A stretch of DNA of 64,000 nucleotides. It comes from Candidatus Poribacteria bacterium (GTDB taxonomy: Bacteria > Poribacteria > WGA-4E > UBA9662). This document shows, one piece after another, positions 1-64,000 of this stretch. The stretch spans positions 1 to 64,000 of the forward strand of contig PAQF01000025.1 in NCBI GenBank assembly GCA_002709695.1, in the 5' to 3' direction. Below the pieces are notes generated by a model. The model had not been told where the DNA came from, searched no databases, and saw only the letters and a program-made list of their open reading frames with translations. Positions within the stretch are counted from its first letter, which is position 1. Each line of letters opens with the position of its first letter. The position numbers and the translations under genes are program-made.

Positions 1-723
1 AATGATCTCAAAGCCAGATTCCACAAAGCCGAAGTTGAAATCGCAGAGGCAGTCAAGGCAGGCAGAATTACCAAGAAGCAGGCTGACGAAAGACTTGAAG
101 GTCTAAGACGACGACTTGGGGCAGAAGAGCGAAATCAACGAGACCCAGCCATTATGAAAGAGAGCGAAAACGCATCACAGAACACCGCAAAGCTGATCGC
201 CGAAGCCCAATTAGCCGCCCATACCGAACAGTTGGGACCGCTCAATGAACGAGCATCACGACGTTTGGCGTTAGTCTCCAAAGGCGTCGTAGAACAGTTG
301 CTCGAAGCACGAGACGAATGGAAAGATCTAAACTTTGATGACGACATCACAAATCATCCGCTTTATCAAAAAACGATCGAAGATGTACTTACCGAAGACG
401 CATTCGACCAATACAACGCATACCAAGTGGAAAGACTAGCCTTCCGACAAAAAGTTTCACATGATTTAGTGGTGGCAAGCCTGGATACACATCTATTACT
501 TAGTGAAAATCAAAGAAAACACTTTGAGGTAATCACTGATATGGTTAACATGTGGCAACCTACTCCGATAGCAACTGGACTAGCCCTAACCCCTGTACAC
601 ACACTAATCCAACTTTCTGAACAACTAAATAATGAAGCTCTAAGCCCATGGCAATGGAACCGCTTCAACCCCGTTATAGAAGCTATTCAACCATTACTGC
701 ATGAACCAGAGTTTCAGGAATAG
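1..723 (+). CDS. hypothetical protein, 5' truncated by the window edge (charged, helix-rich)
   Basis: The frame of ORF 154-723 stays open to base 1 (NDLKARFHKAEVEIAEAVKAGRITKKQADERLEGLRRRLGAEERNQRDPAIMKES...), so the ATG at 154 is probably internal. Confidence 0.6.
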   Translation, partial: NDLKARFHKAEVEIAEAVKAGRITKKQADERLEGLRRRLGAEERNQRDPAIMKESENASQNTAKLIAEAQLAAHTEQLGPLNERASRRLALVSKGVVEQLLEARDEWKDLNFDDDITNHPLYQKTIEDVLTEDAFDQYNAYQVERLAFRQKVSHDLVVASLDTHLLLSENQRKHFEVITDMVNMWQPTPIATGLALTPVHTLIQLSEQLNNEALSPWQWNRFNPVIEAIQPLLHEPEFQE

Positions 724-782
724 GCTGACAACGACGATGTTAATAGGCGACGTGGAAAATCACAGACGTTGGAGGTTTGCTA

Positions 783-1856
783 ATGATTCCACTAAATAAG
801 AACACATTTGGTCTTGGATTGGCTTGCTTCATATTGCTGGCCACATTTCCAATCGAGAGAGTTTTTGGGCAAGACACTGTTATCCGCTACGGTCGGGGAG
901 TGCCTCCGACAGTTCGCATGATTAACAACCGAAGTCTGAACTACCTGGCAAGAACCCAGAATGAAGACGGAAGTTGGCCTGATGAACAAAACGGCCTAGG
1001 AGTAATCGGGATTTGTATCATGGCATTCATGGCCAGTGGAGAAGATCCCGACTTCGGACCTTATGCCACTCATATTCGTAAAGGGCTACGCAACATTATC
1101 GTCAACCAAGACCCGAAAACCGGACACCTCAGTGGCCCCGGTCATGGTTCGATGTACCATCACGGTTTTGCCATGTTAGCCCTATCTGAAGCGTATGGTG
1201 CCGTGGACGAACAACTGCTCTGGCAAGGAATTGAGGTTCCCGCCGATTGGCAACGTACCATCAGCCGAACCTTGGAACTGGCAGTGCGTTGTGCCTTGAC
1301 GGCGCAAAAGAAGAACCCGTGGGGCGCCTGGCGGTACTCTCCAGACTCACAAGACGCTGATACAACAGTATCTGGAACCGTATTGATGGGTTTACTGGGT
1401 GCACGAAATGCCGGTATCGAGATACCCAATGAGGCCATTGACAAAGCCCTAAGTTTTTTCCGTACCAACACCATGCGAGACGGAAACATCTCTTACCAAC
1501 CCGCCAGCAGTCACGGTGACGGTATAACTCGGACGGCAATCGGAACACTGATTTACGCAATCGGAAAAAGGAAAGACTTGTTGGAATACAAAACCGCCTT
1601 GAAGTTCATCAAAAAACGAATCGATCAGGATACTGATTCACACCCATTCTACAATCGCTATTACATGGCTCAAGCATTGTTTCAAAGTGACTTTGAAGCC
1701 TGGAAATCTTGGAATCGGCGAACCATTGAACATCTTCAAAGAATGCAGGAAGAAGACGGGAGTTTCAGTAGCTCTCATGGGCGAGCTTATGGGACAGGAA
1801 TGTCCGTTCTGTCTTTGGCACTAAACTATCGCCTATTGCCCGTTTACGAAAGATAA
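783..1856 (+). CDS. prenyltransferase/squalene-oxidase-repeat (alpha/alpha toroid) family secreted protein
   Basis: Repeats such as SLNYLARTQNEDGSWPDEQNGLGVIGICIMAF, HGSMYHHGFAMLALSEAYG and HLQRMQEEDGSFSSSHGRAYGTGMSVLSLAL; signal peptide; GGAGG at 771-775 favours ATG 783 over TTG 777. Confidence 0.75.
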   Translation: MIPLNKNTFGLGLACFILLATFPIERVFGQDTVIRYGRGVPPTVRMINNRSLNYLARTQNEDGSWPDEQNGLGVIGICIMAFMASGEDPDFGPYATHIRKGLRNIIVNQDPKTGHLSGPGHGSMYHHGFAMLALSEAYGAVDEQLLWQGIEVPADWQRTISRTLELAVRCALTAQKKNPWGAWRYSPDSQDADTTVSGTVLMGLLGARNAGIEIPNEAIDKALSFFRTNTMRDGNISYQPASSHGDGITRTAIGTLIYAIGKRKDLLEYKTALKFIKKRIDQDTDSHPFYNRYYMAQALFQSDFEAWKSWNRRTIEHLQRMQEEDGSFSSSHGRAYGTGMSVLSLALNYRLLPVYER

Positions 1857-1869
1857 ACTTGAGGAAATC

Positions 1870-4431
1870 ATGCGCTGGCATTTAAAGGTAATCATCACAG
1901 TCGCAGTGTTGGTAGCTTTGCAGCTAGTAACATTGCAGGCTCAGGAACCAGTGGCACGTTTACGCTGGAAAAATGGAGACGTTCTTCCTGGTAAACTGTT
2001 AGAAAGCAAAGCAGGACAAGTTCACTGGACTTCACCGTACTTTTTAGATAACTTAACAATCAGTGTAGATACACTAGATTCCATTCTGTTCCCCAAACAA
2101 TCCATTCCACCAACTGAAACTTTTCGGGTGAGTACGGTATCAGGCGATGTCTGGATAGCAGACCTGATCGGTGCAGATAACAACACATTCCTTTTTTCCA
2201 GCAAACGCCATGGTCAAGTTCGGGTTAACCGTAACGTCATCTATACACTCAACCAACAAAGACATCCTAACCTCGTCTTCGATGGTTCAAACCTGCAAAA
2301 TTGGAACTTACCACAGACAGGTGGAATTAAAGACATGACCTACAAAGTCTACAAAATGGAGCAAGGACAGCAGGATGAATTGTGGGAAAAAGAAAGATTT
2401 CCTGATTTTTCGAAACTACCCCCACAAAAGCAAGGAAGTTTCGAAACCGGATGGTTGGACCCCAAACTCGCCGAAATGGAAGACAACTTCAGTATGGTGT
2501 TTGAGGGGCGGCTTGATATGAACGAAACTGGTGAGTATACATTCGAACTAGCGTCAGATGATGGATCACGTCTACTCATTGATGGGCAACCAGTTGTTAA
2601 AGCTAGAGCAGGAGTAACCGGAAAAACTAAGATCAAACTCACTGCGGGTTATCATACCTTACGTGTGGAATATTTTGAAGTTGGAGGGACTGAATCGCTA
2701 CTTGCTTGGTGGACAGGGCCAGATTTGGTAAGAATTCCCCTTTCTAGGACCAAGGTAGAAAACGATTGGCACCAAGGTCTTGGAGATCGTCCACAGACCA
2801 ATCGCACCAAGGCTAAAATCTTCCGTGCACTCGAATGGCCAAAGCGTTTTGAGATTAATCTAGAGCTTACATCTACCGAAAGTCCACGTTTTGTCCTGGC
2901 TCTCGGCAATAACCTCGAAGAAGCATTACGACTTGAAACTTGGGGAAATGAGCTGGTACTGGTACAAAACACACTTTTCGAACCAGTACTAACCATCAAA
3001 AAGGAACAACAAAAGGTTCATTTACAACTCGCTTTGGACAGTGTCTCCGGCGTAATGCAGGTGTTTGACTTTACAGGACGTTTGCTCGTCGAATTAAATG
3101 GCGTCCAACTGGTTGAAGACGACTCTGGATTATATATCCATAACCGAGGTCAGGATCTAACAGTGCAACACTTGCGCGTCTATCACCAAGCAACCAGGGG
3201 AGCGAAACAGCAAGTGGACCCTTCCAGACCAAGAGTTTATATGATTAACGGACAAATCATATATGGACGACTATTTATTGAAGATGGCAACGCGTACGTT
3301 TTGAATGATGATCAGACTCAGCACAATATCAATTTAGAACAGATCGACCGCATTGCACACCCTGACATTAAATTAGCAACAGTCAATGACACGACTGAAA
3401 TATTCTACACTGATGGAGGAATTGTACGCGGCCAAATCCAAACCCTGAATTCAGATCAAGTCACATTGCAAACAGCATTTTCAGAAAAGCCAGTAGCTTG
3501 TGCACTTTCTGGAGCATCGATACTTCGACTATCCTCCTTAACTCCCGAAAAAAGAAAAAATGAGCAAAACCAAGATAAGGACAAACTCTTTTGCGTCTCA
3601 GGTCTTCTGCACGGACAACTTTCATTCTCTGCTTCCAACTCACCCCTTCGCTGGAAGTTCGATGGAGCGAGGAAACCTGTGCGACTGTCCGATGCGGTAG
3701 AAGCTCGAGTAGAACGTAACAGGGATTTATTAGCCAACCCAACTTTCGACACCAAGACCTTTCCGGAACTACTGCATCTGAAGAACCAAGAAATCATCCC
3801 TTGTAAAATCAAGTCGTATAACAAGGAAACTCTGGCTTTTAAATCACCATTCATTACCATCGGCAAAATTGATTCAGGACATGTAAAAGGAATAAAGTTC
3901 GCAAACGAAATGCTTGGAGTTGGGAACAAAGAATCTTTCAGTATCGACGACGTAAAACTGGACCGCGCGTTAACCATTCCACGTTTCAACCGCGACAATC
4001 CACCAAGTCATATACTAGTAGCAAAAACTGGAGATTTAATGCGAGGAAGTTTGCTGGGCATCAGCGGGCAGGCGATACAGTTTGAATCTAAGCTACGAAC
4101 GATGAACATCCCTATCAACCGCATAGCAATAGCGGTCAATGTTAGCATACTGAAAGAAAATCTGGACACCCCCAGAAGCCATCGCCTAACTAGCCACAAA
4201 GTCCGAGCGACCTTGACGGATGGCTCAGCCTTAGTTTGTGAAGTTCTCGCATCCAAGGACGGTAAGCTGTTGGGCCATTCAGAAATCTACGGAAAGATGG
4301 AAATCCCCATCACGTACATTCAACATTTGACCTTCGGTGATTTTGAAAAAGAGAAACTCGAATCTCCATTTGACGAATGGATCGTTCATCAAAGCAAAGA
4401 GCCAGAATACAGCAAAAAAACATCCCCTTAG
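1870..4431 (+). CDS. secreted PA14-domain protein flanked by degenerate short beta repeats
   Basis: N-terminal signal peptide; PA14-like core FSMVFEGRLDMNETGEYTFELASDDGSRLLIDGQPVV...GYHTLRVEYFEVGGTESLLAWWTGP. Confidence 0.75.
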   Translation: MRWHLKVIITVAVLVALQLVTLQAQEPVARLRWKNGDVLPGKLLESKAGQVHWTSPYFLDNLTISVDTLDSILFPKQSIPPTETFRVSTVSGDVWIADLIGADNNTFLFSSKRHGQVRVNRNVIYTLNQQRHPNLVFDGSNLQNWNLPQTGGIKDMTYKVYKMEQGQQDELWEKERFPDFSKLPPQKQGSFETGWLDPKLAEMEDNFSMVFEGRLDMNETGEYTFELASDDGSRLLIDGQPVVKARAGVTGKTKIKLTAGYHTLRVEYFEVGGTESLLAWWTGPDLVRIPLSRTKVENDWHQGLGDRPQTNRTKAKIFRALEWPKRFEINLELTSTESPRFVLALGNNLEEALRLETWGNELVLVQNTLFEPVLTIKKEQQKVHLQLALDSVSGVMQVFDFTGRLLVELNGVQLVEDDSGLYIHNRGQDLTVQHLRVYHQATRGAKQQVDPSRPRVYMINGQIIYGRLFIEDGNAYVLNDDQTQHNINLEQIDRIAHPDIKLATVNDTTEIFYTDGGIVRGQIQTLNSDQVTLQTAFSEKPVACALSGASILRLSSLTPEKRKNEQNQDKDKLFCVSGLLHGQLSFSASNSPLRWKFDGARKPVRLSDAVEARVERNRDLLANPTFDTKTFPELLHLKNQEIIPCKIKSYNKETLAFKSPFITIGKIDSGHVKGIKFANEMLGVGNKESFSIDDVKLDRALTIPRFNRDNPPSHILVAKTGDLMRGSLLGISGQAIQFESKLRTMNIPINRIAIAVNVSILKENLDTPRSHRLTSHKVRATLTDGSALVCEVLASKDGKLLGHSEIYGKMEIPITYIQHLTFGDFEKEKLESPFDEWIVHQSKEPEYSKKTSP

Positions 4432-4513
4432 GTTATACACCCCACATTCAACACAATACACACCAACGAGCAAAAATTATATTAAAGTGAAAACCTTTCA
4501 AGAGAACCCAGAG

Positions 4514-5599
4514 CTATGTGATATCCAACATTCGATCGAGTGATACTTTTGCCCAGTAGCTGATATCCTGAGGAACACTAATCTGATTCACAACCTCATC
4601 TTCAAGCAAATTCTCGAGGGACCATAATACATGCGGGGCATCAATCCGGTTCATAGTTGTACAAAGACACATATTTGGATCAATTGAAGTAATAAATTTA
4701 TCCTGATGTTCCCGAGCAAGCCGATTAACCAAATGCATCTCCGTACCAATTGCCCAAGATGATCCGGCGGGAGCCTCTTCAATCGTTTTTATGATGAAAG
4801 CAGTTGATCCATTCAAATCAGATTCCTGAACAACTTCATAACGGCATTCTGGATGCACAAGAATTTGAATGTCCGGAATTTGCTCACGAAGCCTTTTAAT
4901 CTGTTTAGTTGTAAACAGTTGATGTACTGGACAACAACCTTTCCAAAGGATAAGTTTCGATTTCTCAATTTCTTCTTCGGTGTTACCACCCAAGTCTTCA
5001 TATGGATCCCAGAGAATCATTTCGTCCAGATCAATACCATATTTAACGCCAGTGTTTCGCCCCAAATGTTGATCAGGAAAAAAGAGAAGTCGATCCTTTT
5101 GTGCTGTACCCCATTCCAGAACAGCCCCAGCGTTTGACGATGTACATACAGCACCATCATGTTGACCGACAAAAGCTTTCAAATCAGCGGTACAATTAAT
5201 GTAAGTAATAGGCATTGTCCCATTGCCAGCAACATCATTTAACTGCTCCCAGCATTCTTCCACCAGATCCAAATCTGCCATATCAGCCATATGGCAACCA
5301 GCATTCAAATCCGGTAAGTTCACTTTCTGATGGTCTTCACTAAGGATATCAGCACTTTCTGCCATAAAGTGCACACCACAAAAAACAATATAGTCTACTT
5401 CTGGACGGCTTGATGCAAGCTGGGATAATTTCAGTGAATCACCACGATAATCAGCAAAACGAATTACTTCATCACGTTGATAGTGGTGTCCTAATATAAC
5501 AAGTCGATTTCCTAACTCTTCCTTTGCTTTATATATGCGTTCGTCAACTTCTTGCTCTGTTAATTTATAATATTTATCTGGGATGGGCTGCGAATACAT
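4514..5599 (-). CDS. nadA: quinolinate synthase NadA
   Basis: RLVILGHHYQRDEVIRFADYRGDSLKLSQLA, VHPECRYEVV, IDPNMCLCTTMNRI. Start taken at internal ATG 5599 (MYSQPIPDKYYKL). Confidence 0.93.
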   Translation of the reverse strand: MYSQPIPDKYYKLTEQEVDERIYKAKEELGNRLVILGHHYQRDEVIRFADYRGDSLKLSQLASSRPEVDYIVFCGVHFMAESADILSEDHQKVNLPDLNAGCHMADMADLDLVEECWEQLNDVAGNGTMPITYINCTADLKAFVGQHDGAVCTSSNAGAVLEWGTAQKDRLLFFPDQHLGRNTGVKYGIDLDEMILWDPYEDLGGNTEEEIEKSKLILWKGCCPVHQLFTTKQIKRLREQIPDIQILVHPECRYEVVQESDLNGSTAFIIKTIEEAPAGSSWAIGTEMHLVNRLAREHQDKFITSIDPNMCLCTTMNRIDAPHVLWSLENLLEDEVVNQISVPQDISYWAKVSLDRMLDIT

Positions 5600-5973
5600 T
5601 CTAGCTACTCTCCAGTAATAAGCATACAGAAATTTGATAGAGTGTATATTAGTCATCTGGATTTGTCAAATTTTTCACACTTTTTTCACCTAAGTTTAAT
5701 GACCACACATTTGTACTGTCACATTTAGTAAGCGACCCTCACTTGAAATTTTAAAACTTAATCGTTAACATAAACCTAACAAGGATGTCATTTTGACACA
5801 CTAATATGTAAGACATCTTTATCCAAAATGGCATACTTCTCTGATAACTCAACTAGAATTCCCATAACACTCCATTTTTACATTTTGGCATTTTAATTGC
5901 CATATTGAAACTAAACAACAAACATAAATCTATAAATACAGTTACAATTCGATGGTTTTCAACAAACAAACCT

Positions 5974-5988
5974 CCCTGAATTTCAGGG
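5974..5988. promoter_or_regulatory. near-perfect palindrome CCCTGAA-T-TTCAGGG upstream of grpE (candidate operator or hairpin)
   Basis: 7-bp arms with a 1-nt centre, in the long nadA/grpE intergenic region. Confidence 0.3.
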
Positions 5989-6043
5989 TGAGACTTTTGT
6001 GTTTTTATAAAGGTTTTCTCTCAGAATTGCTGTCCATTTTTAC

Positions 6044-6073
6044 TTGACATTTTTTCGCTTATAATGGTATTTT
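6044..6073 (+). promoter_or_regulatory. candidate sigma70-type promoter upstream of grpE (TTGACA-N18-TATTTT; an overlapping TATAAT is at 6060-6065)
   Basis: Motif inspection only; the perfect TATAAT is too close (10 nt) to the TTGACA, so the exact -10 is uncertain. Confidence 0.3.
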
Positions 6074-6273
6074 AAGCCTTTCAACCACTGATAGAATTGA
6101 AGGTTTGATAAACGAGCAGTAAAGCAAGGTTACAGCACAAATTAGACACTATTTATTGTTTCCATAAACTCGGATGGAATATTTGTAAGAGGAAACTCAC
6201 CTTAATCATTTACCTTTAATACATCATTAACAAATTATTTAGGAATCCAAACCAAAAAGTTTAAGAGGTTAAT

Positions 6274-6972
6274 ATGCTAGAAGAACAGCAACCGAGCATG
6301 GAAAACCAATCAGATGTTACCGAGGAGAAAGAGACAGACATTGTTGAGGGTGATGAAGACACAGTTGTAAATGACGAAGCTGCGGAATCAGAAGAAGAAA
6401 GTGAGCCCACACCCTCTGTAGAAGATGAAATCGAACAACTGAAATCAGAGTATGAAGCGAAAATTGATCAAATGCTCCGAACAGTTGCTGAATATGAAAA
6501 TGCAAAAAAGCGTGCTATTCGTGATAAAGAAGAATTCCAAAAATACGCAGTTGAAAGTGTTATAAAGGATCTAATCCCAGTTGTAGACAGTATGAACCGT
6601 GCTATCAAAGCAGCCAAGGAGTCAACAGACTTTGACGCTCTTCACGAAGGAATTCAACTGATCCAAAAACAAATTCACAATGTTCTAGAAAGAAAAAATG
6701 TTTCAATCATTGATGCTATCGGCAAGAATTTCGACCCGAATTTGCATGAAGCAATAGCACAAGTTGAATCAGACCTTCCTGTGAATACGATTGTTGAAGA
6801 ATTTCAAGTTGGGTATAAATTGAACGACCGCGTGCTACGCGCGTCAATGGTTTCAGTTTCAGAAGGACAATCCAATCCTGAAATAAGCGAAGAAAATACA
6901 AAAGAAGACAAAAAAAACACAAAGGAAACAGAAGAATTATCCGCAGATAAGGAGGACACAACAGATGAGTAA
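6274..6972 (+). CDS. grpE: nucleotide exchange factor GrpE
   Basis: [39 protein letters not shown]...[44 protein letters not shown]; overlaps the dnaK start. Confidence 0.93.
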
Positions 6973-8899
6973 AGTAATTGGCATTGATCTTGGAACAACA
7001 AACTCCTGCCTAGCTATTCTTGAAGGAGGAGACCCTAACGTTATACAAAACGCTGAAGGTGCTCGCACAACACCTTCGGTTGTTGCCATGTCCAAAGAAG
7101 GGGAACGTCTAGTTGGCCAACCAGCTAAGCGCCAAGCTGTAACCAATCCAGAAAACACTATTTTTTCTACCAAGCGTTTTATAGGCAGACGCTACAACGA
7201 AGTAGCAGAGGACATAAGTAAATCTCCATACAAAGTAACACAGGGAAGTAATGAAAGTGTACAAATCAAAATGGGGGATCAGGAGCACTCTCCTCCTGAA
7301 ATCTCGGCTATGGTGCTACGCAAACTAAAGGAAACAGCCGAAGATTACCTAAGTGAAGATGTAACACAGGCCGTCATTACAGTCCCAGCATACTTCAATG
7401 ACTCGCAACGTCAAGCAACCACAGATGCAGGTAAAATCGCAGGTCTTGAAGTTTTGCGAATTATCAATGAACCAACTGCGGCTGCTTTGGCTTATGGGCT
7501 GGAAAACAAAGCTGAGGAAAAAATCGCTGTTTATGATCTTGGTGGTGGTACCTTCGACATCTCAATTCTCGAAATTGGTGATGGAGTGTTTGAAGTCAAA
7601 AGTACAAATGGTGATACTAATTTGGGTGGTGACGACTTCGACCAAGAAATCGTCGACTGGCTAGCCGAAGAATTCAAAAGTGAGAATGGAATCGATCTTC
7701 GCGATGACCCGATGGCTCTCCAACGGCTTAAAGATGAAGCGGAAAAAGCGAAATGTGAATTGTCAGCCACACTCCAAACTGAAATCAACCTACCTTTCAT
7801 ATCAGCAGATGCAAGCGGCCCTAAACACCTAAATGTTTCCCTGAGTCGAGCAAAACTGGAACAATTGGTAGGTGACTTAGTTCAACGAACAATTACTCCC
7901 TGCCAACAGGCTCTAACAGATGCCGAACTCAATGCCTCTGAAATTGATCAAGTCGTTTTGGTTGGCGGGCAAACTAGAATGCCAAAAGTACAAGAACAAG
8001 TCGAAGAATTCTTCGGAAGAGAATGTCATAAAGGAGTAAATCCTGATGAAGTTGTTGCAATAGGTGCAGCAATTCAAGGTGGTGTGTTGTCTGGAGATGA
8101 GGGAGTAAAAGACATACTGCTTCTCGATGTCACGCCACTCTCACTAGGTATCGAAACCCTCGGTGGGGTCTTCAGTCGTTTGATTGAGAGAAACACAACC
8201 ATCCCAACGAAGAAAAGCCAAACTTTTTCCACGGCTGCAGATAATCAAGAATCTGTAACCATACATGTCTTACAAGGCGAACGCGAAATGTCCGTCTACA
8301 ATCGCACACTTGGCCGATTCGACTTACTTGGGATACCACCTGCTCCAAGAGGGTTACCACAAATTGAAGTCACGTTTGATATTGATGCAAACGGCATCGT
8401 TCACGTTTCTGCCAAAGATCTGGGAACCGGTAAGGAACAAAAGATCCGAATTGAGTCTTCCAGTGGCTTATCTGACACAGAAATTGACGAAATGGTCAAA
8501 GATGCTGAGTCCAATGCAGAAGAGGACAAAAATAAGAGAGAGTCTGTCGAAACCCGCAACAATGCCGACTCCTTGGTATATTCAACAGAGAAATCTCTTG
8601 AGGAATATGGAGACAGTGTATCACCAGAAGATCGAGAAGAAATACAAGGTGCAATCGACAAATTGAAAGAAACCCTGAAAGGTGAAAACCTCGAAGCTAT
8701 GAAAGCAGATACTGAGGCCCTGACTACTGCTTCCCATAAACTTGCAGAAGCCATGTACGCAAAAGCCGCCTCGGATGCACAGGCACAGGAAACTAGTGGT
8801 GAAGGCCCTAGCGAAGACTCAGGTCCAGAACCAAGCACAGATGAAACTGTGATTGATGTTGAGGCAGAAGAAGTCACTGATGAGGAAGACACAAACTAA
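6965..8899 (+). CDS. dnaK: molecular chaperone DnaK
   Basis: [22 protein letters not shown]..., [52 protein letters not shown]. Confidence 0.98.
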
Positions 8900-8900
8900 A

Positions 8901-8990
8901 ATTCCAAGTGACTCACAACCTAGTACACTTTATTATCGTATGCCTCGATCTTCTGGCATACGGTAATGATCTTTTAAATCAACTTGGAAT
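8901..8990 (+). terminator. nested stem structure between dnaK and prfA (terminator/attenuator candidate)
   Basis: Inner hairpin CGTATGCC (8937-8944)/GGCATACG (8955-8962); outer arms ATTCCAAGT (8901-8909)/ACTTGGAAT (8982-8990). Confidence 0.4.
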
Positions 8991-9006
8991 ACTTACTGGA
9001 TAGTTA

Positions 9007-10080
9007 ATGCTTAAAAATAAATTGGAAGAAATTGAAGCCAAATTTCACGAGATTGAAAAAAACTTGGTAGACCCTGAGCAAATAGCAGATCCAAAACGCC
9101 TTCATCAACTCTCCAAGATGCATGCGGATACAGCTCCTATTGTCTCAGTCTACGCCGAGTACAAAAAGTTGCTCGATGACATCGAAGAAACTGAGTTGAT
9201 TCTTGACGAAGATGATGATGATGATTTTCTAGACTTAGCAAAACAAGAACTGGAAACTCTCGTTATAAAACGAGAGAAGATGGAAGAGGAAATTAAAATT
9301 CTACTGATCCCCAAAGATCCAAATGATCATAGAAATGTTATTGTAGAAATCCGTGCGGGAACAGGTGGAGAAGAAGCAAGCCTATTTGCGGCAGAACTTT
9401 TTAGAATGTATTCTCGACATGCCGAAAAATCAAGCTGGAAAGTTGAGTTGCTGAGCCAAAGTGCAACCGGTCTGAAAGGGTTCAAAGAGGTTGTTTTCCT
9501 GATTGAAGGAGAGGATGCATACAGTAAACTTAAGTTTGAAGGTGGAACACATCGAGTTCAACGAGTACCAACCACCGAAACCAGCGGCAGAATCCATACT
9601 TCAGCTGTAACCGTAGCGGTTCTACCTGAAGCGGAAGAAGTAGACATCAAAATAGATCAGAACGATTTGCGAATTGATACATTCAGATCTTCCGGTCCTG
9701 GAGGACAAAGCGTTAACACCACTGACTCGGCCATTCGAATCACTCATCTGCCAACCAACTTAGTTGTATCCTGTCAGGACGAGAAATCTCAGCATAAAAA
9801 CAAAGCTAAGGCAATGAAAATTTTGCGATCTCGATTGCTTGAAATAACAAAGTCTGAGCAAGATGCTGAAAGAGCCGAAACGAGAAGAACAATGGTCGGC
9901 AGTGGCGACCGGAGCGAGAAAATCCGCACTTACAACTTCCCTCAAGGACGCGTAACAGACCACCGAATAGGTCTGAGTATTTACCAGCTTGAAAGCACAC
10001 TTGATGGCGAAATCGAGCCTTTCATATCCTCACTTATCTCAGCTGAAGGTGTAGAGAAACTGAAGAATCTGGAAGCGTGA
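9007..10080 (+). CDS. prfA: peptide chain release factor 1
   Basis: GGQ motif RSSGPGGQSVNTTDSAIRITHLPTNLVVSCQDEKSQHKNK; HRVQRVPTTETSGRIHTSAVTVAVLPE (RF1-type PxT region). Confidence 0.95.
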   Translation: MLKNKLEEIEAKFHEIEKNLVDPEQIADPKRLHQLSKMHADTAPIVSVYAEYKKLLDDIEETELILDEDDDDDFLDLAKQELETLVIKREKMEEEIKILLIPKDPNDHRNVIVEIRAGTGGEEASLFAAELFRMYSRHAEKSSWKVELLSQSATGLKGFKEVVFLIEGEDAYSKLKFEGGTHRVQRVPTTETSGRIHTSAVTVAVLPEAEEVDIKIDQNDLRIDTFRSSGPGGQSVNTTDSAIRITHLPTNLVVSCQDEKSQHKNKAKAMKILRSRLLEITKSEQDAERAETRRTMVGSGDRSEKIRTYNFPQGRVTDHRIGLSIYQLESTLDGEIEPFISSLISAEGVEKLKNLEA

Positions 10081-10940
10081 AAACTTGGACCGTCATTGAG
10101 CTTGTCGAGTGGACAACCAAGTTTTTTGAAAGTTTTGGTATTCTAAGTGCACGTTTGGACGCAGAGCTTCTGTTGAGCCACGTCCTAAAAAAAGACCGAT
10201 TGCAGTTGTACCTTGATTTCGACATGCCAGTTTTCCATCCTCACTTATCGACATTCCGTACACTGATTAAAACACGATCTAATCGAGTTCCAATTAGCTA
10301 CATAATAAGTTCCCGCGAATTCATGTCACTAAGTTTCTATGTTGATGAACGTGTGCTGATCCCTCGACCGGAAACCGAAATTCTGGTTGAAACTGTCCTA
10401 GGTTCACAAAAAACACCATGCCACATTCTTGAAATTGGCACAGGTAGTGGGGCCATCGCAATCAGTTTAGCAGTAAACCAACCAACATGGGAAATCACCG
10501 CTACAGATATATCGACAGCAGCGATTGATGTCGCCAAACATAATACAAAACAACATCAATGCGAGGAACAAATCACTTTTGTAACCGGAGATCTTTTCGA
10601 ACCGGTTACAGAACTGGATACTCTCAAATACGATTGGATTATTTCAAATCCACCCTACATAGGAACCAAAGATATTAACACACTCACAACGGATGTGAAG
10701 GACAATGAACCTGAAGTAGCTTTATTTGCAGGATATAGCGGTCTGGATATAATTCAAAGATTGATTGACGAGACACCAGCATTCCTAAAAAAAGAAGGAA
10801 AACTAATGCTTGAAATTGGTCACAACCAAAGTCAGCAAGTGCAAGATTTAATCAGTTCAAACCCTGCCTACAAGAGCTATAGTATCATTCCAGATCTTTC
10901 TGGAATCGACCGCTTTATCTTAGCCACAGCCCGAAATTAG
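10077..10940 (+). CDS. prmC: peptide chain release factor N(5)-glutamine methyltransferase
   Basis: SAM motif ILEIGTGSGAIAISLA and catalytic NPPY (DWIISNPPYIG); GTG start overlaps the prfA stop (GTGA). Confidence 0.93.
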   Translation: MKTWTVIELVEWTTKFFESFGILSARLDAELLLSHVLKKDRLQLYLDFDMPVFHPHLSTFRTLIKTRSNRVPISYIISSREFMSLSFYVDERVLIPRPETEILVETVLGSQKTPCHILEIGTGSGAIAISLAVNQPTWEITATDISTAAIDVAKHNTKQHQCEEQITFVTGDLFEPVTELDTLKYDWIISNPPYIGTKDINTLTTDVKDNEPEVALFAGYSGLDIIQRLIDETPAFLKKEGKLMLEIGHNQSQQVQDLISSNPAYKSYSIIPDLSGIDRFILATARN

Positions 10941-11023
10941 ATCTCAATGTCTGATAAAAAACCAAGTGACACCGAAAACTCATCCCACTTCAAAAATGGA
11001 GTTGATCTTCACATTACCAAATA

Positions 11024-12259
11024 TCAAAGTCGATCAGTAGTATAAGCATCTAAAAGCTTATCATCAATCTCCAAACCAAACCCAGGCGAATCCGTCAGAA
11101 AAAAATAGCCGTCATCTGGAGTTGGCCGTAGCAATCGAAATAACTCATTTTCAACTGCCTGTTGCGACAAGCCAAAAGTTTCTGCCATGCAAAACATTGG
11201 CAGACACGCAATCAAGTGTAATCCCCACGGAGTACCCGCTTGGTGCGGCCAAGTTGGAATTCCTATTTCAGCCGCTTCGAAGGCAATCCTAAGACATTCA
11301 CCGAATCCACCCGCCCAGCTAATATCTGGTTGTATCATATCAGCGGCTTGCCAACGTAGAAGTTCACGGAATCCATAACGGGTAAACTCATGTTCACCTG
11401 AAACAATCCAAATGTCTTCAATCTGTTGAACAAGCTTAGCCATACCTTCGTAATCATCTAAGGCAACAGGTTCTTCAATCCATTTGAGGCCCAGATCGGA
11501 TGTTACCTCCGCAAACCTAAGCGTATAAGCAACATCCCATCGCAGGTAGATATCTACCATCAGCTCTACACTTTTCGGTATTTCTCGACGAGCACAGTGT
11601 ACAATCTCCAGATTTTCAGAAAAGCCGATATCTCCTTGGAGAGGCCCGTTTCGCAAAGGAATCTTACAAGCGCTAAACCCTTGATCCGCATAGGATTTAA
11701 CGTCTGTACCTGTTGCATAAGCAGGGATAACTAACTTAGGTTCATCAGTAATTAAACGATATACTGGCATATCCAGAATCTTCCCGCAGAGATCCCATAA
11801 AGCTAGATCAATACCACTTAAAGCATAAATCACTAGTCCTCGCCGTCCATAAATGGAGGTCACATGATACAAATTCTCCCATATAGACTCTACATCGAGC
11901 GGATCCTGATCCAAGACAAAATACTGCATATGACGATCGATGATCAACGAAGCAGCCAAGCCACCTCCGCCTAAGCCATAACCTTTTACCCCTTTGTCGG
12001 TAGTAATTTCAACCATCAGTGCGCCCGCTTGGGCCGCAAAAGGACCACGCCAATCAACATGGTCACTAGAAACCGAAGAAGCGACAAAACGAGATTGATC
12101 ATTAAAAGTGGAAAAAGCCATTGATGGCATAGTCGCCGGATTGAGATTAATTTGCCATGTCCGAATTCCAATAATTTTGTGACGTGAAGGAACCTTGCAT
12201 TTCAAATCTTCAAACCGATCTGGCATCGATGCCAAAACATTGTTAAATTCCTTAAACAT
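11024..12259 (-). CDS. enolase-superfamily (mandelate racemase/muconate lactonizing enzyme) protein
   Basis: ALSGIDLALWDLCGKILDMPVYRL, ELMVDIYLRWDVAYTLRFAEVTSDLGLKWIEEPVALDDYEG, GEHEFTRYGFRELLRWQAADMIQPDISWAGG. Confidence 0.88.
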   Translation of the reverse strand: MFKEFNNVLASMPDRFEDLKCKVPSRHKIIGIRTWQINLNPATMPSMAFSTFNDQSRFVASSVSSDHVDWRGPFAAQAGALMVEITTDKGVKGYGLGGGGLAASLIIDRHMQYFVLDQDPLDVESIWENLYHVTSIYGRRGLVIYALSGIDLALWDLCGKILDMPVYRLITDEPKLVIPAYATGTDVKSYADQGFSACKIPLRNGPLQGDIGFSENLEIVHCARREIPKSVELMVDIYLRWDVAYTLRFAEVTSDLGLKWIEEPVALDDYEGMAKLVQQIEDIWIVSGEHEFTRYGFRELLRWQAADMIQPDISWAGGFGECLRIAFEAAEIGIPTWPHQAGTPWGLHLIACLPMFCMAETFGLSQQAVENELFRLLRPTPDDGYFFLTDSPGFGLEIDDKLLDAYTTDRL

Positions 12260-12346
12260 AATAGTTTCCCCATGCGATTGAAAGGAGATTATTAAACACA
12301 GATTTTGGCAACTTAATTGTTGGCTTTCCCACTTCCAAATTGATAC

Positions 12347-13351
12347 CTATCCACGAAGTTGGATGTATTCTGGTTGGGCAATCTGCATCTCCTGTGGAAC
12401 CAAACCCTGAAGAATTGCTTCTAGGTCATTAGTAACCATGCGGCCAATATTATATAGTGCTTCTCCAATAGCACCCGCACGATGAGATGAAAGAATCACA
12501 TTTGACAATCCACGGATAGGATGATCAAGTGGCAACGGTTCCTCCGGATACACATCAATGGCAGCTTTGAAACATCCTTCAACCAACATCTCAGTCAAAA
12601 CATCAAAATCAACAACATGTGATCTACTAAGCAAAACGAATACGGACTCAGCTGAAATATGGTTCAAGCGATCGCGGTTCAAGAGAGCCTGGTTGGAAAT
12701 CGCTGGTACCGCTAAAACGAAAATGATACGTGAGGTAGCTAATAATACATCGAGATCAACTGGTGTGACCCCCTGAGTCCGCAAGTAAGTATCTGTCAAC
12801 CATGGATCATAAACCTGTATTGGACAGCGAAAGGGTTCCAGTAAAGGCTTCAAAGAACGCGCTAACCCTCCAAATCCGATGAAGCCAACAAGTTTATCAT
12901 ATAATAAAAATGTCTCACCAAATTCCAAGTGGCTCCAATTAGCTTTTCCTTGACGGAAAGCAGCGTCGTTCCAAACGATCTGACGTGCAGCAGCAATAGC
13001 CATTCCTAATCCCATCTCAGCTACAGCAGGCCCAAAGGCAGGCGAACAACTAAGCACATTAATATTTCGCGAAAAACAGGTAGCATAATCGAGATATTTG
13101 GGGAGAGGAAACCCGCCACTCACTTCTAAAACAGCACGCAATTGAGGAAACTTTGAGACGTCACCATAATGCCAATTCCCAGTGATAATAGCAACAATTT
13201 GATCCTTAACTTTATCTACTTCTTCCATGGGCATCGGTTCATTTTCTGCCCATAGCACATCAGCCGAGGAACGAAGCCGTTCCAAGTCTTCTGGCAGAAA
13301 TATTTTCTCCAACTGACGTTGATGCGGGTCGAGAATCACTTTTTCCTTCAT
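12347..13351 (-). CDS. D-isomer-specific 2-hydroxyacid dehydrogenase family protein
   Basis: NAD-binding GFIGFGGLARSLKPLLEPFRCPIQVYDPW and C-terminal EEPLPLDHPIRGLSNVILSSHRAGAIGEA. Confidence 0.85.
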   Translation of the reverse strand: MKEKVILDPHQRQLEKIFLPEDLERLRSSADVLWAENEPMPMEEVDKVKDQIVAIITGNWHYGDVSKFPQLRAVLEVSGGFPLPKYLDYATCFSRNINVLSCSPAFGPAVAEMGLGMAIAAARQIVWNDAAFRQGKANWSHLEFGETFLLYDKLVGFIGFGGLARSLKPLLEPFRCPIQVYDPWLTDTYLRTQGVTPVDLDVLLATSRIIFVLAVPAISNQALLNRDRLNHISAESVFVLLSRSHVVDFDVLTEMLVEGCFKAAIDVYPEEPLPLDHPIRGLSNVILSSHRAGAIGEALYNIGRMVTNDLEAILQGLVPQEMQIAQPEYIQLRG

Positions 13352-13376
13352 TTTTCACCCTGACTCAACTATCTAT
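13352..13376 (-). promoter_or_regulatory. conserved leader, copy 1: ATAGATAGTTGAGTCAGGGTGAAAA upstream of the start codon
   Basis: Near-identical to the leader at 14494-14516; the GGGTGA portion lies at RBS spacing. Confidence 0.35.
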
Positions 13377-13443
13377 GATTGAACACACATGTTTGAATTT
13401 AGACTCACCCTATAATTCCTCATTCCGTTTTTTGCTTCTGAGT

Positions 13444-14493
13444 TCAGCCTGATAGCTTTTGTTTCTTCAATGTAGTTTGTAATTGTAGCAACAAATCGTC
13501 AGCCGGTTCAAAAGGTATATCAATTGGTTGTCGATAGATAGCACTAGCGTACAAACCCAATACCGCGTTCCATTGATGAAGTGCAATTTTGAGATTAGTT
13601 TCAACAGGTTTGGTGTCGTTTTCAATCCATTGAAACATAGCGTTGGTCAGATTGGCTTGGGCCACATCATTATACCGATTCCGATCTTCAAAAGAGATTT
13701 CCCCACCTCGGAAATCGCCAGGTGCAAAAATTGACCAGCGACCAAATTCCTCAAAAATGACATGGCCCCGCTCAGCGTATCCAGTTACATGAGTGTGCTT
13801 ATAAATCTCCGAACCATCTATAATCTCAGGAGCGGTAAAACCTGTGCTCCATAACCCATAAACACCATTAGCAAACATCACTTGGGCTACCGAGGCATCT
13901 GGTGCAGGATATGGGCTATCAAAACCACCTACCCCACTGATATTACCAAAGACCTGCGTCACTGGTGAATCATCATTAAGTGACATAGCCCAATCAATCA
14001 TATGTGTACCTTGAGCAGATAGATTCATCCGAGCAAAAAAATTGACCCACAACAAGTCACCGAGATCTCCAGATCGAAGTGCTTGACGACAATCCAGCAA
14101 TCGCGGATGCCAGCGAAACTGCTTGCCGACACCAAACTTGGTCTCTGAGCTAGCTTCTAATTGACATAATTTCTGCCAGTCTTCGACACCACAGGCAATA
14201 GGCTTTTCAACCAAACAGGCTGTAACACCAAGATCCGATACCATCTGCATCAAGGGAACCCATTGATCCGGCATAGTTACAATATGGATCAAATCAGGTC
14301 GCTCTTTCTCAATCATTTCCTTCGCATCAGCATAACCAGTAAGACCATAAGTCAAAGCAAATTTTTGGCGACGTTCAACATCAGATAAATTAGTACAGGC
14401 AACTAAATCCCCCCGCTCAATCAATTGATAAGCTTTTGCATGACCATGTGCGCGCCCTCCACATCCAATAATTGCACAACGATATCTTTCCAT
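13444..14493 (-). CDS. Gfo/Idh/MocA family oxidoreductase
   Basis: N-terminal Rossmann RCAIIGCGGRAHGHAKAYQL; VEKPIACGVEDWQKL. Confidence 0.9.
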   Translation of the reverse strand: MERYRCAIIGCGGRAHGHAKAYQLIERGDLVACTNLSDVERRQKFALTYGLTGYADAKEMIEKERPDLIHIVTMPDQWVPLMQMVSDLGVTACLVEKPIACGVEDWQKLCQLEASSETKFGVGKQFRWHPRLLDCRQALRSGDLGDLLWVNFFARMNLSAQGTHMIDWAMSLNDDSPVTQVFGNISGVGGFDSPYPAPDASVAQVMFANGVYGLWSTGFTAPEIIDGSEIYKHTHVTGYAERGHVIFEEFGRWSIFAPGDFRGGEISFEDRNRYNDVAQANLTNAMFQWIENDTKPVETNLKIALHQWNAVLGLYASAIYRQPIDIPFEPADDLLLQLQTTLKKQKLSG

Positions 14494-14516
14494 GTCACCC
14501 TGACCTAAACTATCTA
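14494..14516 (-). promoter_or_regulatory. conserved leader, copy 2: TAGATAGTTTAGGTCAGGGTGAC upstream of the start codon
   Basis: Matches the leader at 13352-13376. Confidence 0.35.
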
Positions 14517-14529
14517 ATAGCGCTATTCC

Positions 14530-15504
14530 TTAAACTCGGGCGAATTTACGAAACGCACGCCAATCTAAAGGAGCTTGACCTCCAGGATAGGAAGTCGAAA
14601 CTTCACCTATATAAAGATTTCCTTGAGAATCAACAGCAATACTATGAGGGGAAAAAAACCTACCCTCGCCAGTCGGATCTTTTTCTCCCCACTCCACTTT
14701 AATATTCCCACTCATATCCCTGATAGTTATGCGAGGATTTGGACTAGTAAAATCAGCCTCTTTTCCCAAATTCATGAATATCCCCCCAATTTCTGCCACA
14801 TATAAGTTGCCATCAGTATCAGCACACATATCACATGGCCAGTATATATCGCTCCATTGCTCAATATACTCCCCTTCGGAGTTAAAAATTTGGATCCGGC
14901 AATTCTGTCGGTCAGCCACGTAAACCCAACCATCTTTATCCACATGAACACTATGTGGTGTCTCAAATTGACCGATCCCAGCTCCTGGTTCTCCCCAAGA
15001 GAAAAGTAACTGCCCTTCCGGAGAAAACTTGTGAACGCGCGCATTTCCATAGCCATCGGTCACGTATAATTCCCCTTCAGGCGACAATGCAACCCAAGTA
15101 GGGAAATTAAACGGCGGTCCTGAACGAACAATATCCGATGGTCGATCTCCCCAAACATAGCCTGTATCTGCAGGATTGTTTGCGGTTTCAATTACCATCA
15201 ACTGTTCACCATCTGACGTAAATCTATAAACTGCATGACCAAAATCATCAACACAAAAAATCGTGTCATCAGGTCCAATAAATATACAGTGAGGACGTTT
15301 GAATAAATCATCTCCCCAAGTTTTCAACAAACTTCCATCCGGATTGAAAACCACTATGCCATTTTTTTCACGAGTGAATGCATACACACAATCCTGCGAA
15401 TCTACGGCGACACCAGGAGTATCCTCAAATATCCATCCCGATGGAAATTCCCCCCAGTCCCTGACTTCACGATAGATAAATTGATCGGAACCAACTTCTC
15501 TCAT
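14530..15504 (-). CDS. NHL-repeat / six-bladed beta-propeller protein
   Basis: Repeats GVAVDSQDCVYAFTREKNGIVVFNPDGSLLKTWG, WVALSPEGELYVTDGYGNARVHKFSPEGQLLFSWG, HSVHVDKDGWVYVADRQNCRIQIFNSEGEYIEQW. Start set at MREVGSDQF, preceded by GGAGAAAAGG. Confidence 0.88.
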   Translation of the reverse strand: MREVGSDQFIYREVRDWGEFPSGWIFEDTPGVAVDSQDCVYAFTREKNGIVVFNPDGSLLKTWGDDLFKRPHCIFIGPDDTIFCVDDFGHAVYRFTSDGEQLMVIETANNPADTGYVWGDRPSDIVRSGPPFNFPTWVALSPEGELYVTDGYGNARVHKFSPEGQLLFSWGEPGAGIGQFETPHSVHVDKDGWVYVADRQNCRIQIFNSEGEYIEQWSDIYWPCDMCADTDGNLYVAEIGGIFMNLGKEADFTSPNPRITIRDMSGNIKVEWGEKDPTGEGRFFSPHSIAVDSQGNLYIGEVSTSYPGGQAPLDWRAFRKFARV

Positions 15505-15605
15505 ATAATCCTTTTCTCCTTTACATTGACCAAACTTGGCTGATATCATTTGAAGTTACTAACCTCGTATTACCCATGTCAAAAACCGAAGATAATCCTC
15601 CCCAC

Positions 15606-16649
15606 CTATGAAAGGTGCACAATTTCCCCAGTTTCAGAGGATTCCATGGCCGCGTCAAAAACCCGCATTACCTCTAGAATCTGCCTGGGCGTAACAATCA
15701 ACTCCACCCCATGATTCAAGACATCAGCAATATTTTGGTAGTAAGATTTCCATGAACCACGAACCGGTTCGACAACAATGTTTTCTTCATTGCCGTTAGC
15801 AACAGTTATAACATTAGCATAATTGTCCAGTGTTTGATCCGCCGCATCAATATCACCAGCTTTCATCGCTGCATCTTGAGGATCAAGACCAAACTTGACC
15901 AAACCACCAAGATTACCTTGCACATACCATCTCGGTTTCGGACTTTTTGCCAGATTGCTGATTTCAATTTGATACCTAACATCATTTTGGTAAGTAATAA
16001 TCAAATTGGCATAGTTTCCAATATCAATATCCCACTGGTCAGTATAATAGATATCACAAAAGACTGTCCTAACGGATGAATCGATCAACTGAAGGGCTTG
16101 ATCAATAAGATGAGCGGGCCAATCAAATAAGATACCACCACTTTGTACTTTAGATCCACGCCATCCCCATCCACGTGGACGGTCGTACTGCATAATCGAA
16201 ACCTGATAAAGATATGGATTCCCCAGTAATCCATCATCAATCACTTTCTTAACAGTCAAGTAATCCCAATCCCAACGACGATTATGGAAGACACTCAAGA
16301 GTACATTATTCCGCTCACTAGCAGTAATCATCATTTCTGCTTCTAGTGCATTCAGACACATAGCCTTGTCTGTCACAACATGCTTACCTGCTTCCATAGC
16401 CTTAATTGCCAACTCAGCATGGACATTATGTGGAGTTGCCAACACTACGAGATCTACTTTATCATCAGCAAGCAGCTGGTCTATATTTTCATAAACCCGA
16501 GCCTTTGGATAGTGTTCGGCAGCTTGTTGTCGTCGCTCCGGATCACGTGTAGCAATAGCATAAAGACCTATCCCCCTAGCTAAACTAATAAGGTAAGAAT
16601 GGTAATATCGACCAGCCATTCCGTATCCCACTACAGCAGCATTAAACAT
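15606..16649 (-). CDS. Gfo/Idh/MocA family oxidoreductase
   Basis: MFNAAVVGYGMAGRYYHSYL; LVVLATPHNVHAELAIKAMEAGKHVVTDKAMC. Confidence 0.9.
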   Translation of the reverse strand: MFNAAVVGYGMAGRYYHSYLISLARGIGLYAIATRDPERRQQAAEHYPKARVYENIDQLLADDKVDLVVLATPHNVHAELAIKAMEAGKHVVTDKAMCLNALEAEMMITASERNNVLLSVFHNRRWDWDYLTVKKVIDDGLLGNPYLYQVSIMQYDRPRGWGWRGSKVQSGGILFDWPAHLIDQALQLIDSSVRTVFCDIYYTDQWDIDIGNYANLIITYQNDVRYQIEISNLAKSPKPRWYVQGNLGGLVKFGLDPQDAAMKAGDIDAADQTLDNYANVITVANGNEENIVVEPVRGSWKSYYQNIADVLNHGVELIVTPRQILEVMRVFDAAMESSETGEIVHLS

Positions 16650-17001
16650 TTTTCACCCCCCCAACCCCAAGGCTTTTATCATATAACTCTAATTACAAAC
16701 AAAGAAACTAAACAGGATCATCCTAACACAACAGCGAACTTTTTTTGAGCAATTAGATTACTATTTAACCTTAAACCGCCCTCAGCGTTCTGGAAAGCGG
16801 TAGAACTTCAGGCTGGTTTCAGAACCGTGCCTTATTACTTAATACCAGTTGTAACTCTGTAACCAATAACAATCTTAGTGAAATTGACCAAAGCTAAGCA
16901 TGCCAAGATCAAGAAATTTTCATTTCACTAATAATCTGCATTTCGAAAGGCTACAATGATGCCTTCCGCACAAATAGATTGACCCTATAAACATACTCTT
17001 C

Positions 17002-17075
17002 AAAAAAAGATAGCCTTGCTCAAGCTATCCTTTCGGGAAATCAATATTTCCTTCCAAGCTAACCAGCAAGGCTAT
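17002..17075 (-). terminator. U-tailed terminator with a long apical insert, after LamG gene A
   Basis: Perfect 11-bp arms 17010-17020 (ATAGCCTTGCT) and 17065-17075 (AGCAAGGCTAT); an A-run at 17002-17008 becomes the U-tract on the minus strand; inner GGAAAT/ATTTCC hairpin. Confidence 0.7.
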
Positions 17076-17121
17076 TAGTGAAGAATTCACTCCACAGGAT
17101 AAAGTTACAGAATGTCAGAAT

Positions 17122-17925
17122 CTAGTATTGGGTTTTAACATTTCCCCAAGTGGCGGCAAGCTTTTCAATACTGTCCACTGACATGGCTCCATCAATTCCA
17201 TCCTCAAAGATGGGTTTAAGCTCAGCTTCACTTAACGCTTTATCAAAGACCATCGCCTCATCCACAGTAATATCACCATACCTAGCACCACAACAATTAT
17301 CACGCCCAATCCAGAGAGGTTTAGCTTCTTCTGCCGCAAGCGGTTCCTTGTTAAGTTTCAATTCACTTTCAATTTTGCCATCAATCAGAATCTTCCACTC
17401 TCCCGTTTTGCTATCGAAGGTACCTGTATACATATGCCACTCGGTAATTTTCTTGGGACCAACTTCACCATCTCTCCAACCACCAGGCTTGTTCCAACAA
17501 CCACCATTGCAAATAGGGAAAGAAACTGTTACCCCTCCTGTATTGTTATGAATAATATAGGCGTCTCTCTTAGACATGATGAATCCGTGGTTATTCCATC
17601 CTGGAGTTTCACTTTTCACCCAAGCAGAAACGGTAATTGCCTTCGTTGGGTTCGCATGTTCCTTAATGGCAACAAAACCAGTTTTACCGTCAAACTTTAT
17701 GGCTTTACCAAACTTACCATCTACCCAGTCACAACCACCTTCAAGTTCCCCTGTAAGTTTATTGCCAGAGTCGTCTTTCGTTTTTTTTCCGCTACCTTCG
17801 TCAAACTTCCACAATCCAACAAGATGCTTTTCGTAATCAAACGCAAAACTTGGAGTTACCAACATCAACCCCATAAACATTAGGCCAAAGTACATCAAAG
17901 CTATTTTCGATACTCTAATTTTCAT
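17122..17925 (-). CDS. secreted LamG/concanavalin-A-like lectin domain protein (paralog A)
   Basis: Signal peptide; LVGLWKFDEGSGKKTKDDSGNKLTGELEGGCDWVDGKFGKAIKFDGKTGFVAI...FDKALSEAELKP; C-terminal tail KLAATWGNVKTQY. Confidence 0.9.
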   Translation of the reverse strand: MKIRVSKIALMYFGLMFMGLMLVTPSFAFDYEKHLVGLWKFDEGSGKKTKDDSGNKLTGELEGGCDWVDGKFGKAIKFDGKTGFVAIKEHANPTKAITVSAWVKSETPGWNNHGFIMSKRDAYIIHNNTGGVTVSFPICNGGCWNKPGGWRDGEVGPKKITEWHMYTGTFDSKTGEWKILIDGKIESELKLNKEPLAAEEAKPLWIGRDNCCGARYGDITVDEAMVFDKALSEAELKPIFEDGIDGAMSVDSIEKLAATWGNVKTQY

Positions 17926-18002
17926 TTGTTCTCACCTTCCCATTTTAATTACCGCATGACCGCGAAAAAACCAGTAACCGAACGACTCAAGGCTACATAT
18001 CC

Positions 18003-18068
18003 AAAAACAAGCAAGAAGCTAGACAAACCACTACAATTAGTAGACACATAACCTAGCTCTCGCTTGTT
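18003..18068 (-). terminator. U-tailed terminator with a 16-bp stem, after LamG gene B
   Basis: Arms 18006-18022 (AACAAGCAAGAAGCTAG) and 18053-18068 (CTAGCTCTCGCTTGTT), one bulge; the A-run from 18003 gives a U-tract on the minus strand. Confidence 0.65.
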
Positions 18069-18098
18069 AAATTAAAAAGGAAACCTTAATGCTAGTTT

Positions 18099-18923
18099 CT
18101 AATATTTGGTCTTAATTTTAACCCACTTGGTAACCAGTTTACTGGCTACTTCTACAGCAGTACCAATTCCATCAAATCCCTTGTCAACAAGGGGTTTAAG
18201 CTCAGCTTCACTTAATGCGGTATCAAAGACCATTACCTCGTCTACAGTAACATCTCCAAACCGGCTACCGCAACAATTATCGCGCCCAATCCAGAGAGGC
18301 TTATCTTTTTCTGCCGCAAGCGGTTTCTTGTCAAGTTGCATTTTACTTTCAACTTTGCCGTCAATAAGAATACGCCAATCTCCCGTTTTGCTATCGAAGG
18401 TACCTGTATACATATGCCACTTGGTAATGTCTTTGGGACCAACTTCGCCGTCTCTCCAACCCTTAGGTTTGTTCCAGCAAGCACCGTTACAAATGGGGAA
18501 AGAAACAGTCACACCGTCTGTATTGTTATGAATAATATAGGCGTCTCTCTTAGACATGATGAACCCGTGGTTATTCCATTTTGGAGTTTTGCTTTTTACC
18601 CAAGCAGAAACAGTAATAGCCGTTGTCGGGTTTGCATGTGGCTTAATGGCAACAAAACCAGTTTTACCATCAAGCTGTATGGCTTTACCAAACTTACCAT
18701 CTACCCATTTACCACTGCCTTTGAGTTCCCCTTCAAGGCCGTTGCCAGAAGAATCCTCTATTGCTGTCCCTTTACCTTCGTCAAACTTCCATAGCCCAAC
18801 AAGATGGTCTTCGTAATCAATTCCTGCCTTTGCAAAACTTGGAGATACCATGATCAACCCCATAAACATGATACTGGTAAATATCAAGACCACCCCTAGT
18901 AACCTGATCTTCATTTGTTTCAC
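18099..18923 (-). CDS. secreted LamG/concanavalin-A-like lectin domain protein (paralog B)
   Basis: Highly similar to paralog A throughout (WNNHGFIMSKRDAYIIHNNT..., PLWIGRDNCCG); tail KLVTKWVKIKTKY. Confidence 0.9.
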   Translation of the reverse strand: MKQMKIRLLGVVLIFTSIMFMGLIMVSPSFAKAGIDYEDHLVGLWKFDEGKGTAIEDSSGNGLEGELKGSGKWVDGKFGKAIQLDGKTGFVAIKPHANPTTAITVSAWVKSKTPKWNNHGFIMSKRDAYIIHNNTDGVTVSFPICNGACWNKPKGWRDGEVGPKDITKWHMYTGTFDSKTGDWRILIDGKVESKMQLDKKPLAAEKDKPLWIGRDNCCGSRFGDVTVDEVMVFDTALSEAELKPLVDKGFDGIGTAVEVASKLVTKWVKIKTKY

Positions 18924-18986
18924 CTCTCATTTGCTTCATTGTTCCAACAAAATTAGTAAATTAAACTAACATTTTATTCAAACAAC

Positions 18987-19015
18987 CTCGAGCAGTATAT
19001 AATACTAAACTCGAG
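18987..19015. repeat. nested inverted repeat CTCGAG-c-AGTAT-ata-ATACT-aaa-CTCGAG upstream of LamG gene B
   Basis: Two CTCGAG palindromes flank AGTAT/ATACT arms, 64-92 bp upstream of the start at 18923. Confidence 0.4.
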
Positions 19016-19294
19016 AATGCATCTAAACACTTCCGAGCATTGTATAACATCAGGACACATAAGCAAACATTAATCTTACAACCCCGCCCCTAAACGCCAG
19101 AAAACACACCAAATTTAAGGCTTATGTTTTCACATATTCGCATAAATTTCTTTTCAGGTCAAAATACAAACTCACTCTTTTTACTCATGTAGTATAATTA
19201 GGTCTCAACAAACTGAACTGGATCAGGCCTACAAATAATTCTTTGCTCTACATATCAAAACGATACTCATCTGGTCAGAAATTGGTAATCCCAA

Positions 19295-19687
19295 TCACCC
19301 AAGTACAGGTTCGCATTGAAAAAATGCGAACTGGCCTAGTTTCACTTTGTTAGATGAAACTTGACGTACCTTCAAGTCAAAAACAGCTTGTATCTTGATC
19401 TCTTTTGGGAATGACAGATCCAATCGGAAAGAATATTCGTGGTTAAAATCACGGCAATTGGTGGCAGGAGCGAGCTCTTTAACAAGTTTATTTCTGATTT
19501 CAGACTTGGGACGGTTAGGCTGACCAGGAATGAAGTATGTACCTATTGAGAAGGGAATTGATTTAGAAATAGAGGGTTTGAGTTGATTATTTTCAACTCA
19601 AAAAACATCAGAGAACGTTACATTATTTGCTAAGATAAATTTCCTGAAATCTTTTCTAGGGAAGAATCGGGGAAACCAATATTTAAT
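19295..19687 (-). pseudogene. unlisted coding-like reading frame with an in-frame TGA and no standard start (probable gene remnant)
   Basis: Minus-strand frame reads IKYWFPRFFPRKDFRKFILANNVTFSDVF*VENNQLKPSISKSIPFSIGTYFIPGQPNRPKSEIRNKLVKELAPATNCRDFNHEYSFRLDLSFPKEIKIQAVFDLKVRQVSSNKVKLGQFAFFQCEPVLG*; internal TGA at 19598-19600. Confidence 0.4.
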
Positions 19688-19847
19688 TCACAATAATCTT
19701 TCTATTTTATAAGAAAATACGGGATTTTAAATTCCACCATTCATTACACACTAACAATAAACCCCACACCATTTTGTTCTCGAAAACTGTACAAATCAAT
19801 AAATCTGACCAATACTTAACCAACTCCTTAAGCCTAACAACATTATT

Positions 19848-20219
19848 TTATACTAATTCAAACTGATTAGTAGATAATAAAACCAGAGTACATGCTTGTT
19901 CTACGACAATACCTGCCTGTTCCAGTTTTTCGATATGAGTTTCCGATTCTGTGCCAGGATTGAAAATCACGCGTCTTGGTTTCTTTTCAAGTATATCTCC
20001 TAGAACATCAACTAAGTGGATCGGATTCAAATAAAGTGTGACAGTATCTAATTTCTCGCTAATCTGGCTAAGTCGAGCATACCCTCTAACACCTAAAATA
20101 TCTTTCCCACTCTTTGACACAGGATAAACCGAATAACCGTGCTCCTGCAATTTCACTTGTGCTAAATAAGCATAGCGATCGGGATTATCACTAGCCCCTA
20201 AAATAGCAATATTTTTCAT
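19848..20219 (-). CDS. CoA-binding domain protein
   Basis: MKNIAILGASDNPDRYAYLAQVKLQEHGYSVYPV...RRVIFNPGTESE, typical of small Rossmann CoA-binding proteins. Confidence 0.85.
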   Translation of the reverse strand: MKNIAILGASDNPDRYAYLAQVKLQEHGYSVYPVSKSGKDILGVRGYARLSQISEKLDTVTLYLNPIHLVDVLGDILEKKPRRVIFNPGTESETHIEKLEQAGIVVEQACTLVLLSTNQFELV

Positions 20220-20345
20220 CTGTCGATCCTCCTAGAATCAGCATTTTTCCGCCTAATACACACCAAATTCCCAGTTAATCCCTGTACAAACTGACGGTGT
20301 GGATTACACTTGATTAACCAGATTTTATAGAACTCGGATCACGCA

Positions 20346-21167
20346 TCAAAAACGCAACCAGACAAGAGTTAACAAACCAACAATTGAACAATAGTAAGAA
20401 AATACTGCCAGTTTTCCTCGATTCAATATTGACAGTAAAAATCGGAGTGCTAACCAGCCAACAATAAACGATATCAGAATGCCAACTGCTATATTGATCG
20501 GAGATATCAATATAGCAGTAAAATCTTTAAGTTTCATGATGACGGCACCAAGAATAGCGGGAATGGAAAGTAGAAAGGAATACTTTGCAGCCATTTCAGG
20601 TGAATTCCCCAGTAACAGTGCAAACGAGATTGTCGATCCTGATCTGGAAATACCGGGGATAATTGCTAGGCCTTGCACTAACCCAATTAACGGCGTGTGC
20701 CAAGCCTTCAATACTTGGTTATTGCTTTGTCTCCGGAATCTAGGCAGTTGAAGGACCAAACCGGTAACAATCAACATAAGTGCAACCCACTCTGGCCGAT
20801 TAAACAATGATTCAAGCTGATCTTGAAATAAGAAGCCAATAAGCCCTGTAGGAATAGACCCAACTAGAACAAACCAAATGAGTTTTAGATCAGAAGTGTC
20901 CGAAACAGTTCGGATAGGACGACAATAGAAGTCTGGGTTACTCAGAGCAGATGAACCACTTTTGACAAGTTGCCAGAGTGTTTGACGATAAACAACAATT
21001 ACAGCTCCAAGTGTACCAAGATGAAGAGTTACATCAAATAAAACTTGTGGATCACTAAAACCAAGAAAGTGTTGAAAAATCACTAAATGTCCGGAACTAC
21101 TAATCGGCAAAAACTCAGTTACTCCCTGTAATACACCCAGTAAAATAACATAAAAAATATTATTCAT
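20346..21167 (-). CDS. uppP: undecaprenyl-diphosphate phosphatase
   Basis: LGVLQGVTEFLPISSSGHLVIFQHFLG and GISRSGSTISFALLLG. Listed ORF starts at TTG 21185; ATG 21167 (MNNIFYVILLG) preferred. Confidence 0.93.
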   Translation of the reverse strand: MNNIFYVILLGVLQGVTEFLPISSSGHLVIFQHFLGFSDPQVLFDVTLHLGTLGAVIVVYRQTLWQLVKSGSSALSNPDFYCRPIRTVSDTSDLKLIWFVLVGSIPTGLIGFLFQDQLESLFNRPEWVALMLIVTGLVLQLPRFRRQSNNQVLKAWHTPLIGLVQGLAIIPGISRSGSTISFALLLGNSPEMAAKYSFLLSIPAILGAVIMKLKDFTAILISPINIAVGILISFIVGWLALRFLLSILNRGKLAVFSYYCSIVGLLTLVWLRF

Positions 21168-21222
21168 TATTTCCCAAACAAACAAGAATTCTGGTAAAAA
21201 ACACTACACCGAAAAGAACTTA

Positions 21223-22626
21223 TCATTTTTCCAAACTAGCACACAACAATTCTTGATCGTTTCGAACAAATACACATTTATAAGCAAAAGCCGGATGAGC
21301 CCAACAGACACCATCACGCCGGTTAAGCTGATCTTTGGTAGGTTGAATAAGTTGCATACGATCAATAACTTCAGCCCCTCGAGGTGATAGCTTGCATAGA
21401 AGCAATTCCCCTCTTTCGTTAAAAATCCAGACTTTATCCCTGTTTTGAACAAAATGAACTGTACTCCACCGTGCTTTCGGTACAATGGTTAGATCTTCCC
21501 AAATACGGTCTCCACTACCAGCGTCAATACATCTAATTTCGCCATAGCTGTCTGCACCATAAATATAGTCACCAACATAAATGGGAGTCGAAATAATGGA
21601 ATGTAGACAATCGGTATTCACTTCACTCTCACCCCTACGATGCCAAATTTTCCGCACTGCCAAGCGGTCTGGATCAACACTGAGTAAAAGCGTTCCTTCG
21701 AAAAAGTCACTAATCAAAAGCTGATTCTTATAAAAAACAGGTGTCGCTATCCCAATCACCATTTGGCTCGGAGGAAATGGATACTTCCAATACTGTTGGC
21801 CATCCAAAGGATCAAGTCCAACAATATTATCTCCTGTCCAACACACAAGCACACGCTTATCAGCCTGATCAATAACAATAGGTGAAGAATATGAAGTACG
21901 ATCAGCTAATGCTGTCCAACACACTTCACCTGTTTTTCTATTAAGACCAACAATACAAGCCTCAGGAGTCCCACCAATCTGAACAATCAACAAATCATCC
22001 TCAATAATGGGAGAGCTAGATATCCCCCAAATAGGCATACGAATGTTGAACTCATTACCGAGATTCTTTTTCCATAAAACTTCGCCAGTAGAAGCATTGA
22101 AACAGTGTAAATGTCCCATAGTACCCAAAGCATATGCTAAACCATCATTAACAATAACAGAAGCACGCGGGCCAGCAACATAATCGACGTTTCTATATAT
22201 GCATTTATATTTAAAGGACCAAACCAGATCACCCGTTTTAGAATCAAAACAGTGCACTCTCTCAACTTGAACCGGGCTACTAACCCTATCAGACAAATAG
22301 ACATACCCACCAGCAACAGTCGGCCCACTATATCCACTACCAACAGATGCACGCCATTGAATTTCAGGCTGGAACTCGTCAAACTCTTCAATAATACCCG
22401 TCTCAAACCAATTCCCATCACGATTGATTCCTCGCCATTGGGGCCAATCATCAGCAATAACAAAAAATTGCAAAACAAAATTTATCATGAATAACAAAAC
22501 GACTTTTTCACACCACAGATAGCATATACCGAACTGGCAATCCCCACGCTTCAAATCGTTTGTGTTTTCCCATCCATGCTTTGTACCAAACACAAATTTC
22601 ACCTCTACCCCTATATATTCTAGCAA
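21223..22626 (-). CDS. PQQ-binding-like beta-propeller (outer membrane / quinoprotein-like) repeat protein
   Basis: DDWPQWRGINRDGNW, VHCFDSKTGDLVWSFKY, LHCFNASTGEVLWKKNLG, IVGLNRKTGEVCWTA. True start may be ATG 22488 (MINFVLQFFVIADDWPQWRG). Confidence 0.85.
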   Translation of the reverse strand: MLEYIGVEVKFVFGTKHGWENTNDLKRGDCQFGICYLWCEKVVLLFMINFVLQFFVIADDWPQWRGINRDGNWFETGIIEEFDEFQPEIQWRASVGSGYSGPTVAGGYVYLSDRVSSPVQVERVHCFDSKTGDLVWSFKYKCIYRNVDYVAGPRASVIVNDGLAYALGTMGHLHCFNASTGEVLWKKNLGNEFNIRMPIWGISSSPIIEDDLLIVQIGGTPEACIVGLNRKTGEVCWTALADRTSYSSPIVIDQADKRVLVCWTGDNIVGLDPLDGQQYWKYPFPPSQMVIGIATPVFYKNQLLISDFFEGTLLLSVDPDRLAVRKIWHRRGESEVNTDCLHSIISTPIYVGDYIYGADSYGEIRCIDAGSGDRIWEDLTIVPKARWSTVHFVQNRDKVWIFNERGELLLCKLSPRGAEVIDRMQLIQPTKDQLNRRDGVCWAHPAFAYKCVFVRNDQELLCASLEK

Positions 22627-22639
22627 TGCTTTCCTATCA

Positions 22640-23425
22640 CTAACTTAAATCAACAGTCTCACGTTTAACAATTTCCTTATCATGCCAATAAGATTCATAT
22701 GACATCAACTCCTGTGTCTCTGGAGATAATTTGTCCATAAGTTCTCTAGAATAGGTATCCCGTTCTCCTCGATGATCCTGAAAATACTGTGTTTTATATC
22801 GAAGAATTAGAAAACGTCGGTCTCTATCCTTAGGTTGCCAAATCAAAACACCATGAGTTGTCAATTCAGAAAGAACGATGACATCGCCTGCTCGAGGCGT
22901 AATGTTTTTGATAGCAGAATGTAACACCGGATTTGGATCCTCTAAATCTGACAAGAACAACCCATCTGGTCGTTGAAATTCACTTTTGTGTGAACCAGGA
23001 AGAACAAGCAAACCTCCATCACCCGGATAAACATCAGTAAAGTAAAAAAAGGCAATAATATCATTACAGAAAATCCGTCCATTCCTAACCTCATATCGAC
23101 GCGTTTGCCAACCACAATCCTCTCTAGCACAGTGAAAAGGCGTCATCGTTTGCTTCTCGTGTGTTTCGACCACCAAAGAACCACGATTTAAACGAGGCTT
23201 ATCATCCGTTAACTCCTTAACAATAGGCCAAGTAACCGGATGCATTGTTAAAGCTTCGAGAGATTTATCAAATGCAAAATTTCGACCATGCGGCAATTGA
23301 TCCGGTGAAATCCGTGCACAACGTTCAATCGCTTCCTGTGCCTCCCGCAATTCTTCATCACTTAATACATTCTTTATATGTAAGTAACCATTGAGATCAA
23401 ATAGGTAACGCTGCTTAGAGGTCAT
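22640..23425 (-). CDS. phytanoyl-CoA dioxygenase family protein
   Basis: FYFTDVYPGDGGLLVLPGSHKSEF and the second metal-ligand region ITPRAGDVIVLSELTTHGVLIW. Confidence 0.88.
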   Translation of the reverse strand: MTSKQRYLFDLNGYLHIKNVLSDEELREAQEAIERCARISPDQLPHGRNFAFDKSLEALTMHPVTWPIVKELTDDKPRLNRGSLVVETHEKQTMTPFHCAREDCGWQTRRYEVRNGRIFCNDIIAFFYFTDVYPGDGGLLVLPGSHKSEFQRPDGLFLSDLEDPNPVLHSAIKNITPRAGDVIVLSELTTHGVLIWQPKDRDRRFLILRYKTQYFQDHRGERDTYSRELMDKLSPETQELMSYESYWHDKEIVKRETVDLS

Positions 23426-23459
23426 TCTGTTCCTTTCACTAAATCAATTTTGAGTTTAT

Positions 23460-24284
23460 CTATATTGTCAAAGTAACCACATCTCGTTTGACAATATCTT
23501 TAATGTGATGGTAGGGAGCAGAGGAAATCAGCTCCAACGTCTCAGCTGATAACTTGTCCAATATTGCTGGTGAGAATGCACTTTTCCCCATATACTGTGG
23601 TTTATAACGCAGAACCAGCAATCGCCGGTCGCGCTCCGTAGGCCTCCACCTCAAAACACCATGCGTCAAAAGTTCGGAGATCAATACCACATCACCTGCC
23701 CTCGGCGTAATATTAGTAAACACAGAATGTGGTTTAGGATCAATACCATCCGTATCATCAAGCGTTAGAAGATTTCGGGGACGCTCAAATTCACTCTTGT
23801 GAGACCCAGGAATGACAATCAATCCCCCATCACCAGGAAAGACATCCGTAAAATAAAAAAACGCTACAAGATCATCACAATAAATACGACCATCCTTCGT
23901 CTCATAGCGGGTACTATACCGACCATAGTCATCACGAGCACAATGCAAACCTCCAGGGTTTGAAACCGATTTTTCAACTTGCTGCCAATTTCCATGCGTA
24001 TCACATTTTAAAGAACCTCTAACAAAACGAGGTTTATCAGCCAAAAGCTCTTTAATAATTGGCCAAGTAACAGAGTGAAGTGTCAAAGTTTCCAAACACT
24101 TATCAAAAGCAAAACCGTTTTGATATAACCCCGTAAATCCGAAGCCATCAGGCATTTGGTCAACCGGAGTATTGATGTACCTATTAACCGCTTCCTGAGT
24201 CGTTCGCAATATTTCACTGGTTAGCACACTTTTCAGGTGCAAATAACCAGTTATATCAAACAAATACCTTTGTTTTTTTGTCAT
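23460..24284 (-). CDS. phytanoyl-CoA dioxygenase family protein (tandem paralog)
   Basis: FYFTDVFPGDGGLIVIPGSHKSEFERP, ITPRAGDVVLISELLTHGVLRW; similar along its length to 22640-23425. Confidence 0.88.
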   Translation of the reverse strand: MTKKQRYLFDITGYLHLKSVLTSEILRTTQEAVNRYINTPVDQMPDGFGFTGLYQNGFAFDKCLETLTLHSVTWPIIKELLADKPRFVRGSLKCDTHGNWQQVEKSVSNPGGLHCARDDYGRYSTRYETKDGRIYCDDLVAFFYFTDVFPGDGGLIVIPGSHKSEFERPRNLLTLDDTDGIDPKPHSVFTNITPRAGDVVLISELLTHGVLRWRPTERDRRLLVLRYKPQYMGKSAFSPAILDKLSAETLELISSAPYHHIKDIVKRDVVTLTI

Positions 24285-24551
24285 GTTTCAGTTTCTCCAG
24301 AAACAACAAAGATGAAAGTTGAGAACCAATCTACCTTGATATTAGGTATTATCTAACGTTCAATAATATATCACAACTTCATAAATCTAGATGATCAGTT
24401 CATCAAATTTCCGAACTGAATCAAAACCAGAAAAACTAAACCTGTCACGATAACCTTTGAACTCCAATTTTTATAAGCTAATTCACAATCAAAACATATC
24501 TTTGATATAATACTTGCACTAACCAAAACTAAATAACAAGATTCAGTAAAA

Positions 24552-25736
24552 ATGCAATTAGAAATAGTATCCCCAAAGACAGTTGGATTTTCCAGACATC
24601 GGTTAGCACGAATTCGTCCGGTCATGCAAAATTACATTGACGAAGGAAAAGTCGCAGGCTTTATCACATTAATCTATCGTCGTGGTCATATCGCACACTT
24701 CGAAAAATTTGGTCTCAAAGACGACATATGTCCAATGGAATTCAACACTATTTTTCGAATCTACTCAATGACAAAACCCATCACGAGTGTTGCTGTCATG
24801 ATGCTTTATGAGGAAGGATATTTCCAACTAGACGATCCCGTTTCACACTTCATCACTGAATTTAAAGATATGAAAGTTTTTGAAGACATGGGAAACAACC
24901 AAATCAAAACAGTTCCAGCCAAACGCGAAATAACCATTCGCGATTTACTTCGGCATACGTCGGGACTCACTTATGACTTTAGCACCGGTCCCGTAGCAAA
25001 AATGTATCAAGAAGCGGATCTATATAATTCTGAATCGTTGGCAGAAGCTGTCAAAAGCTTAGCAAAAATCCCGTTAATGTACCACCCTGGAGAAGTATGG
25101 AACTACGGTTTCTCGACAGATGTACTAGGCTATCTAATCGAAGTGATCGCAGGACAACCATTCAACAGTTTCTTGCAAGATAGGATCTTCGGCCCACTTC
25201 AGATGGTCGATACAGGGTTTGATACGTGGCCTGAGAAAACCAATCGATATGCAAATCTCTATCGATCCACAGAAGATGGTAAATACGAAGTAGCAACAGA
25301 TTCAATTATCGCTCGCTTGGACGCGAAAGCCAAATCACGAAAAATATGCTCTGGCGGTGGTGGGCTTTTATCAACTATTTCCGACTATCTGCAATTTTGC
25401 CAAATGCTTTTAAAAAACGGAGAGCTCAATGGACAACAACTATTAAGCAGAAAAACAATTGAAATGATGACTTGCAACCACCTCTCGGGAAACATACACC
25501 CATACAACCAGAAAGGGGTTGGATTTGGATTGGGGTTCTCAATAGTTACTGATCTAGCACAATCTGGGATTCTCGGCTCAGAGGGGATCTACCGATGGGG
25601 AGGAGCAGCTAGTACAACTTTTTGGATCGACCCCACAGAAGAACTAATTGCAATTTTGATGACCCAACTCCTGGACAACCAACACCCATTTCTCTCACAA
25701 TTCCGAGTGCTGACCTACCAATCCATAACCGACTGA
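24552..25736 (+). CDS. serine hydrolase (beta-lactamase class C / EstB-like family)
   Basis: SxxK in YSMTKPITSVAVMMLYEEG, RDLLRHTSGLTYDF, GVGFGLGFSIVTD, GSEGIYRWGGAASTTFWIDP. Confidence 0.9.
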   Translation: MQLEIVSPKTVGFSRHRLARIRPVMQNYIDEGKVAGFITLIYRRGHIAHFEKFGLKDDICPMEFNTIFRIYSMTKPITSVAVMMLYEEGYFQLDDPVSHFITEFKDMKVFEDMGNNQIKTVPAKREITIRDLLRHTSGLTYDFSTGPVAKMYQEADLYNSESLAEAVKSLAKIPLMYHPGEVWNYGFSTDVLGYLIEVIAGQPFNSFLQDRIFGPLQMVDTGFDTWPEKTNRYANLYRSTEDGKYEVATDSIIARLDAKAKSRKICSGGGGLLSTISDYLQFCQMLLKNGELNGQQLLSRKTIEMMTCNHLSGNIHPYNQKGVGFGLGFSIVTDLAQSGILGSEGIYRWGGAASTTFWIDPTEELIAILMTQLLDNQHPFLSQFRVLTYQSITD

Positions 25737-25806
25737 AAAGCCCTAAAATCAACAACACGAAACAACCAAACCAAATACAACAGGGAAAAAATTAGTTTAG
25801 TACCAC

Positions 25807-27360
25807 TTAATCTTCGCTTTGCTCAACATTTATAGTGATAAACTCGGGGTTACCCGACTCATGTCGAACATAAAGTGTCACCTTAGATTCGTCCTTGAGT
25901 TGGTCTAACCGTCTCCGATAATCAGCTAAATTCTCTACTTTTTCCCAATCTATTTCCTGAATCAGGTCTCCTTCTCGAATACCAGCCTTCGAGGCTGCGG
26001 AGCGTGGCGTAACTTTTACTACAATCACGCCTGTTTGATCCTGATGACTGTAGCGTTTTGCGAGTTCTGAGGTCAAGTTTTGCACCTGAATTCCGGAGAA
26101 AACTTCTTGATCCGCATCCTCACCAGACGATGCGACACGATTACTTAAAGCCGTTATGGCTTCTTCAGTTCTTTTAGCAAGTTTAATTTTGAGATCTTTT
26201 TTCTTCCCCTGACGTATGACTTTTACTCCTACAGTGGAACCAATACCCGCTGCAGCAACTACATAACGGAGATGATCTCGATCTCGAATAGAAACACCGT
26301 CAAAGTCTAATACGACATCTCCATGCCTCATCCCACCTTTATCTGCGGGCGAATTCTTGCCAACCATCGTGATTAAAGCACCATGAGGTTTAGCAAACCC
26401 AAGTTTCTCCGCAAGATTGTGATCGACATCTTGAATCATTACCCCCAACCAACCACGCTCAACCTCTCCCTTTTCGATCAGTTGGGTCATCACCCTTTGA
26501 ACCAACTTACTTGGAATAGCAAATCCAATACCGATATTCCCATATGAAAAACCTCCACCGGTCGCAATGGCCGTGTTTATACCAACAAGCTGGCCACGAA
26601 TATTAATCAGCGCGCCACCACTATTACCACGATTAATTGACGCATCAGTCTGAATAAAATCTGCGTAACTAGCGATACGGATATCATCCGTGGAACGACC
26701 TTTGGCACTAACAATTCCCCTTGTCACTGTTTGATCAAGACCAAGTGGGCTTCCAATTGCAACTACCCATTCACCAACTTGAAGCCGGTCAGAATCACCA
26801 AACTCTAAACTGGATAGTTCTTCAGCATCAATCTTCAGTACTGCAAGATCAGTTCCTTGTGCTCCTGCGTCAGTACCAACAACTTCGGCATCAAACTGAC
26901 GGCCATCTGATAAAGTAACCGCAATATCATCAGCTTCTTGGATGACATGATTATTAGTCAAAATATAACCACTTGAACTCACAATCACACCCGACCCAAG
27001 ACCATTTGGCATGTCTCTATCGCCTTCATTCCGCCTATCCTCTTCGGAGTCATCTGGTTGACGACGTTCTGGGAATTCAGGAAAGAATCTGAAGAAATCT
27101 TCAAATCGATCGCGAGGTTGATTACGGGATTGATCCCCAACACGCCTCGAAGTCGAAATCTGCACAACTGCGGGTTTGGCAGAATTCACCAATCTAATAA
27201 AAGCATTATTAGCACGCTCCAGATACTGAAGATCGGCGTCATCTACCTGACCAACTGCAACTTGGGTTGATATTCTTGGATTATCCCAATTAACTGTTAT
27301 GCCTCCAAGGATAATAATAACAACAAGCAAAACAGTAATTGCAATTCTTTGAATTCTCAT
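25807..27360 (-). CDS. Do/DegP/HtrA-family serine endoprotease with two PDZ domains
   Basis: ILTNNHVIQEAD, GTDLAVLKI, INRGNSGGALIN catalytic triad; PDZ regions GWLGVMIQDV and GIQVQNLTSELAKRY. Confidence 0.93.
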   Translation of the reverse strand: MRIQRIAITVLLVVIIILGGITVNWDNPRISTQVAVGQVDDADLQYLERANNAFIRLVNSAKPAVVQISTSRRVGDQSRNQPRDRFEDFFRFFPEFPERRQPDDSEEDRRNEGDRDMPNGLGSGVIVSSSGYILTNNHVIQEADDIAVTLSDGRQFDAEVVGTDAGAQGTDLAVLKIDAEELSSLEFGDSDRLQVGEWVVAIGSPLGLDQTVTRGIVSAKGRSTDDIRIASYADFIQTDASINRGNSGGALINIRGQLVGINTAIATGGGFSYGNIGIGFAIPSKLVQRVMTQLIEKGEVERGWLGVMIQDVDHNLAEKLGFAKPHGALITMVGKNSPADKGGMRHGDVVLDFDGVSIRDRDHLRYVVAAAGIGSTVGVKVIRQGKKKDLKIKLAKRTEEAITALSNRVASSGEDADQEVFSGIQVQNLTSELAKRYSHQDQTGVIVVKVTPRSAASKAGIREGDLIQEIDWEKVENLADYRRRLDQLKDESKVTLYVRHESGNPEFITINVEQSED

Positions 27361-27381
27361 TACTTGTCTCCTTAAATTATG

Positions 27382-27442
27382 GATTAAAACATAATTAGCA
27401 GATGACCAAACGATTAAAACACACTAGCAGGTGACCAAAAAC
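27382..27442. repeat. imperfect tandem direct repeat (2 x about 30 bp) in the leader of the degP-like gene
   Basis: GATTAAAACATAATTAGCAGATGACCAAAC followed directly by GATTAAAACACACTAGCAGGTGACCAAAAAC. Confidence 0.6.
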
Positions 27443-27637
27443 TCTAGATTTCAAAAAAAAAGCAACATAAAACAGGCTTGCCCCTGTGCGTCTAACACAT
27501 CTTCGACGGTCATACTAGTCTATTGGACATATGCAGACAATTATTGTTCGGGAGTTTTTTCGCCTTGCATTAGCATTTAAAGCAAATAATACTGACCTAA
27601 AAATGGCATGAAAAACACTTAAAGGGATAATACCAAG

Positions 27638-28351
27638 TCAATTTCCGGAAACATCTAATTCTGTTTCATATGTTTGTTCCAACTGTCCGGATTCAACTAC
27701 CGTTCGCTGAATTGTCTGACCAATCAGGATATTGCTTGGTGCAACGAGTCCACCGGAGATCAGCATTTTCATTGCTGTTTCCGCTCTAAGGTTGATATCA
27801 TATAAAATTTCCGGATCGCAAAATAACATCACACCTGTCGTCGGATTTGGACTCGTAGGAACAAAGACAGTTGTCAATGGATGAGGATTATCAATTTCCT
27901 CAACTTCACCCGTAACAAAACCAATGATGCGAAAGGGAGAATCAGGTGCCTTAATTGCCACTGCCCGCTTGAACTTATTCGATTCTGATGGATGTAAAAT
28001 CATCTGCATAATCTGTTTTACCGGAGCATAGACTTCGCGAACTATTGGAATCTTACTTAAAAACTTTTCTGTCGCACCAACTAACTTACGACCAATAATA
28101 TTGGTAACAAGCAAACCAGTTAAATAAACAATCAGAATAGTAAGAACAAGGCCAAGAACCGTCTGAACAACAGTACCAAACAGGAAAGGGTATTTTGCTT
28201 CTGGAAAGTAGGCGTTGATCGTATTTGGCAACCAACCACCAATTTTGCGAAAAAGAAAACCTAAAACCAAAAAGGTAACACCAAGCGGTACTAAAGTCAG
28301 AATACCAGCAATTAGCGCACTCTTTAAATGGTTATCTATTGACTCCTTCAT
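27638..28351 (-). CDS. DUF502 family membrane protein
   Basis: LKSALIAGILTLVPLGVTFLVLGFLFRKIGGWL, PIVREVYAPVKQIMQMI, TVFVPTSPNPTTGVMLF. Confidence 0.88.
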   Translation of the reverse strand: MKESIDNHLKSALIAGILTLVPLGVTFLVLGFLFRKIGGWLPNTINAYFPEAKYPFLFGTVVQTVLGLVLTILIVYLTGLLVTNIIGRKLVGATEKFLSKIPIVREVYAPVKQIMQMILHPSESNKFKRAVAIKAPDSPFRIIGFVTGEVEEIDNPHPLTTVFVPTSPNPTTGVMLFCDPEILYDINLRAETAMKMLISGGLVAPSNILIGQTIQRTVVESGQLEQTYETELDVSGN

Positions 28352-28500
28352 CTAATACTACCCAATCTACACCATATCAAACATGATTATTCAACAACAA
28401 ACAACAAATTTTATGATAGCACAATCTCTATTTGACGTCAATCATCTTATCCATCCCTGATACTATTGACATCACAACTTGAATGTGGCAAAATACGACT

Positions 28501-29076
28501 ATGAGGATTTATACTAGGACAGGTGACGAAGGTGAAACCGGACTCTACGGTAACACTCGGCTCGATAAGGATTCTCAACGAATTAAAGCCATCGGCGATG
28601 TTGATGAATTAAATGCCTTTCTGGGGTATGCACACTCACTAATCTCAGACACGGACATTGCCAATCTATTGAATCAGATGCAAAGCGAGCTTTTCGATTT
28701 AGGTGCCGACTTGGCAGTACTCGAAACACACTACCAATCTGAAAGTTTAAGGATATCTAATGACTTGGTGATTGAGCAAGAACGTATGATTGACAACTTC
28801 CAACAAGAACTTGCCCCAATTACACACTTCATTTTACCTGGGGGCTCGACTAGCGCATCAGTCTTGCACTTAGCACGAACAGTTTGTCGTCGAGCAGAGC
28901 GAAGTGTTGTCAGCCTCAAAAAATCACACCCAATCAATCCAGAGATTTTACACTATCTTAACCGAATGTCAGACCTCCTATTCGTTTTGGCTCGAACAGT
29001 TAATCATCGTGCGGGTAAACCTGAAACACATTGGAAATCTCCCATCGAAAGAAAAAATCTTGCCTTTAAGACTTAA
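28501..29076 (+). CDS. cob(I)yrinic acid a,c-diamide adenosyltransferase (PduO type)
   Basis: MRIYTRTGDEGETGLYGNTRLDKDSQRIKAIGDVDELNAFLGYA; FILPGGSTSASVLHLARTVCRRAER. Start set at the internal ATG. Confidence 0.93.
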   Translation: MRIYTRTGDEGETGLYGNTRLDKDSQRIKAIGDVDELNAFLGYAHSLISDTDIANLLNQMQSELFDLGADLAVLETHYQSESLRISNDLVIEQERMIDNFQQELAPITHFILPGGSTSASVLHLARTVCRRAERSVVSLKKSHPINPEILHYLNRMSDLLFVLARTVNHRAGKPETHWKSPIERKNLAFKT

Positions 29077-29824
29077 AAATAAAGTTGCTATTATTACTGG
29101 TTCTGGCAGAGGAATCGGTAAAGCAATTGCACTTCGGTTTTCAGAAGAAGGGGCAAAAGTTATCGTTGACGATGTCAACCAAGAAACCGGTAATCAAACG
29201 ACTGACTTAATCCAATCGAAGGGACACACAGCTATCTTCACCCCTACAGATGTTACGGATTCCAATATGGTCGAAGACATGGTAACCAAGACAATTAAAA
29301 AATTCGGTAAGATCGACATCCTTGTCAATAATGCGATTTGTTCAACAAACGATGTGCTAACAAATAACTGGGACGCCAACCTAAATGTTATCTTGAAAGG
29401 GGCTCAACATTGCTCACAAGCTATCATTCCTGAGATGCAAAAGAATGGTGGAGGTAGCATTATAAATGTTGCATCAGTTAACGGATTAATCGGGTTACAA
29501 GGCATACACGCATATTCAGCATCCAAAGGAGCCATAATCTCGTTAACAAAATCCCTTGCTATCTCGCACGGCGCTGATAACATTCGAGTCAATTGTATCT
29601 GTCCAGGAACAATCCAAACTGAAGTATGGGAACCTATGATTGAACGTAACCCGAATATTTTGAATGATATTATCCCACACTACCCACTGCATCGCATTGG
29701 TACACCAATCGATATTGCAAACGCCGCTCTCTTCCTCGCCTCGGATGAATCGTCATTCGCCACTGGCGCGATTTTTACTATAGACGGAGGACTTACAGCA
29801 GGACTCCATAACTTCCCAATATAA
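29060..29824 (+). CDS. short-chain dehydrogenase/reductase (SDR)
   Basis: KNKVAIITGSGRGIGKAIALRFSEEGAKVIVDD, IINVASVNGLIG, YSASKGAIISLTKSLA. Start uncertain (TTG 29060 chosen; the ORF track extends into the upstream gene). Confidence 0.88.
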   Translation: MPLRLKNKVAIITGSGRGIGKAIALRFSEEGAKVIVDDVNQETGNQTTDLIQSKGHTAIFTPTDVTDSNMVEDMVTKTIKKFGKIDILVNNAICSTNDVLTNNWDANLNVILKGAQHCSQAIIPEMQKNGGGSIINVASVNGLIGLQGIHAYSASKGAIISLTKSLAISHGADNIRVNCICPGTIQTEVWEPMIERNPNILNDIIPHYPLHRIGTPIDIANAALFLASDESSFATGAIFTIDGGLTAGLHNFPI

Positions 29825-29837
29825 AAGACTTTACCTG

Positions 29838-32800
29838 ATGCACAGATCCCTTGTCCATGTAACATTTTTCCTATTTGTTTTTCTGCCGATCTCCTTTGCC
29901 GCGGTTCAGGTTATTGAATCAGACCAATCCGGTGTTACAATCAATTTCGACCTACCTAGTCCTAAATTTTCGAAGATTCAACCTGAACAACGCAGTACAT
30001 ACGACCTCATTTCCTACATAGGTAGCAGTTTCACCTCAAAACCAGGTAACCCGCAGGTTCCTACCTCAAAACTGATGCTTGGTGTTCCACCTGAGACAGA
30101 ATTACGAGTAACAACACTTTGGAAAAAAACCCAAACACGTCAAGGGTTCCGAATCCTACCGACACCTTATAAAACACTTCGCAGTGAAGCAAACAATGGT
30201 TTTGAATCAAGTCAAGCAGAATGGCGCGAAGACGGTAGTGCTTATCAGAAACCAGATTCCCTTTACCCTCAACGCCCAGTAAAAATTGTATCTGACGGGT
30301 ATATCCGATCCCAACGCATCATTATACTTGAAATCCATCCAATCCAGTACATACCATCAAAACGTTCAATCCAAATTCATTCTCAGATAAGAATCCGAAT
30401 TCAATTTCAGAATCCCACGACATTTGCTAATACATACCATTCCACATCATATCACGAAGACAACAAACTTTTTGAGCTTAGACTTCAAGACCAATTACTT
30501 AATTATGAACAAGCTAAATCCTGGAGAATTCAAAGCAACAAAGCCTTAAGAGCACCAAGAATTCAGGACACACAACTCTCTCCTCGCCACAAAATCCTCC
30601 TAGAAAAAACAGGGATTTATCGTGTAACAAGTAAAAATCTTAAAAACAAATGGGGAATTGATTTAAGTGCTGAAGACCCACGAAATTTCCACCTAAGAAA
30701 CAACAACATGGAAATTCCTCTCTATATTCATGGTGAGGAGGATGGCCACTTTGGTCAAGATGATTACATCCAATTTTTAGGCCACAACGCACGCAATCGT
30801 TATACGCGTTGGAACGTCTATTGGCTAAGCATCGAGCCTAAGCGGGGCAAACGGATAGCAGAAATTGATGCAACTCCTGTCGACCCAACAGCAAAATCGG
30901 TACCATCCTTCCGGTCCAACATCTACTTTGAAGAAGATCACCTACACAGCAATTTGCAACATGTATTACCCGAAAATGTCTCCCAAGGAGACAAGCACGC
31001 TTGGTTTGCATCCATTGAAAGTTGGTTTTGGACCGGAATTAGGAACGGTGGTGATCTCAACCAAATGTACCTAGAATTCCCACTTTATGATCTAGCATCA
31101 AGTTTCAATCAACCAAAAATTCTAGTTAACCTACAAGGCGGAACACCCTTAGACCATGAAATTCTAGTATCAATCAATGATATTCGAATAGATCTAGCAG
31201 AATGGTCCAGTCAAGATACTCTAAGCATCAACAAAAACCTACGACTCTGGGACGATTTGAAAGACGCTAGCAAAGGAGAGTTGAATGCTATTTCCCTAGC
31301 ACGTATTGATTCAACAGTAGAAGACGACACAACTCGATACCCCTACCACGTTTACATTAATTCGTTTGAAATCGAATACACCAGATTACTGAAGGCAGTC
31401 AAAGATTACCTAATGTTCTCTTCACCCCAAAGCCAAGATTCACATGAAGTTCGAGTACGCCGCAAATTAAAATACACAATCCAGACTTTCCTTTCTCCAA
31501 AAATCGAGATCTTTGAGCATGATGGCAAACAATTAACAGCCAAAATGAAAAACCCACATATTCAGAAAATCATCCTCGACCGCCAAGAACAAAAACGTTT
31601 GTTACACATTGAAGAGGATTTACCAACCGAAATCGCCTACGACGCAACATTCCAGGCTCCCGACTCACATGACGCAAAATTTGTTGCAGTATCTTCAGTC
31701 GGAGTCCTAAGCCCCTATAACGTTGAGACAGTCCAGCCAAGCGATCTACGCTCTTCTACAAACATTGCGGACTATATAGTTATTGTGCACCCTGTTTACC
31801 TCGAATATGCACAAGAATTAGCAGCTTGGAGATCCACTACCAAAGGAGGTGGGCACCGCACAAAAGTCGTAGACGTCACTGAAATTTACAATGTATTTGG
31901 TGATGGCATAGCTACCCCAAAAGCAATCAAAGATTTTCTATCTTATGCCTATTATAACTGGCAATCTCCTGCCTTCTCGTATGTTGTATTATTTGGAGAT
32001 GGCACTTGGGACTTTCGAGGAATTGATAAAGAAACCTACCCAGAACCACCGGAAACAACCGGATATATTCCAACGCATTACATTTGGTCTCAATCCTTTG
32101 GCCAAACTTCGGTCGATCATTGGTACACAACAATCAGCGGAATTGACGAACTTCCAGATTTTTATATCGGTCGAATTAGCGTTGAGACGGACCTACACGC
32201 TCGAAGTATAATAGATAAAATCATCAATTATGAATCCAATCCTCCCAAAGGCGAATGGCAACGTAAAATTATTTCTATAGCAGACGATGAGGTCAGCAAT
32301 TCAGGTGATTTTATTTTCAAAAAGAGCCTCAAAGCAGTTGAAGAAAGCCACACCCTATTAGGTTACGAAACAACTCGAATTTTCCTAGAAGATGTGATCA
32401 AAAAAGTGAAGGCTAACCCATCAGGCTACAATAATGAGCTACCCCGCCGAGTTGCCAAAGACATGGTGATTGACGCATTAAGCGAAGGAGGTGTCATTGC
32501 CCAATATGCGGGACATGGAGGACGAATTGTCTGGACACATGAAGCAATCTTCGATAACAATTCCGTCGATCTGCTGGATGAAACCAATCACTTGCCGTTT
32601 ATGCTGGTTTTAAGTTGCTACAACGGCTATTTCGATGCTCCGGGAGAACCTAGCTTAGCTGAGAGATTGCTCCGTCGTAATAAAGGAGGAATCATCGGCA
32701 TGCTAAGTGCCTCAAGATTAACCTATGGGAGTGGAAACGATGCGCTGAACAGAATTATTTTCGACGCAATCTTCAAAAGGAACGTGCGTGAAATTGGCCC

Positions 32801-35800
32801 ACTCGCAATGGATTCTAAAGTTGAGCTGCTAACTACAGAAGGTACCGGACAAATCGACGTCATGATGGCATATACGCTCTTTGGAGACCCTGCAATGCGG
32901 CTAAACATGGCAGATTATGAAATCCGACCAACCATTGAAACGAGAACAGTCGCAACCGGACAAAACCTCAAAGTCAAATCCGGAACAATCATGCGAGTTA
33001 ATTACGATCCTCAACAAAAGAGAAAAATCTACACACCCGTTACAGATTTCAATGGCACATTACAACTTAAAGCCATATTTCCCGGAACCTATCAAACGGT
33101 ACAAATAAACCCAGAAGAAATCGACTGGGATGATTCTAAAGAAACCGAAATTGATCTTTATAAAGGCGATGTCATCATCGAACAGAAGATAACAATCCAA
33201 AACGGAAAATATCCTGCTACTATGCTGACTGTACCTGATGGTATACGCGAAGGACAAGCACATATCGAATGCTATGCTAGCAGCACAAATGCAACAGCAG
33301 TTGGCGGAGCTTCTTTCAGTGTTTTTTCACCCAAGATTCTCGACATTCAAGCCAAGTTAATCAATGACAAAAATTTCTCTGTTTCTGTTCAAGTCTCAGA
33401 TGAATTAAACAGTAAAGGGATCAAATCGGTCATTCTCGAATGGCGTGACCCATTGAAGTACCGTTGGCAAGAAGTAGCGATGGAACCAGATACCAACCGC
33501 AAAATGGGATGGTACATCGTTCCATCTACTCTAAAAGTCCCTGAAAGCGGTGAAGCGATTCGTTACCAAATTAGTGTATCCGACATTGATGGATACGAAG
33601 CCCTCTCAGACATCCTCGAATTTCGCCCATTTGTCTTGCCAAATCTAAAGTCAGTCAATGTTCAATCATCCTCAGAGAGTCTAATCTACTATGACTTCTC
33701 CAAATCGAAGAAAATCTGGGAATTGAATGCTGACATCGAACAAACCGAACCTTTTGAATTAGCGCAGGAGGTCGAAATTGCTTTTTATAGTAGCAACCCG
33801 GATCGTAATAAAGATGGCATCATTGATCCTGACATAGCAGAACTCGGTCGAGCATATATACCATCAACAGCTTGGCGAAAACGGCCAAAATCAGTTGAGG
33901 AATCCATGCCACGAGCCTTTAGAGAAAACCCACTTAATACCAACCTAATTGCTACAGCCAAAATCCAGCATGAATTTGCTTTTGGCCAATATGAAGCCTA
34001 CGTTTGCGTTGACCCAGACAACAAAATCAAAGAAATAAGCAAAGACGACAACATAGGATATGGGCAATTGACAATTGAAAGTACAATTATTGGCAATGTT
34101 GATAAACGGGTTTTTAGTCGAGATAATGTCCTCAACTTGCGGTTCCCAAAATCCAGTATAGCCCAACCCAACATCTTAACGGTAACCAAGATAAATGATG
34201 ATAAACAACTACCAAAAACAATCCAACAAGATAGCCTCAACGAAATTAAGCTAGCAAATCAAGGAAATGCTTATCACATAGTCTTGAATAATGGGCAGAA
34301 CACTCAATTGCTTCAACCTATCACAGCTGAGGTAAACTATGATGTAGAAGCAATAAAAGAGCAAATCCAGACAGATTTAGCCTTAGATGAAATACGACAA
34401 TTGAGCCCTGATCAAATTGAAGCAATTAATGCAGGACTCCAATTGCAGGCGGAAGAAATTGGTCTGTATATCTGGCGAGATGACTTGCAAAAATGGCTAA
34501 GACAACCCACAGAAACAATAAAAGCGGCAAATGGACAAGTTCAAATTAAGACTGCGGTATCAAACCTAAATACAAGCAACCAATCGGATAGAGTCATTTC
34601 TAGTGTCAAAGTTGACCAGAATGGAGTCAAAGTAGGAAGTTGGATTGTGATGTTCACCTCCCCAACAACCTATCGACTTATGGTTCGTGAAAACAATCAC
34701 CCCCTTGAAATAGTTGATCCCAACCGTTTTTTCAGCCAAGCCGATGTAGACACTAATTTCAAAGATGGGTTAGCCATCACATTCACTCCCGGGCAGAAAA
34801 AATTCCAATTTGGAGATGTTTTGACCTTTCAAGTACAAAAGTCAAATCTGCAAGAAGGTACAGCCACTCGATATCATGCGGTGTCATTTCAGTATAACAA
34901 CGATGGTTCAGGAATTTTGCAATATATCCAAACAGGTAGAAAAACCAATATGCCAGAGGATCAATGGATAATCCTTTTTCTAGATGCAGACACTTTCCAA
35001 ATAGAAGGCCAACGTACTGGCACTTTAGCTAAAAAAGGGGTAGTTGGCAAACCGTATTCTAATACGGATCTCGACTTGCACCTACAAATTAATGCAGGGG
35101 ACATCGAATTTTCTGCCGGTGATCGTTTTCGATTCGAGACACAGTCAATCGGAACAATACAAGCCGAATTATCCCAACTTGGCACGATTGCACTGATGCG
35201 GAGTGACGACACCATTTCACCAGATATTCAACTAACCATTTCCAAACAAAATTTCAGTGACGGTGATCCTGTCTCAAAAGAACCAATCATACAAGCAACA
35301 ATTTCCGATAATAACGGAGTTAATCCGGAATCTATTCAGCTGGAACTCAGTCACAATAGCCGAAATTTCGATACTATTTCAGAGAAAAATTACGACTTAA
35401 GTTATCGCCAAGGCACAAATCAAATCATATTAAATTACCCATCACCACAACTGGACCCGGGCGGGTACCAAGTTCGGCTGACAGCGAAAGATCTCGATGG
35501 AAATCAAGCAAATGCAAAAACTGAGTTTCAAGTTCTAAAAAACTTCCAGATGCTGAAGGTCATGAACTATCCTAATCCTTTCAAAAGAGACACAACTATC
35601 ACCTGTGAGCTGACAATGCCAGCAGATAAAATGACCGTACAAATCTATACTATTTCCGGACGGATGATCTGGCGAGAGGAAGTAAATGCAAATGCTGGTT
35701 TTGTAATGATACCATGGGAAGGGAGAGACTCAGATGGTAAGAAGGTCTCCAACGGAGTCTATTATTGCAAAATTAACAGCACAGTTGGAGAAAAAGTAGA

Positions 35801-35834
35801 AAGTGAAATTATCAAAATAATGAAATTAGAATGA
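29838..35834 (+). CDS. secreted C25 (gingipain-like) cysteine peptidase family protein with C-terminal sorting/FlgD-like domain
   Basis: Signal peptide; His/Cys active-site regions GVIAQYAGHGGRIVWTHEAIFDN and PFMLVLSCYNGYFDAPGEPSLAERLL; C-terminal NYPNPFKRDTTI...GRDSDGKKVSNGVYYCKI. Confidence 0.85.
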   Translation: MHRSLVHVTFFLFVFLPISFAAVQVIESDQSGVTINFDLPSPKFSKIQPEQRSTYDLISYIGSSFTSKPGNPQVPTSKLMLGVPPETELRVTTLWKKTQTRQGFRILPTPYKTLRSEANNGFESSQAEWREDGSAYQKPDSLYPQRPVKIVSDGYIRSQRIIILEIHPIQYIPSKRSIQIHSQIRIRIQFQNPTTFANTYHSTSYHEDNKLFELRLQDQLLNYEQAKSWRIQSNKALRAPRIQDTQLSPRHKILLEKTGIYRVTSKNLKNKWGIDLSAEDPRNFHLRNNNMEIPLYIHGEEDGHFGQDDYIQFLGHNARNRYTRWNVYWLSIEPKRGKRIAEIDATPVDPTAKSVPSFRSNIYFEEDHLHSNLQHVLPENVSQGDKHAWFASIESWFWTGIRNGGDLNQMYLEFPLYDLASSFNQPKILVNLQGGTPLDHEILVSINDIRIDLAEWSSQDTLSINKNLRLWDDLKDASKGELNAISLARIDSTVEDDTTRYPYHVYINSFEIEYTRLLKAVKDYLMFSSPQSQDSHEVRVRRKLKYTIQTFLSPKIEIFEHDGKQLTAKMKNPHIQKIILDRQEQKRLLHIEEDLPTEIAYDATFQAPDSHDAKFVAVSSVGVLSPYNVETVQPSDLRSSTNIADYIVIVHPVYLEYAQELAAWRSTTKGGGHRTKVVDVTEIYNVFGDGIATPKAIKDFLSYAYYNWQSPAFSYVVLFGDGTWDFRGIDKETYPEPPETTGYIPTHYIWSQSFGQTSVDHWYTTISGIDELPDFYIGRISVETDLHARSIIDKIINYESNPPKGEWQRKIISIADDEVSNSGDFIFKKSLKAVEESHTLLGYETTRIFLEDVIKKVKANPSGYNNELPRRVAKDMVIDALSEGGVIAQYAGHGGRIVWTHEAIFDNNSVDLLDETNHLPFMLVLSCYNGYFDAPGEPSLAERLLRRNKGGIIGMLSASRLTYGSGNDALNRIIFDAIFKRNVREIGPLAMDSKVELLTTEGTGQIDVMMAYTLFGDPAMRLNMADYEIRPTIETRTVATGQNLKVKSGTIMRVNYDPQQKRKIYTPVTDFNGTLQLKAIFPGTYQTVQINPEEIDWDDSKETEIDLYKGDVIIEQKITIQNGKYPATMLTVPDGIREGQAHIECYASSTNATAVGGASFSVFSPKILDIQAKLINDKNFSVSVQVSDELNSKGIKSVILEWRDPLKYRWQEVAMEPDTNRKMGWYIVPSTLKVPESGEAIRYQISVSDIDGYEALSDILEFRPFVLPNLKSVNVQSSSESLIYYDFSKSKKIWELNADIEQTEPFELAQEVEIAFYSSNPDRNKDGIIDPDIAELGRAYIPSTAWRKRPKSVEESMPRAFRENPLNTNLIATAKIQHEFAFGQYEAYVCVDPDNKIKEISKDDNIGYGQLTIESTIIGNVDKRVFSRDNVLNLRFPKSSIAQPNILTVTKINDDKQLPKTIQQDSLNEIKLANQGNAYHIVLNNGQNTQLLQPITAEVNYDVEAIKEQIQTDLALDEIRQLSPDQIEAINAGLQLQAEEIGLYIWRDDLQKWLRQPTETIKAANGQVQIKTAVSNLNTSNQSDRVISSVKVDQNGVKVGSWIVMFTSPTTYRLMVRENNHPLEIVDPNRFFSQADVDTNFKDGLAITFTPGQKKFQFGDVLTFQVQKSNLQEGTATRYHAVSFQYNNDGSGILQYIQTGRKTNMPEDQWIILFLDADTFQIEGQRTGTLAKKGVVGKPYSNTDLDLHLQINAGDIEFSAGDRFRFETQSIGTIQAELSQLGTIALMRSDDTISPDIQLTISKQNFSDGDPVSKEPIIQATISDNNGVNPESIQLELSHNSRNFDTISEKNYDLSYRQGTNQIILNYPSPQLDPGGYQVRLTAKDLDGNQANAKTEFQVLKNFQMLKVMNYPNPFKRDTTITCELTMPADKMTVQIYTISGRMIWREEVNANAGFVMIPWEGRDSDGKKVSNGVYYCKINSTVGEKVESEIIKIMKLE

Positions 35835-36023
35835 TCATCCTCAGAGGCATTGCCTTCCCATTTTTCTTGTAAATCGAGTATAATTGTTTTATCCTCTGTA
35901 GACTTTGTCACCACTAATTCTGACCAGCCCTAATCGCAACATCAAAATTTATTAGAACCTATCCTTTTAAACATAGAGATCCAAACCGCATGCAATTTTT
36001 AATCCGATCAATAATTTGAACTG

Positions 36024-38762
36024 ATGAAGACCAAAACAATGAAAAAAAGCAGTTTCAGGCTAAAAATCTTCTGCTCAGCATCGCTTCTGGGATTTCTGTG
36101 CTTGCTATTAAACAGTTCTTACCTTATTAGCTTTGGAAGCCCAACCCTCTTCTACATTTCAAATGTTTTCATCCACATCTTAATTGGTGTCGGGTTAATC
36201 CCATCCGTTATTTTTTTCATCAGCAAATTATACTCCCAGATGCAATATACTGGAAAAACAGCTATCATTTTATTAATAATTGGCATCATCTCCGGTCTGT
36301 GGCTAATGATTGTGGGTGCGACTACACCAAACCGATGGCTCTTGGTTAGCCACATTATGGTAACCACAATCGGATCATTTCTCTTGATTCTTCATTTTTT
36401 CTTGAACAAACCCAGTTTTATAACGTATTCAACCACAAAGATTTTGGCGTTTACGCTTGCCATTAGCCTGATTTTTCCGGTTATCGCAAAAATCTATCGA
36501 AACTATTTCCCTGCAAATGACTATCTAGTACAAAACCCAATTCATGATATACCAACAAGCATGCACGAAGAGGGAGGAGGAACAAATAGTCCTTTCTTCC
36601 CATCCTCTGCCGAAACTGCCACAGGAAACTTAATCCCAACAGACTTTTTCCTCACCTCAAAAACCTGTGCGGAGCAGGGATGCCACTCCGATGTATATCG
36701 TCAATGGAACGAGTCTGCACACCATTTTTCTTCGTTCAACAACCAATGGTATCGCAAGTCAATTATGTATATGCAAGACGTAAATGGAATTCAATCATCT
36801 AAATGGTGTGGGGGTTGCCATGATCCTGCAATTATGTTCAACGGTGTAATGGACCGCCCAATTAGGGAGAACATGCACACGCCCGCAGCACAAGCTGGAC
36901 TGGCATGTACAGCTTGTCACTCAATTGAACGGGTTAAAGATACAATGGGGAACGGCGGCTACACAATCAAGTACCCTCCACTACACGATATAGCAACTAG
37001 CGAGAACAAGATTGTTCGAAAACTACACAACTATATTATTCGACTCGATCCAGAACCACACAGAAGAAGTTTCATTAAACCTTTTCATCGCGAGAACACT
37101 GCTGAATTCTGCTCTACTTGCCATAAGGTTCACCTAGATCACCCTGTCAACAATTTCCGATGGTTTCGAGGATTCAATACCTACGATCAATGGCAAACAA
37201 GTGGAGTGTCACACCAAGGGGCATTATCATTCTACTATCCCGACGAACCAAAGAAATGTGTGGATTGTCACATGCCTCTTGTACCATCAAAAGACGCCGC
37301 AAGCAAAAAAGGCAAGATCAAAAGTCATAGATTCGTAGGGGCAAACACAGCCCTTCCCCACGTGAACAAACACCCAGACCAACTTAAAGCAGTTACGAAT
37401 TTCTTACAGGATAACAAAGTCACGATTGACATTTTCGCCCTAGTGGATGGACACAAAATAACTGCTCCAATTAAACCATCAAATGCAAAAGTGTCTCCTG
37501 GTAACGATGTGCGTATTGATGTTGTGGTGCGCACACGTGGTGTTGGACACCATTTTCCTGCTGGTACAATTGACGCATTCGATGTTTGGCTGGAGCTCAA
37601 AGTAACCAACGAAAAAGGAAAGATCATTTTCTGGAATGGGATGATTAACGCTAAAGATGGAAAAAACGGTCCAGTAGACCCAAACGCACACTTTTACAAA
37701 TCCCATTTGATCGATGAACGCGGAAATCATATTAACAAGAGGAATGCCTGGGCCGCTCGTACCATACTTTACTCCCGTACAATTCCACCAGGGGCAGCTG
37801 ATACAGTACGTTATCGATTAAAAATCCCAGAAGATGGCAGCAAACGCCTCACACTTCAAGCCAAACTAAATTATCGCAAGTTCAACTGGTGGCTAACACA
37901 ATGGTCATATGCAGGAGTCCGAGACCCTGATCATACAAATTTTCAAGTAGAAAAGGGCTACGATAATGGCAAATGGGTATTTACAGGTAATACTTCTCAA
38001 GTAGCCGGAAAAATCAAAGAAATCCCCAATCTTCCAATTGTCGTCATATCGGAGGACCAAGCCACAATAGAAATCATGCAAACCAATTCAATTCCGACTG
38101 AACTAAAAACCAAACCCGATGCACAAGATAAAGAACGTTGGAACGATTATGGAATTGGACTACTGAGACAAGGAGACCTTAAAGGAGCAGAAGCTGCTTT
38201 TCTCTCAGTTGTCAAAATCGCTCCCAACTATATGGATGGTTATGTTAATATCGCACGTTGCCGAATTCAGGAAGGTAACCATAACAGTGCCGAAGAGGTA
38301 CTTAAAAAAGCACAAGAACTTCAGGAAAAATTACACCCTAAAAATCCAAATCGAGCTAAAGTAGATTATTTCTATGCACTAACTCAAAAGTCGCAGGGAA
38401 AATATGATGTTGCCCTAAAGCATCTACACATAGCAGCAAAACAATTCCCCAGAGATAAAAGGGTCCGAAACGAAATAGGACGTATTCTTTACCTCGAACG
38501 ACGTTATGCTGAAGCAACTAAGGAATTTGAGAAGACACTAGAAGTTGATCCAGAAGATGTTGACGCACACTACCATCTAATGTTAAGTTACCGTGCGTTA
38601 AAAGACCAATTAAAAGCTGTCAAAGCGCAAAAACTCTACCTGCGTTTCAAATTGGATGAGTCCGTCGATCCTATCACAGGTATAGGACGTCGTGCTAACC
38701 CTCATGCAAACATGGAACGCCAAAAAATACGGGAACATCTTTCTTCAATCGCCAACTATTAG
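36024..38762 (+). CDS. membrane-anchored multiheme c-type cytochrome (c554-like) fused to TPRs
   Basis: Four CxxCH (CGGCH, CTACH, CSTCH, CVDCH) plus CAEQGCH; N-terminal TM helices; C-terminal TPRs. Confidence 0.85.
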   Translation: MKTKTMKKSSFRLKIFCSASLLGFLCLLLNSSYLISFGSPTLFYISNVFIHILIGVGLIPSVIFFISKLYSQMQYTGKTAIILLIIGIISGLWLMIVGATTPNRWLLVSHIMVTTIGSFLLILHFFLNKPSFITYSTTKILAFTLAISLIFPVIAKIYRNYFPANDYLVQNPIHDIPTSMHEEGGGTNSPFFPSSAETATGNLIPTDFFLTSKTCAEQGCHSDVYRQWNESAHHFSSFNNQWYRKSIMYMQDVNGIQSSKWCGGCHDPAIMFNGVMDRPIRENMHTPAAQAGLACTACHSIERVKDTMGNGGYTIKYPPLHDIATSENKIVRKLHNYIIRLDPEPHRRSFIKPFHRENTAEFCSTCHKVHLDHPVNNFRWFRGFNTYDQWQTSGVSHQGALSFYYPDEPKKCVDCHMPLVPSKDAASKKGKIKSHRFVGANTALPHVNKHPDQLKAVTNFLQDNKVTIDIFALVDGHKITAPIKPSNAKVSPGNDVRIDVVVRTRGVGHHFPAGTIDAFDVWLELKVTNEKGKIIFWNGMINAKDGKNGPVDPNAHFYKSHLIDERGNHINKRNAWAARTILYSRTIPPGAADTVRYRLKIPEDGSKRLTLQAKLNYRKFNWWLTQWSYAGVRDPDHTNFQVEKGYDNGKWVFTGNTSQVAGKIKEIPNLPIVVISEDQATIEIMQTNSIPTELKTKPDAQDKERWNDYGIGLLRQGDLKGAEAAFLSVVKIAPNYMDGYVNIARCRIQEGNHNSAEEVLKKAQELQEKLHPKNPNRAKVDYFYALTQKSQGKYDVALKHLHIAAKQFPRDKRVRNEIGRILYLERRYAEATKEFEKTLEVDPEDVDAHYHLMLSYRALKDQLKAVKAQKLYLRFKLDESVDPITGIGRRANPHANMERQKIREHLSSIANY

Positions 38763-38772
38763 AAGGTACCAA

Positions 38773-39792
38773 ATGACAGAAAAACGCGAAAAATATAGAG
38801 CGGGCGTTATCGGCTGTTCCGGAGTCGGAACGAGACATGCCATGGGATTAGTCGGACTACCAAACGTTGAATTAGTAGCAGGATCTGATCTCATCCAGAA
38901 CACACTAAATAGTTTTAAAGAGAAATTTAGCGAGTACTCAAATAGAATTTCAGGTTACACAAATTACCAAGAAATGTTACTTCAAGAAAACCTCGATATC
39001 GTAACCGTTGCAACCTCAGATCATCGCCACACTGATCCAGTTATTAATGCAGCAGAAATTGGTGTCAAAGGAATTTTCTGCGAAAAGCCACTAGCGACAC
39101 GATTGATCGATGCAGATCGGATGATTGAAGCCGTAAACAAGAATCAAGTCATTTTGTCAATTGACCACACTCGCAGATGGCTACCATTGTGGGTTCACAC
39201 CAAAGAACTCGTCTTAGGAGGCAAAATTGGCGATATACATTACATCATTGGAACACTCGGCGGTAGCCGAGCTATGTTGTTCCGAAACGGCACTCATCTT
39301 ATCGATATGATCTGCTATTTTGCTAATTCCAAACCGGCATGGGTGTCTGCTGAATTAGAAAAAGGATTTGAAAACTACGACGAATATGATGGAGACGGAG
39401 GGCATTCCCCAAACACCGAACCCTCAGCACATGGCTACATTCACTTTGAGAATGGCGTAAGAGGTTTTTATGTAGGGGGACCCAAAACCACCCCATCCCG
39501 TTTCAGCCTAGAAATTGTTGGTACATCAGGCTATATCAACATTAACGACCAAGAAGCAAAGATATACAAAAACAACGACATAACACCAATTTCAACCCCA
39601 AAGTGGGACGTGATTGGTATAGAGGCTGGTGTTCAAAACTTAGTTAAAATGGTTGACCAAGGCGGAGAACCAGTATCTTCAGGGAACGAAGCGCTTAAGA
39701 CTGTCGAGATAATAATTGGTTTTCTGGAGTCACAACGCCATCACAACACCAAGATTAACCTCGCAAGAGTGCGAAGAAGAATGCCTGGGTAA
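38773..39792 (+). CDS. Gfo/Idh/MocA family oxidoreductase
   Basis: YRAGVIGCSGVGTRHAMGLVGL, FCEKPLATRLIDADRMI. Start set at ATG 38773. Confidence 0.9.
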   Translation: MTEKREKYRAGVIGCSGVGTRHAMGLVGLPNVELVAGSDLIQNTLNSFKEKFSEYSNRISGYTNYQEMLLQENLDIVTVATSDHRHTDPVINAAEIGVKGIFCEKPLATRLIDADRMIEAVNKNQVILSIDHTRRWLPLWVHTKELVLGGKIGDIHYIIGTLGGSRAMLFRNGTHLIDMICYFANSKPAWVSAELEKGFENYDEYDGDGGHSPNTEPSAHGYIHFENGVRGFYVGGPKTTPSRFSLEIVGTSGYININDQEAKIYKNNDITPISTPKWDVIGIEAGVQNLVKMVDQGGEPVSSGNEALKTVEIIIGFLESQRHHNTKINLARVRRRMPG

Positions 39793-40321
39793 GATTCTTA
39801 ATGTCCTCCGAGGCTTTAGAAAGGCTGTTGACAGCATTCTTAGCCACTTCAAAATAAACCGGGCCCGCAATCGTTGGATCCTCATCAGTAATCTGCTTAA
39901 AGTTCTTAAGCGTCAAAACGCCATACTGGACAGGTGTTGTTGTCACCGTATGTGCTGTTCTAATAGCCTTATCCAAAACAAGCGAAAACTCTCCAAGACC
40001 AAACGCCGGCGATCGTACCACAGGAACGACAGCCTCAGTCTTCGGACCAGACACAGGCGCAGGATCTGTGGTCTCCAACCGGATGATAGGTTTCTGGGAC
40101 AACTCAAACCCATCTTTCGCCCGGAGGGTGAAGTCTTTCGACACCTCAACCTGCCCACGAAAAACGAGAATCATCTTATCACCAAAATCGCCTTCTGTCA
40201 GTAGCGTTTCATCGGCAGGACATTCGACAACCTCAACCATTTCAGCGATACTAGCACACTGTTGATCAGTTAACGATGAGAAAAAATTTACTTTTTTAAT
40301 TTGCTTGGCTGTAGCTTTCAT
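39755..40321 (-). CDS. cyclic nucleotide-binding (CAP_ED) domain protein
   Basis: VNFFSSLTDQQCASIAEMVEVVECPADETLLTEGDFGDKMILVFRGQVEVSK; ATGA overlap with the upstream channel gene. Confidence 0.82.
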   Translation of the reverse strand: MKATAKQIKKVNFFSSLTDQQCASIAEMVEVVECPADETLLTEGDFGDKMILVFRGQVEVSKDFTLRAKDGFELSQKPIIRLETTDPAPVSGPKTEAVVPVVRSPAFGLGEFSLVLDKAIRTAHTVTTTPVQYGVLTLKNFKQITDEDPTIAGPVYFEVAKNAVNSLSKASEDIKNLTQAFFFALLRG

Positions 40322-41736
40322 GCTTGTTCCACGTTCTGATTATTCATTAGAACCACACAACGATTTTTTGCACTTACCTGATAATCGTCGCTTGGGTTAA
40401 TTTCAAGCTCCATTTTTTCCTCACTAGATAATTTAATTCCGGACTGCTGTAATTGTTCCGTAATCATTTGACGGACTATAGGATCACCAGTTTCTCCCAT
40501 TTCATCCTCGAGGTCAAATCCAGACGCTTGAACTGTATATCCAAGCAGTAATGCACTGAAATTTTCCTTAAAATAACTAAAAACATTGAGATGAGTAGAA
40601 TCTATTAATAGAGGCGGCAAATCAACAATTTCAAGTCTATGCCCATCACCACCTACTGCACCAATTTGCTCAACTAACTGCGGCACCCCTGGATTAAGAA
40701 TGTGATTGGTAATCATGTCGGGCGTATGTTCATCAGTCAAAACAATTTCATCGCAACCAGCCTGAACAAGTTGCTCTTTTAATTCCGAATTGGCTATGTG
40801 AGCAATCAACCGGACATTGTCAGTAAGCGACCTAACAGCAAATACCGTCAGTGGAATGACATTCTCATCCGCCGGATCTTCAGCTGCCAACCCTGATTTA
40901 TCTGGCACGAGAATCATATTTTCAGCTTGATCCACAATCGCTTTTTCCAAAACCGCCTCTTGGGTATACCGACCACTAATATGGGTGATATCGAGACGAT
41001 CAAAGTTTTCTACAGCCCTCTTAATTTCGTCCCGTGGCATCTCATTTATCAGAATGATCAACGGTGCTCCACCAATCACTACAGGTTTCGTACTCTCTTC
41101 AGTTTGCATGACCTTCAGAATATCCTCCACCATCAAACTCCAGCCTGCAATGATAGTATGCCCTTTAAACTTATTCTGATCCAACGTATCATCCTCCCTT
41201 AATGCAACTTCAACCAAAAACGATGCCACTACACCTGAAAGCAAAATTGCCCAGAAGAAGCTGGACAGCATAATTATAGCACCAAAAAACTTACCTAAAT
41301 GCGAGGCGGGGCTTATATCCCCGTAACCGACAGTGGTAAAAGTCACAAGCGACCACCACAAAGTGTGAAGAAAAGTGTCCCAAGCAGTAATTTCACTTTG
41401 ATCTTTTCCTAAGTGACCAGCAACGCTACCAGCATAGTTATCATACTCGAAAAAAAACATAAGCAACGAGGCCACCAAAACAAGCGCGACCGTACCAGCT
41501 GTATATTTAACAAAACCCGTTTTAATAATTTCCCTGAGCCGATGACCAAGCGCATGTCCTTCCCCCATACTTGTAGCCGGTCGAGCTAAAGGCGGAGGTT
41601 CAGCCCGAACCTTAGCAGCACTCGGCGGTACTAAACTCTCAGCACCACACTTTTTGCACTTTGCTTTCCGGCCAGCTTCAAGATATAAGACAGTTATATC
41701 CATCTCACAACTGGGACAACTATACCTTAATGCCAT
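40318..41736 (-). CDS. two-TM potassium channel with N-terminal zinc ribbon and C-terminal RCK/TrkA-N-like domain
   Basis: Zinc ribbon CPSC-x18-CKKC; selectivity filter TFTTVGYGDISP; RCK-like GHTIIAGWSLMVEDIL. Confidence 0.9.
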   Translation of the reverse strand: MALRYSCPSCEMDITVLYLEAGRKAKCKKCGAESLVPPSAAKVRAEPPPLARPATSMGEGHALGHRLREIIKTGFVKYTAGTVALVLVASLLMFFFEYDNYAGSVAGHLGKDQSEITAWDTFLHTLWWSLVTFTTVGYGDISPASHLGKFFGAIIMLSSFFWAILLSGVVASFLVEVALREDDTLDQNKFKGHTIIAGWSLMVEDILKVMQTEESTKPVVIGGAPLIILINEMPRDEIKRAVENFDRLDITHISGRYTQEAVLEKAIVDQAENMILVPDKSGLAAEDPADENVIPLTVFAVRSLTDNVRLIAHIANSELKEQLVQAGCDEIVLTDEHTPDMITNHILNPGVPQLVEQIGAVGGDGHRLEIVDLPPLLIDSTHLNVFSYFKENFSALLLGYTVQASGFDLEDEMGETGDPIVRQMITEQLQQSGIKLSSEEKMELEINPSDDYQVSAKNRCVVLMNNQNVEQA

Positions 41737-42087
41737 GAAACTTTCCTATCTCCAAGCCCTACAATTACACCTTTGACACTTGTAACGTCATGTGCTTCGA
41801 CTTTAGCATAGCCCACTAACTTTTGTCAATAATTTTCTCACGGTAAACAGTAGAAACCAAGAGGATACGTTGGTTGCATAATCAGCACAATTTGGATCCT
41901 ACCGGATCACATATGATAAGATACTATAATCCTAGTATTACCATGCTAGTTAAGATTTTCAAAGTTGATAAAATTTATTAGGACCCCCTAAGGTTAAAAT
42001 CCGTCAAAAGCCTTAGACTCTAAGCAGAAAATCACCATCAAACCCAACGTTTAAAATCATAGTAAATATTACTTCCAATAACAACAG

Positions 42088-45000
42088 ATGCGAAATCAGA
42101 TCTTTTTACTGATTATTTTTTTATATCTTGGTGAGGTAAAAGTACATTCTTATTTTTCTACACCAGGCCGTGGCGATTTATACACAATTGAGTCTTTAAT
42201 CCAATTATCTGATGCTATCTCTCAAGATGTTGATGGCAACTATGAAATCCATACCGATATCCAGATCTCAAACAACACCCAACCCGATATCCTTAAGCTT
42301 GAACCAGGCACTTCCTTAAAATTTGTTCAGAACACCACACTGAAAATAGATGGAGTACTAATCGCTATTGGGACAAAAACAGCACCAATCACCTTTAAAG
42401 CTGTTTCAGAAAAATGGACAGGTATCACATTCAGCAGGAAGGCAGATAGTAATGCCTGTATTCTGCAACATGTGAGCATTGAGAATGCCCAAATCGGAAT
42501 CTCCTGCCAACTAGCTTCACCCCAGATTACCAGCAGCCAAATCAATAACTGTCACCAACATGCTATTTCGATGCTATCATCAACTCCAACAATATCAGGA
42601 AACAGCTTTTCCACTCACAAAGGAGGCACAATCATTCATATCGATTCTAGCAAAGCTGACATTAGCCAAAACAGATTTGAGATGCAGAGCTGGCAGACAG
42701 CAATTAGACTAATTAAATCTGATTCACGCATTAGCTCTAACCATTTCAATGGAGGAAAAACAGCCATCAGTTTTCGGCAAGCTATGCCTCAAATAGAACG
42801 CAATCATATTTCACATTGTACAATCGGTATTTATGCAGATCAAAGTACCCCAATAATCAGAAGAAACCAATTTTTTTCCACGCAGACAGCTATTAGCATC
42901 TGGAACTGTGACGAAGTTGCAATTGATAAAAATATCATAGAACAAAGCAAACACGGAATTTATCATAAAAATTCAAATCTAATTGTGGATGCAGAATTAA
43001 TCTCAATTGAGGAAAAACGACAGATAAAACGTCCAAAACCCATACCAAAAACTGATATTAAACCCAACACCAGACAAAACCCAAATCATCTTCCACTCAC
43101 AACCGAAAAGCAATCTACCCCCAAACGACCATACCCAAAACAAAAAAATCCAGAAGAATCAGCCAAGATGAACCAGATTATGGATCATCTCTTCTCTATA
43201 GGCAGGTCCCATTTCAAAAAAGAACAATACAGTCAAGCATTAACAAACTACAATCGCTTACTTGATCTTGTCACCGGTAAAGAAGACGAACTGGCTAACG
43301 TTTATTATCACCGTGCTTTAACCCACTACAAACTGGAAAATTACAATCAAGCAATCAAAGACGTACAGACACTATTAGGTGTAGATCCGGCTCCGAAAAT
43401 TGAGTCAGCAGCCAAGTTTATTCTAGCAAAAAGCGCTATTCATAATAATATGGCTAAGTTGGCAGAAAAAACACTTCAGGAACTTAAAACCGAAAGCCAG
43501 TATCACCAATTAAGTCTAATCGAATTGGCCAACCTTTATGAAAAAAACGAACACTATCAAAAAGCAATTCGAACCCTTGAAGAATTGTCTCTTTCACTTA
43601 AAGATCGCCAAACTCTGATTACCACACTCATTCGTATGGCTAACATTTGTTATCAACAACAGAATTTTCCCAAAGCAATTGGATACTATCAGGAAATGAT
43701 CGAAAATTTCCCGGGAGCTAAAGATCTAGATACAATCCAGTACGCCATCGGGGAATGCTGGGATGCAGAGAGAGAAAAAGAAAACGCTATTTCAGCCTAT
43801 AAGAAACTCATCAATAATTATCCAGATTCCAAGCTAATAATCTCAGCCAAATGGAACTTGGCAACCTTGAGCCACCAAATAGATCAAAACACCAATGCCT
43901 TTTACTATGCGAAAAAAATTATCAACCAACATTCACAATCTTCCATTCCAAGTGATCAACAGATTGTGTATGCCGCTCGAAACTTGGCAACTAAGTTAAT
44001 CCGAGAAGACACAACACTTACAAAACACCCTACGCTTTTTTCGATTAAAAACTTGGTAGCAATTAGTCACTTCCCATTAGCAACGGCGAAAGCTAAGTCC
44101 GAAGCCCTTTTTGAACTCGGGAATTTATACACAACGACAAAAAAACTTGGCGAAGCTATTTCAAGCTACAAACAAGCACACGATGAAACGCAATCGGACG
44201 AAATGAGAAAAAATATTCTGTTTCGTTTAGCCATAATCTATTTCGACCTCAAAGATTACAAAAAATTTATCCCTACAGCATCGCAACTGCTTGAATCTAG
44301 CACTGTCCTTGGTAATGAGATGACATCGCAATTGCAGATCAAGCTAGGGCTAAGTAACTTAAAATTACAGAAAACAGATCAAGCTAAATCGGCATTCGAG
44401 CAAGTATTACTGATACCAAATGTTTCTGCAGAAATAGAGACCCGTACACATTTCCACCTAGCAGAAATCTACCAAGCCAATCAACAACTTAACCAAGCAA
44501 AGACAAAATATCAGCTAATCCTATCAACTATTAATGCAAACACAACTAATTTAGTCTTTAGAACAATCCGAACAAAATCAGCATTTCAGTTAGCGTATCT
44601 AACCGAGGACATAAATTTATATGACCAGGTTATATTAGCTAACTTGACCTCCAAAATGACAGCCATATCCCTGTATCGTCAAGCACTTTTACTTGATAAG
44701 AATAATCAAAATACCAAATCAAAAGCGAATCTTGAACTCCTGGTTGACCGTTTCTCTGGCACAACTGATTCTGAAATTCGCTCGTTGGTCGATAACGCTA
44801 CCCTGCGGCTAATGGATGATACCGAAGATGTCAACCATGCGATTCCACACACTTTAGCTTCATTAGAAATAGCCGAGAAAAAAGGAGACCCTCAGCTACT
44901 CGCACAAATCCAATTCCGATTAGCAACATTGTATAACCAAAACGAAGACACATTTTCCAAATCATTATCACTGTTCCAATCCGCATACCAAAATGCGGTG

Positions 45001-46125
45001 AAATCTGGAAACAAAAATTTGATTAATACAACCGTATTCCAAGCAGGGCAGTCTGCTTATCAAAGCAATGATTTCCAAACAACTATCAGTCGGCTTGAAT
45101 TTTTTGTCAATCAGTTCCCGAAAGATTCCAAACTAATGACAGCTATTCATTATCTAGCTTGGTCCTACTTCTCAGTAGCAGAAAACACCAAATCTCAACC
45201 GAAACGCAAAAAACTCTTGCGACAAGCTTCAAAACAGTTTGATCATCTAATCACACAACAAGCTACCCCAGAAAGATTAGCAGACTGGATATTCCAATCC
45301 GCCCAAGCACTGAACATGGCCGGTGAGACAATTTCAGCGATCACCAAATATCAACAAATATTAACTCAGTTTCCAAATCACAATCTAGCTGAAACCTCAG
45401 CATACACTATTGCAAATTTACAATATTCAATGGAGCAATTCGATATCGCCTTAAAAAGTTACCAGAAATTCTGTTCACAGTTTCCCAATAGTGAATGGTT
45501 TGACGAAGCTTTTTATTCAACAGCAACATGTCAAGAAAAACTAGGACAAACTGAAAAAGCGATAAAAATTTATAACCAAACTACCCGGCGATTTCCCCAC
45601 CTAATGGTAGCAGTAAACGCCCAAGTCAATATTGCACACCACTATTTTAACCAGAAAGCTTACAATCAAGCACACAGTGCATACCAAAAACTGACAAAAC
45701 AGAATTTCCCAGCCATTACCCCCAGTTTCCAAAGAAAGGTTCACCACTGGATCAGTGACACAGAAAACCTACTGGCCGAAGCACCATACCAAAAAGCAAT
45801 TACGATGCTCTCCAAAGCAGATACCGGCTCAAAGAATCCAGATGAACAGGAAACACTATTCGCGCGGAAAGCAATTAAAGAATTCAACCAACTCATCTCG
45901 AATTATCCAAATTGCATTTACGTAGATCATGGGCTAGCTTCAATTGGAACAGCTCATGAGATACTCAACGAATGGAAAGGAGCCATTTTTGCATATAACC
46001 AATTAATAAAACGTTATGAAAATAATGTGCCAACGGATCCAAATACAAAGAAGTTTCTGAACCATGCCCAAACACGTTTAGACGCCATTGAAACGTTTCT
46101 CTTCCAACAAAAGAAATTCGAATGA
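42088..46125 (+). CDS. large secreted protein: N-terminal right-handed beta-helix, Pro/Lys-rich linker, many TPRs
   Basis: Beta-helix turns (ITSSQINNCHQHAISMLSSTPTISGNSFS, IIRRNQFFSTQTAISIWNCDEVAIDKNII); TPRs such as AIGYYQEMIENFPGAKD and AISAYKKLINNYPDSKLI. Confidence 0.82.
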   Translation: MRNQIFLLIIFLYLGEVKVHSYFSTPGRGDLYTIESLIQLSDAISQDVDGNYEIHTDIQISNNTQPDILKLEPGTSLKFVQNTTLKIDGVLIAIGTKTAPITFKAVSEKWTGITFSRKADSNACILQHVSIENAQIGISCQLASPQITSSQINNCHQHAISMLSSTPTISGNSFSTHKGGTIIHIDSSKADISQNRFEMQSWQTAIRLIKSDSRISSNHFNGGKTAISFRQAMPQIERNHISHCTIGIYADQSTPIIRRNQFFSTQTAISIWNCDEVAIDKNIIEQSKHGIYHKNSNLIVDAELISIEEKRQIKRPKPIPKTDIKPNTRQNPNHLPLTTEKQSTPKRPYPKQKNPEESAKMNQIMDHLFSIGRSHFKKEQYSQALTNYNRLLDLVTGKEDELANVYYHRALTHYKLENYNQAIKDVQTLLGVDPAPKIESAAKFILAKSAIHNNMAKLAEKTLQELKTESQYHQLSLIELANLYEKNEHYQKAIRTLEELSLSLKDRQTLITTLIRMANICYQQQNFPKAIGYYQEMIENFPGAKDLDTIQYAIGECWDAEREKENAISAYKKLINNYPDSKLIISAKWNLATLSHQIDQNTNAFYYAKKIINQHSQSSIPSDQQIVYAARNLATKLIREDTTLTKHPTLFSIKNLVAISHFPLATAKAKSEALFELGNLYTTTKKLGEAISSYKQAHDETQSDEMRKNILFRLAIIYFDLKDYKKFIPTASQLLESSTVLGNEMTSQLQIKLGLSNLKLQKTDQAKSAFEQVLLIPNVSAEIETRTHFHLAEIYQANQQLNQAKTKYQLILSTINANTTNLVFRTIRTKSAFQLAYLTEDINLYDQVILANLTSKMTAISLYRQALLLDKNNQNTKSKANLELLVDRFSGTTDSEIRSLVDNATLRLMDDTEDVNHAIPHTLASLEIAEKKGDPQLLAQIQFRLATLYNQNEDTFSKSLSLFQSAYQNAVKSGNKNLINTTVFQAGQSAYQSNDFQTTISRLEFFVNQFPKDSKLMTAIHYLAWSYFSVAENTKSQPKRKKLLRQASKQFDHLITQQATPERLADWIFQSAQALNMAGETISAITKYQQILTQFPNHNLAETSAYTIANLQYSMEQFDIALKSYQKFCSQFPNSEWFDEAFYSTATCQEKLGQTEKAIKIYNQTTRRFPHLMVAVNAQVNIAHHYFNQKAYNQAHSAYQKLTKQNFPAITPSFQRKVHHWISDTENLLAEAPYQKAITMLSKADTGSKNPDEQETLFARKAIKEFNQLISNYPNCIYVDHGLASIGTAHEILNEWKGAIFAYNQLIKRYENNVPTDPNTKKFLNHAQTRLDAIETFLFQQKKFE

Positions 46126-46135
46126 AGAAACCAAC

Positions 46136-47260
46136 ATGACCGCCAAAAAGAAACCCAAAAGATCTGGCCAAGCACTAACAATATCGATCATCCTACATTT
46201 GGTTTTAGGACTTTATATTTACTATAAGGAACAAAACAAACAAGTTTTTAAAGCAGAAGACTCAATAAGTATCTCATTTGTAGTGCCACCCAAAATCGAA
46301 ATTAAAAAGCGGATCCGCGAAATCCCAAAAATTATCATCCCAACTATGTCAAAAACCAGACATCAGATGTCTGACACAGTTGCAATACAGCTCACACGAA
46401 GCTCATCCGATCAAATTGCCGAAGTGAAGACCGAAACCCCAGAAATCACACATGAAAGTATGGAAATCACGACAACGCCCCATCTAAGCAAATCTCTACC
46501 TCAAATGATAACAGCAATCAAGTTGAAACCTAATGAGCGAGCACCAATTGATCTACCAGTTACCACACCAACAGCTATTGCCTCTGGTACAGGTATCCTA
46601 TCAACACGAATTCGGACAGAAAGTGAAGGCAACAGTGGACTAACAGACAGATTGGCTGATGTAGGAACAACCGCACCAAGACAGTTAATAATAAACTCCA
46701 CAGAAGATAACATCGGGCAGGATGCCTTCGGTATCGGTAATTATGTTGAAGGAAAACGGGATGGTAATCCTCAAGAAGTAACATATCTGCTTGACATCTC
46801 ATCTAGTATGAACAAACAGAACAAGCTGAAGCTTGCTTCTTCCGCTTTAAAAGACGCAGTCAAAATGCTGAAAGCTAACGACCTATTCAACTTGATTACC
46901 TTCGATGCCAACATCCACCTTTACTCAAAAAAATTGTTAAACGCAACTCCAGAGAGAATTAGCAAGGCCTGCCAATTCTTGAATCAACTTAAACACGGTT
47001 CTGGCACAAATCTATCCAAAGCCATTGAAGAGGGACTAAAGTTAGCACCTACAACCCTGGTAGTTGTGTCTGATGGTGACCCAAGCCGAGGAATACAGGA
47101 TCCACAACAAATTCGCCGAATGGTTCGGCAATGGAACAAATCTCAAACAAGAATTATGACCATTGCGCTTGGTAACGATCACTCTGATGATGGCGTCGAA
47201 TTACTACAAAAATTAGCCAATGATCATAATGGCCAAATGTTTTTGATTAGCCTCAGATAA
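46136..47260 (+). CDS. von Willebrand factor A domain protein with TonB-like N-terminus
   Basis: MIDAS motif YLLDISSSMNKQ, SGTNLSKAIEEGL, VVVSDGDPSRG; N-terminal KKKPKRSGQALTISIILHLVLGLYIYY. Confidence 0.82.
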   Translation: MTAKKKPKRSGQALTISIILHLVLGLYIYYKEQNKQVFKAEDSISISFVVPPKIEIKKRIREIPKIIIPTMSKTRHQMSDTVAIQLTRSSSDQIAEVKTETPEITHESMEITTTPHLSKSLPQMITAIKLKPNERAPIDLPVTTPTAIASGTGILSTRIRTESEGNSGLTDRLADVGTTAPRQLIINSTEDNIGQDAFGIGNYVEGKRDGNPQEVTYLLDISSSMNKQNKLKLASSALKDAVKMLKANDLFNLITFDANIHLYSKKLLNATPERISKACQFLNQLKHGSGTNLSKAIEEGLKLAPTTLVVVSDGDPSRGIQDPQQIRRMVRQWNKSQTRIMTIALGNDHSDDGVELLQKLANDHNGQMFLISLR

Positions 47261-47273
47261 ACAAAGCAATCCA

Positions 47274-47975
47274 TTAGTAAAAATTAGCTTTGATCCCACT
47301 CGGCTGAACAGGAAGTCCCGCCTCGTAAAGATGAGAAATATCTGCTACCCCTAAGCACCGCGGAACAGCCCATTGATCGGAGCGCTCATCAAACAAAATA
47401 GTGGTAACGGAGCTTGGTGCCAGAAAAAAGCCTGACCACATAATCGGAATCGGGATTTCTAGCAGATGTGCAATCCAAGTTAACCCAAAACCGCCATGAC
47501 AGAAAATAGCAATCTGTTCACGGTTCGATTCTACAATTCGGTACCGTCGTTGATCACGAACATAACCATGGCGGGAAAGAAACTCATCAGATTTCTGCTC
47601 GAGTGCCTCAAAATACGCTCGAAAGACAGCAGAGTTAAACGGCTTTTCATGATACCAATTATGGTAAGTTGTAGGTGATATGTCACCACGAATAATTTCG
47701 CCATCAAGATCCCATGCACAGACCTCTCCTATAGATTCATCCTGCAATAACAAACCAGTTTCTTGCGTCCAATCCTCTATCTGATAATCCATGTTGAGTG
47801 TATCAGCTGTGTATTGTGCCGTATGAATTGCACGACCTAGCGGAGACGAATATATCCGGTCCAACCCTTGGGAAGCTAAACGTTTAGCCAACGCCTGAGC
47901 CTCAAGATGTCCTTTGTCAGTAATTGTTCGATTGGGATAGTCAGGATCCGCATGACGAATAATATAAAGTCGCAT
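47274..47975 (-). CDS. histidine phosphatase family protein
   Basis: MRLYIIRHADPDYPNRTITDKGHLEAQALAKRL, IYSSPLGRAIHTAQ, IAIFCHGGFG. Confidence 0.9.
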   Translation of the reverse strand: MRLYIIRHADPDYPNRTITDKGHLEAQALAKRLASQGLDRIYSSPLGRAIHTAQYTADTLNMDYQIEDWTQETGLLLQDESIGEVCAWDLDGEIIRGDISPTTYHNWYHEKPFNSAVFRAYFEALEQKSDEFLSRHGYVRDQRRYRIVESNREQIAIFCHGGFGLTWIAHLLEIPIPIMWSGFFLAPSSVTTILFDERSDQWAVPRCLGVADISHLYEAGLPVQPSGIKANFY

Positions 47976-47987
47976 TCATACTCCTTA

Positions 47988-49520
47988 TTATTTTGACCAA
48001 AAATCGCGATCCAGACCTCGATATTGAATCGCTTCCGAGACATGACTTGGATGAATCCGAGCGTTTCCATCCAAATCAGCAATTGTACGAGACACCTTTA
48101 GTATACGATCGTAGGCACGAGCACTCATTCCCAGTTGCTTGATAGCAACTTCTAACAGTTTCTGAGAATCATCTTCCACTTGACAATAGTCGCGAATTTG
48201 CTGAGGCTGCATGTTAGCATTAGAATGAATCTGTACATTTTCAAATCGATTTTGCTGTAATTTTCGTGCTGTTTGTACACGCTGACAAATTTCGCGTGAG
48301 GATTCTCCCTGCATGTCGCTTGATAGATCCTCATACTTAACAGCTGGAACCTCGACTTGAATATCAATACGATCTAACAAAGGGCCAGAGATTTTTGAAA
48401 TATAACGCTGAATCTCCTCTGGTCGACACCTACACTCACGTGCCAAATCGCCAAAAAAACCGCAAGGGCAAGGATTCATAGCTGCAACAAGCATAAAATT
48501 AGATGGGTAAGTAATACTGGCTGCAGAGCGAGAGATTGTCACCTGCAAATCTTCCAGAGGTTGCCGCATAACTTCTAGTACATCCTTGCGAAATTCAGGA
48601 AGTTCATCCAAAAACAGGACACCATTGTGGGCCAAGCTGACCTCACCCGGTTTCGGGATTTGCCCACCACCAATCAAGCCCGCATCAGAAATAGTATGAT
48701 GTGGGGATCGGTACGGACGTTGAACAATAACCGATATGTTCTCACCCATAAATCCCATAATGCTATGAATTTTTGTAGTCTCCAATGCTTCATCAAGAGT
48801 CATATCCGGCAAAATTGTTGGGATCCGTTGAGCTAACATAGTTTTCCCCGATCCCGGTGGTCCGATCATAAGCAGATTATGCCCCCCAGCCGCAGCTACC
48901 TCAATGGCACGTTTAGCATATTCCTGCCCCTTAACATCTTCAAAACCAATCAGATGTTCAGGTTGGCGACTAAAAACTTCCTGCAGATCATGTCGAAAAG
49001 GTGCGATGAACAAATCACCGTTCAAGAAATCAACAGCCTCCTGTAAGGAAGACACCGGATAAATATCCAGATTATCCACCACCGCAGCTTCTTTAACATT
49101 GTCCATTGGTAAAATAACACCTTCAAAACCATTTTGTTTCGCCCCGATAGCCATTGGTAAACACCCATGAACTCCACGAACATCACCATCAAGTGCCAGT
49201 TCACCGACAACCAAATATTTACCGACATTCTGGCGAATTTGGCCTGCAGCTGTTAACAATCCAAGCGCGATTGGAAGATCAAAAGCGGAACCTTCTTTTC
49301 GAACATAAGCCGGCGCAAGGTTAACTGTAATTCGGTTGGCAGGAAAATTATAGCTTGAATTCTTGATGGCCGCCGTCACTCGGTCCTTGCTCTCTTTTAC
49401 GGCACTATCTGGCAAACCAACTGTACTAAAAGCCGATGGGCCATCAGAAATATCAACTTCCACTTTTACAATATAGGCATCAACTCCGACAAAAGCACCA
49501 CTCAAGATAGTAGCGAGCAC
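47988..49520 (-). CDS. YifB/ComM family Mg-chelatase-like AAA+ ATPase
   Basis: VEVDISDGPSAFSTVGLPDSAVKESKDRV, HNLLMIGPPGSGKTMLAQRIPTILP, RSPHHTISDAGLIGGG. Confidence 0.95.
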   Translation of the reverse strand: MLATILSGAFVGVDAYIVKVEVDISDGPSAFSTVGLPDSAVKESKDRVTAAIKNSSYNFPANRITVNLAPAYVRKEGSAFDLPIALGLLTAAGQIRQNVGKYLVVGELALDGDVRGVHGCLPMAIGAKQNGFEGVILPMDNVKEAAVVDNLDIYPVSSLQEAVDFLNGDLFIAPFRHDLQEVFSRQPEHLIGFEDVKGQEYAKRAIEVAAAGGHNLLMIGPPGSGKTMLAQRIPTILPDMTLDEALETTKIHSIMGFMGENISVIVQRPYRSPHHTISDAGLIGGGQIPKPGEVSLAHNGVLFLDELPEFRKDVLEVMRQPLEDLQVTISRSAASITYPSNFMLVAAMNPCPCGFFGDLARECRCRPEEIQRYISKISGPLLDRIDIQVEVPAVKYEDLSSDMQGESSREICQRVQTARKLQQNRFENVQIHSNANMQPQQIRDYCQVEDDSQKLLEVAIKQLGMSARAYDRILKVSRTIADLDGNARIHPSHVSEAIQYRGLDRDFWSK

Positions 49521-49534
49521 AATATTCTTCCAGT

Positions 49535-51328
49535 CTATATTTTTTGATCTTTGTACTGTAATTGATACAATCGGTAATACAAACCACGCTTCTGCAAAAG
49601 CTGATTATGGGATCCCATCTCGTGCACCCGTCCACGATGCATTACAAGAATTTTATCAACATTTTGAATTGTTGATAACCGATGCGCAATAGCAATAAAT
49701 GTCCGATTTGACATCAACCTACTCAGTGCATCTTGGATCAGGTACTCTGTCTCAGTATCAACACTAGACGTTGCTTCATCAAGGATCAGGATATCCGGGT
49801 CAAATGCCAAAGCACGTGCAAAGGCAACAAGCTGTTTTTGCCCCACCGACAATCCGCTCCCCCCTTCCTTGACTTCACTACCATAACCATTCGGCATATT
49901 TTGCACAAAAGGATCAAGATATACTTCCTTAGAAGCTGCAACAACCTGATCAGGCTGAATCGATGTATTTGACAAATTAATATTGCTTTCAATTGTTCCA
50001 GTAAAGAGAAAAATATCCTGCTGAACAATACCAATTCTTTTTCTCAGACTATCAAGCTTCATTTGCTGGATATCCAAGCCATCAATTAGAATCTGTCCCT
50101 TTTCGATATCATAAAACCGACAAAGCAAATTAATTAACGTCGTCTTACCCGATCCAGTTGCACCGACGATTGCAACCTTTTCACCTGGTTCGATCCTAAA
50201 TGAGACATCATTCAACACGTAATCGTCTTCTCTATAAGCAAAGGATACATTTTGAAATTCGATGCTGCTATTCACAGTTTGCAGTTGCTTAGGATAAGCT
50301 GAATCCTTAATTATCGGTTGGGTGTCCAGAAGATCGAAAACGCGTTCTGATGAAGCCATCGCTCTCTGAAAAATAGTATACTTTTCACTTAGTTCACGGA
50401 TTGGCCAGAAAAGCCGCTGTGCGTATTGGAGGAACGCAACCAAAGCCCCAAAACTGAGGGTGTTTTGGATAATTTGTCCACCGCCATACCAAATAATAAC
50501 AGCCGTTGCCAATGATCCTGTAATTTCAATCATAGGGAAAAATACCGAGAAATAGAAAACGGATCTGATACTAGAATTAAGATATTTCAGGTTATGCTCT
50601 CCAAATTTTTCGAAACTTCTATGCTCCCGAGTAAAAAGCTGCATTGTTGTCATCCCAACGATACTTTCTTGCAGAAAGGCGTTAATCTGAGCTCGGAATT
50701 TCCGTTGATCCCGAAACGCGCGCCGAGAGTAAATCTGATACACAGTTGTCATAACTAATATAATGGGCAAAACAACAAACGTAACCAGAGCCAGTTGCCA
50801 ATTAATCCATAGCATCATAAACATGATGCCACCAATAGATAGTAAATTTGCCACAATCGTAATAATCCCATGGGTATACAGCTCATTTAGCGCTGATACA
50901 TCTCCCATCACTCGTGTCATCAACCGACCAACTGGGTTTTGATCAAAGAAATTCATATCGACCCGCTGTAAGTGGGTAAAAATCTGCATTCTAAAATCAC
51001 GCATAATCCGCTGCCCCATCATCTGAAGTCGATAAGTTTCTAAATAACTAAATAAAAACTCAACAGCTAGGAGAAAAAGCAGATAAAACGCAATTACCCG
51101 AAAACCTTCAAGTTGTTTGGGCACGATGTAATCATCAATAGCAATTTTAGTCAAATATGGGCTGACAAGGCGTATTGCAGTACTGATAAGTGTCAACAAG
51201 ACAATCAACGTAACTTCAAACACATACGGCCTTAGATATGCAATTAGCCGTCGCATCAAGACGTTATCATAAATCTTGCCTAGATCTTCTTCTTCCTCAC
51301 TATATTCATGTAGACTACCACCAAACAT
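49535..51328 (-). CDS. ABC exporter half-transporter (subunit with consensus Walker B)
   Basis: Walker A GATGSGKTT, degenerate signature LSVGQ, Walker B ILILDEATSSVD; N-terminal ABC transmembrane domain. Confidence 0.94.
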   Translation of the reverse strand: MFGGSLHEYSEEEEDLGKIYDNVLMRRLIAYLRPYVFEVTLIVLLTLISTAIRLVSPYLTKIAIDDYIVPKQLEGFRVIAFYLLFLLAVEFLFSYLETYRLQMMGQRIMRDFRMQIFTHLQRVDMNFFDQNPVGRLMTRVMGDVSALNELYTHGIITIVANLLSIGGIMFMMLWINWQLALVTFVVLPIILVMTTVYQIYSRRAFRDQRKFRAQINAFLQESIVGMTTMQLFTREHRSFEKFGEHNLKYLNSSIRSVFYFSVFFPMIEITGSLATAVIIWYGGGQIIQNTLSFGALVAFLQYAQRLFWPIRELSEKYTIFQRAMASSERVFDLLDTQPIIKDSAYPKQLQTVNSSIEFQNVSFAYREDDYVLNDVSFRIEPGEKVAIVGATGSGKTTLINLLCRFYDIEKGQILIDGLDIQQMKLDSLRKRIGIVQQDIFLFTGTIESNINLSNTSIQPDQVVAASKEVYLDPFVQNMPNGYGSEVKEGGSGLSVGQKQLVAFARALAFDPDILILDEATSSVDTETEYLIQDALSRLMSNRTFIAIAHRLSTIQNVDKILVMHRGRVHEMGSHNQLLQKRGLYYRLYQLQYKDQKI

Positions 51329-51343
51329 GAGCTGGATAACCTT

Positions 51344-53074
51344 TCAAAGTGACTCGATTTCTTCCTTTAACAATTGTTTTTGATGAATGTTCGCGTAAAT
51401 TCCATTTTGAGAAACAAGATCCTGATGAGTTCCTACCTCAACAATTCTGCCATCATGGAGAACGACAATCTGATCAGCTGCTTTGACAGTTGAGATTCGA
51501 TGAGAAATCAAGATCGTCGTACAATTCCCTAACTGTTTCAAACGGCCCAAGATAGTATCTTCAGTATGCGTATCAACGCTAGCAAAAGCATCATCCAAAA
51601 TCAGAATTTTAGGAGGCGACATAATTGCTCGCGCAATAGCCGTTCGTTGCCTCTGCCCACCCGACAAAGTCTTACCTCGTTCTCCAACATGTGTATCAAA
51701 TTGATTGGGGAACTCATCAATTTGCGACAACAGACCCGCATTGCGAGCTGCCACCTCAATTTCGGTTTCCGTTGCAGAGTCAGCACCGTAGGCGATATTG
51801 TTTTTTAGCAGGTCCGAGAATAAAAACGATTCCTGTTGAACCATACCAATACTGGCCCGAAGTGTCTTAAGCGGAATATTCCGAGTATCAATCCCATCAA
51901 TAAAAACTGAACCACGTTCAGGTTGATAGATCCGAGGAATCAAATCAACCAAAGTCGTTTTTCCAGCCCCCGTCGCCCCAACAATAGCAACAGTTGATCC
52001 CGAATCAATTTTGAGATTAATATCTTTTAGTACTGGTGATGAATTAGAATAAGCAAAAGTGAGATGACGAAACTCAATTTCACCATTAAGTTCTGTTATC
52101 TTCTCATCAACTCCTTCTTCATCACAGATCTCTGGTTTATGGTTCAAGATAAGGTTAATTCGGTCAATTGAAGCCGTTCCCTGTGCAAACCGATTCACAA
52201 TAAAACCCAACATAATGACTGGCCGAATTAGCATGGACAAATAAGCGTTGAAAGCCACGAAATCACCCAACATAATCTTCCCTTGCATAACATGTAACCC
52301 GCCAAGCCATAGTAGAACGATGGCCCCAATCCCTGGCAAAAGACGGAAGATGGGAAAGAAAATAGCTTCCAGCCTAATAAAGACCTGGTTTAAGCTAACA
52401 AAATTAAGATTTTGCCGATCAAATTCCTCAATCTCACTCTGCTCCAACGTATAAGCTCTAACCACGCGCACACCAGAGAGATTTTCCTGAACTTTAGTAT
52501 TCATTTTTGAAAATCCTTCCTGGATCCGCTCAAAATTATTGTGAAGATTCTTACTAATAAGCTGAACCAGTACGGCCAAGATAGGATAGGGAATCAATGC
52601 TAACATAGTGAGCGTAACATCAATCCTCAACATAATGACCAAAGCAAAGCCAAAGAAGACCGTCGCATCAGCAATAAAAATGATTGCAAACCCCAGTAAC
52701 CTATGCACAGCATCTAAATCATTAGTCGCACGTGACATTAGATCACCAGTGTCCATTTGGTCAAAGTACGATTTCTGCATCTTCTGCAAATGTTTAAAAA
52801 AGTCGCCTCTAAGCTCATACTCAATACGGCGAGCAACACCCCCAATTAGTCTACGTTGACCAAAACGGAACACTCCCCCTACCAAAGCAACCCCAAGGAT
52901 TAGTAAAGCATAAAGTAAGACTTTTTCACGTGTTATCTGGTCTCGCCCCTGATTGAGGTCATCAACCACATACTTCAGAATCATAGGACCGATGAGCATC
53001 ATGCCGTTGGAGAGAAGAACTAAAGTCACACTTATAATAATAGCGAATCGATGCCGAACAGCATATTTTTTCAA
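51344..53074 (-). CDS. ABC exporter half-transporter (subunit with degenerate Walker B)
   Basis: Walker A GATGAGKTT, signature LSGGQ, Walker B ILILDDAFASVD; N-terminal ABC transmembrane domain. Confidence 0.94.
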   Translation of the reverse strand: MKKYAVRHRFAIIISVTLVLLSNGMMLIGPMILKYVVDDLNQGRDQITREKVLLYALLILGVALVGGVFRFGQRRLIGGVARRIEYELRGDFFKHLQKMQKSYFDQMDTGDLMSRATNDLDAVHRLLGFAIIFIADATVFFGFALVIMLRIDVTLTMLALIPYPILAVLVQLISKNLHNNFERIQEGFSKMNTKVQENLSGVRVVRAYTLEQSEIEEFDRQNLNFVSLNQVFIRLEAIFFPIFRLLPGIGAIVLLWLGGLHVMQGKIMLGDFVAFNAYLSMLIRPVIMLGFIVNRFAQGTASIDRINLILNHKPEICDEEGVDEKITELNGEIEFRHLTFAYSNSSPVLKDINLKIDSGSTVAIVGATGAGKTTLVDLIPRIYQPERGSVFIDGIDTRNIPLKTLRASIGMVQQESFLFSDLLKNNIAYGADSATETEIEVAARNAGLLSQIDEFPNQFDTHVGERGKTLSGGQRQRTAIARAIMSPPKILILDDAFASVDTHTEDTILGRLKQLGNCTTILISHRISTVKAADQIVVLHDGRIVEVGTHQDLVSQNGIYANIHQKQLLKEEIESL

Positions 53075-53308
53075 GGTTAATAAACTATGAATTTGGACTA
53101 CCCTCCAAAAGCTGGAAAAAATATTTTAATAAAATGCTAAATAATAGTGAATTACATAAACTGCATTTCAAACACATAGAAACAATCTGGTTTCTTAGAC
53201 CTAAAACCAAAAATCTGCTAGAATTTAGATCTGTAATCTCAAAAAACGTATTGCTCAGGATTAGGTCTCAAACAACACCAAAGTAAAGAAAGAAATGCGA
53301 AGTATACT

Positions 53309-55096
53309 ATGGAAATGATAAAAAATCGATTTATTTTAACTTTTACGGTTGCTTTATTAACCACGTTATTAACAGCTTTTGCTCAGGACACGGAGAAACC
53401 ACCCACAAATCAATTTGTGGAAATATCAATTTCCGGAGCTTTGTCAGAAGTAAAACCCACCTTTGCGCTTGGAACAGTCCCAACAACACCCCTTAATAAC
53501 ATCCTCAAAAGTATTGATAAGATCGAAGAAAACAAGCGGATAATTGGTGTAATAATACGGATTGGAGGAATCGATACAGGATGGGGGAAACTACAGGAAA
53601 TTCGCAATAGATTGATTAACCTACACCAAAACGGAAAAATGGTTATTAGTTACCTTGACAGCGCAAATAATGCTGAATATTTGCTGGCTACAGCTACCGA
53701 GCAGATTATCCTGGCACCAGCCGGAACAATTGGACTCACTGGGTTGCGTGCTGAAGTGATATTCTACAAAGGAATACTAGACAAATTCGACATCAAAGCA
53801 GATCTGTTTGCGATCGGTGACTATAAATCGGCTATCGAACCATATACACGTAAAAATATGTCAGAGGCACAACGACAAGCAATGACGTCAATCCTTGATA
53901 ACCTGCACCAGCAACAAGTTGACATGATTGCTGCCGGACGAGAACATATCAATGCCGAACGTGCTATTGAACTAATTAACCAAGGCCCCTTTACTGCAAA
54001 CGAAGCGCACGAGGTTGGTCTAGTAGATTCGTTAAGCTACTATGACCAATTAATCACTTCTCTAGAATCCAACCACGATAGTAAAACAGAGTTTATTCCA
54101 AACTATGGGAAAAAAGCTGTAACTCAGCCAGATTTGGGCACTTTTACCGGATTAATGAAATTCATCTCCATGTTTACCAAACCCACGACACAATCCAAGA
54201 AGCACAATACACCCAAAATTGCTCTGATTTATGCTACTGGACCAATCATGCCCAATCACCCCCAAATTCCGTTTGGAATCGGCGCAGGCATCACCCCTCA
54301 CAGAATTATTGATGCATTACAAACTGCACGCAAAGATGAATCAGTACGAGCAATAGTAATCAGAGTCGATAGTCCGGGAGGTTCGGCACTTGCATCTGAT
54401 CTAATATGGCACGAAGTCAAACAAGCACAAGAGCAAAAACCAACAATTGTTTCTATGTCTGATGTAGCGGCTTCTGGCGGTTACTACATTTCAGCGGCAG
54501 CAACTGAGATCGTAGCCCAACCAGGAACAATTACCGGATCCATCGGTGTACTAGGTGGCAAACTAAATCTAAAAGGAATATATAACAAAGTTGGTTTAAC
54601 CAAAGACATCATCACACGAGGGAAAAACGCTGATATCTACTCGGATTATAGCAATTTCTCCCAATCTGAGCGCCAGAAAATAGAAAAGATGCTACACAAA
54701 GTTTATGATGATTTTGTCAATAAAGTCGCAGAAGGCAGACAAAAAACATATGACGAAATCCATCAAATCGCACAAGGACGCGTCTGGACTGGTCAACAAG
54801 CTAAGGAACTCGGGTTGATCGATTGGTTGGGAGGATTAGATACGGCATTGGCAATCGCAAAAAAACATGTTTCAATCTCACATGATGAGCCAATCGAAAT
54901 AATCACCTTACCCAAGCCCAAACCATTGTTAGAGATATTAATGGAAGACTTTGAAGCCAACTTGCAGGTACCACTTAATCGCCACATTTCAGTACCATAT
55001 TCACTAGCCAAATCAATACCGAATTTCCATCTAATTCAATTGTTAGCCCATGAACCAATGGCAACAATTATTCCATTCGACATCGAAATTCGATAA
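53309..55096 (+). CDS. sppA: signal peptide peptidase SppA, 67K type
   Basis: Two S49 halves; AIGDYKSAIEPYTRKNMSEAQ (Lys) and SMSDVAASGGYYISAAATEIVAQPGTITGSIGV (Ser). Confidence 0.92.
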   Translation: MEMIKNRFILTFTVALLTTLLTAFAQDTEKPPTNQFVEISISGALSEVKPTFALGTVPTTPLNNILKSIDKIEENKRIIGVIIRIGGIDTGWGKLQEIRNRLINLHQNGKMVISYLDSANNAEYLLATATEQIILAPAGTIGLTGLRAEVIFYKGILDKFDIKADLFAIGDYKSAIEPYTRKNMSEAQRQAMTSILDNLHQQQVDMIAAGREHINAERAIELINQGPFTANEAHEVGLVDSLSYYDQLITSLESNHDSKTEFIPNYGKKAVTQPDLGTFTGLMKFISMFTKPTTQSKKHNTPKIALIYATGPIMPNHPQIPFGIGAGITPHRIIDALQTARKDESVRAIVIRVDSPGGSALASDLIWHEVKQAQEQKPTIVSMSDVAASGGYYISAAATEIVAQPGTITGSIGVLGGKLNLKGIYNKVGLTKDIITRGKNADIYSDYSNFSQSERQKIEKMLHKVYDDFVNKVAEGRQKTYDEIHQIAQGRVWTGQQAKELGLIDWLGGLDTALAIAKKHVSISHDEPIEIITLPKPKPLLEILMEDFEANLQVPLNRHISVPYSLAKSIPNFHLIQLLAHEPMATIIPFDIEIR

Positions 55097-55101
55097 CAGC
55101 C

Positions 55102-58092
55102 TTACTCCAAAATGACAATGGTTGACTCCAGGGAATCAATCAAATAAAACTTACCTGTTTCGGGATAGTAACTGAACACTTCGGCTGAAGCAGCAACCAA
55201 GATATTCCTTATAATGATTTGGGTCGGCATTTCAATCCCACTGAGCATCCCATCACGGTCAACAACATAACCTACTTCACGTCCATCATGTGAAAAACGT
55301 ACCGCGGCAACCCCGATAGGTGATTTGGTAATTGATAATCGATTCACTTCTACTTGCTGTCGAATATCAATGACAGACAAACCACCAGAAAATTGGCTCG
55401 TGACATACACGTAGCTACCTGAACTAGCCACCGCTATCGCATCCGGCCGATTAAACACATTAATTTTCTTAATCTCTTTTTCAGTTACTAAATCAACTAC
55501 AGAAACAGTCGCCTCCCCATAATTACAAATGTAAAGATACTTACCATTAGGAGAAATAACCATTGCACCAGGTTGTTTCCCAACCCAAATACGGTTTGTC
55601 CGCGCAGGAATTGATATATCAACAACAGCAACCCGATCTTCCCGTAACAGCGAAACATACAGTTTCGAAATCCCCATGATGCATTCCGATGGATAATCAC
55701 CAACCCGAAACTCACCAACATCAAGGTTAACCCCTGTATCAACCAGCTTGATCCGATCTATGGCCGAAGCAGCAACGTAGACTTCAGACCGTTTAGAACT
55801 AGTAGCAACACCAACCGGCACACATGCCTGATCCCACTTGAGGGGAATAGTAGTCACAGTTCGTTCAGTGTCAAGATTAACCACAGCCACAGTATCATCA
55901 GCCTGATTAGTAACATAGGCACGCCGGTTGCCGTATGCTATCCGTTTGGGGCTTGTCAATCGGGCAGCATCTCTAATCTTTCCTATTCTCCGCACCACTG
56001 GACTTAAAAACAACTCGATCTCCCCCAGCCCTGAACTAGTTTTTACGATGCCTTTCCTGCTGAAAAAACCGTCTGAAGAAACAATAATTTCATAACTACC
56101 TTCCTGTAGATACGAAAAGCCGAAACTGCCATCTGATTTCGATTGCTCAACTTTTGACTGGAACTTAATATTTGCCTGACTGATAGGCTTTAACGTTTTA
56201 ACATCTCGAATAAATCCATTGATCTGCCCAGTTTTTTTCATTCGTACAAAAAGTGTCTTATTACCACCATTACTGCTAATGCGGATTGGTGTCCTATATT
56301 GCCTAGCATCAAGCTGTGATCGATCGACAGACAAAGTCATTTTAATGACTTCCCCTTCTTCTAAGAACCCTTTCATCGGTACAAGAGACACCCAATCTTC
56401 CTCTAACTCTGCAGTCCAATAAAGCAACCCTTCACCACTATTTTGCAACACAAAGTTTTTAGGCTTTAAAGAAGTGCCAAAATCGATTTCCTCCGACACA
56501 AGACTCAAAACCGGTTGAGGAACCTGCATAGTCACATTCACAGTTTGGCGCCCCACTCCCGCTTCAACCTGAACACGAGTCGTGTGTGATCCAGGAGGCA
56601 AATCGCCACGATCCACTAACAACTGAACTACGTCAATCTCCTTACCAGTCTCACCCGATCGAGGTTTTATAGTTAACCAACGGGCATCATTTATAACTTG
56701 CCACTTCAATATACCAGCACCGAAATTCTGAACTCGGAACGTCTTTTCAGATTCTTTGGAATTAAACACAACAATCGGTGTTGAAACAAAGAGTTGAGGG
56801 CGATCAACAACCTCTAAACTAACCGTGATATCTGCCTGACCAAAATCTTTGGCATCAACTCTCAAACTGGCCAAATGCTCGCCTGGCGGCAGATGAGTTC
56901 GATCAACGGTTACAGTAATACGATCCGTTTCACCTTCACTACTACCAGCTTTTGGATCAAAAGTCAGCCAGTCTTCGCCACCATAAATCTCCCACTCCAC
57001 AATGCCAGAACCACTATTACTAATAGTGAAACTGCTGACACCAAGGTTCAACCCCATATCGATCGAGTCACCTGAGACACTCAAGACCGGATTTACTGTC
57101 TTAATCGTCACGTAAACCCTTTCTTCATCATCATTTGCGCTGAAAACGAGGTTTTCGCTAACTCTTCCACTAAGAGGGTATTTCCTGAGTTGGTCCAAGA
57201 CAATCTTAATAATCAGAGTATCTGATTGTCCTGACAATAAAAGACCCTTTTGCGGACTAACGGTAAACCAATCCGCATGGCTCAATTTATTGACCTGCCA
57301 TTCAAGTGTCCCCGTCCCACTATTTCGGATTCGAAACATTTTAAACTCGCGCGTCAACCCAAAATCCAGCGTATTTGTACTGAGTGACAACTTAGGATAC
57401 GCAGGAACAATCATTCGGACAGGCAGAGTAAAAGATTGGTCCCAATCAGAGACAACAGAGATTATCCCTTCCAACCGAGCAGGAGTTTTTGGTCGTACGG
57501 ACACAAGGGTGATTATTTGTTCTCCATTAGCTTGTAGTTCCCCGCTATCCAGTTCAAAGACCAACCAATCTACGTCAGATGATATTGCCCAATTTAATTT
57601 ACCACTACCACTATTTTTAATTGTCAATTGCTGCTGAAGCAAAGTCTCACCAAAATCTATAAGGTCAACTTCCACACTCAAGATCCCAACGACAAAAACC
57701 GCTTGTGTCGTCGGTGATTTTTCGCCTTCGACCTCTTTCTGACCTTCTGTTAATCTTACTCCGGAAACCCGATAGAAATAGGTTCGATCCACTTCCAACC
57801 CTGCATCAACAATACGCAGTTCTTTAGTAGTAGCAATACGCTGAAAACCTTCCTCTGTTTGCAATGAACGATAAACATAATAATAATCGGAATTCTGGCT
57901 GGCAACCCAAGTCAGAACGATAGCATCCTGAGTAACTTCGGCTTGCACATTCGTTACAATTCTAGGAACAATTTGAGGAACGGGATCCGAGTCATCTTCC
58001 TGACATCCAAACATCAAAGCTAATACCAAGTACAATACCACTACAACAAGATAATTAATGTATTTTAGGAAAGATCGGATTACTTTTTTCAA
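55102..58092 (-). CDS. putative lipoprotein: FN3-like, tandem BACON-like repeats, carboxypeptidase-regulatory-like domain and YncE-like beta-propeller
   Basis: Lipobox-like ALMFGC; repeats IDFG...NSGSGxLxW...DW; INGFIRDVKTLKPISQANIKF; VYVTSQFSGGLSVIDIRQQVEVNRL. Confidence 0.82.
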   Translation of the reverse strand: MKKVIRSFLKYINYLVVVVLYLVLALMFGCQEDDSDPVPQIVPRIVTNVQAEVTQDAIVLTWVASQNSDYYYVYRSLQTEEGFQRIATTKELRIVDAGLEVDRTYFYRVSGVRLTEGQKEVEGEKSPTTQAVFVVGILSVEVDLIDFGETLLQQQLTIKNSGSGKLNWAISSDVDWLVFELDSGELQANGEQIITLVSVRPKTPARLEGIISVVSDWDQSFTLPVRMIVPAYPKLSLSTNTLDFGLTREFKMFRIRNSGTGTLEWQVNKLSHADWFTVSPQKGLLLSGQSDTLIIKIVLDQLRKYPLSGRVSENLVFSANDDEERVYVTIKTVNPVLSVSGDSIDMGLNLGVSSFTISNSGSGIVEWEIYGGEDWLTFDPKAGSSEGETDRITVTVDRTHLPPGEHLASLRVDAKDFGQADITVSLEVVDRPQLFVSTPIVVFNSKESEKTFRVQNFGAGILKWQVINDARWLTIKPRSGETGKEIDVVQLLVDRGDLPPGSHTTRVQVEAGVGRQTVNVTMQVPQPVLSLVSEEIDFGTSLKPKNFVLQNSGEGLLYWTAELEEDWVSLVPMKGFLEEGEVIKMTLSVDRSQLDARQYRTPIRISSNGGNKTLFVRMKKTGQINGFIRDVKTLKPISQANIKFQSKVEQSKSDGSFGFSYLQEGSYEIIVSSDGFFSRKGIVKTSSGLGEIELFLSPVVRRIGKIRDAARLTSPKRIAYGNRRAYVTNQADDTVAVVNLDTERTVTTIPLKWDQACVPVGVATSSKRSEVYVAASAIDRIKLVDTGVNLDVGEFRVGDYPSECIMGISKLYVSLLREDRVAVVDISIPARTNRIWVGKQPGAMVISPNGKYLYICNYGEATVSVVDLVTEKEIKKINVFNRPDAIAVASSGSYVYVTSQFSGGLSVIDIRQQVEVNRLSITKSPIGVAAVRFSHDGREVGYVVDRDGMLSGIEMPTQIIIRNILVAASAEVFSYYPETGKFYLIDSLESTIVILE

Positions 58093-58175
58093 TCTTACAC
58101 CTCAACTCGAGATCACCTTAGCATGAAGACTTACGCGTCCAAACAACCTACGCTTTTTATCAACTTTCCCTTACT

Positions 58176-59228
58176 CTAAATCCAACCATGTCGTGTAATA
58201 ATAGGTGTGCCGGACGTCTGATTAGACCAACTTCCACCACTTTCAAGCATAATTTCCTGACCGAGGATCGAGGATTGTTCCGCGGCAAAAAGAATCTCCA
58301 TTATGTGGCGTCCCCATTCACCATGAGTTGGCACCTCAATATCCTTTTCAATAGCTTCGGCAAACGCTTTCCATTCATTATGAAACTCAGCAGGAGGATC
58401 TTCAAAGGGAACATCTTCCCATTTCTCATTTTTCCCAACCTTAACGAATTTTTCTCCGTGCTGACTGAACCTAAGTGATCCATTAGCACAAATCACCTGA
58501 CACTCATAATTGGGGCCACCATCGGCATACCCAACGGCTACCGCTACTCCAGCGAAGCCGCTCTTATACCGAATGAAAGCAGTAGCAGAGTCATCTCCCG
58601 CCTGATAGTGAGCCCGTGCACCAATGGAGGCTGACACTGATACCGCTTGTGAAGCCATAATCCACGTGAGACGATCCACCACATGAACACCATTAGTCAA
58701 CCACATACCTCCACCATGGTAGCGACTACGATATTGCGGGCGGCGTCCTTTATAATTCCAGTTCTTTGACATATAACACACTGCTGTAATAATAGGGCCT
58801 AATTCGCCCGAATCGAGGATTTCCTTTGCTTTCAAGCTGGTACCATAAAAGTGCTGAGTATATCCGATCATCAATTTGACATCGTTAGCTGCTGCTGCAA
58901 CAATCATATCATCACACTGCTCCAAACTTATAGCCATCGGCTTCTCTACCAACACATGCTTGCCAGCATTGCAAGAATCAACTGTTAATTTATGGTGAAG
59001 TTGATGTCCCAACGTAATAGCTACTGCATCAACTTCTTCATCCTGAAGAAGCTCAACATGAGAAACGTAGCCTTTAGGCACAGCATATCTTTCCATAAAT
59101 TGTTGTCGTTTATCTTCAAACAAATCGGCAACTGCAACTACCTCGATATTGTCTAAGGTTGCAATCGCATCGCCATGAGCTCGGGCAATTCCACCTAAAC
59201 CGATGATACCAACTCGAAGTTTACTCAT
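58176..59228 (-). CDS. Gfo/Idh/MocA family oxidoreductase
   Basis: LRVGIIGLGGIARAHGDAIATLDNIEVVAVAD; AGKHVLVEKPMAISLEQCDDMI. Confidence 0.93.
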   Translation of the reverse strand: MSKLRVGIIGLGGIARAHGDAIATLDNIEVVAVADLFEDKRQQFMERYAVPKGYVSHVELLQDEEVDAVAITLGHQLHHKLTVDSCNAGKHVLVEKPMAISLEQCDDMIVAAAANDVKLMIGYTQHFYGTSLKAKEILDSGELGPIITAVCYMSKNWNYKGRRPQYRSRYHGGGMWLTNGVHVVDRLTWIMASQAVSVSASIGARAHYQAGDDSATAFIRYKSGFAGVAVAVGYADGGPNYECQVICANGSLRFSQHGEKFVKVGKNEKWEDVPFEDPPAEFHNEWKAFAEAIEKDIEVPTHGEWGRHIMEILFAAEQSSILGQEIMLESGGSWSNQTSGTPIITRHGWI

Positions 59229-59641
59229 TCACAATTTTCCTTCCAACATTTAATCACCGTTCAAAATAATCAAGCGGACAGAATATCTAATAGTATAATT
59301 AGAATTTACCCGGATAAACATATTTTTTTATATAGTCAGCCAAAACTGTTTGTACACTCGGAAAAGAAACAACATCAACAATAATAAGGATACAGAATTT
59401 AAATAACAAGTAACGGATACGAAGAGCCTCACTGTCAAGCTTATAGGTGAGAAAGAAGCCAAAACTACAATAGAATCTAAGTCTAAGATGGGGTTTCATA
59501 GGCAATTGTCACCCAGAAATCCTAGAGTAACTAGACCGGTTTTATTGATTGACCGCAAATATAACAGGAGCCCATAACAATGTCTAATTCAACAGGAAGG
59601 TAAGAAAAACAAAGCAAACGAATCTTATGACCGAACACAAC

Positions 59642-59671
59642 CAAAAAAGGAGTCCTGTAAAACAGGACTCC
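59642..59671 (-). terminator. intrinsic terminator after LamG gene C
   Basis: Perfect 10-bp stem GGAGTCCTGT/ACAGGACTCC (59649-59658/59662-59671), 3-nt loop, followed on the minus strand by TTTTTT. Confidence 0.88.
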
Positions 59672-59724
59672 ATTCTAAAACCAGAAAAATATCTTCTGAA
59701 TGAATCAAAATCAATACCTGAGGA

Positions 59725-60474
59725 TTAATAATTTGTCTTAATATTGCCCCAGACGTTAACCAATTTGCCACTAGCTTCTACTGACAATGGCTTCATTAAA
59801 GCACCAATCTCCTTCTTCGTCAAAGGCACATCCAAATAGGCAACTTCATCAATAACCCCTTCGAAGTAATCTACGGCTGCATCATTAGAGAATCCAACCC
59901 AAACACGTTTTTGCCAATCAAAATCAGAATGGTCATAGTCATGCGTTCCAACCTTTTCTCCATCAACGTAAGCTGTTTGGCCCTTTTTGTCTTGCACAAC
60001 TAAAGCAATATGATGCCATTTACCATCTGCTACTTTTTTTCCGGTTTGCCAACCGGGCCCCTTCCAAGTTCTAAAACTGATTTGTCCACCAGCCAAAAAG
60101 AAATGCCGATCATGCCCACCAGCACCAGCAGCACCATCCAGAACAGAATAAATCCCTACATTTCCCTCACTGGTTTTGATCCATAGAGCCATGGTAAAAT
60201 TAGATTCAGGAACATCAATCACAGTCTCGATGTAGGAATTTCCACTACCAAATTTGATGCCTGCCCCAAACTTACCTTTTTTTTCACGTTTTGCTCCGTT
60301 CATCAGCTCGCCATCATTGCCTTCACCACTGATGTCTTTAACTTTATTCCCGTTACCCTTGTCAAAAGAATAATGAATCACGAAGTTTTTATCAAATTTA
60401 TTAGCTGCACTACCAACCTTTCCAAAGACAATAACCAAACTCATTATCCATAAAGTCAATGCTAAAGTTCTCAT
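59725..60474 (-). CDS. secreted LamG/concanavalin-A-like domain protein (paralog C)
   Basis: Signal peptide; FVIHYSFDKGNGNKVKDISGEGNDGELMNGAK...; WHHIALVVQDKKGQTAYVDGEKVG; tail KLVNVWGNIKTNY. Confidence 0.9.
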   Translation of the reverse strand: MRTLALTLWIMSLVIVFGKVGSAANKFDKNFVIHYSFDKGNGNKVKDISGEGNDGELMNGAKREKKGKFGAGIKFGSGNSYIETVIDVPESNFTMALWIKTSEGNVGIYSVLDGAAGAGGHDRHFFLAGGQISFRTWKGPGWQTGKKVADGKWHHIALVVQDKKGQTAYVDGEKVGTHDYDHSDFDWQKRVWVGFSNDAAVDYFEGVIDEVAYLDVPLTKKEIGALMKPLSVEASGKLVNVWGNIKTNY

Positions 60475-60518
60475 TGATTCCTAACGCCTCCACTGTTCAG
60501 AAAACACAGAATATTGTT

Positions 60519-60650
60519 AAAAAAAAAACGGTGTAGGAACGCATAACGCAACTAGCCATTAACAACATCGTTGCCACCCTGCAAGCAAGATCCTTTAGAT
60601 CATTCAACCTTCATATACATGAAAGCCACAGGATGTTACGCTTCTACACC
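60519..60650 (-). terminator. branched structured RNA with a long closing stem and U-tract between LamG genes D and C
   Basis: Closing stem of about 16 bp (60530-60547 with 60635-60650, two bulges); 10-A run at 60519-60528 gives a U-tract on the minus strand; internal CTTTCAT/ATGAAGG hairpin. Confidence 0.55.
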
Positions 60651-60672
60651 ATTTTCAAATCAATTGGGTTAT

Positions 60673-61413
60673 TTAATGACTGGTCTTAATATCACTCCAA
60701 GTACTAGCTAATTTGCCTTTAGGCTCTACAGGAACCATCAATTTCATCTTAACCTGATCCCCTGTTAAGGCCGCAGCAGTATAGGAAGCTCCATCAATGA
60801 CTCCGTTGAAGTAATCCTTTGCAGCATCATTGGAAAAACCAATCCAAACACGTTTTTGCCAATCAAAATCAGAATGGTCGTAGGCATGCGTTCCAACCTT
60901 TTCTCCATCAACGTAAGCTGTTTGACCTCCGCCATCCTTAGCGACCAAGGCAATATGATGCCATTTACCATCCGCTACGTTTCTGTCTGTAGCCCAGGCA
61001 GGCCCTTTCCAAGTCCTAAAATTGATTTTACCGTCTTTCAAAAAGAAATGGCGATCATGTCCACCAGCCCCTTTAGGACCATCCAGAACAGAATAAATTC
61101 CCACATCACCTGCATCAGTTTTAACCCATACTCCCATGGTGAAATTTTTCTCCGGCACATCTACAACCACTTCGACGTGGCCATCATTACCATCAAGTTG
61201 TACTCCACCACCAGAATAACCGTTAGCAATCCACTTAGCACCACCTTTTAATTCACCGTTATTTCCATTTTCACTGGAATCTTTACCAGGATTTCCTTGA
61301 TCATTGAAAGTAAGGTTATACACATGAGGTAATCCAGTGACTTTTGCCTGAACGACAACTCCAAATGTCATCACCAAACCCAAAGCCAACAGAACTAGCA
61401 TGAAATTTTTCAT
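60673..61413 (-). CDS. secreted LamG/concanavalin-A-like domain protein (paralog D)
   Basis: Similar to paralog C (GAGGHDRHFFL, FRTWKGPAW, THAYDHSDFDWQKRVWIGFSNDAAKDYF); tail KLASTWSDIKTSH. Confidence 0.9.
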   Translation of the reverse strand: MKNFMLVLLALGLVMTFGVVVQAKVTGLPHVYNLTFNDQGNPGKDSSENGNNGELKGGAKWIANGYSGGGVQLDGNDGHVEVVVDVPEKNFTMGVWVKTDAGDVGIYSVLDGPKGAGGHDRHFFLKDGKINFRTWKGPAWATDRNVADGKWHHIALVAKDGGGQTAYVDGEKVGTHAYDHSDFDWQKRVWIGFSNDAAKDYFNGVIDGASYTAAALTGDQVKMKLMVPVEPKGKLASTWSDIKTSH

Positions 61414-61975
61414 AAATTACAACTCCTAATCACTATTATTTGCAAGCACCTAACCCAAGAAAACACATTTAAATAGTGTCCTCTATCAGCAAGATATATA
61501 CAGCACCTTGCTTGACTTGGTATTCTACCATACTTAGCTCACTCGGTCAATTACCCAATTAGGAACAAATCTAAATTTAACAAACATATCAAAACAAACT
61601 GCAGTTTACATCCATCGAATTACCTTAGTTTCGCAAGAAGTTTTTCTCCACAGAAACCATTTTCTATCAATCATGCAACCGAGATGATGCTAGCCACCAA
61701 CTTTACTCCTGAAAACTTCTCAACACCCTTCAACTTTCATTAATCTTTCCCCTATAATTCGAACCAAAAGTATATAATTTACTTAAAATCAGATTAACTG
61801 ACAAAAATTGCCTAGAAACCTAAGTTTCCCAGAATCGAATTTCTACTACCACACACAAGGATTTAAAAACTCTGGGAGTTTACAACCATAACCAGCACTA
61901 GGCTAACCTTCCTCTCACTATAGGAATCTAAACACAATCAATATAATTGAGCAAAATATCGTAGGCGGCATAAAA

Positions 61976-63313
61976 ATGAGCGACAAACCTCGGCCAAATA
62001 TCCTATTCTTATTCCCCGATCAGCTCCGTTTCGACTGGACCAGTAATAACCAAGACCTACCCATACGAACCCCATATTTGGATCAACTCCAACAATCAGG
62101 TATGACTTTCACTAAAACTATCTGTTCATCACCTCTATGTGCTCCTAGTCGTGCCAGTTTGGCATCAGGCAAGGAATATGATCATTGTCCTGTAAAAGAT
62201 AACCAAGACAACTATCCACTGAACGAATATACTTTTTATCGCCAACTTCGTGAGTCAGGTTACCATGTCCTAGGTTGCGGAAAACTTGACCTTAATAAAG
62301 GTTCTTGCATTTCAGGTCAACCAGCATGGGGACTAGATGGCAAAAAATTCCTGAACGAATGGGGCTTTTCAAATGGTATCAACAATGAAGGTAAAATGGA
62401 TGGTGTAAATAGTGGTAGAAACAAACCACATGGTCCCTATATGAAGTACCTTGAAGAACAAGGCCTAAGGGAAAGGCATATACAAGACTTTGACTTGCGC
62501 CGAAGTAAAAAATGCGCAACTTTCTCTACCCCTTTGCCCGATGTATCCTATTGTGATAACTGGATTGGTCAAAACGGTTTGAAGCTGATAAATTCAGTTC
62601 CAGTTGGTGAGTCATGGTTCCTTCAGGTCAACTTCACCGGCCCACATGCACCTATGGACATCACTAAAAGTATGGCTGAACTGTACCAACATGAGGTTTT
62701 TCCACTGCCTGATGATGATCAGTTCCCAGCCGAAACTCATCAAGCCATTCGAAGAAACTATGCCGCTATGATTGAGAACATTGATCGCTGGATCGGATTA
62801 TATTTAGAAGTACTTGAAAAACGAGGTGATTTATATAATACCTTGATTGTATTCAGCAGCGATCACGGCGAGATGCTTGGTGACCATGGACGATGGGGAA
62901 AAGGAGCCCCTTACCACCCATCTGTAAGCGTTCCATTGGTTGTATCAGGACCAAAAGTCGGGCAAAAAATTGTCTCAACTTTACCAACCACCATCCTTGA
63001 TTTAACCGCTACTTTTCTGGAATACGCCAATTTAAAGATCCCAGCAGAGATGGATAGCCTCTCTTTAAAACCCTTATTGGAAGGACAAACTAATGTTCAT
63101 CGGGATTATGTATTCTCGGGCTTAAACAAGTGGAGACTAGTTTACAATGGCCGTTATAAACTGATCAATAATTGGCAGAAAGACGACTTGTTATTTGACA
63201 CAGAAACTGACCCTAATGAATTGAACAATTTATCACTTAATCCGAAATATCAAGACCACCTAAACCAACTTAATCGGCAGTTGGAAAAGCACAAACTAAA
63301 TACGACCTCATAA
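61976..63313 (+). CDS. sulfatase family protein (formylglycine-dependent, Cys type)
   Basis: RPNILFLFPDQLRFDW, signature LCAPSRASLASGK, VFSSDHGEMLGDHGRWGKG. Confidence 0.93.
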   Translation: MSDKPRPNILFLFPDQLRFDWTSNNQDLPIRTPYLDQLQQSGMTFTKTICSSPLCAPSRASLASGKEYDHCPVKDNQDNYPLNEYTFYRQLRESGYHVLGCGKLDLNKGSCISGQPAWGLDGKKFLNEWGFSNGINNEGKMDGVNSGRNKPHGPYMKYLEEQGLRERHIQDFDLRRSKKCATFSTPLPDVSYCDNWIGQNGLKLINSVPVGESWFLQVNFTGPHAPMDITKSMAELYQHEVFPLPDDDQFPAETHQAIRRNYAAMIENIDRWIGLYLEVLEKRGDLYNTLIVFSSDHGEMLGDHGRWGKGAPYHPSVSVPLVVSGPKVGQKIVSTLPTTILDLTATFLEYANLKIPAEMDSLSLKPLLEGQTNVHRDYVFSGLNKWRLVYNGRYKLINNWQKDDLLFDTETDPNELNNLSLNPKYQDHLNQLNRQLEKHKLNTTS

Positions 63314-63412
63314 CTCATGACTTTGATACATCTATGGCAATAACCAGTAGCACATCAGCGAAATCATTTTAAATACGTTAATATCACTACCACCCCTTGA
63401 AAGAGGCAACAT

Positions 63413-64000
63413 TTGAAACAACATTCACTTGAAAAATGGAGACAGTTCTTCAACTCACGGAAACAAGCTAACTATGTCAAATTAATTGATCACTTTGAAA
63501 GCGTTTTCGGCAATCAATCAGAAACCGTTATTGCGAAAGCTCCTGGTCGCGTTAACCTGATTGGCATGCACATTGATCATCAAGGAGGAGCTGTTAACCC
63601 CATAGCAATTAGTGAAACACGAGTAATTGCGCAACCTAGACCTGATGATAAAATCATCCTAAAAAATATGAACCCAAAATTCGAAAAGAGATCCTTCCAA
63701 ATTTCGGAGATTTTACCAAAAAAACCAATTGATTGGTCAACTTGGACACAAGAAGTTAGTACTAAACGACAAAAAGCAGGGGCTCCAGTCGATTGGTCCG
63801 ATTACGTAAAGGCAGTTATCCTAATGCTTCAGGAAGATCAACGCCAACCGGATGGATCCTATCGTAAAAACTTTAGTGGTATGAATGTACTAGTTGAGAG
63901 TGACCTGCCAGTTGCTGCTGGATTATCATCATCTTCTTCATTAGTCGTAGCAGCCGCTTACACCATAATAGCCATTAACGATCTTTCGTATGCTCCCAAT
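63413..64000 (+). CDS. GHMP kinase, galactokinase-like, 3' truncated by the window edge
   Basis: Not in the ORF track. Frame from TTG 63413 (RBS-like AAGAGG at 63401): ...ETVIAKAPGRVNLIGMHIDHQGGAVNPIAISETRV...SDLPVAAGLSSSSSLVVAAAYTIIAIND...; an in-frame TGA at 63398 bounds it upstream. Confidence 0.85.
   Translation, partial: MKQHSLEKWRQFFNSRKQANYVKLIDHFESVFGNQSETVIAKAPGRVNLIGMHIDHQGGAVNPIAISETRVIAQPRPDDKIILKNMNPKFEKRSFQISEILPKKPIDWSTWTQEVSTKRQKAGAPVDWSDYVKAVILMLQEDQRQPDGSYRKNFSGMNVLVESDLPVAAGLSSSSSLVVAAAYTIIAINDLSYAPN

Follow-up and report, generated by a model that had tools for sequence, protein, structure and literature searches.

The C-terminal tags PEP-CTERM, GlyGly-CTERM and MYXO-CTERM, which belong with exosortase, rhombosortase and myxosortase, respectively, consist of a transmembrane stretch and a basic end, and are processed by membrane proteases. 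PEP-CTERM, GlyGly-CTERM and the sorting domain of the Type IX secretion system (T9SS) were reportedly each spotted early from sequence, and from each an enzyme or transport route then unknown was discovered. MYXO-CTERM is described as universal within one phylum (PMC11980579). The shortest T9SS signals reported, those of Prevotella intermedia, are 43–55 residues long and comprise beta strands with the motifs B, D and E (PMC11969387). In Bacteroidota, distinct shuttle families serve distinct T9SS signal types (PMC12618676). Encapsulation peptides are short helices joined to diverse proteins by a disordered linker (PMC12339742).

In this paper, we describe a short C-terminal tail that recurs on exported proteins of Candidatus Poribacteria. 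Poribacteria are mostly uncultured, and are often found in sponges. Type A sorting domains of the T9SS were reported in them in 2014, the structural genes of the system not being found, and microcompartment shell genes were reported as well (PMC3909097). Our analysis concerns a stretch of 64,000 nucleotides, positions 1 to 64,000 of contig PAQF01000025.1 (assembly GCA_002709695.1), to which we refer as ‘the window’; the source genome as a whole (5,196,966 bases in 87 contigs); and other genomes within and outside the phylum. We conclude that the tail probably serves as an address label, by which each protein is docked to some site or machine at the cell envelope.

Four tailed LamG proteins in the window

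Four minus-strand open reading frames (ORFs) in the window encode LamG proteins, termed A, B, C and D (Table 1). Each has an obvious N-terminal signal peptide and, in a Pfam scan, a single Laminin_G_3 domain (PF13385). The original prediction held that all four end in K-L-x3-W-x2-[IV]-K-T-x-[YH]-COOH, and that they form two clearly different pairs, one of which is distinguished by the motifs ICNGxCW and DNCCG. The ORFs bear this out in each respect: the ending is present in 4/4; A and B are 73% identical, whereas A shares 23% identity with C and 22% with D; and the two cysteine-containing motifs occur in A and B only. Apart from these four, the window contains no tail, even in relaxed form, whichever frame is read.

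Table 1. Tailed LamG proteins and PorU-like gene of the window
Feature	Position	Strand	Description
LamG protein A	17122..17925	-	267 aa; ORF ends in KLAATWGNVKTQY, then stop
LamG protein A, domains		-	Sec-type signal peptide, about 17842-17925; one Laminin_G_3 domain, 17218-17691
LamG protein A, C-terminal tail	17122..17178	-	VDSIEKLAATWGNVKTQY, then stop; matched by tail profile A1
LamG protein A, predicted tail helix	17128..17160	-	Residues 256-266 of AlphaFold2 model, after low-confidence linker 249-255
LamG protein B	18099..18923	-	274 aa; signal peptide; Laminin_G_3, 18198-18671; ends in KLVTKWVKIKTKY, then stop
LamG protein B, tail	18099..18155	-	VEVASKLVTKWVKIKTKY, then stop; tail profile match
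LamG protein C	59725..60474	-	249 aa; signal peptide; Laminin_G_3, 59806-60240; ends in KLVNVWGNIKTNY, then stop
LamG protein C, tail	59725..59781	-	VEASGKLVNVWGNIKTNY, then stop; tail profile match
LamG protein D	60673..61413	-	246 aa; signal peptide; Laminin_G_3, 60751-61194; ends in KLASTWSDIKTSH, then stop
LamG protein D, tail	60673..60729	-	VEPKGKLASTWSDIKTSH, then stop; tail profile match
PorU-like Type IX sortase	29838..35834	+	1998 aa; NF033707, 404 bits (cut-off 420); own T9SS type A sorting domain (TIGR04183)

Consensus and position of the tail

The consensus of 295 tails reads [LA]-[AP]-V(94%)-[ED]-P-x-[GDN]-K(89%)-L(87%)-[TA]-T(74%)-T(60%)-W-G(73%)-x-[IL]-K(96%) or, in short form, V-x4-K-L-[AT]-T-x-W-[GAS]-x-[IL]-K, with 17 residues in the conserved part. 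Valine occupies W-10 in 94% of these tails, and the motif thus reaches upstream of the lysine with which it was originally thought to begin. The residue after the tryptophan is small (Gly, Ala or Ser), and the conserved positions are basic at both ends. The last lysine is followed by 0–10 variable residues, mostly 1–5. The motif as first written therefore survives only in part: the core, K-L-x3-W-x2-[IV]-K, holds for all four proteins, but the ending T-x-[YH]-COOH is not general, and is incidental to the window proteins because the number of residues after the last lysine varies. The sample of 295 is biased toward the pattern used to search for it; the LamG sample discussed below was chosen by domain, and is free of this bias.

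That the tail is terminal is a direct observation. Among 1,045 non-overlapping ORFs fetched, the strict motif lies no more than nine residues from the stop in 222 cases, and in the remaining two at 10 and 14 residues. Many of these stretches were fetched for containing the motif, but internal motifs were equally fetchable. One strict match, in a protein that is MazG-like by inspection (L051), has neither a signal peptide nor the wider consensus, and was set aside as chance.

Abundance and distribution

The DNA pattern for K-L-x3-W-x2-[IV]-K matches the source genome 74 times, versus 10 for the reversed pattern, and about 64 of the 74 places lie 1–7 codons before a stop and share the longer consensus. 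A profile built from 64 tails finds about 118 matches in this genome at E<0.1, and 132 at E<=10, in open frames of up to 538 aa. Tandem arrangement of tailed genes is frequent: for 75 of 127 tails, a second lies no more than 2 kb away.

A search with a stricter DNA pattern yielded matches for 81 of the 85 Poribacteria genomes but for none of the 302 taken from other phyla; the reversed control has zero matches in every genome of the Poribacteria survey. A still stricter pattern, applied to 84,980 species, matched 94 stretches, all of them from Candidatus Poribacteria. Within the searches made, then, the tail is both phylum-wide and confined to the phylum. These scans used strict consensus patterns, and divergent tails in other phyla would escape them. 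One family (f7, genomes G006–G011), with 0–1 strict matches, was considered as a tail-less clade and rejected: the small LamG proteins read from it carry a variant tail, VDPxGKLATxWxxLK, and the natural tail-less contrast that the family seemed to offer falls away. As far as sequence alone can indicate, the tail appears to be ancestral to the Poribacteria. The same family encodes giant proteins of 800–3000 aa with several LamG domains each (L247, L248, L250 and L262, in G007, G008 and G010); their C-termini fall outside the stretches fetched, and their ends were not read.

Proteins that carry the tail

The bodies of tailed proteins fall into about 20 sequence clusters, one of which is a chance match. 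With 42 of the 65 carriers in the source-genome set, LamG proteins form the largest group, but by no means the only one. The tail was predicted not to be confined to the LamG fold, and it is not. Pfam domains on the carriers include, besides Laminin_G_3, F5_F8_type_C (discoidin), CBM9_1, 3keto-disac_hyd (3-keto-disaccharide-hydrolase-like), Kelch, PD40, Cohesin and HmuY, and several carrier families have no Pfam match at all. This modularity is observed, not inferred. Carriers are small soluble proteins, about 150–540 aa in length, and nearly all look like extracellular binding proteins.

The tail was also expected to be enriched on secreted proteins. A signal peptide is detected in 254 of 277 tailed ORFs (about 92%), versus 152 of 549 others of at least 200 residues, and the association is thus directly evident. 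The detector was a simple one of our own making. By inspection, many of its 23 misses are frame-start problems, truncated genes or failures of the detector itself. Further transmembrane segments are absent from 268 of the 277 and present in nine; lipoprotein-like signals were flagged in nine, several of them doubtful.

A number of individual genes deserve mention. Three cohesin-domain proteins (L278:349-1488, L284:490-1923 and L287:343-1959) each end in the tail. In two of the three (G000:C78 and C21), a gene for a protein with a Type IX sorting domain is found some 2 kb away, and a cohesin-based assembly on the surface is possible. Two LamG genes look broken, and are pseudogenes or assembly errors: in one (G000:C75:6220-6740; L069) an intact tail is encoded, though out of frame with the ORF, and in the other (G000:C3:89606-89854; L033) the stop falls inside the tail. 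Near-identical tailed genes of 301 aa occur at the starts of two contigs (G000:C2:145-1050 and G000:C12:375-1280; L031 and L041), and are either a recent duplication or an assembly artefact.

The tail in relation to the LamG fold

When LamG proteins were sampled by domain rather than by tail, 73 of the 76 with a single domain proved to end in the tail. The ends of the three exceptions look truncated or altered, and one of these is the gene noted above whose tail is in another frame (L069). The LamG domains of large multidomain proteins in the source genome, on the other hand, lack it. When divergent LamG proteins are compared in pairs, identity is 43% in the tail and 25% in the body. Of the 73 tails, 98% have Gly, Ala or Ser at W+1, and nearly all have a small residue at W-3.

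The AlphaFold2 model of protein A (m3685c87eb616) has a mean pLDDT of 87.9, falling to about 66 in the linker block and 75 in the tail block. In this model the LamG fold ends at residue 248, residues 249–255 form a linker, and residues 256–266 form a separate helix. On this evidence, the tail is not part of the LamG fold. Whether it is helical is a matter of inference: the model of protein A is the only good one to show a free helix, and beyond this there is only periodicity. The model of a kelch carrier also has a C-terminal helix, but with a mean pLDDT of 59.7, and below 50 in the tail, it is too poor to use. From W-5 to W+4, the conservation moment for an alpha period of 100 degrees (p=0.067) exceeds that for a beta period of 170 degrees (p=0.79), which is suggestive, no more. 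On a helical wheel, Leu, Trp, Ile/Leu and the small residues at W-3 (Ala or Thr) and W+1 (Gly, Ala or Ser) share one face, and the unconstrained positions W-1 and W+2 lie opposite. The tail may, then, possibly be a helix with a single binding face. A tryptophan with small neighbours suggests binding in a pocket; this too is inference.

A proposed function

One thing generally expected of a sorting or docking tag—one conserved tail, at the terminus, on many non-homologous exported proteins—is satisfied here. The reading first proposed, that of a sorting, anchoring or docking signal, gains support from the non-LamG carriers, from the position of the tail outside the fold, and from the enrichment of signal peptides. 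We regard it as very probable that the tail is a signal of some such sort; which sort is unproven.

Our preferred reading, to which we assign a probability of roughly 55%, is that the tail docks non-covalently, as a terminal helix, to a shared receptor in the envelope. Small soluble proteins would be exported through Sec by ordinary signal peptides, and would then fold. A flexible linker would connect the folded protein to a short amphipathic helix, exposed as its extreme C-terminus. With the face formed by Leu, Trp and Ile/Leu, and small residues between, this helix would lodge non-covalently in a groove of an envelope receptor common to all tails, which is probably a scaffold protein of the outer membrane, the periplasm or the surface. 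Such a receptor would retain binding proteins of more than 100 kinds in each genome, or deliver them to the same place. The single receptor and the non-covalent binding are inferred, and so is the final location; whether this is the periplasm, the outer membrane, the surface or the medium, no computed result determines. More tentatively, with the balance somewhat against it, the tail might belong to an undescribed delivery or docking system peculiar to the phylum, in which a dedicated receptor or secretion machine reads the 17-residue helical tail. If so, the envelope of each cell would be the site of assembly of over 100 different lectin-, cohesin- and propeller-type proteins, and larger proteins would take the Type IX route instead.

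A tag of this sort would also be expected to have a dedicated partner, whether enzyme, receptor or translocon; a survey of neighbouring genes, together with proximity tests, identified no receptor or processing enzyme for the tail, and the T9SS parts described below are present without any link to it. Three genes that recur beside tailed ones, namely a peroxiredoxin-like gene, a gene of 376 aa and a PorV-family gene, were considered as partners and rejected, for they represent mainly one orthologous locus in many genomes. One gene order is conserved: in many Poribacteria, a tailed LamG gene is followed by a peroxiredoxin-like gene whose product ends in F-[YF]-R-G-x-W (L138, L145, L148, L150, L152, L156 and 15 other loci). 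The gene of about 376 aa joins this arrangement in 16 loci; the copy read (L140) has a Tat-like N-terminus.

Type IX secretion and other alternatives

The main rival to a docking tag is a very short, second kind of T9SS signal, read by a SprA-like translocon or a PorV-family shuttle, that would carry its proteins across the outer membrane. Type IX machinery is present. T9SS type A sorting domains occur in 85/85 Poribacteria genomes (40 in the source genome), PorU-like genes in all 83 genomes searched, one of them in the window, and a divergent translocon resembling SprA, roughly 2,200 residues long, in 84/85 (at G000:C86:77854-81759, or L240:9090-15590, in one instance). These parts answer the question left open in 2014 (PMC3909097). 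Near the PorU-like gene of the window lies a gene for an exported, 1345-aa TPR protein (42088-46125, plus strand) that partially matches PorW/SprE (NF052312, E 1e-24, below the cut-off) and is possibly another Type IX component. Nine genomes tested have 16–21 PorV-family matches each, and possible shuttles are thus many; Bacteroidota, as already described, allot different shuttle families to different signals (PMC12618676). Tails and type A domains also occur on different proteins. None of the 40 domains of the source genome coincides with a tail site, and the domains sit on larger proteins, the tails on smaller ones. The idea that the tail simply replaces the T9SS domain was rejected, since both are phylum-wide and, in the source genome, on different proteins.

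The known T9SS signals, however, are rich in beta structure, and even the shortest (PMC11969387) are well over twice as long as the tail. A T9SS beta-sandwich calls for at least some 40 residues, and this is unmet by 17 conserved residues, modelled as a helix in A, and a 7-residue linker. TIGR04183 gave no match at E<=1 in an NCBIfam scan of ten tailed proteins. Nor, in the source genome, are tailed genes closer than chance to genes for T9SS domains (p=0.32) or for PorV-family proteins (p=0.17 at 5 kb). A T9SS role remains possible but unsupported, and we consider it unlikely, if still a good deal stronger than the explanations that follow.

A second alternative dispenses with a receptor: the tail would be a cationic amphipathic helix that anchors the protein in the membrane surface. 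Trp and Lys flanking a narrow face of Leu, Trp and Ile suit an interfacial helix, as do the two basic ends, and nearly all tailed proteins (268/277) have no other membrane segment. Against it stand the small residues at W+1 and W-3, and a Trp tail that is missing from so few of the domain-chosen proteins (3/76); constraints of size and identity such as these are more in keeping with a specific pocket than with lipid. One would not expect a generic lipid anchor, moreover, to be confined to one phylum, and we find this explanation improbable.

Encapsulation peptides, short helices on a disordered linker (PMC12339742), share the anatomy that the tail has in the model of protein A, and shell genes have been reported in Poribacteria (PMC3909097), so that loading of a protein-shelled or membrane-bound compartment comes to mind. 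Sec signal peptides on 254 of 277 carriers would remove these from the cytoplasm, however, and the carriers are binding domains of many kinds rather than enzymes of one pathway; there is very little chance that this explanation is right. Least likely of all, and already contradicted by the same tail on unrelated folds, is a functionless C-terminal extension inherited by an expanded LamG family, for although LamG proteins are the largest group and often in tandem, the tail is better conserved than the body, lies outside the fold, and is missing from the LamG domains of large multidomain proteins.

Comparison with known systems

The tail marks those proteins most likely to be in contact with host or seawater glycans, and more than 100 envelope proteins can be listed by it in each genome. 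It is a marker by which unknown secreted proteins can be named, and the peptide itself could be used to fish for the receptor. In the proteins scanned, the tail is not covered by any NCBIfam or Pfam model, a comparison of the tail profile with PDB chains gave chance matches only, and a search of the open-access literature found no paper on such a motif in Poribacteria; subscription journals and preprints were outside this search.

The tail resembles several known tags without coinciding with any. Like the T9SS type A domain (TIGR04183, Por_Secre_tail), it is C-terminal, and occurs on varied Sec-exported proteins, dozens per genome. That domain, however, is a beta domain of about 70 residues with motifs of its own, whereas the tail has about 17 and is helical in the model. 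Like PEP-CTERM, GlyGly-CTERM and MYXO-CTERM, it is a short, homologous C-terminal tag on many otherwise unrelated exported proteins; unlike them, it has no hydrophobic run in the logo of 295 tails. The tails contain no LPXTG-like motif or hydrophobic segment, and they are, as originally predicted, devoid of LPXTG, PEP-CTERM and T9SS-domain features, with the qualification that T9SS domains do occur on other proteins. Microcompartment encapsulation peptides are short terminal helices on a flexible linker, as the tail is in the model of A, but their cargo stays in the cytoplasm whereas tailed proteins carry Sec signal peptides. And Laminin_G_3 proteins (PF13385), to which the four window proteins and most other carriers belong, have the tail outside the domain that defines them. 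The kind of tag, C-terminal sorting or docking, is thus a known one; the family and its anatomy appear to be new. The tail bears the same signature as the PEP-CTERM, GlyGly-CTERM and T9SS tags, in a largely uncultured phylum associated with sponges.
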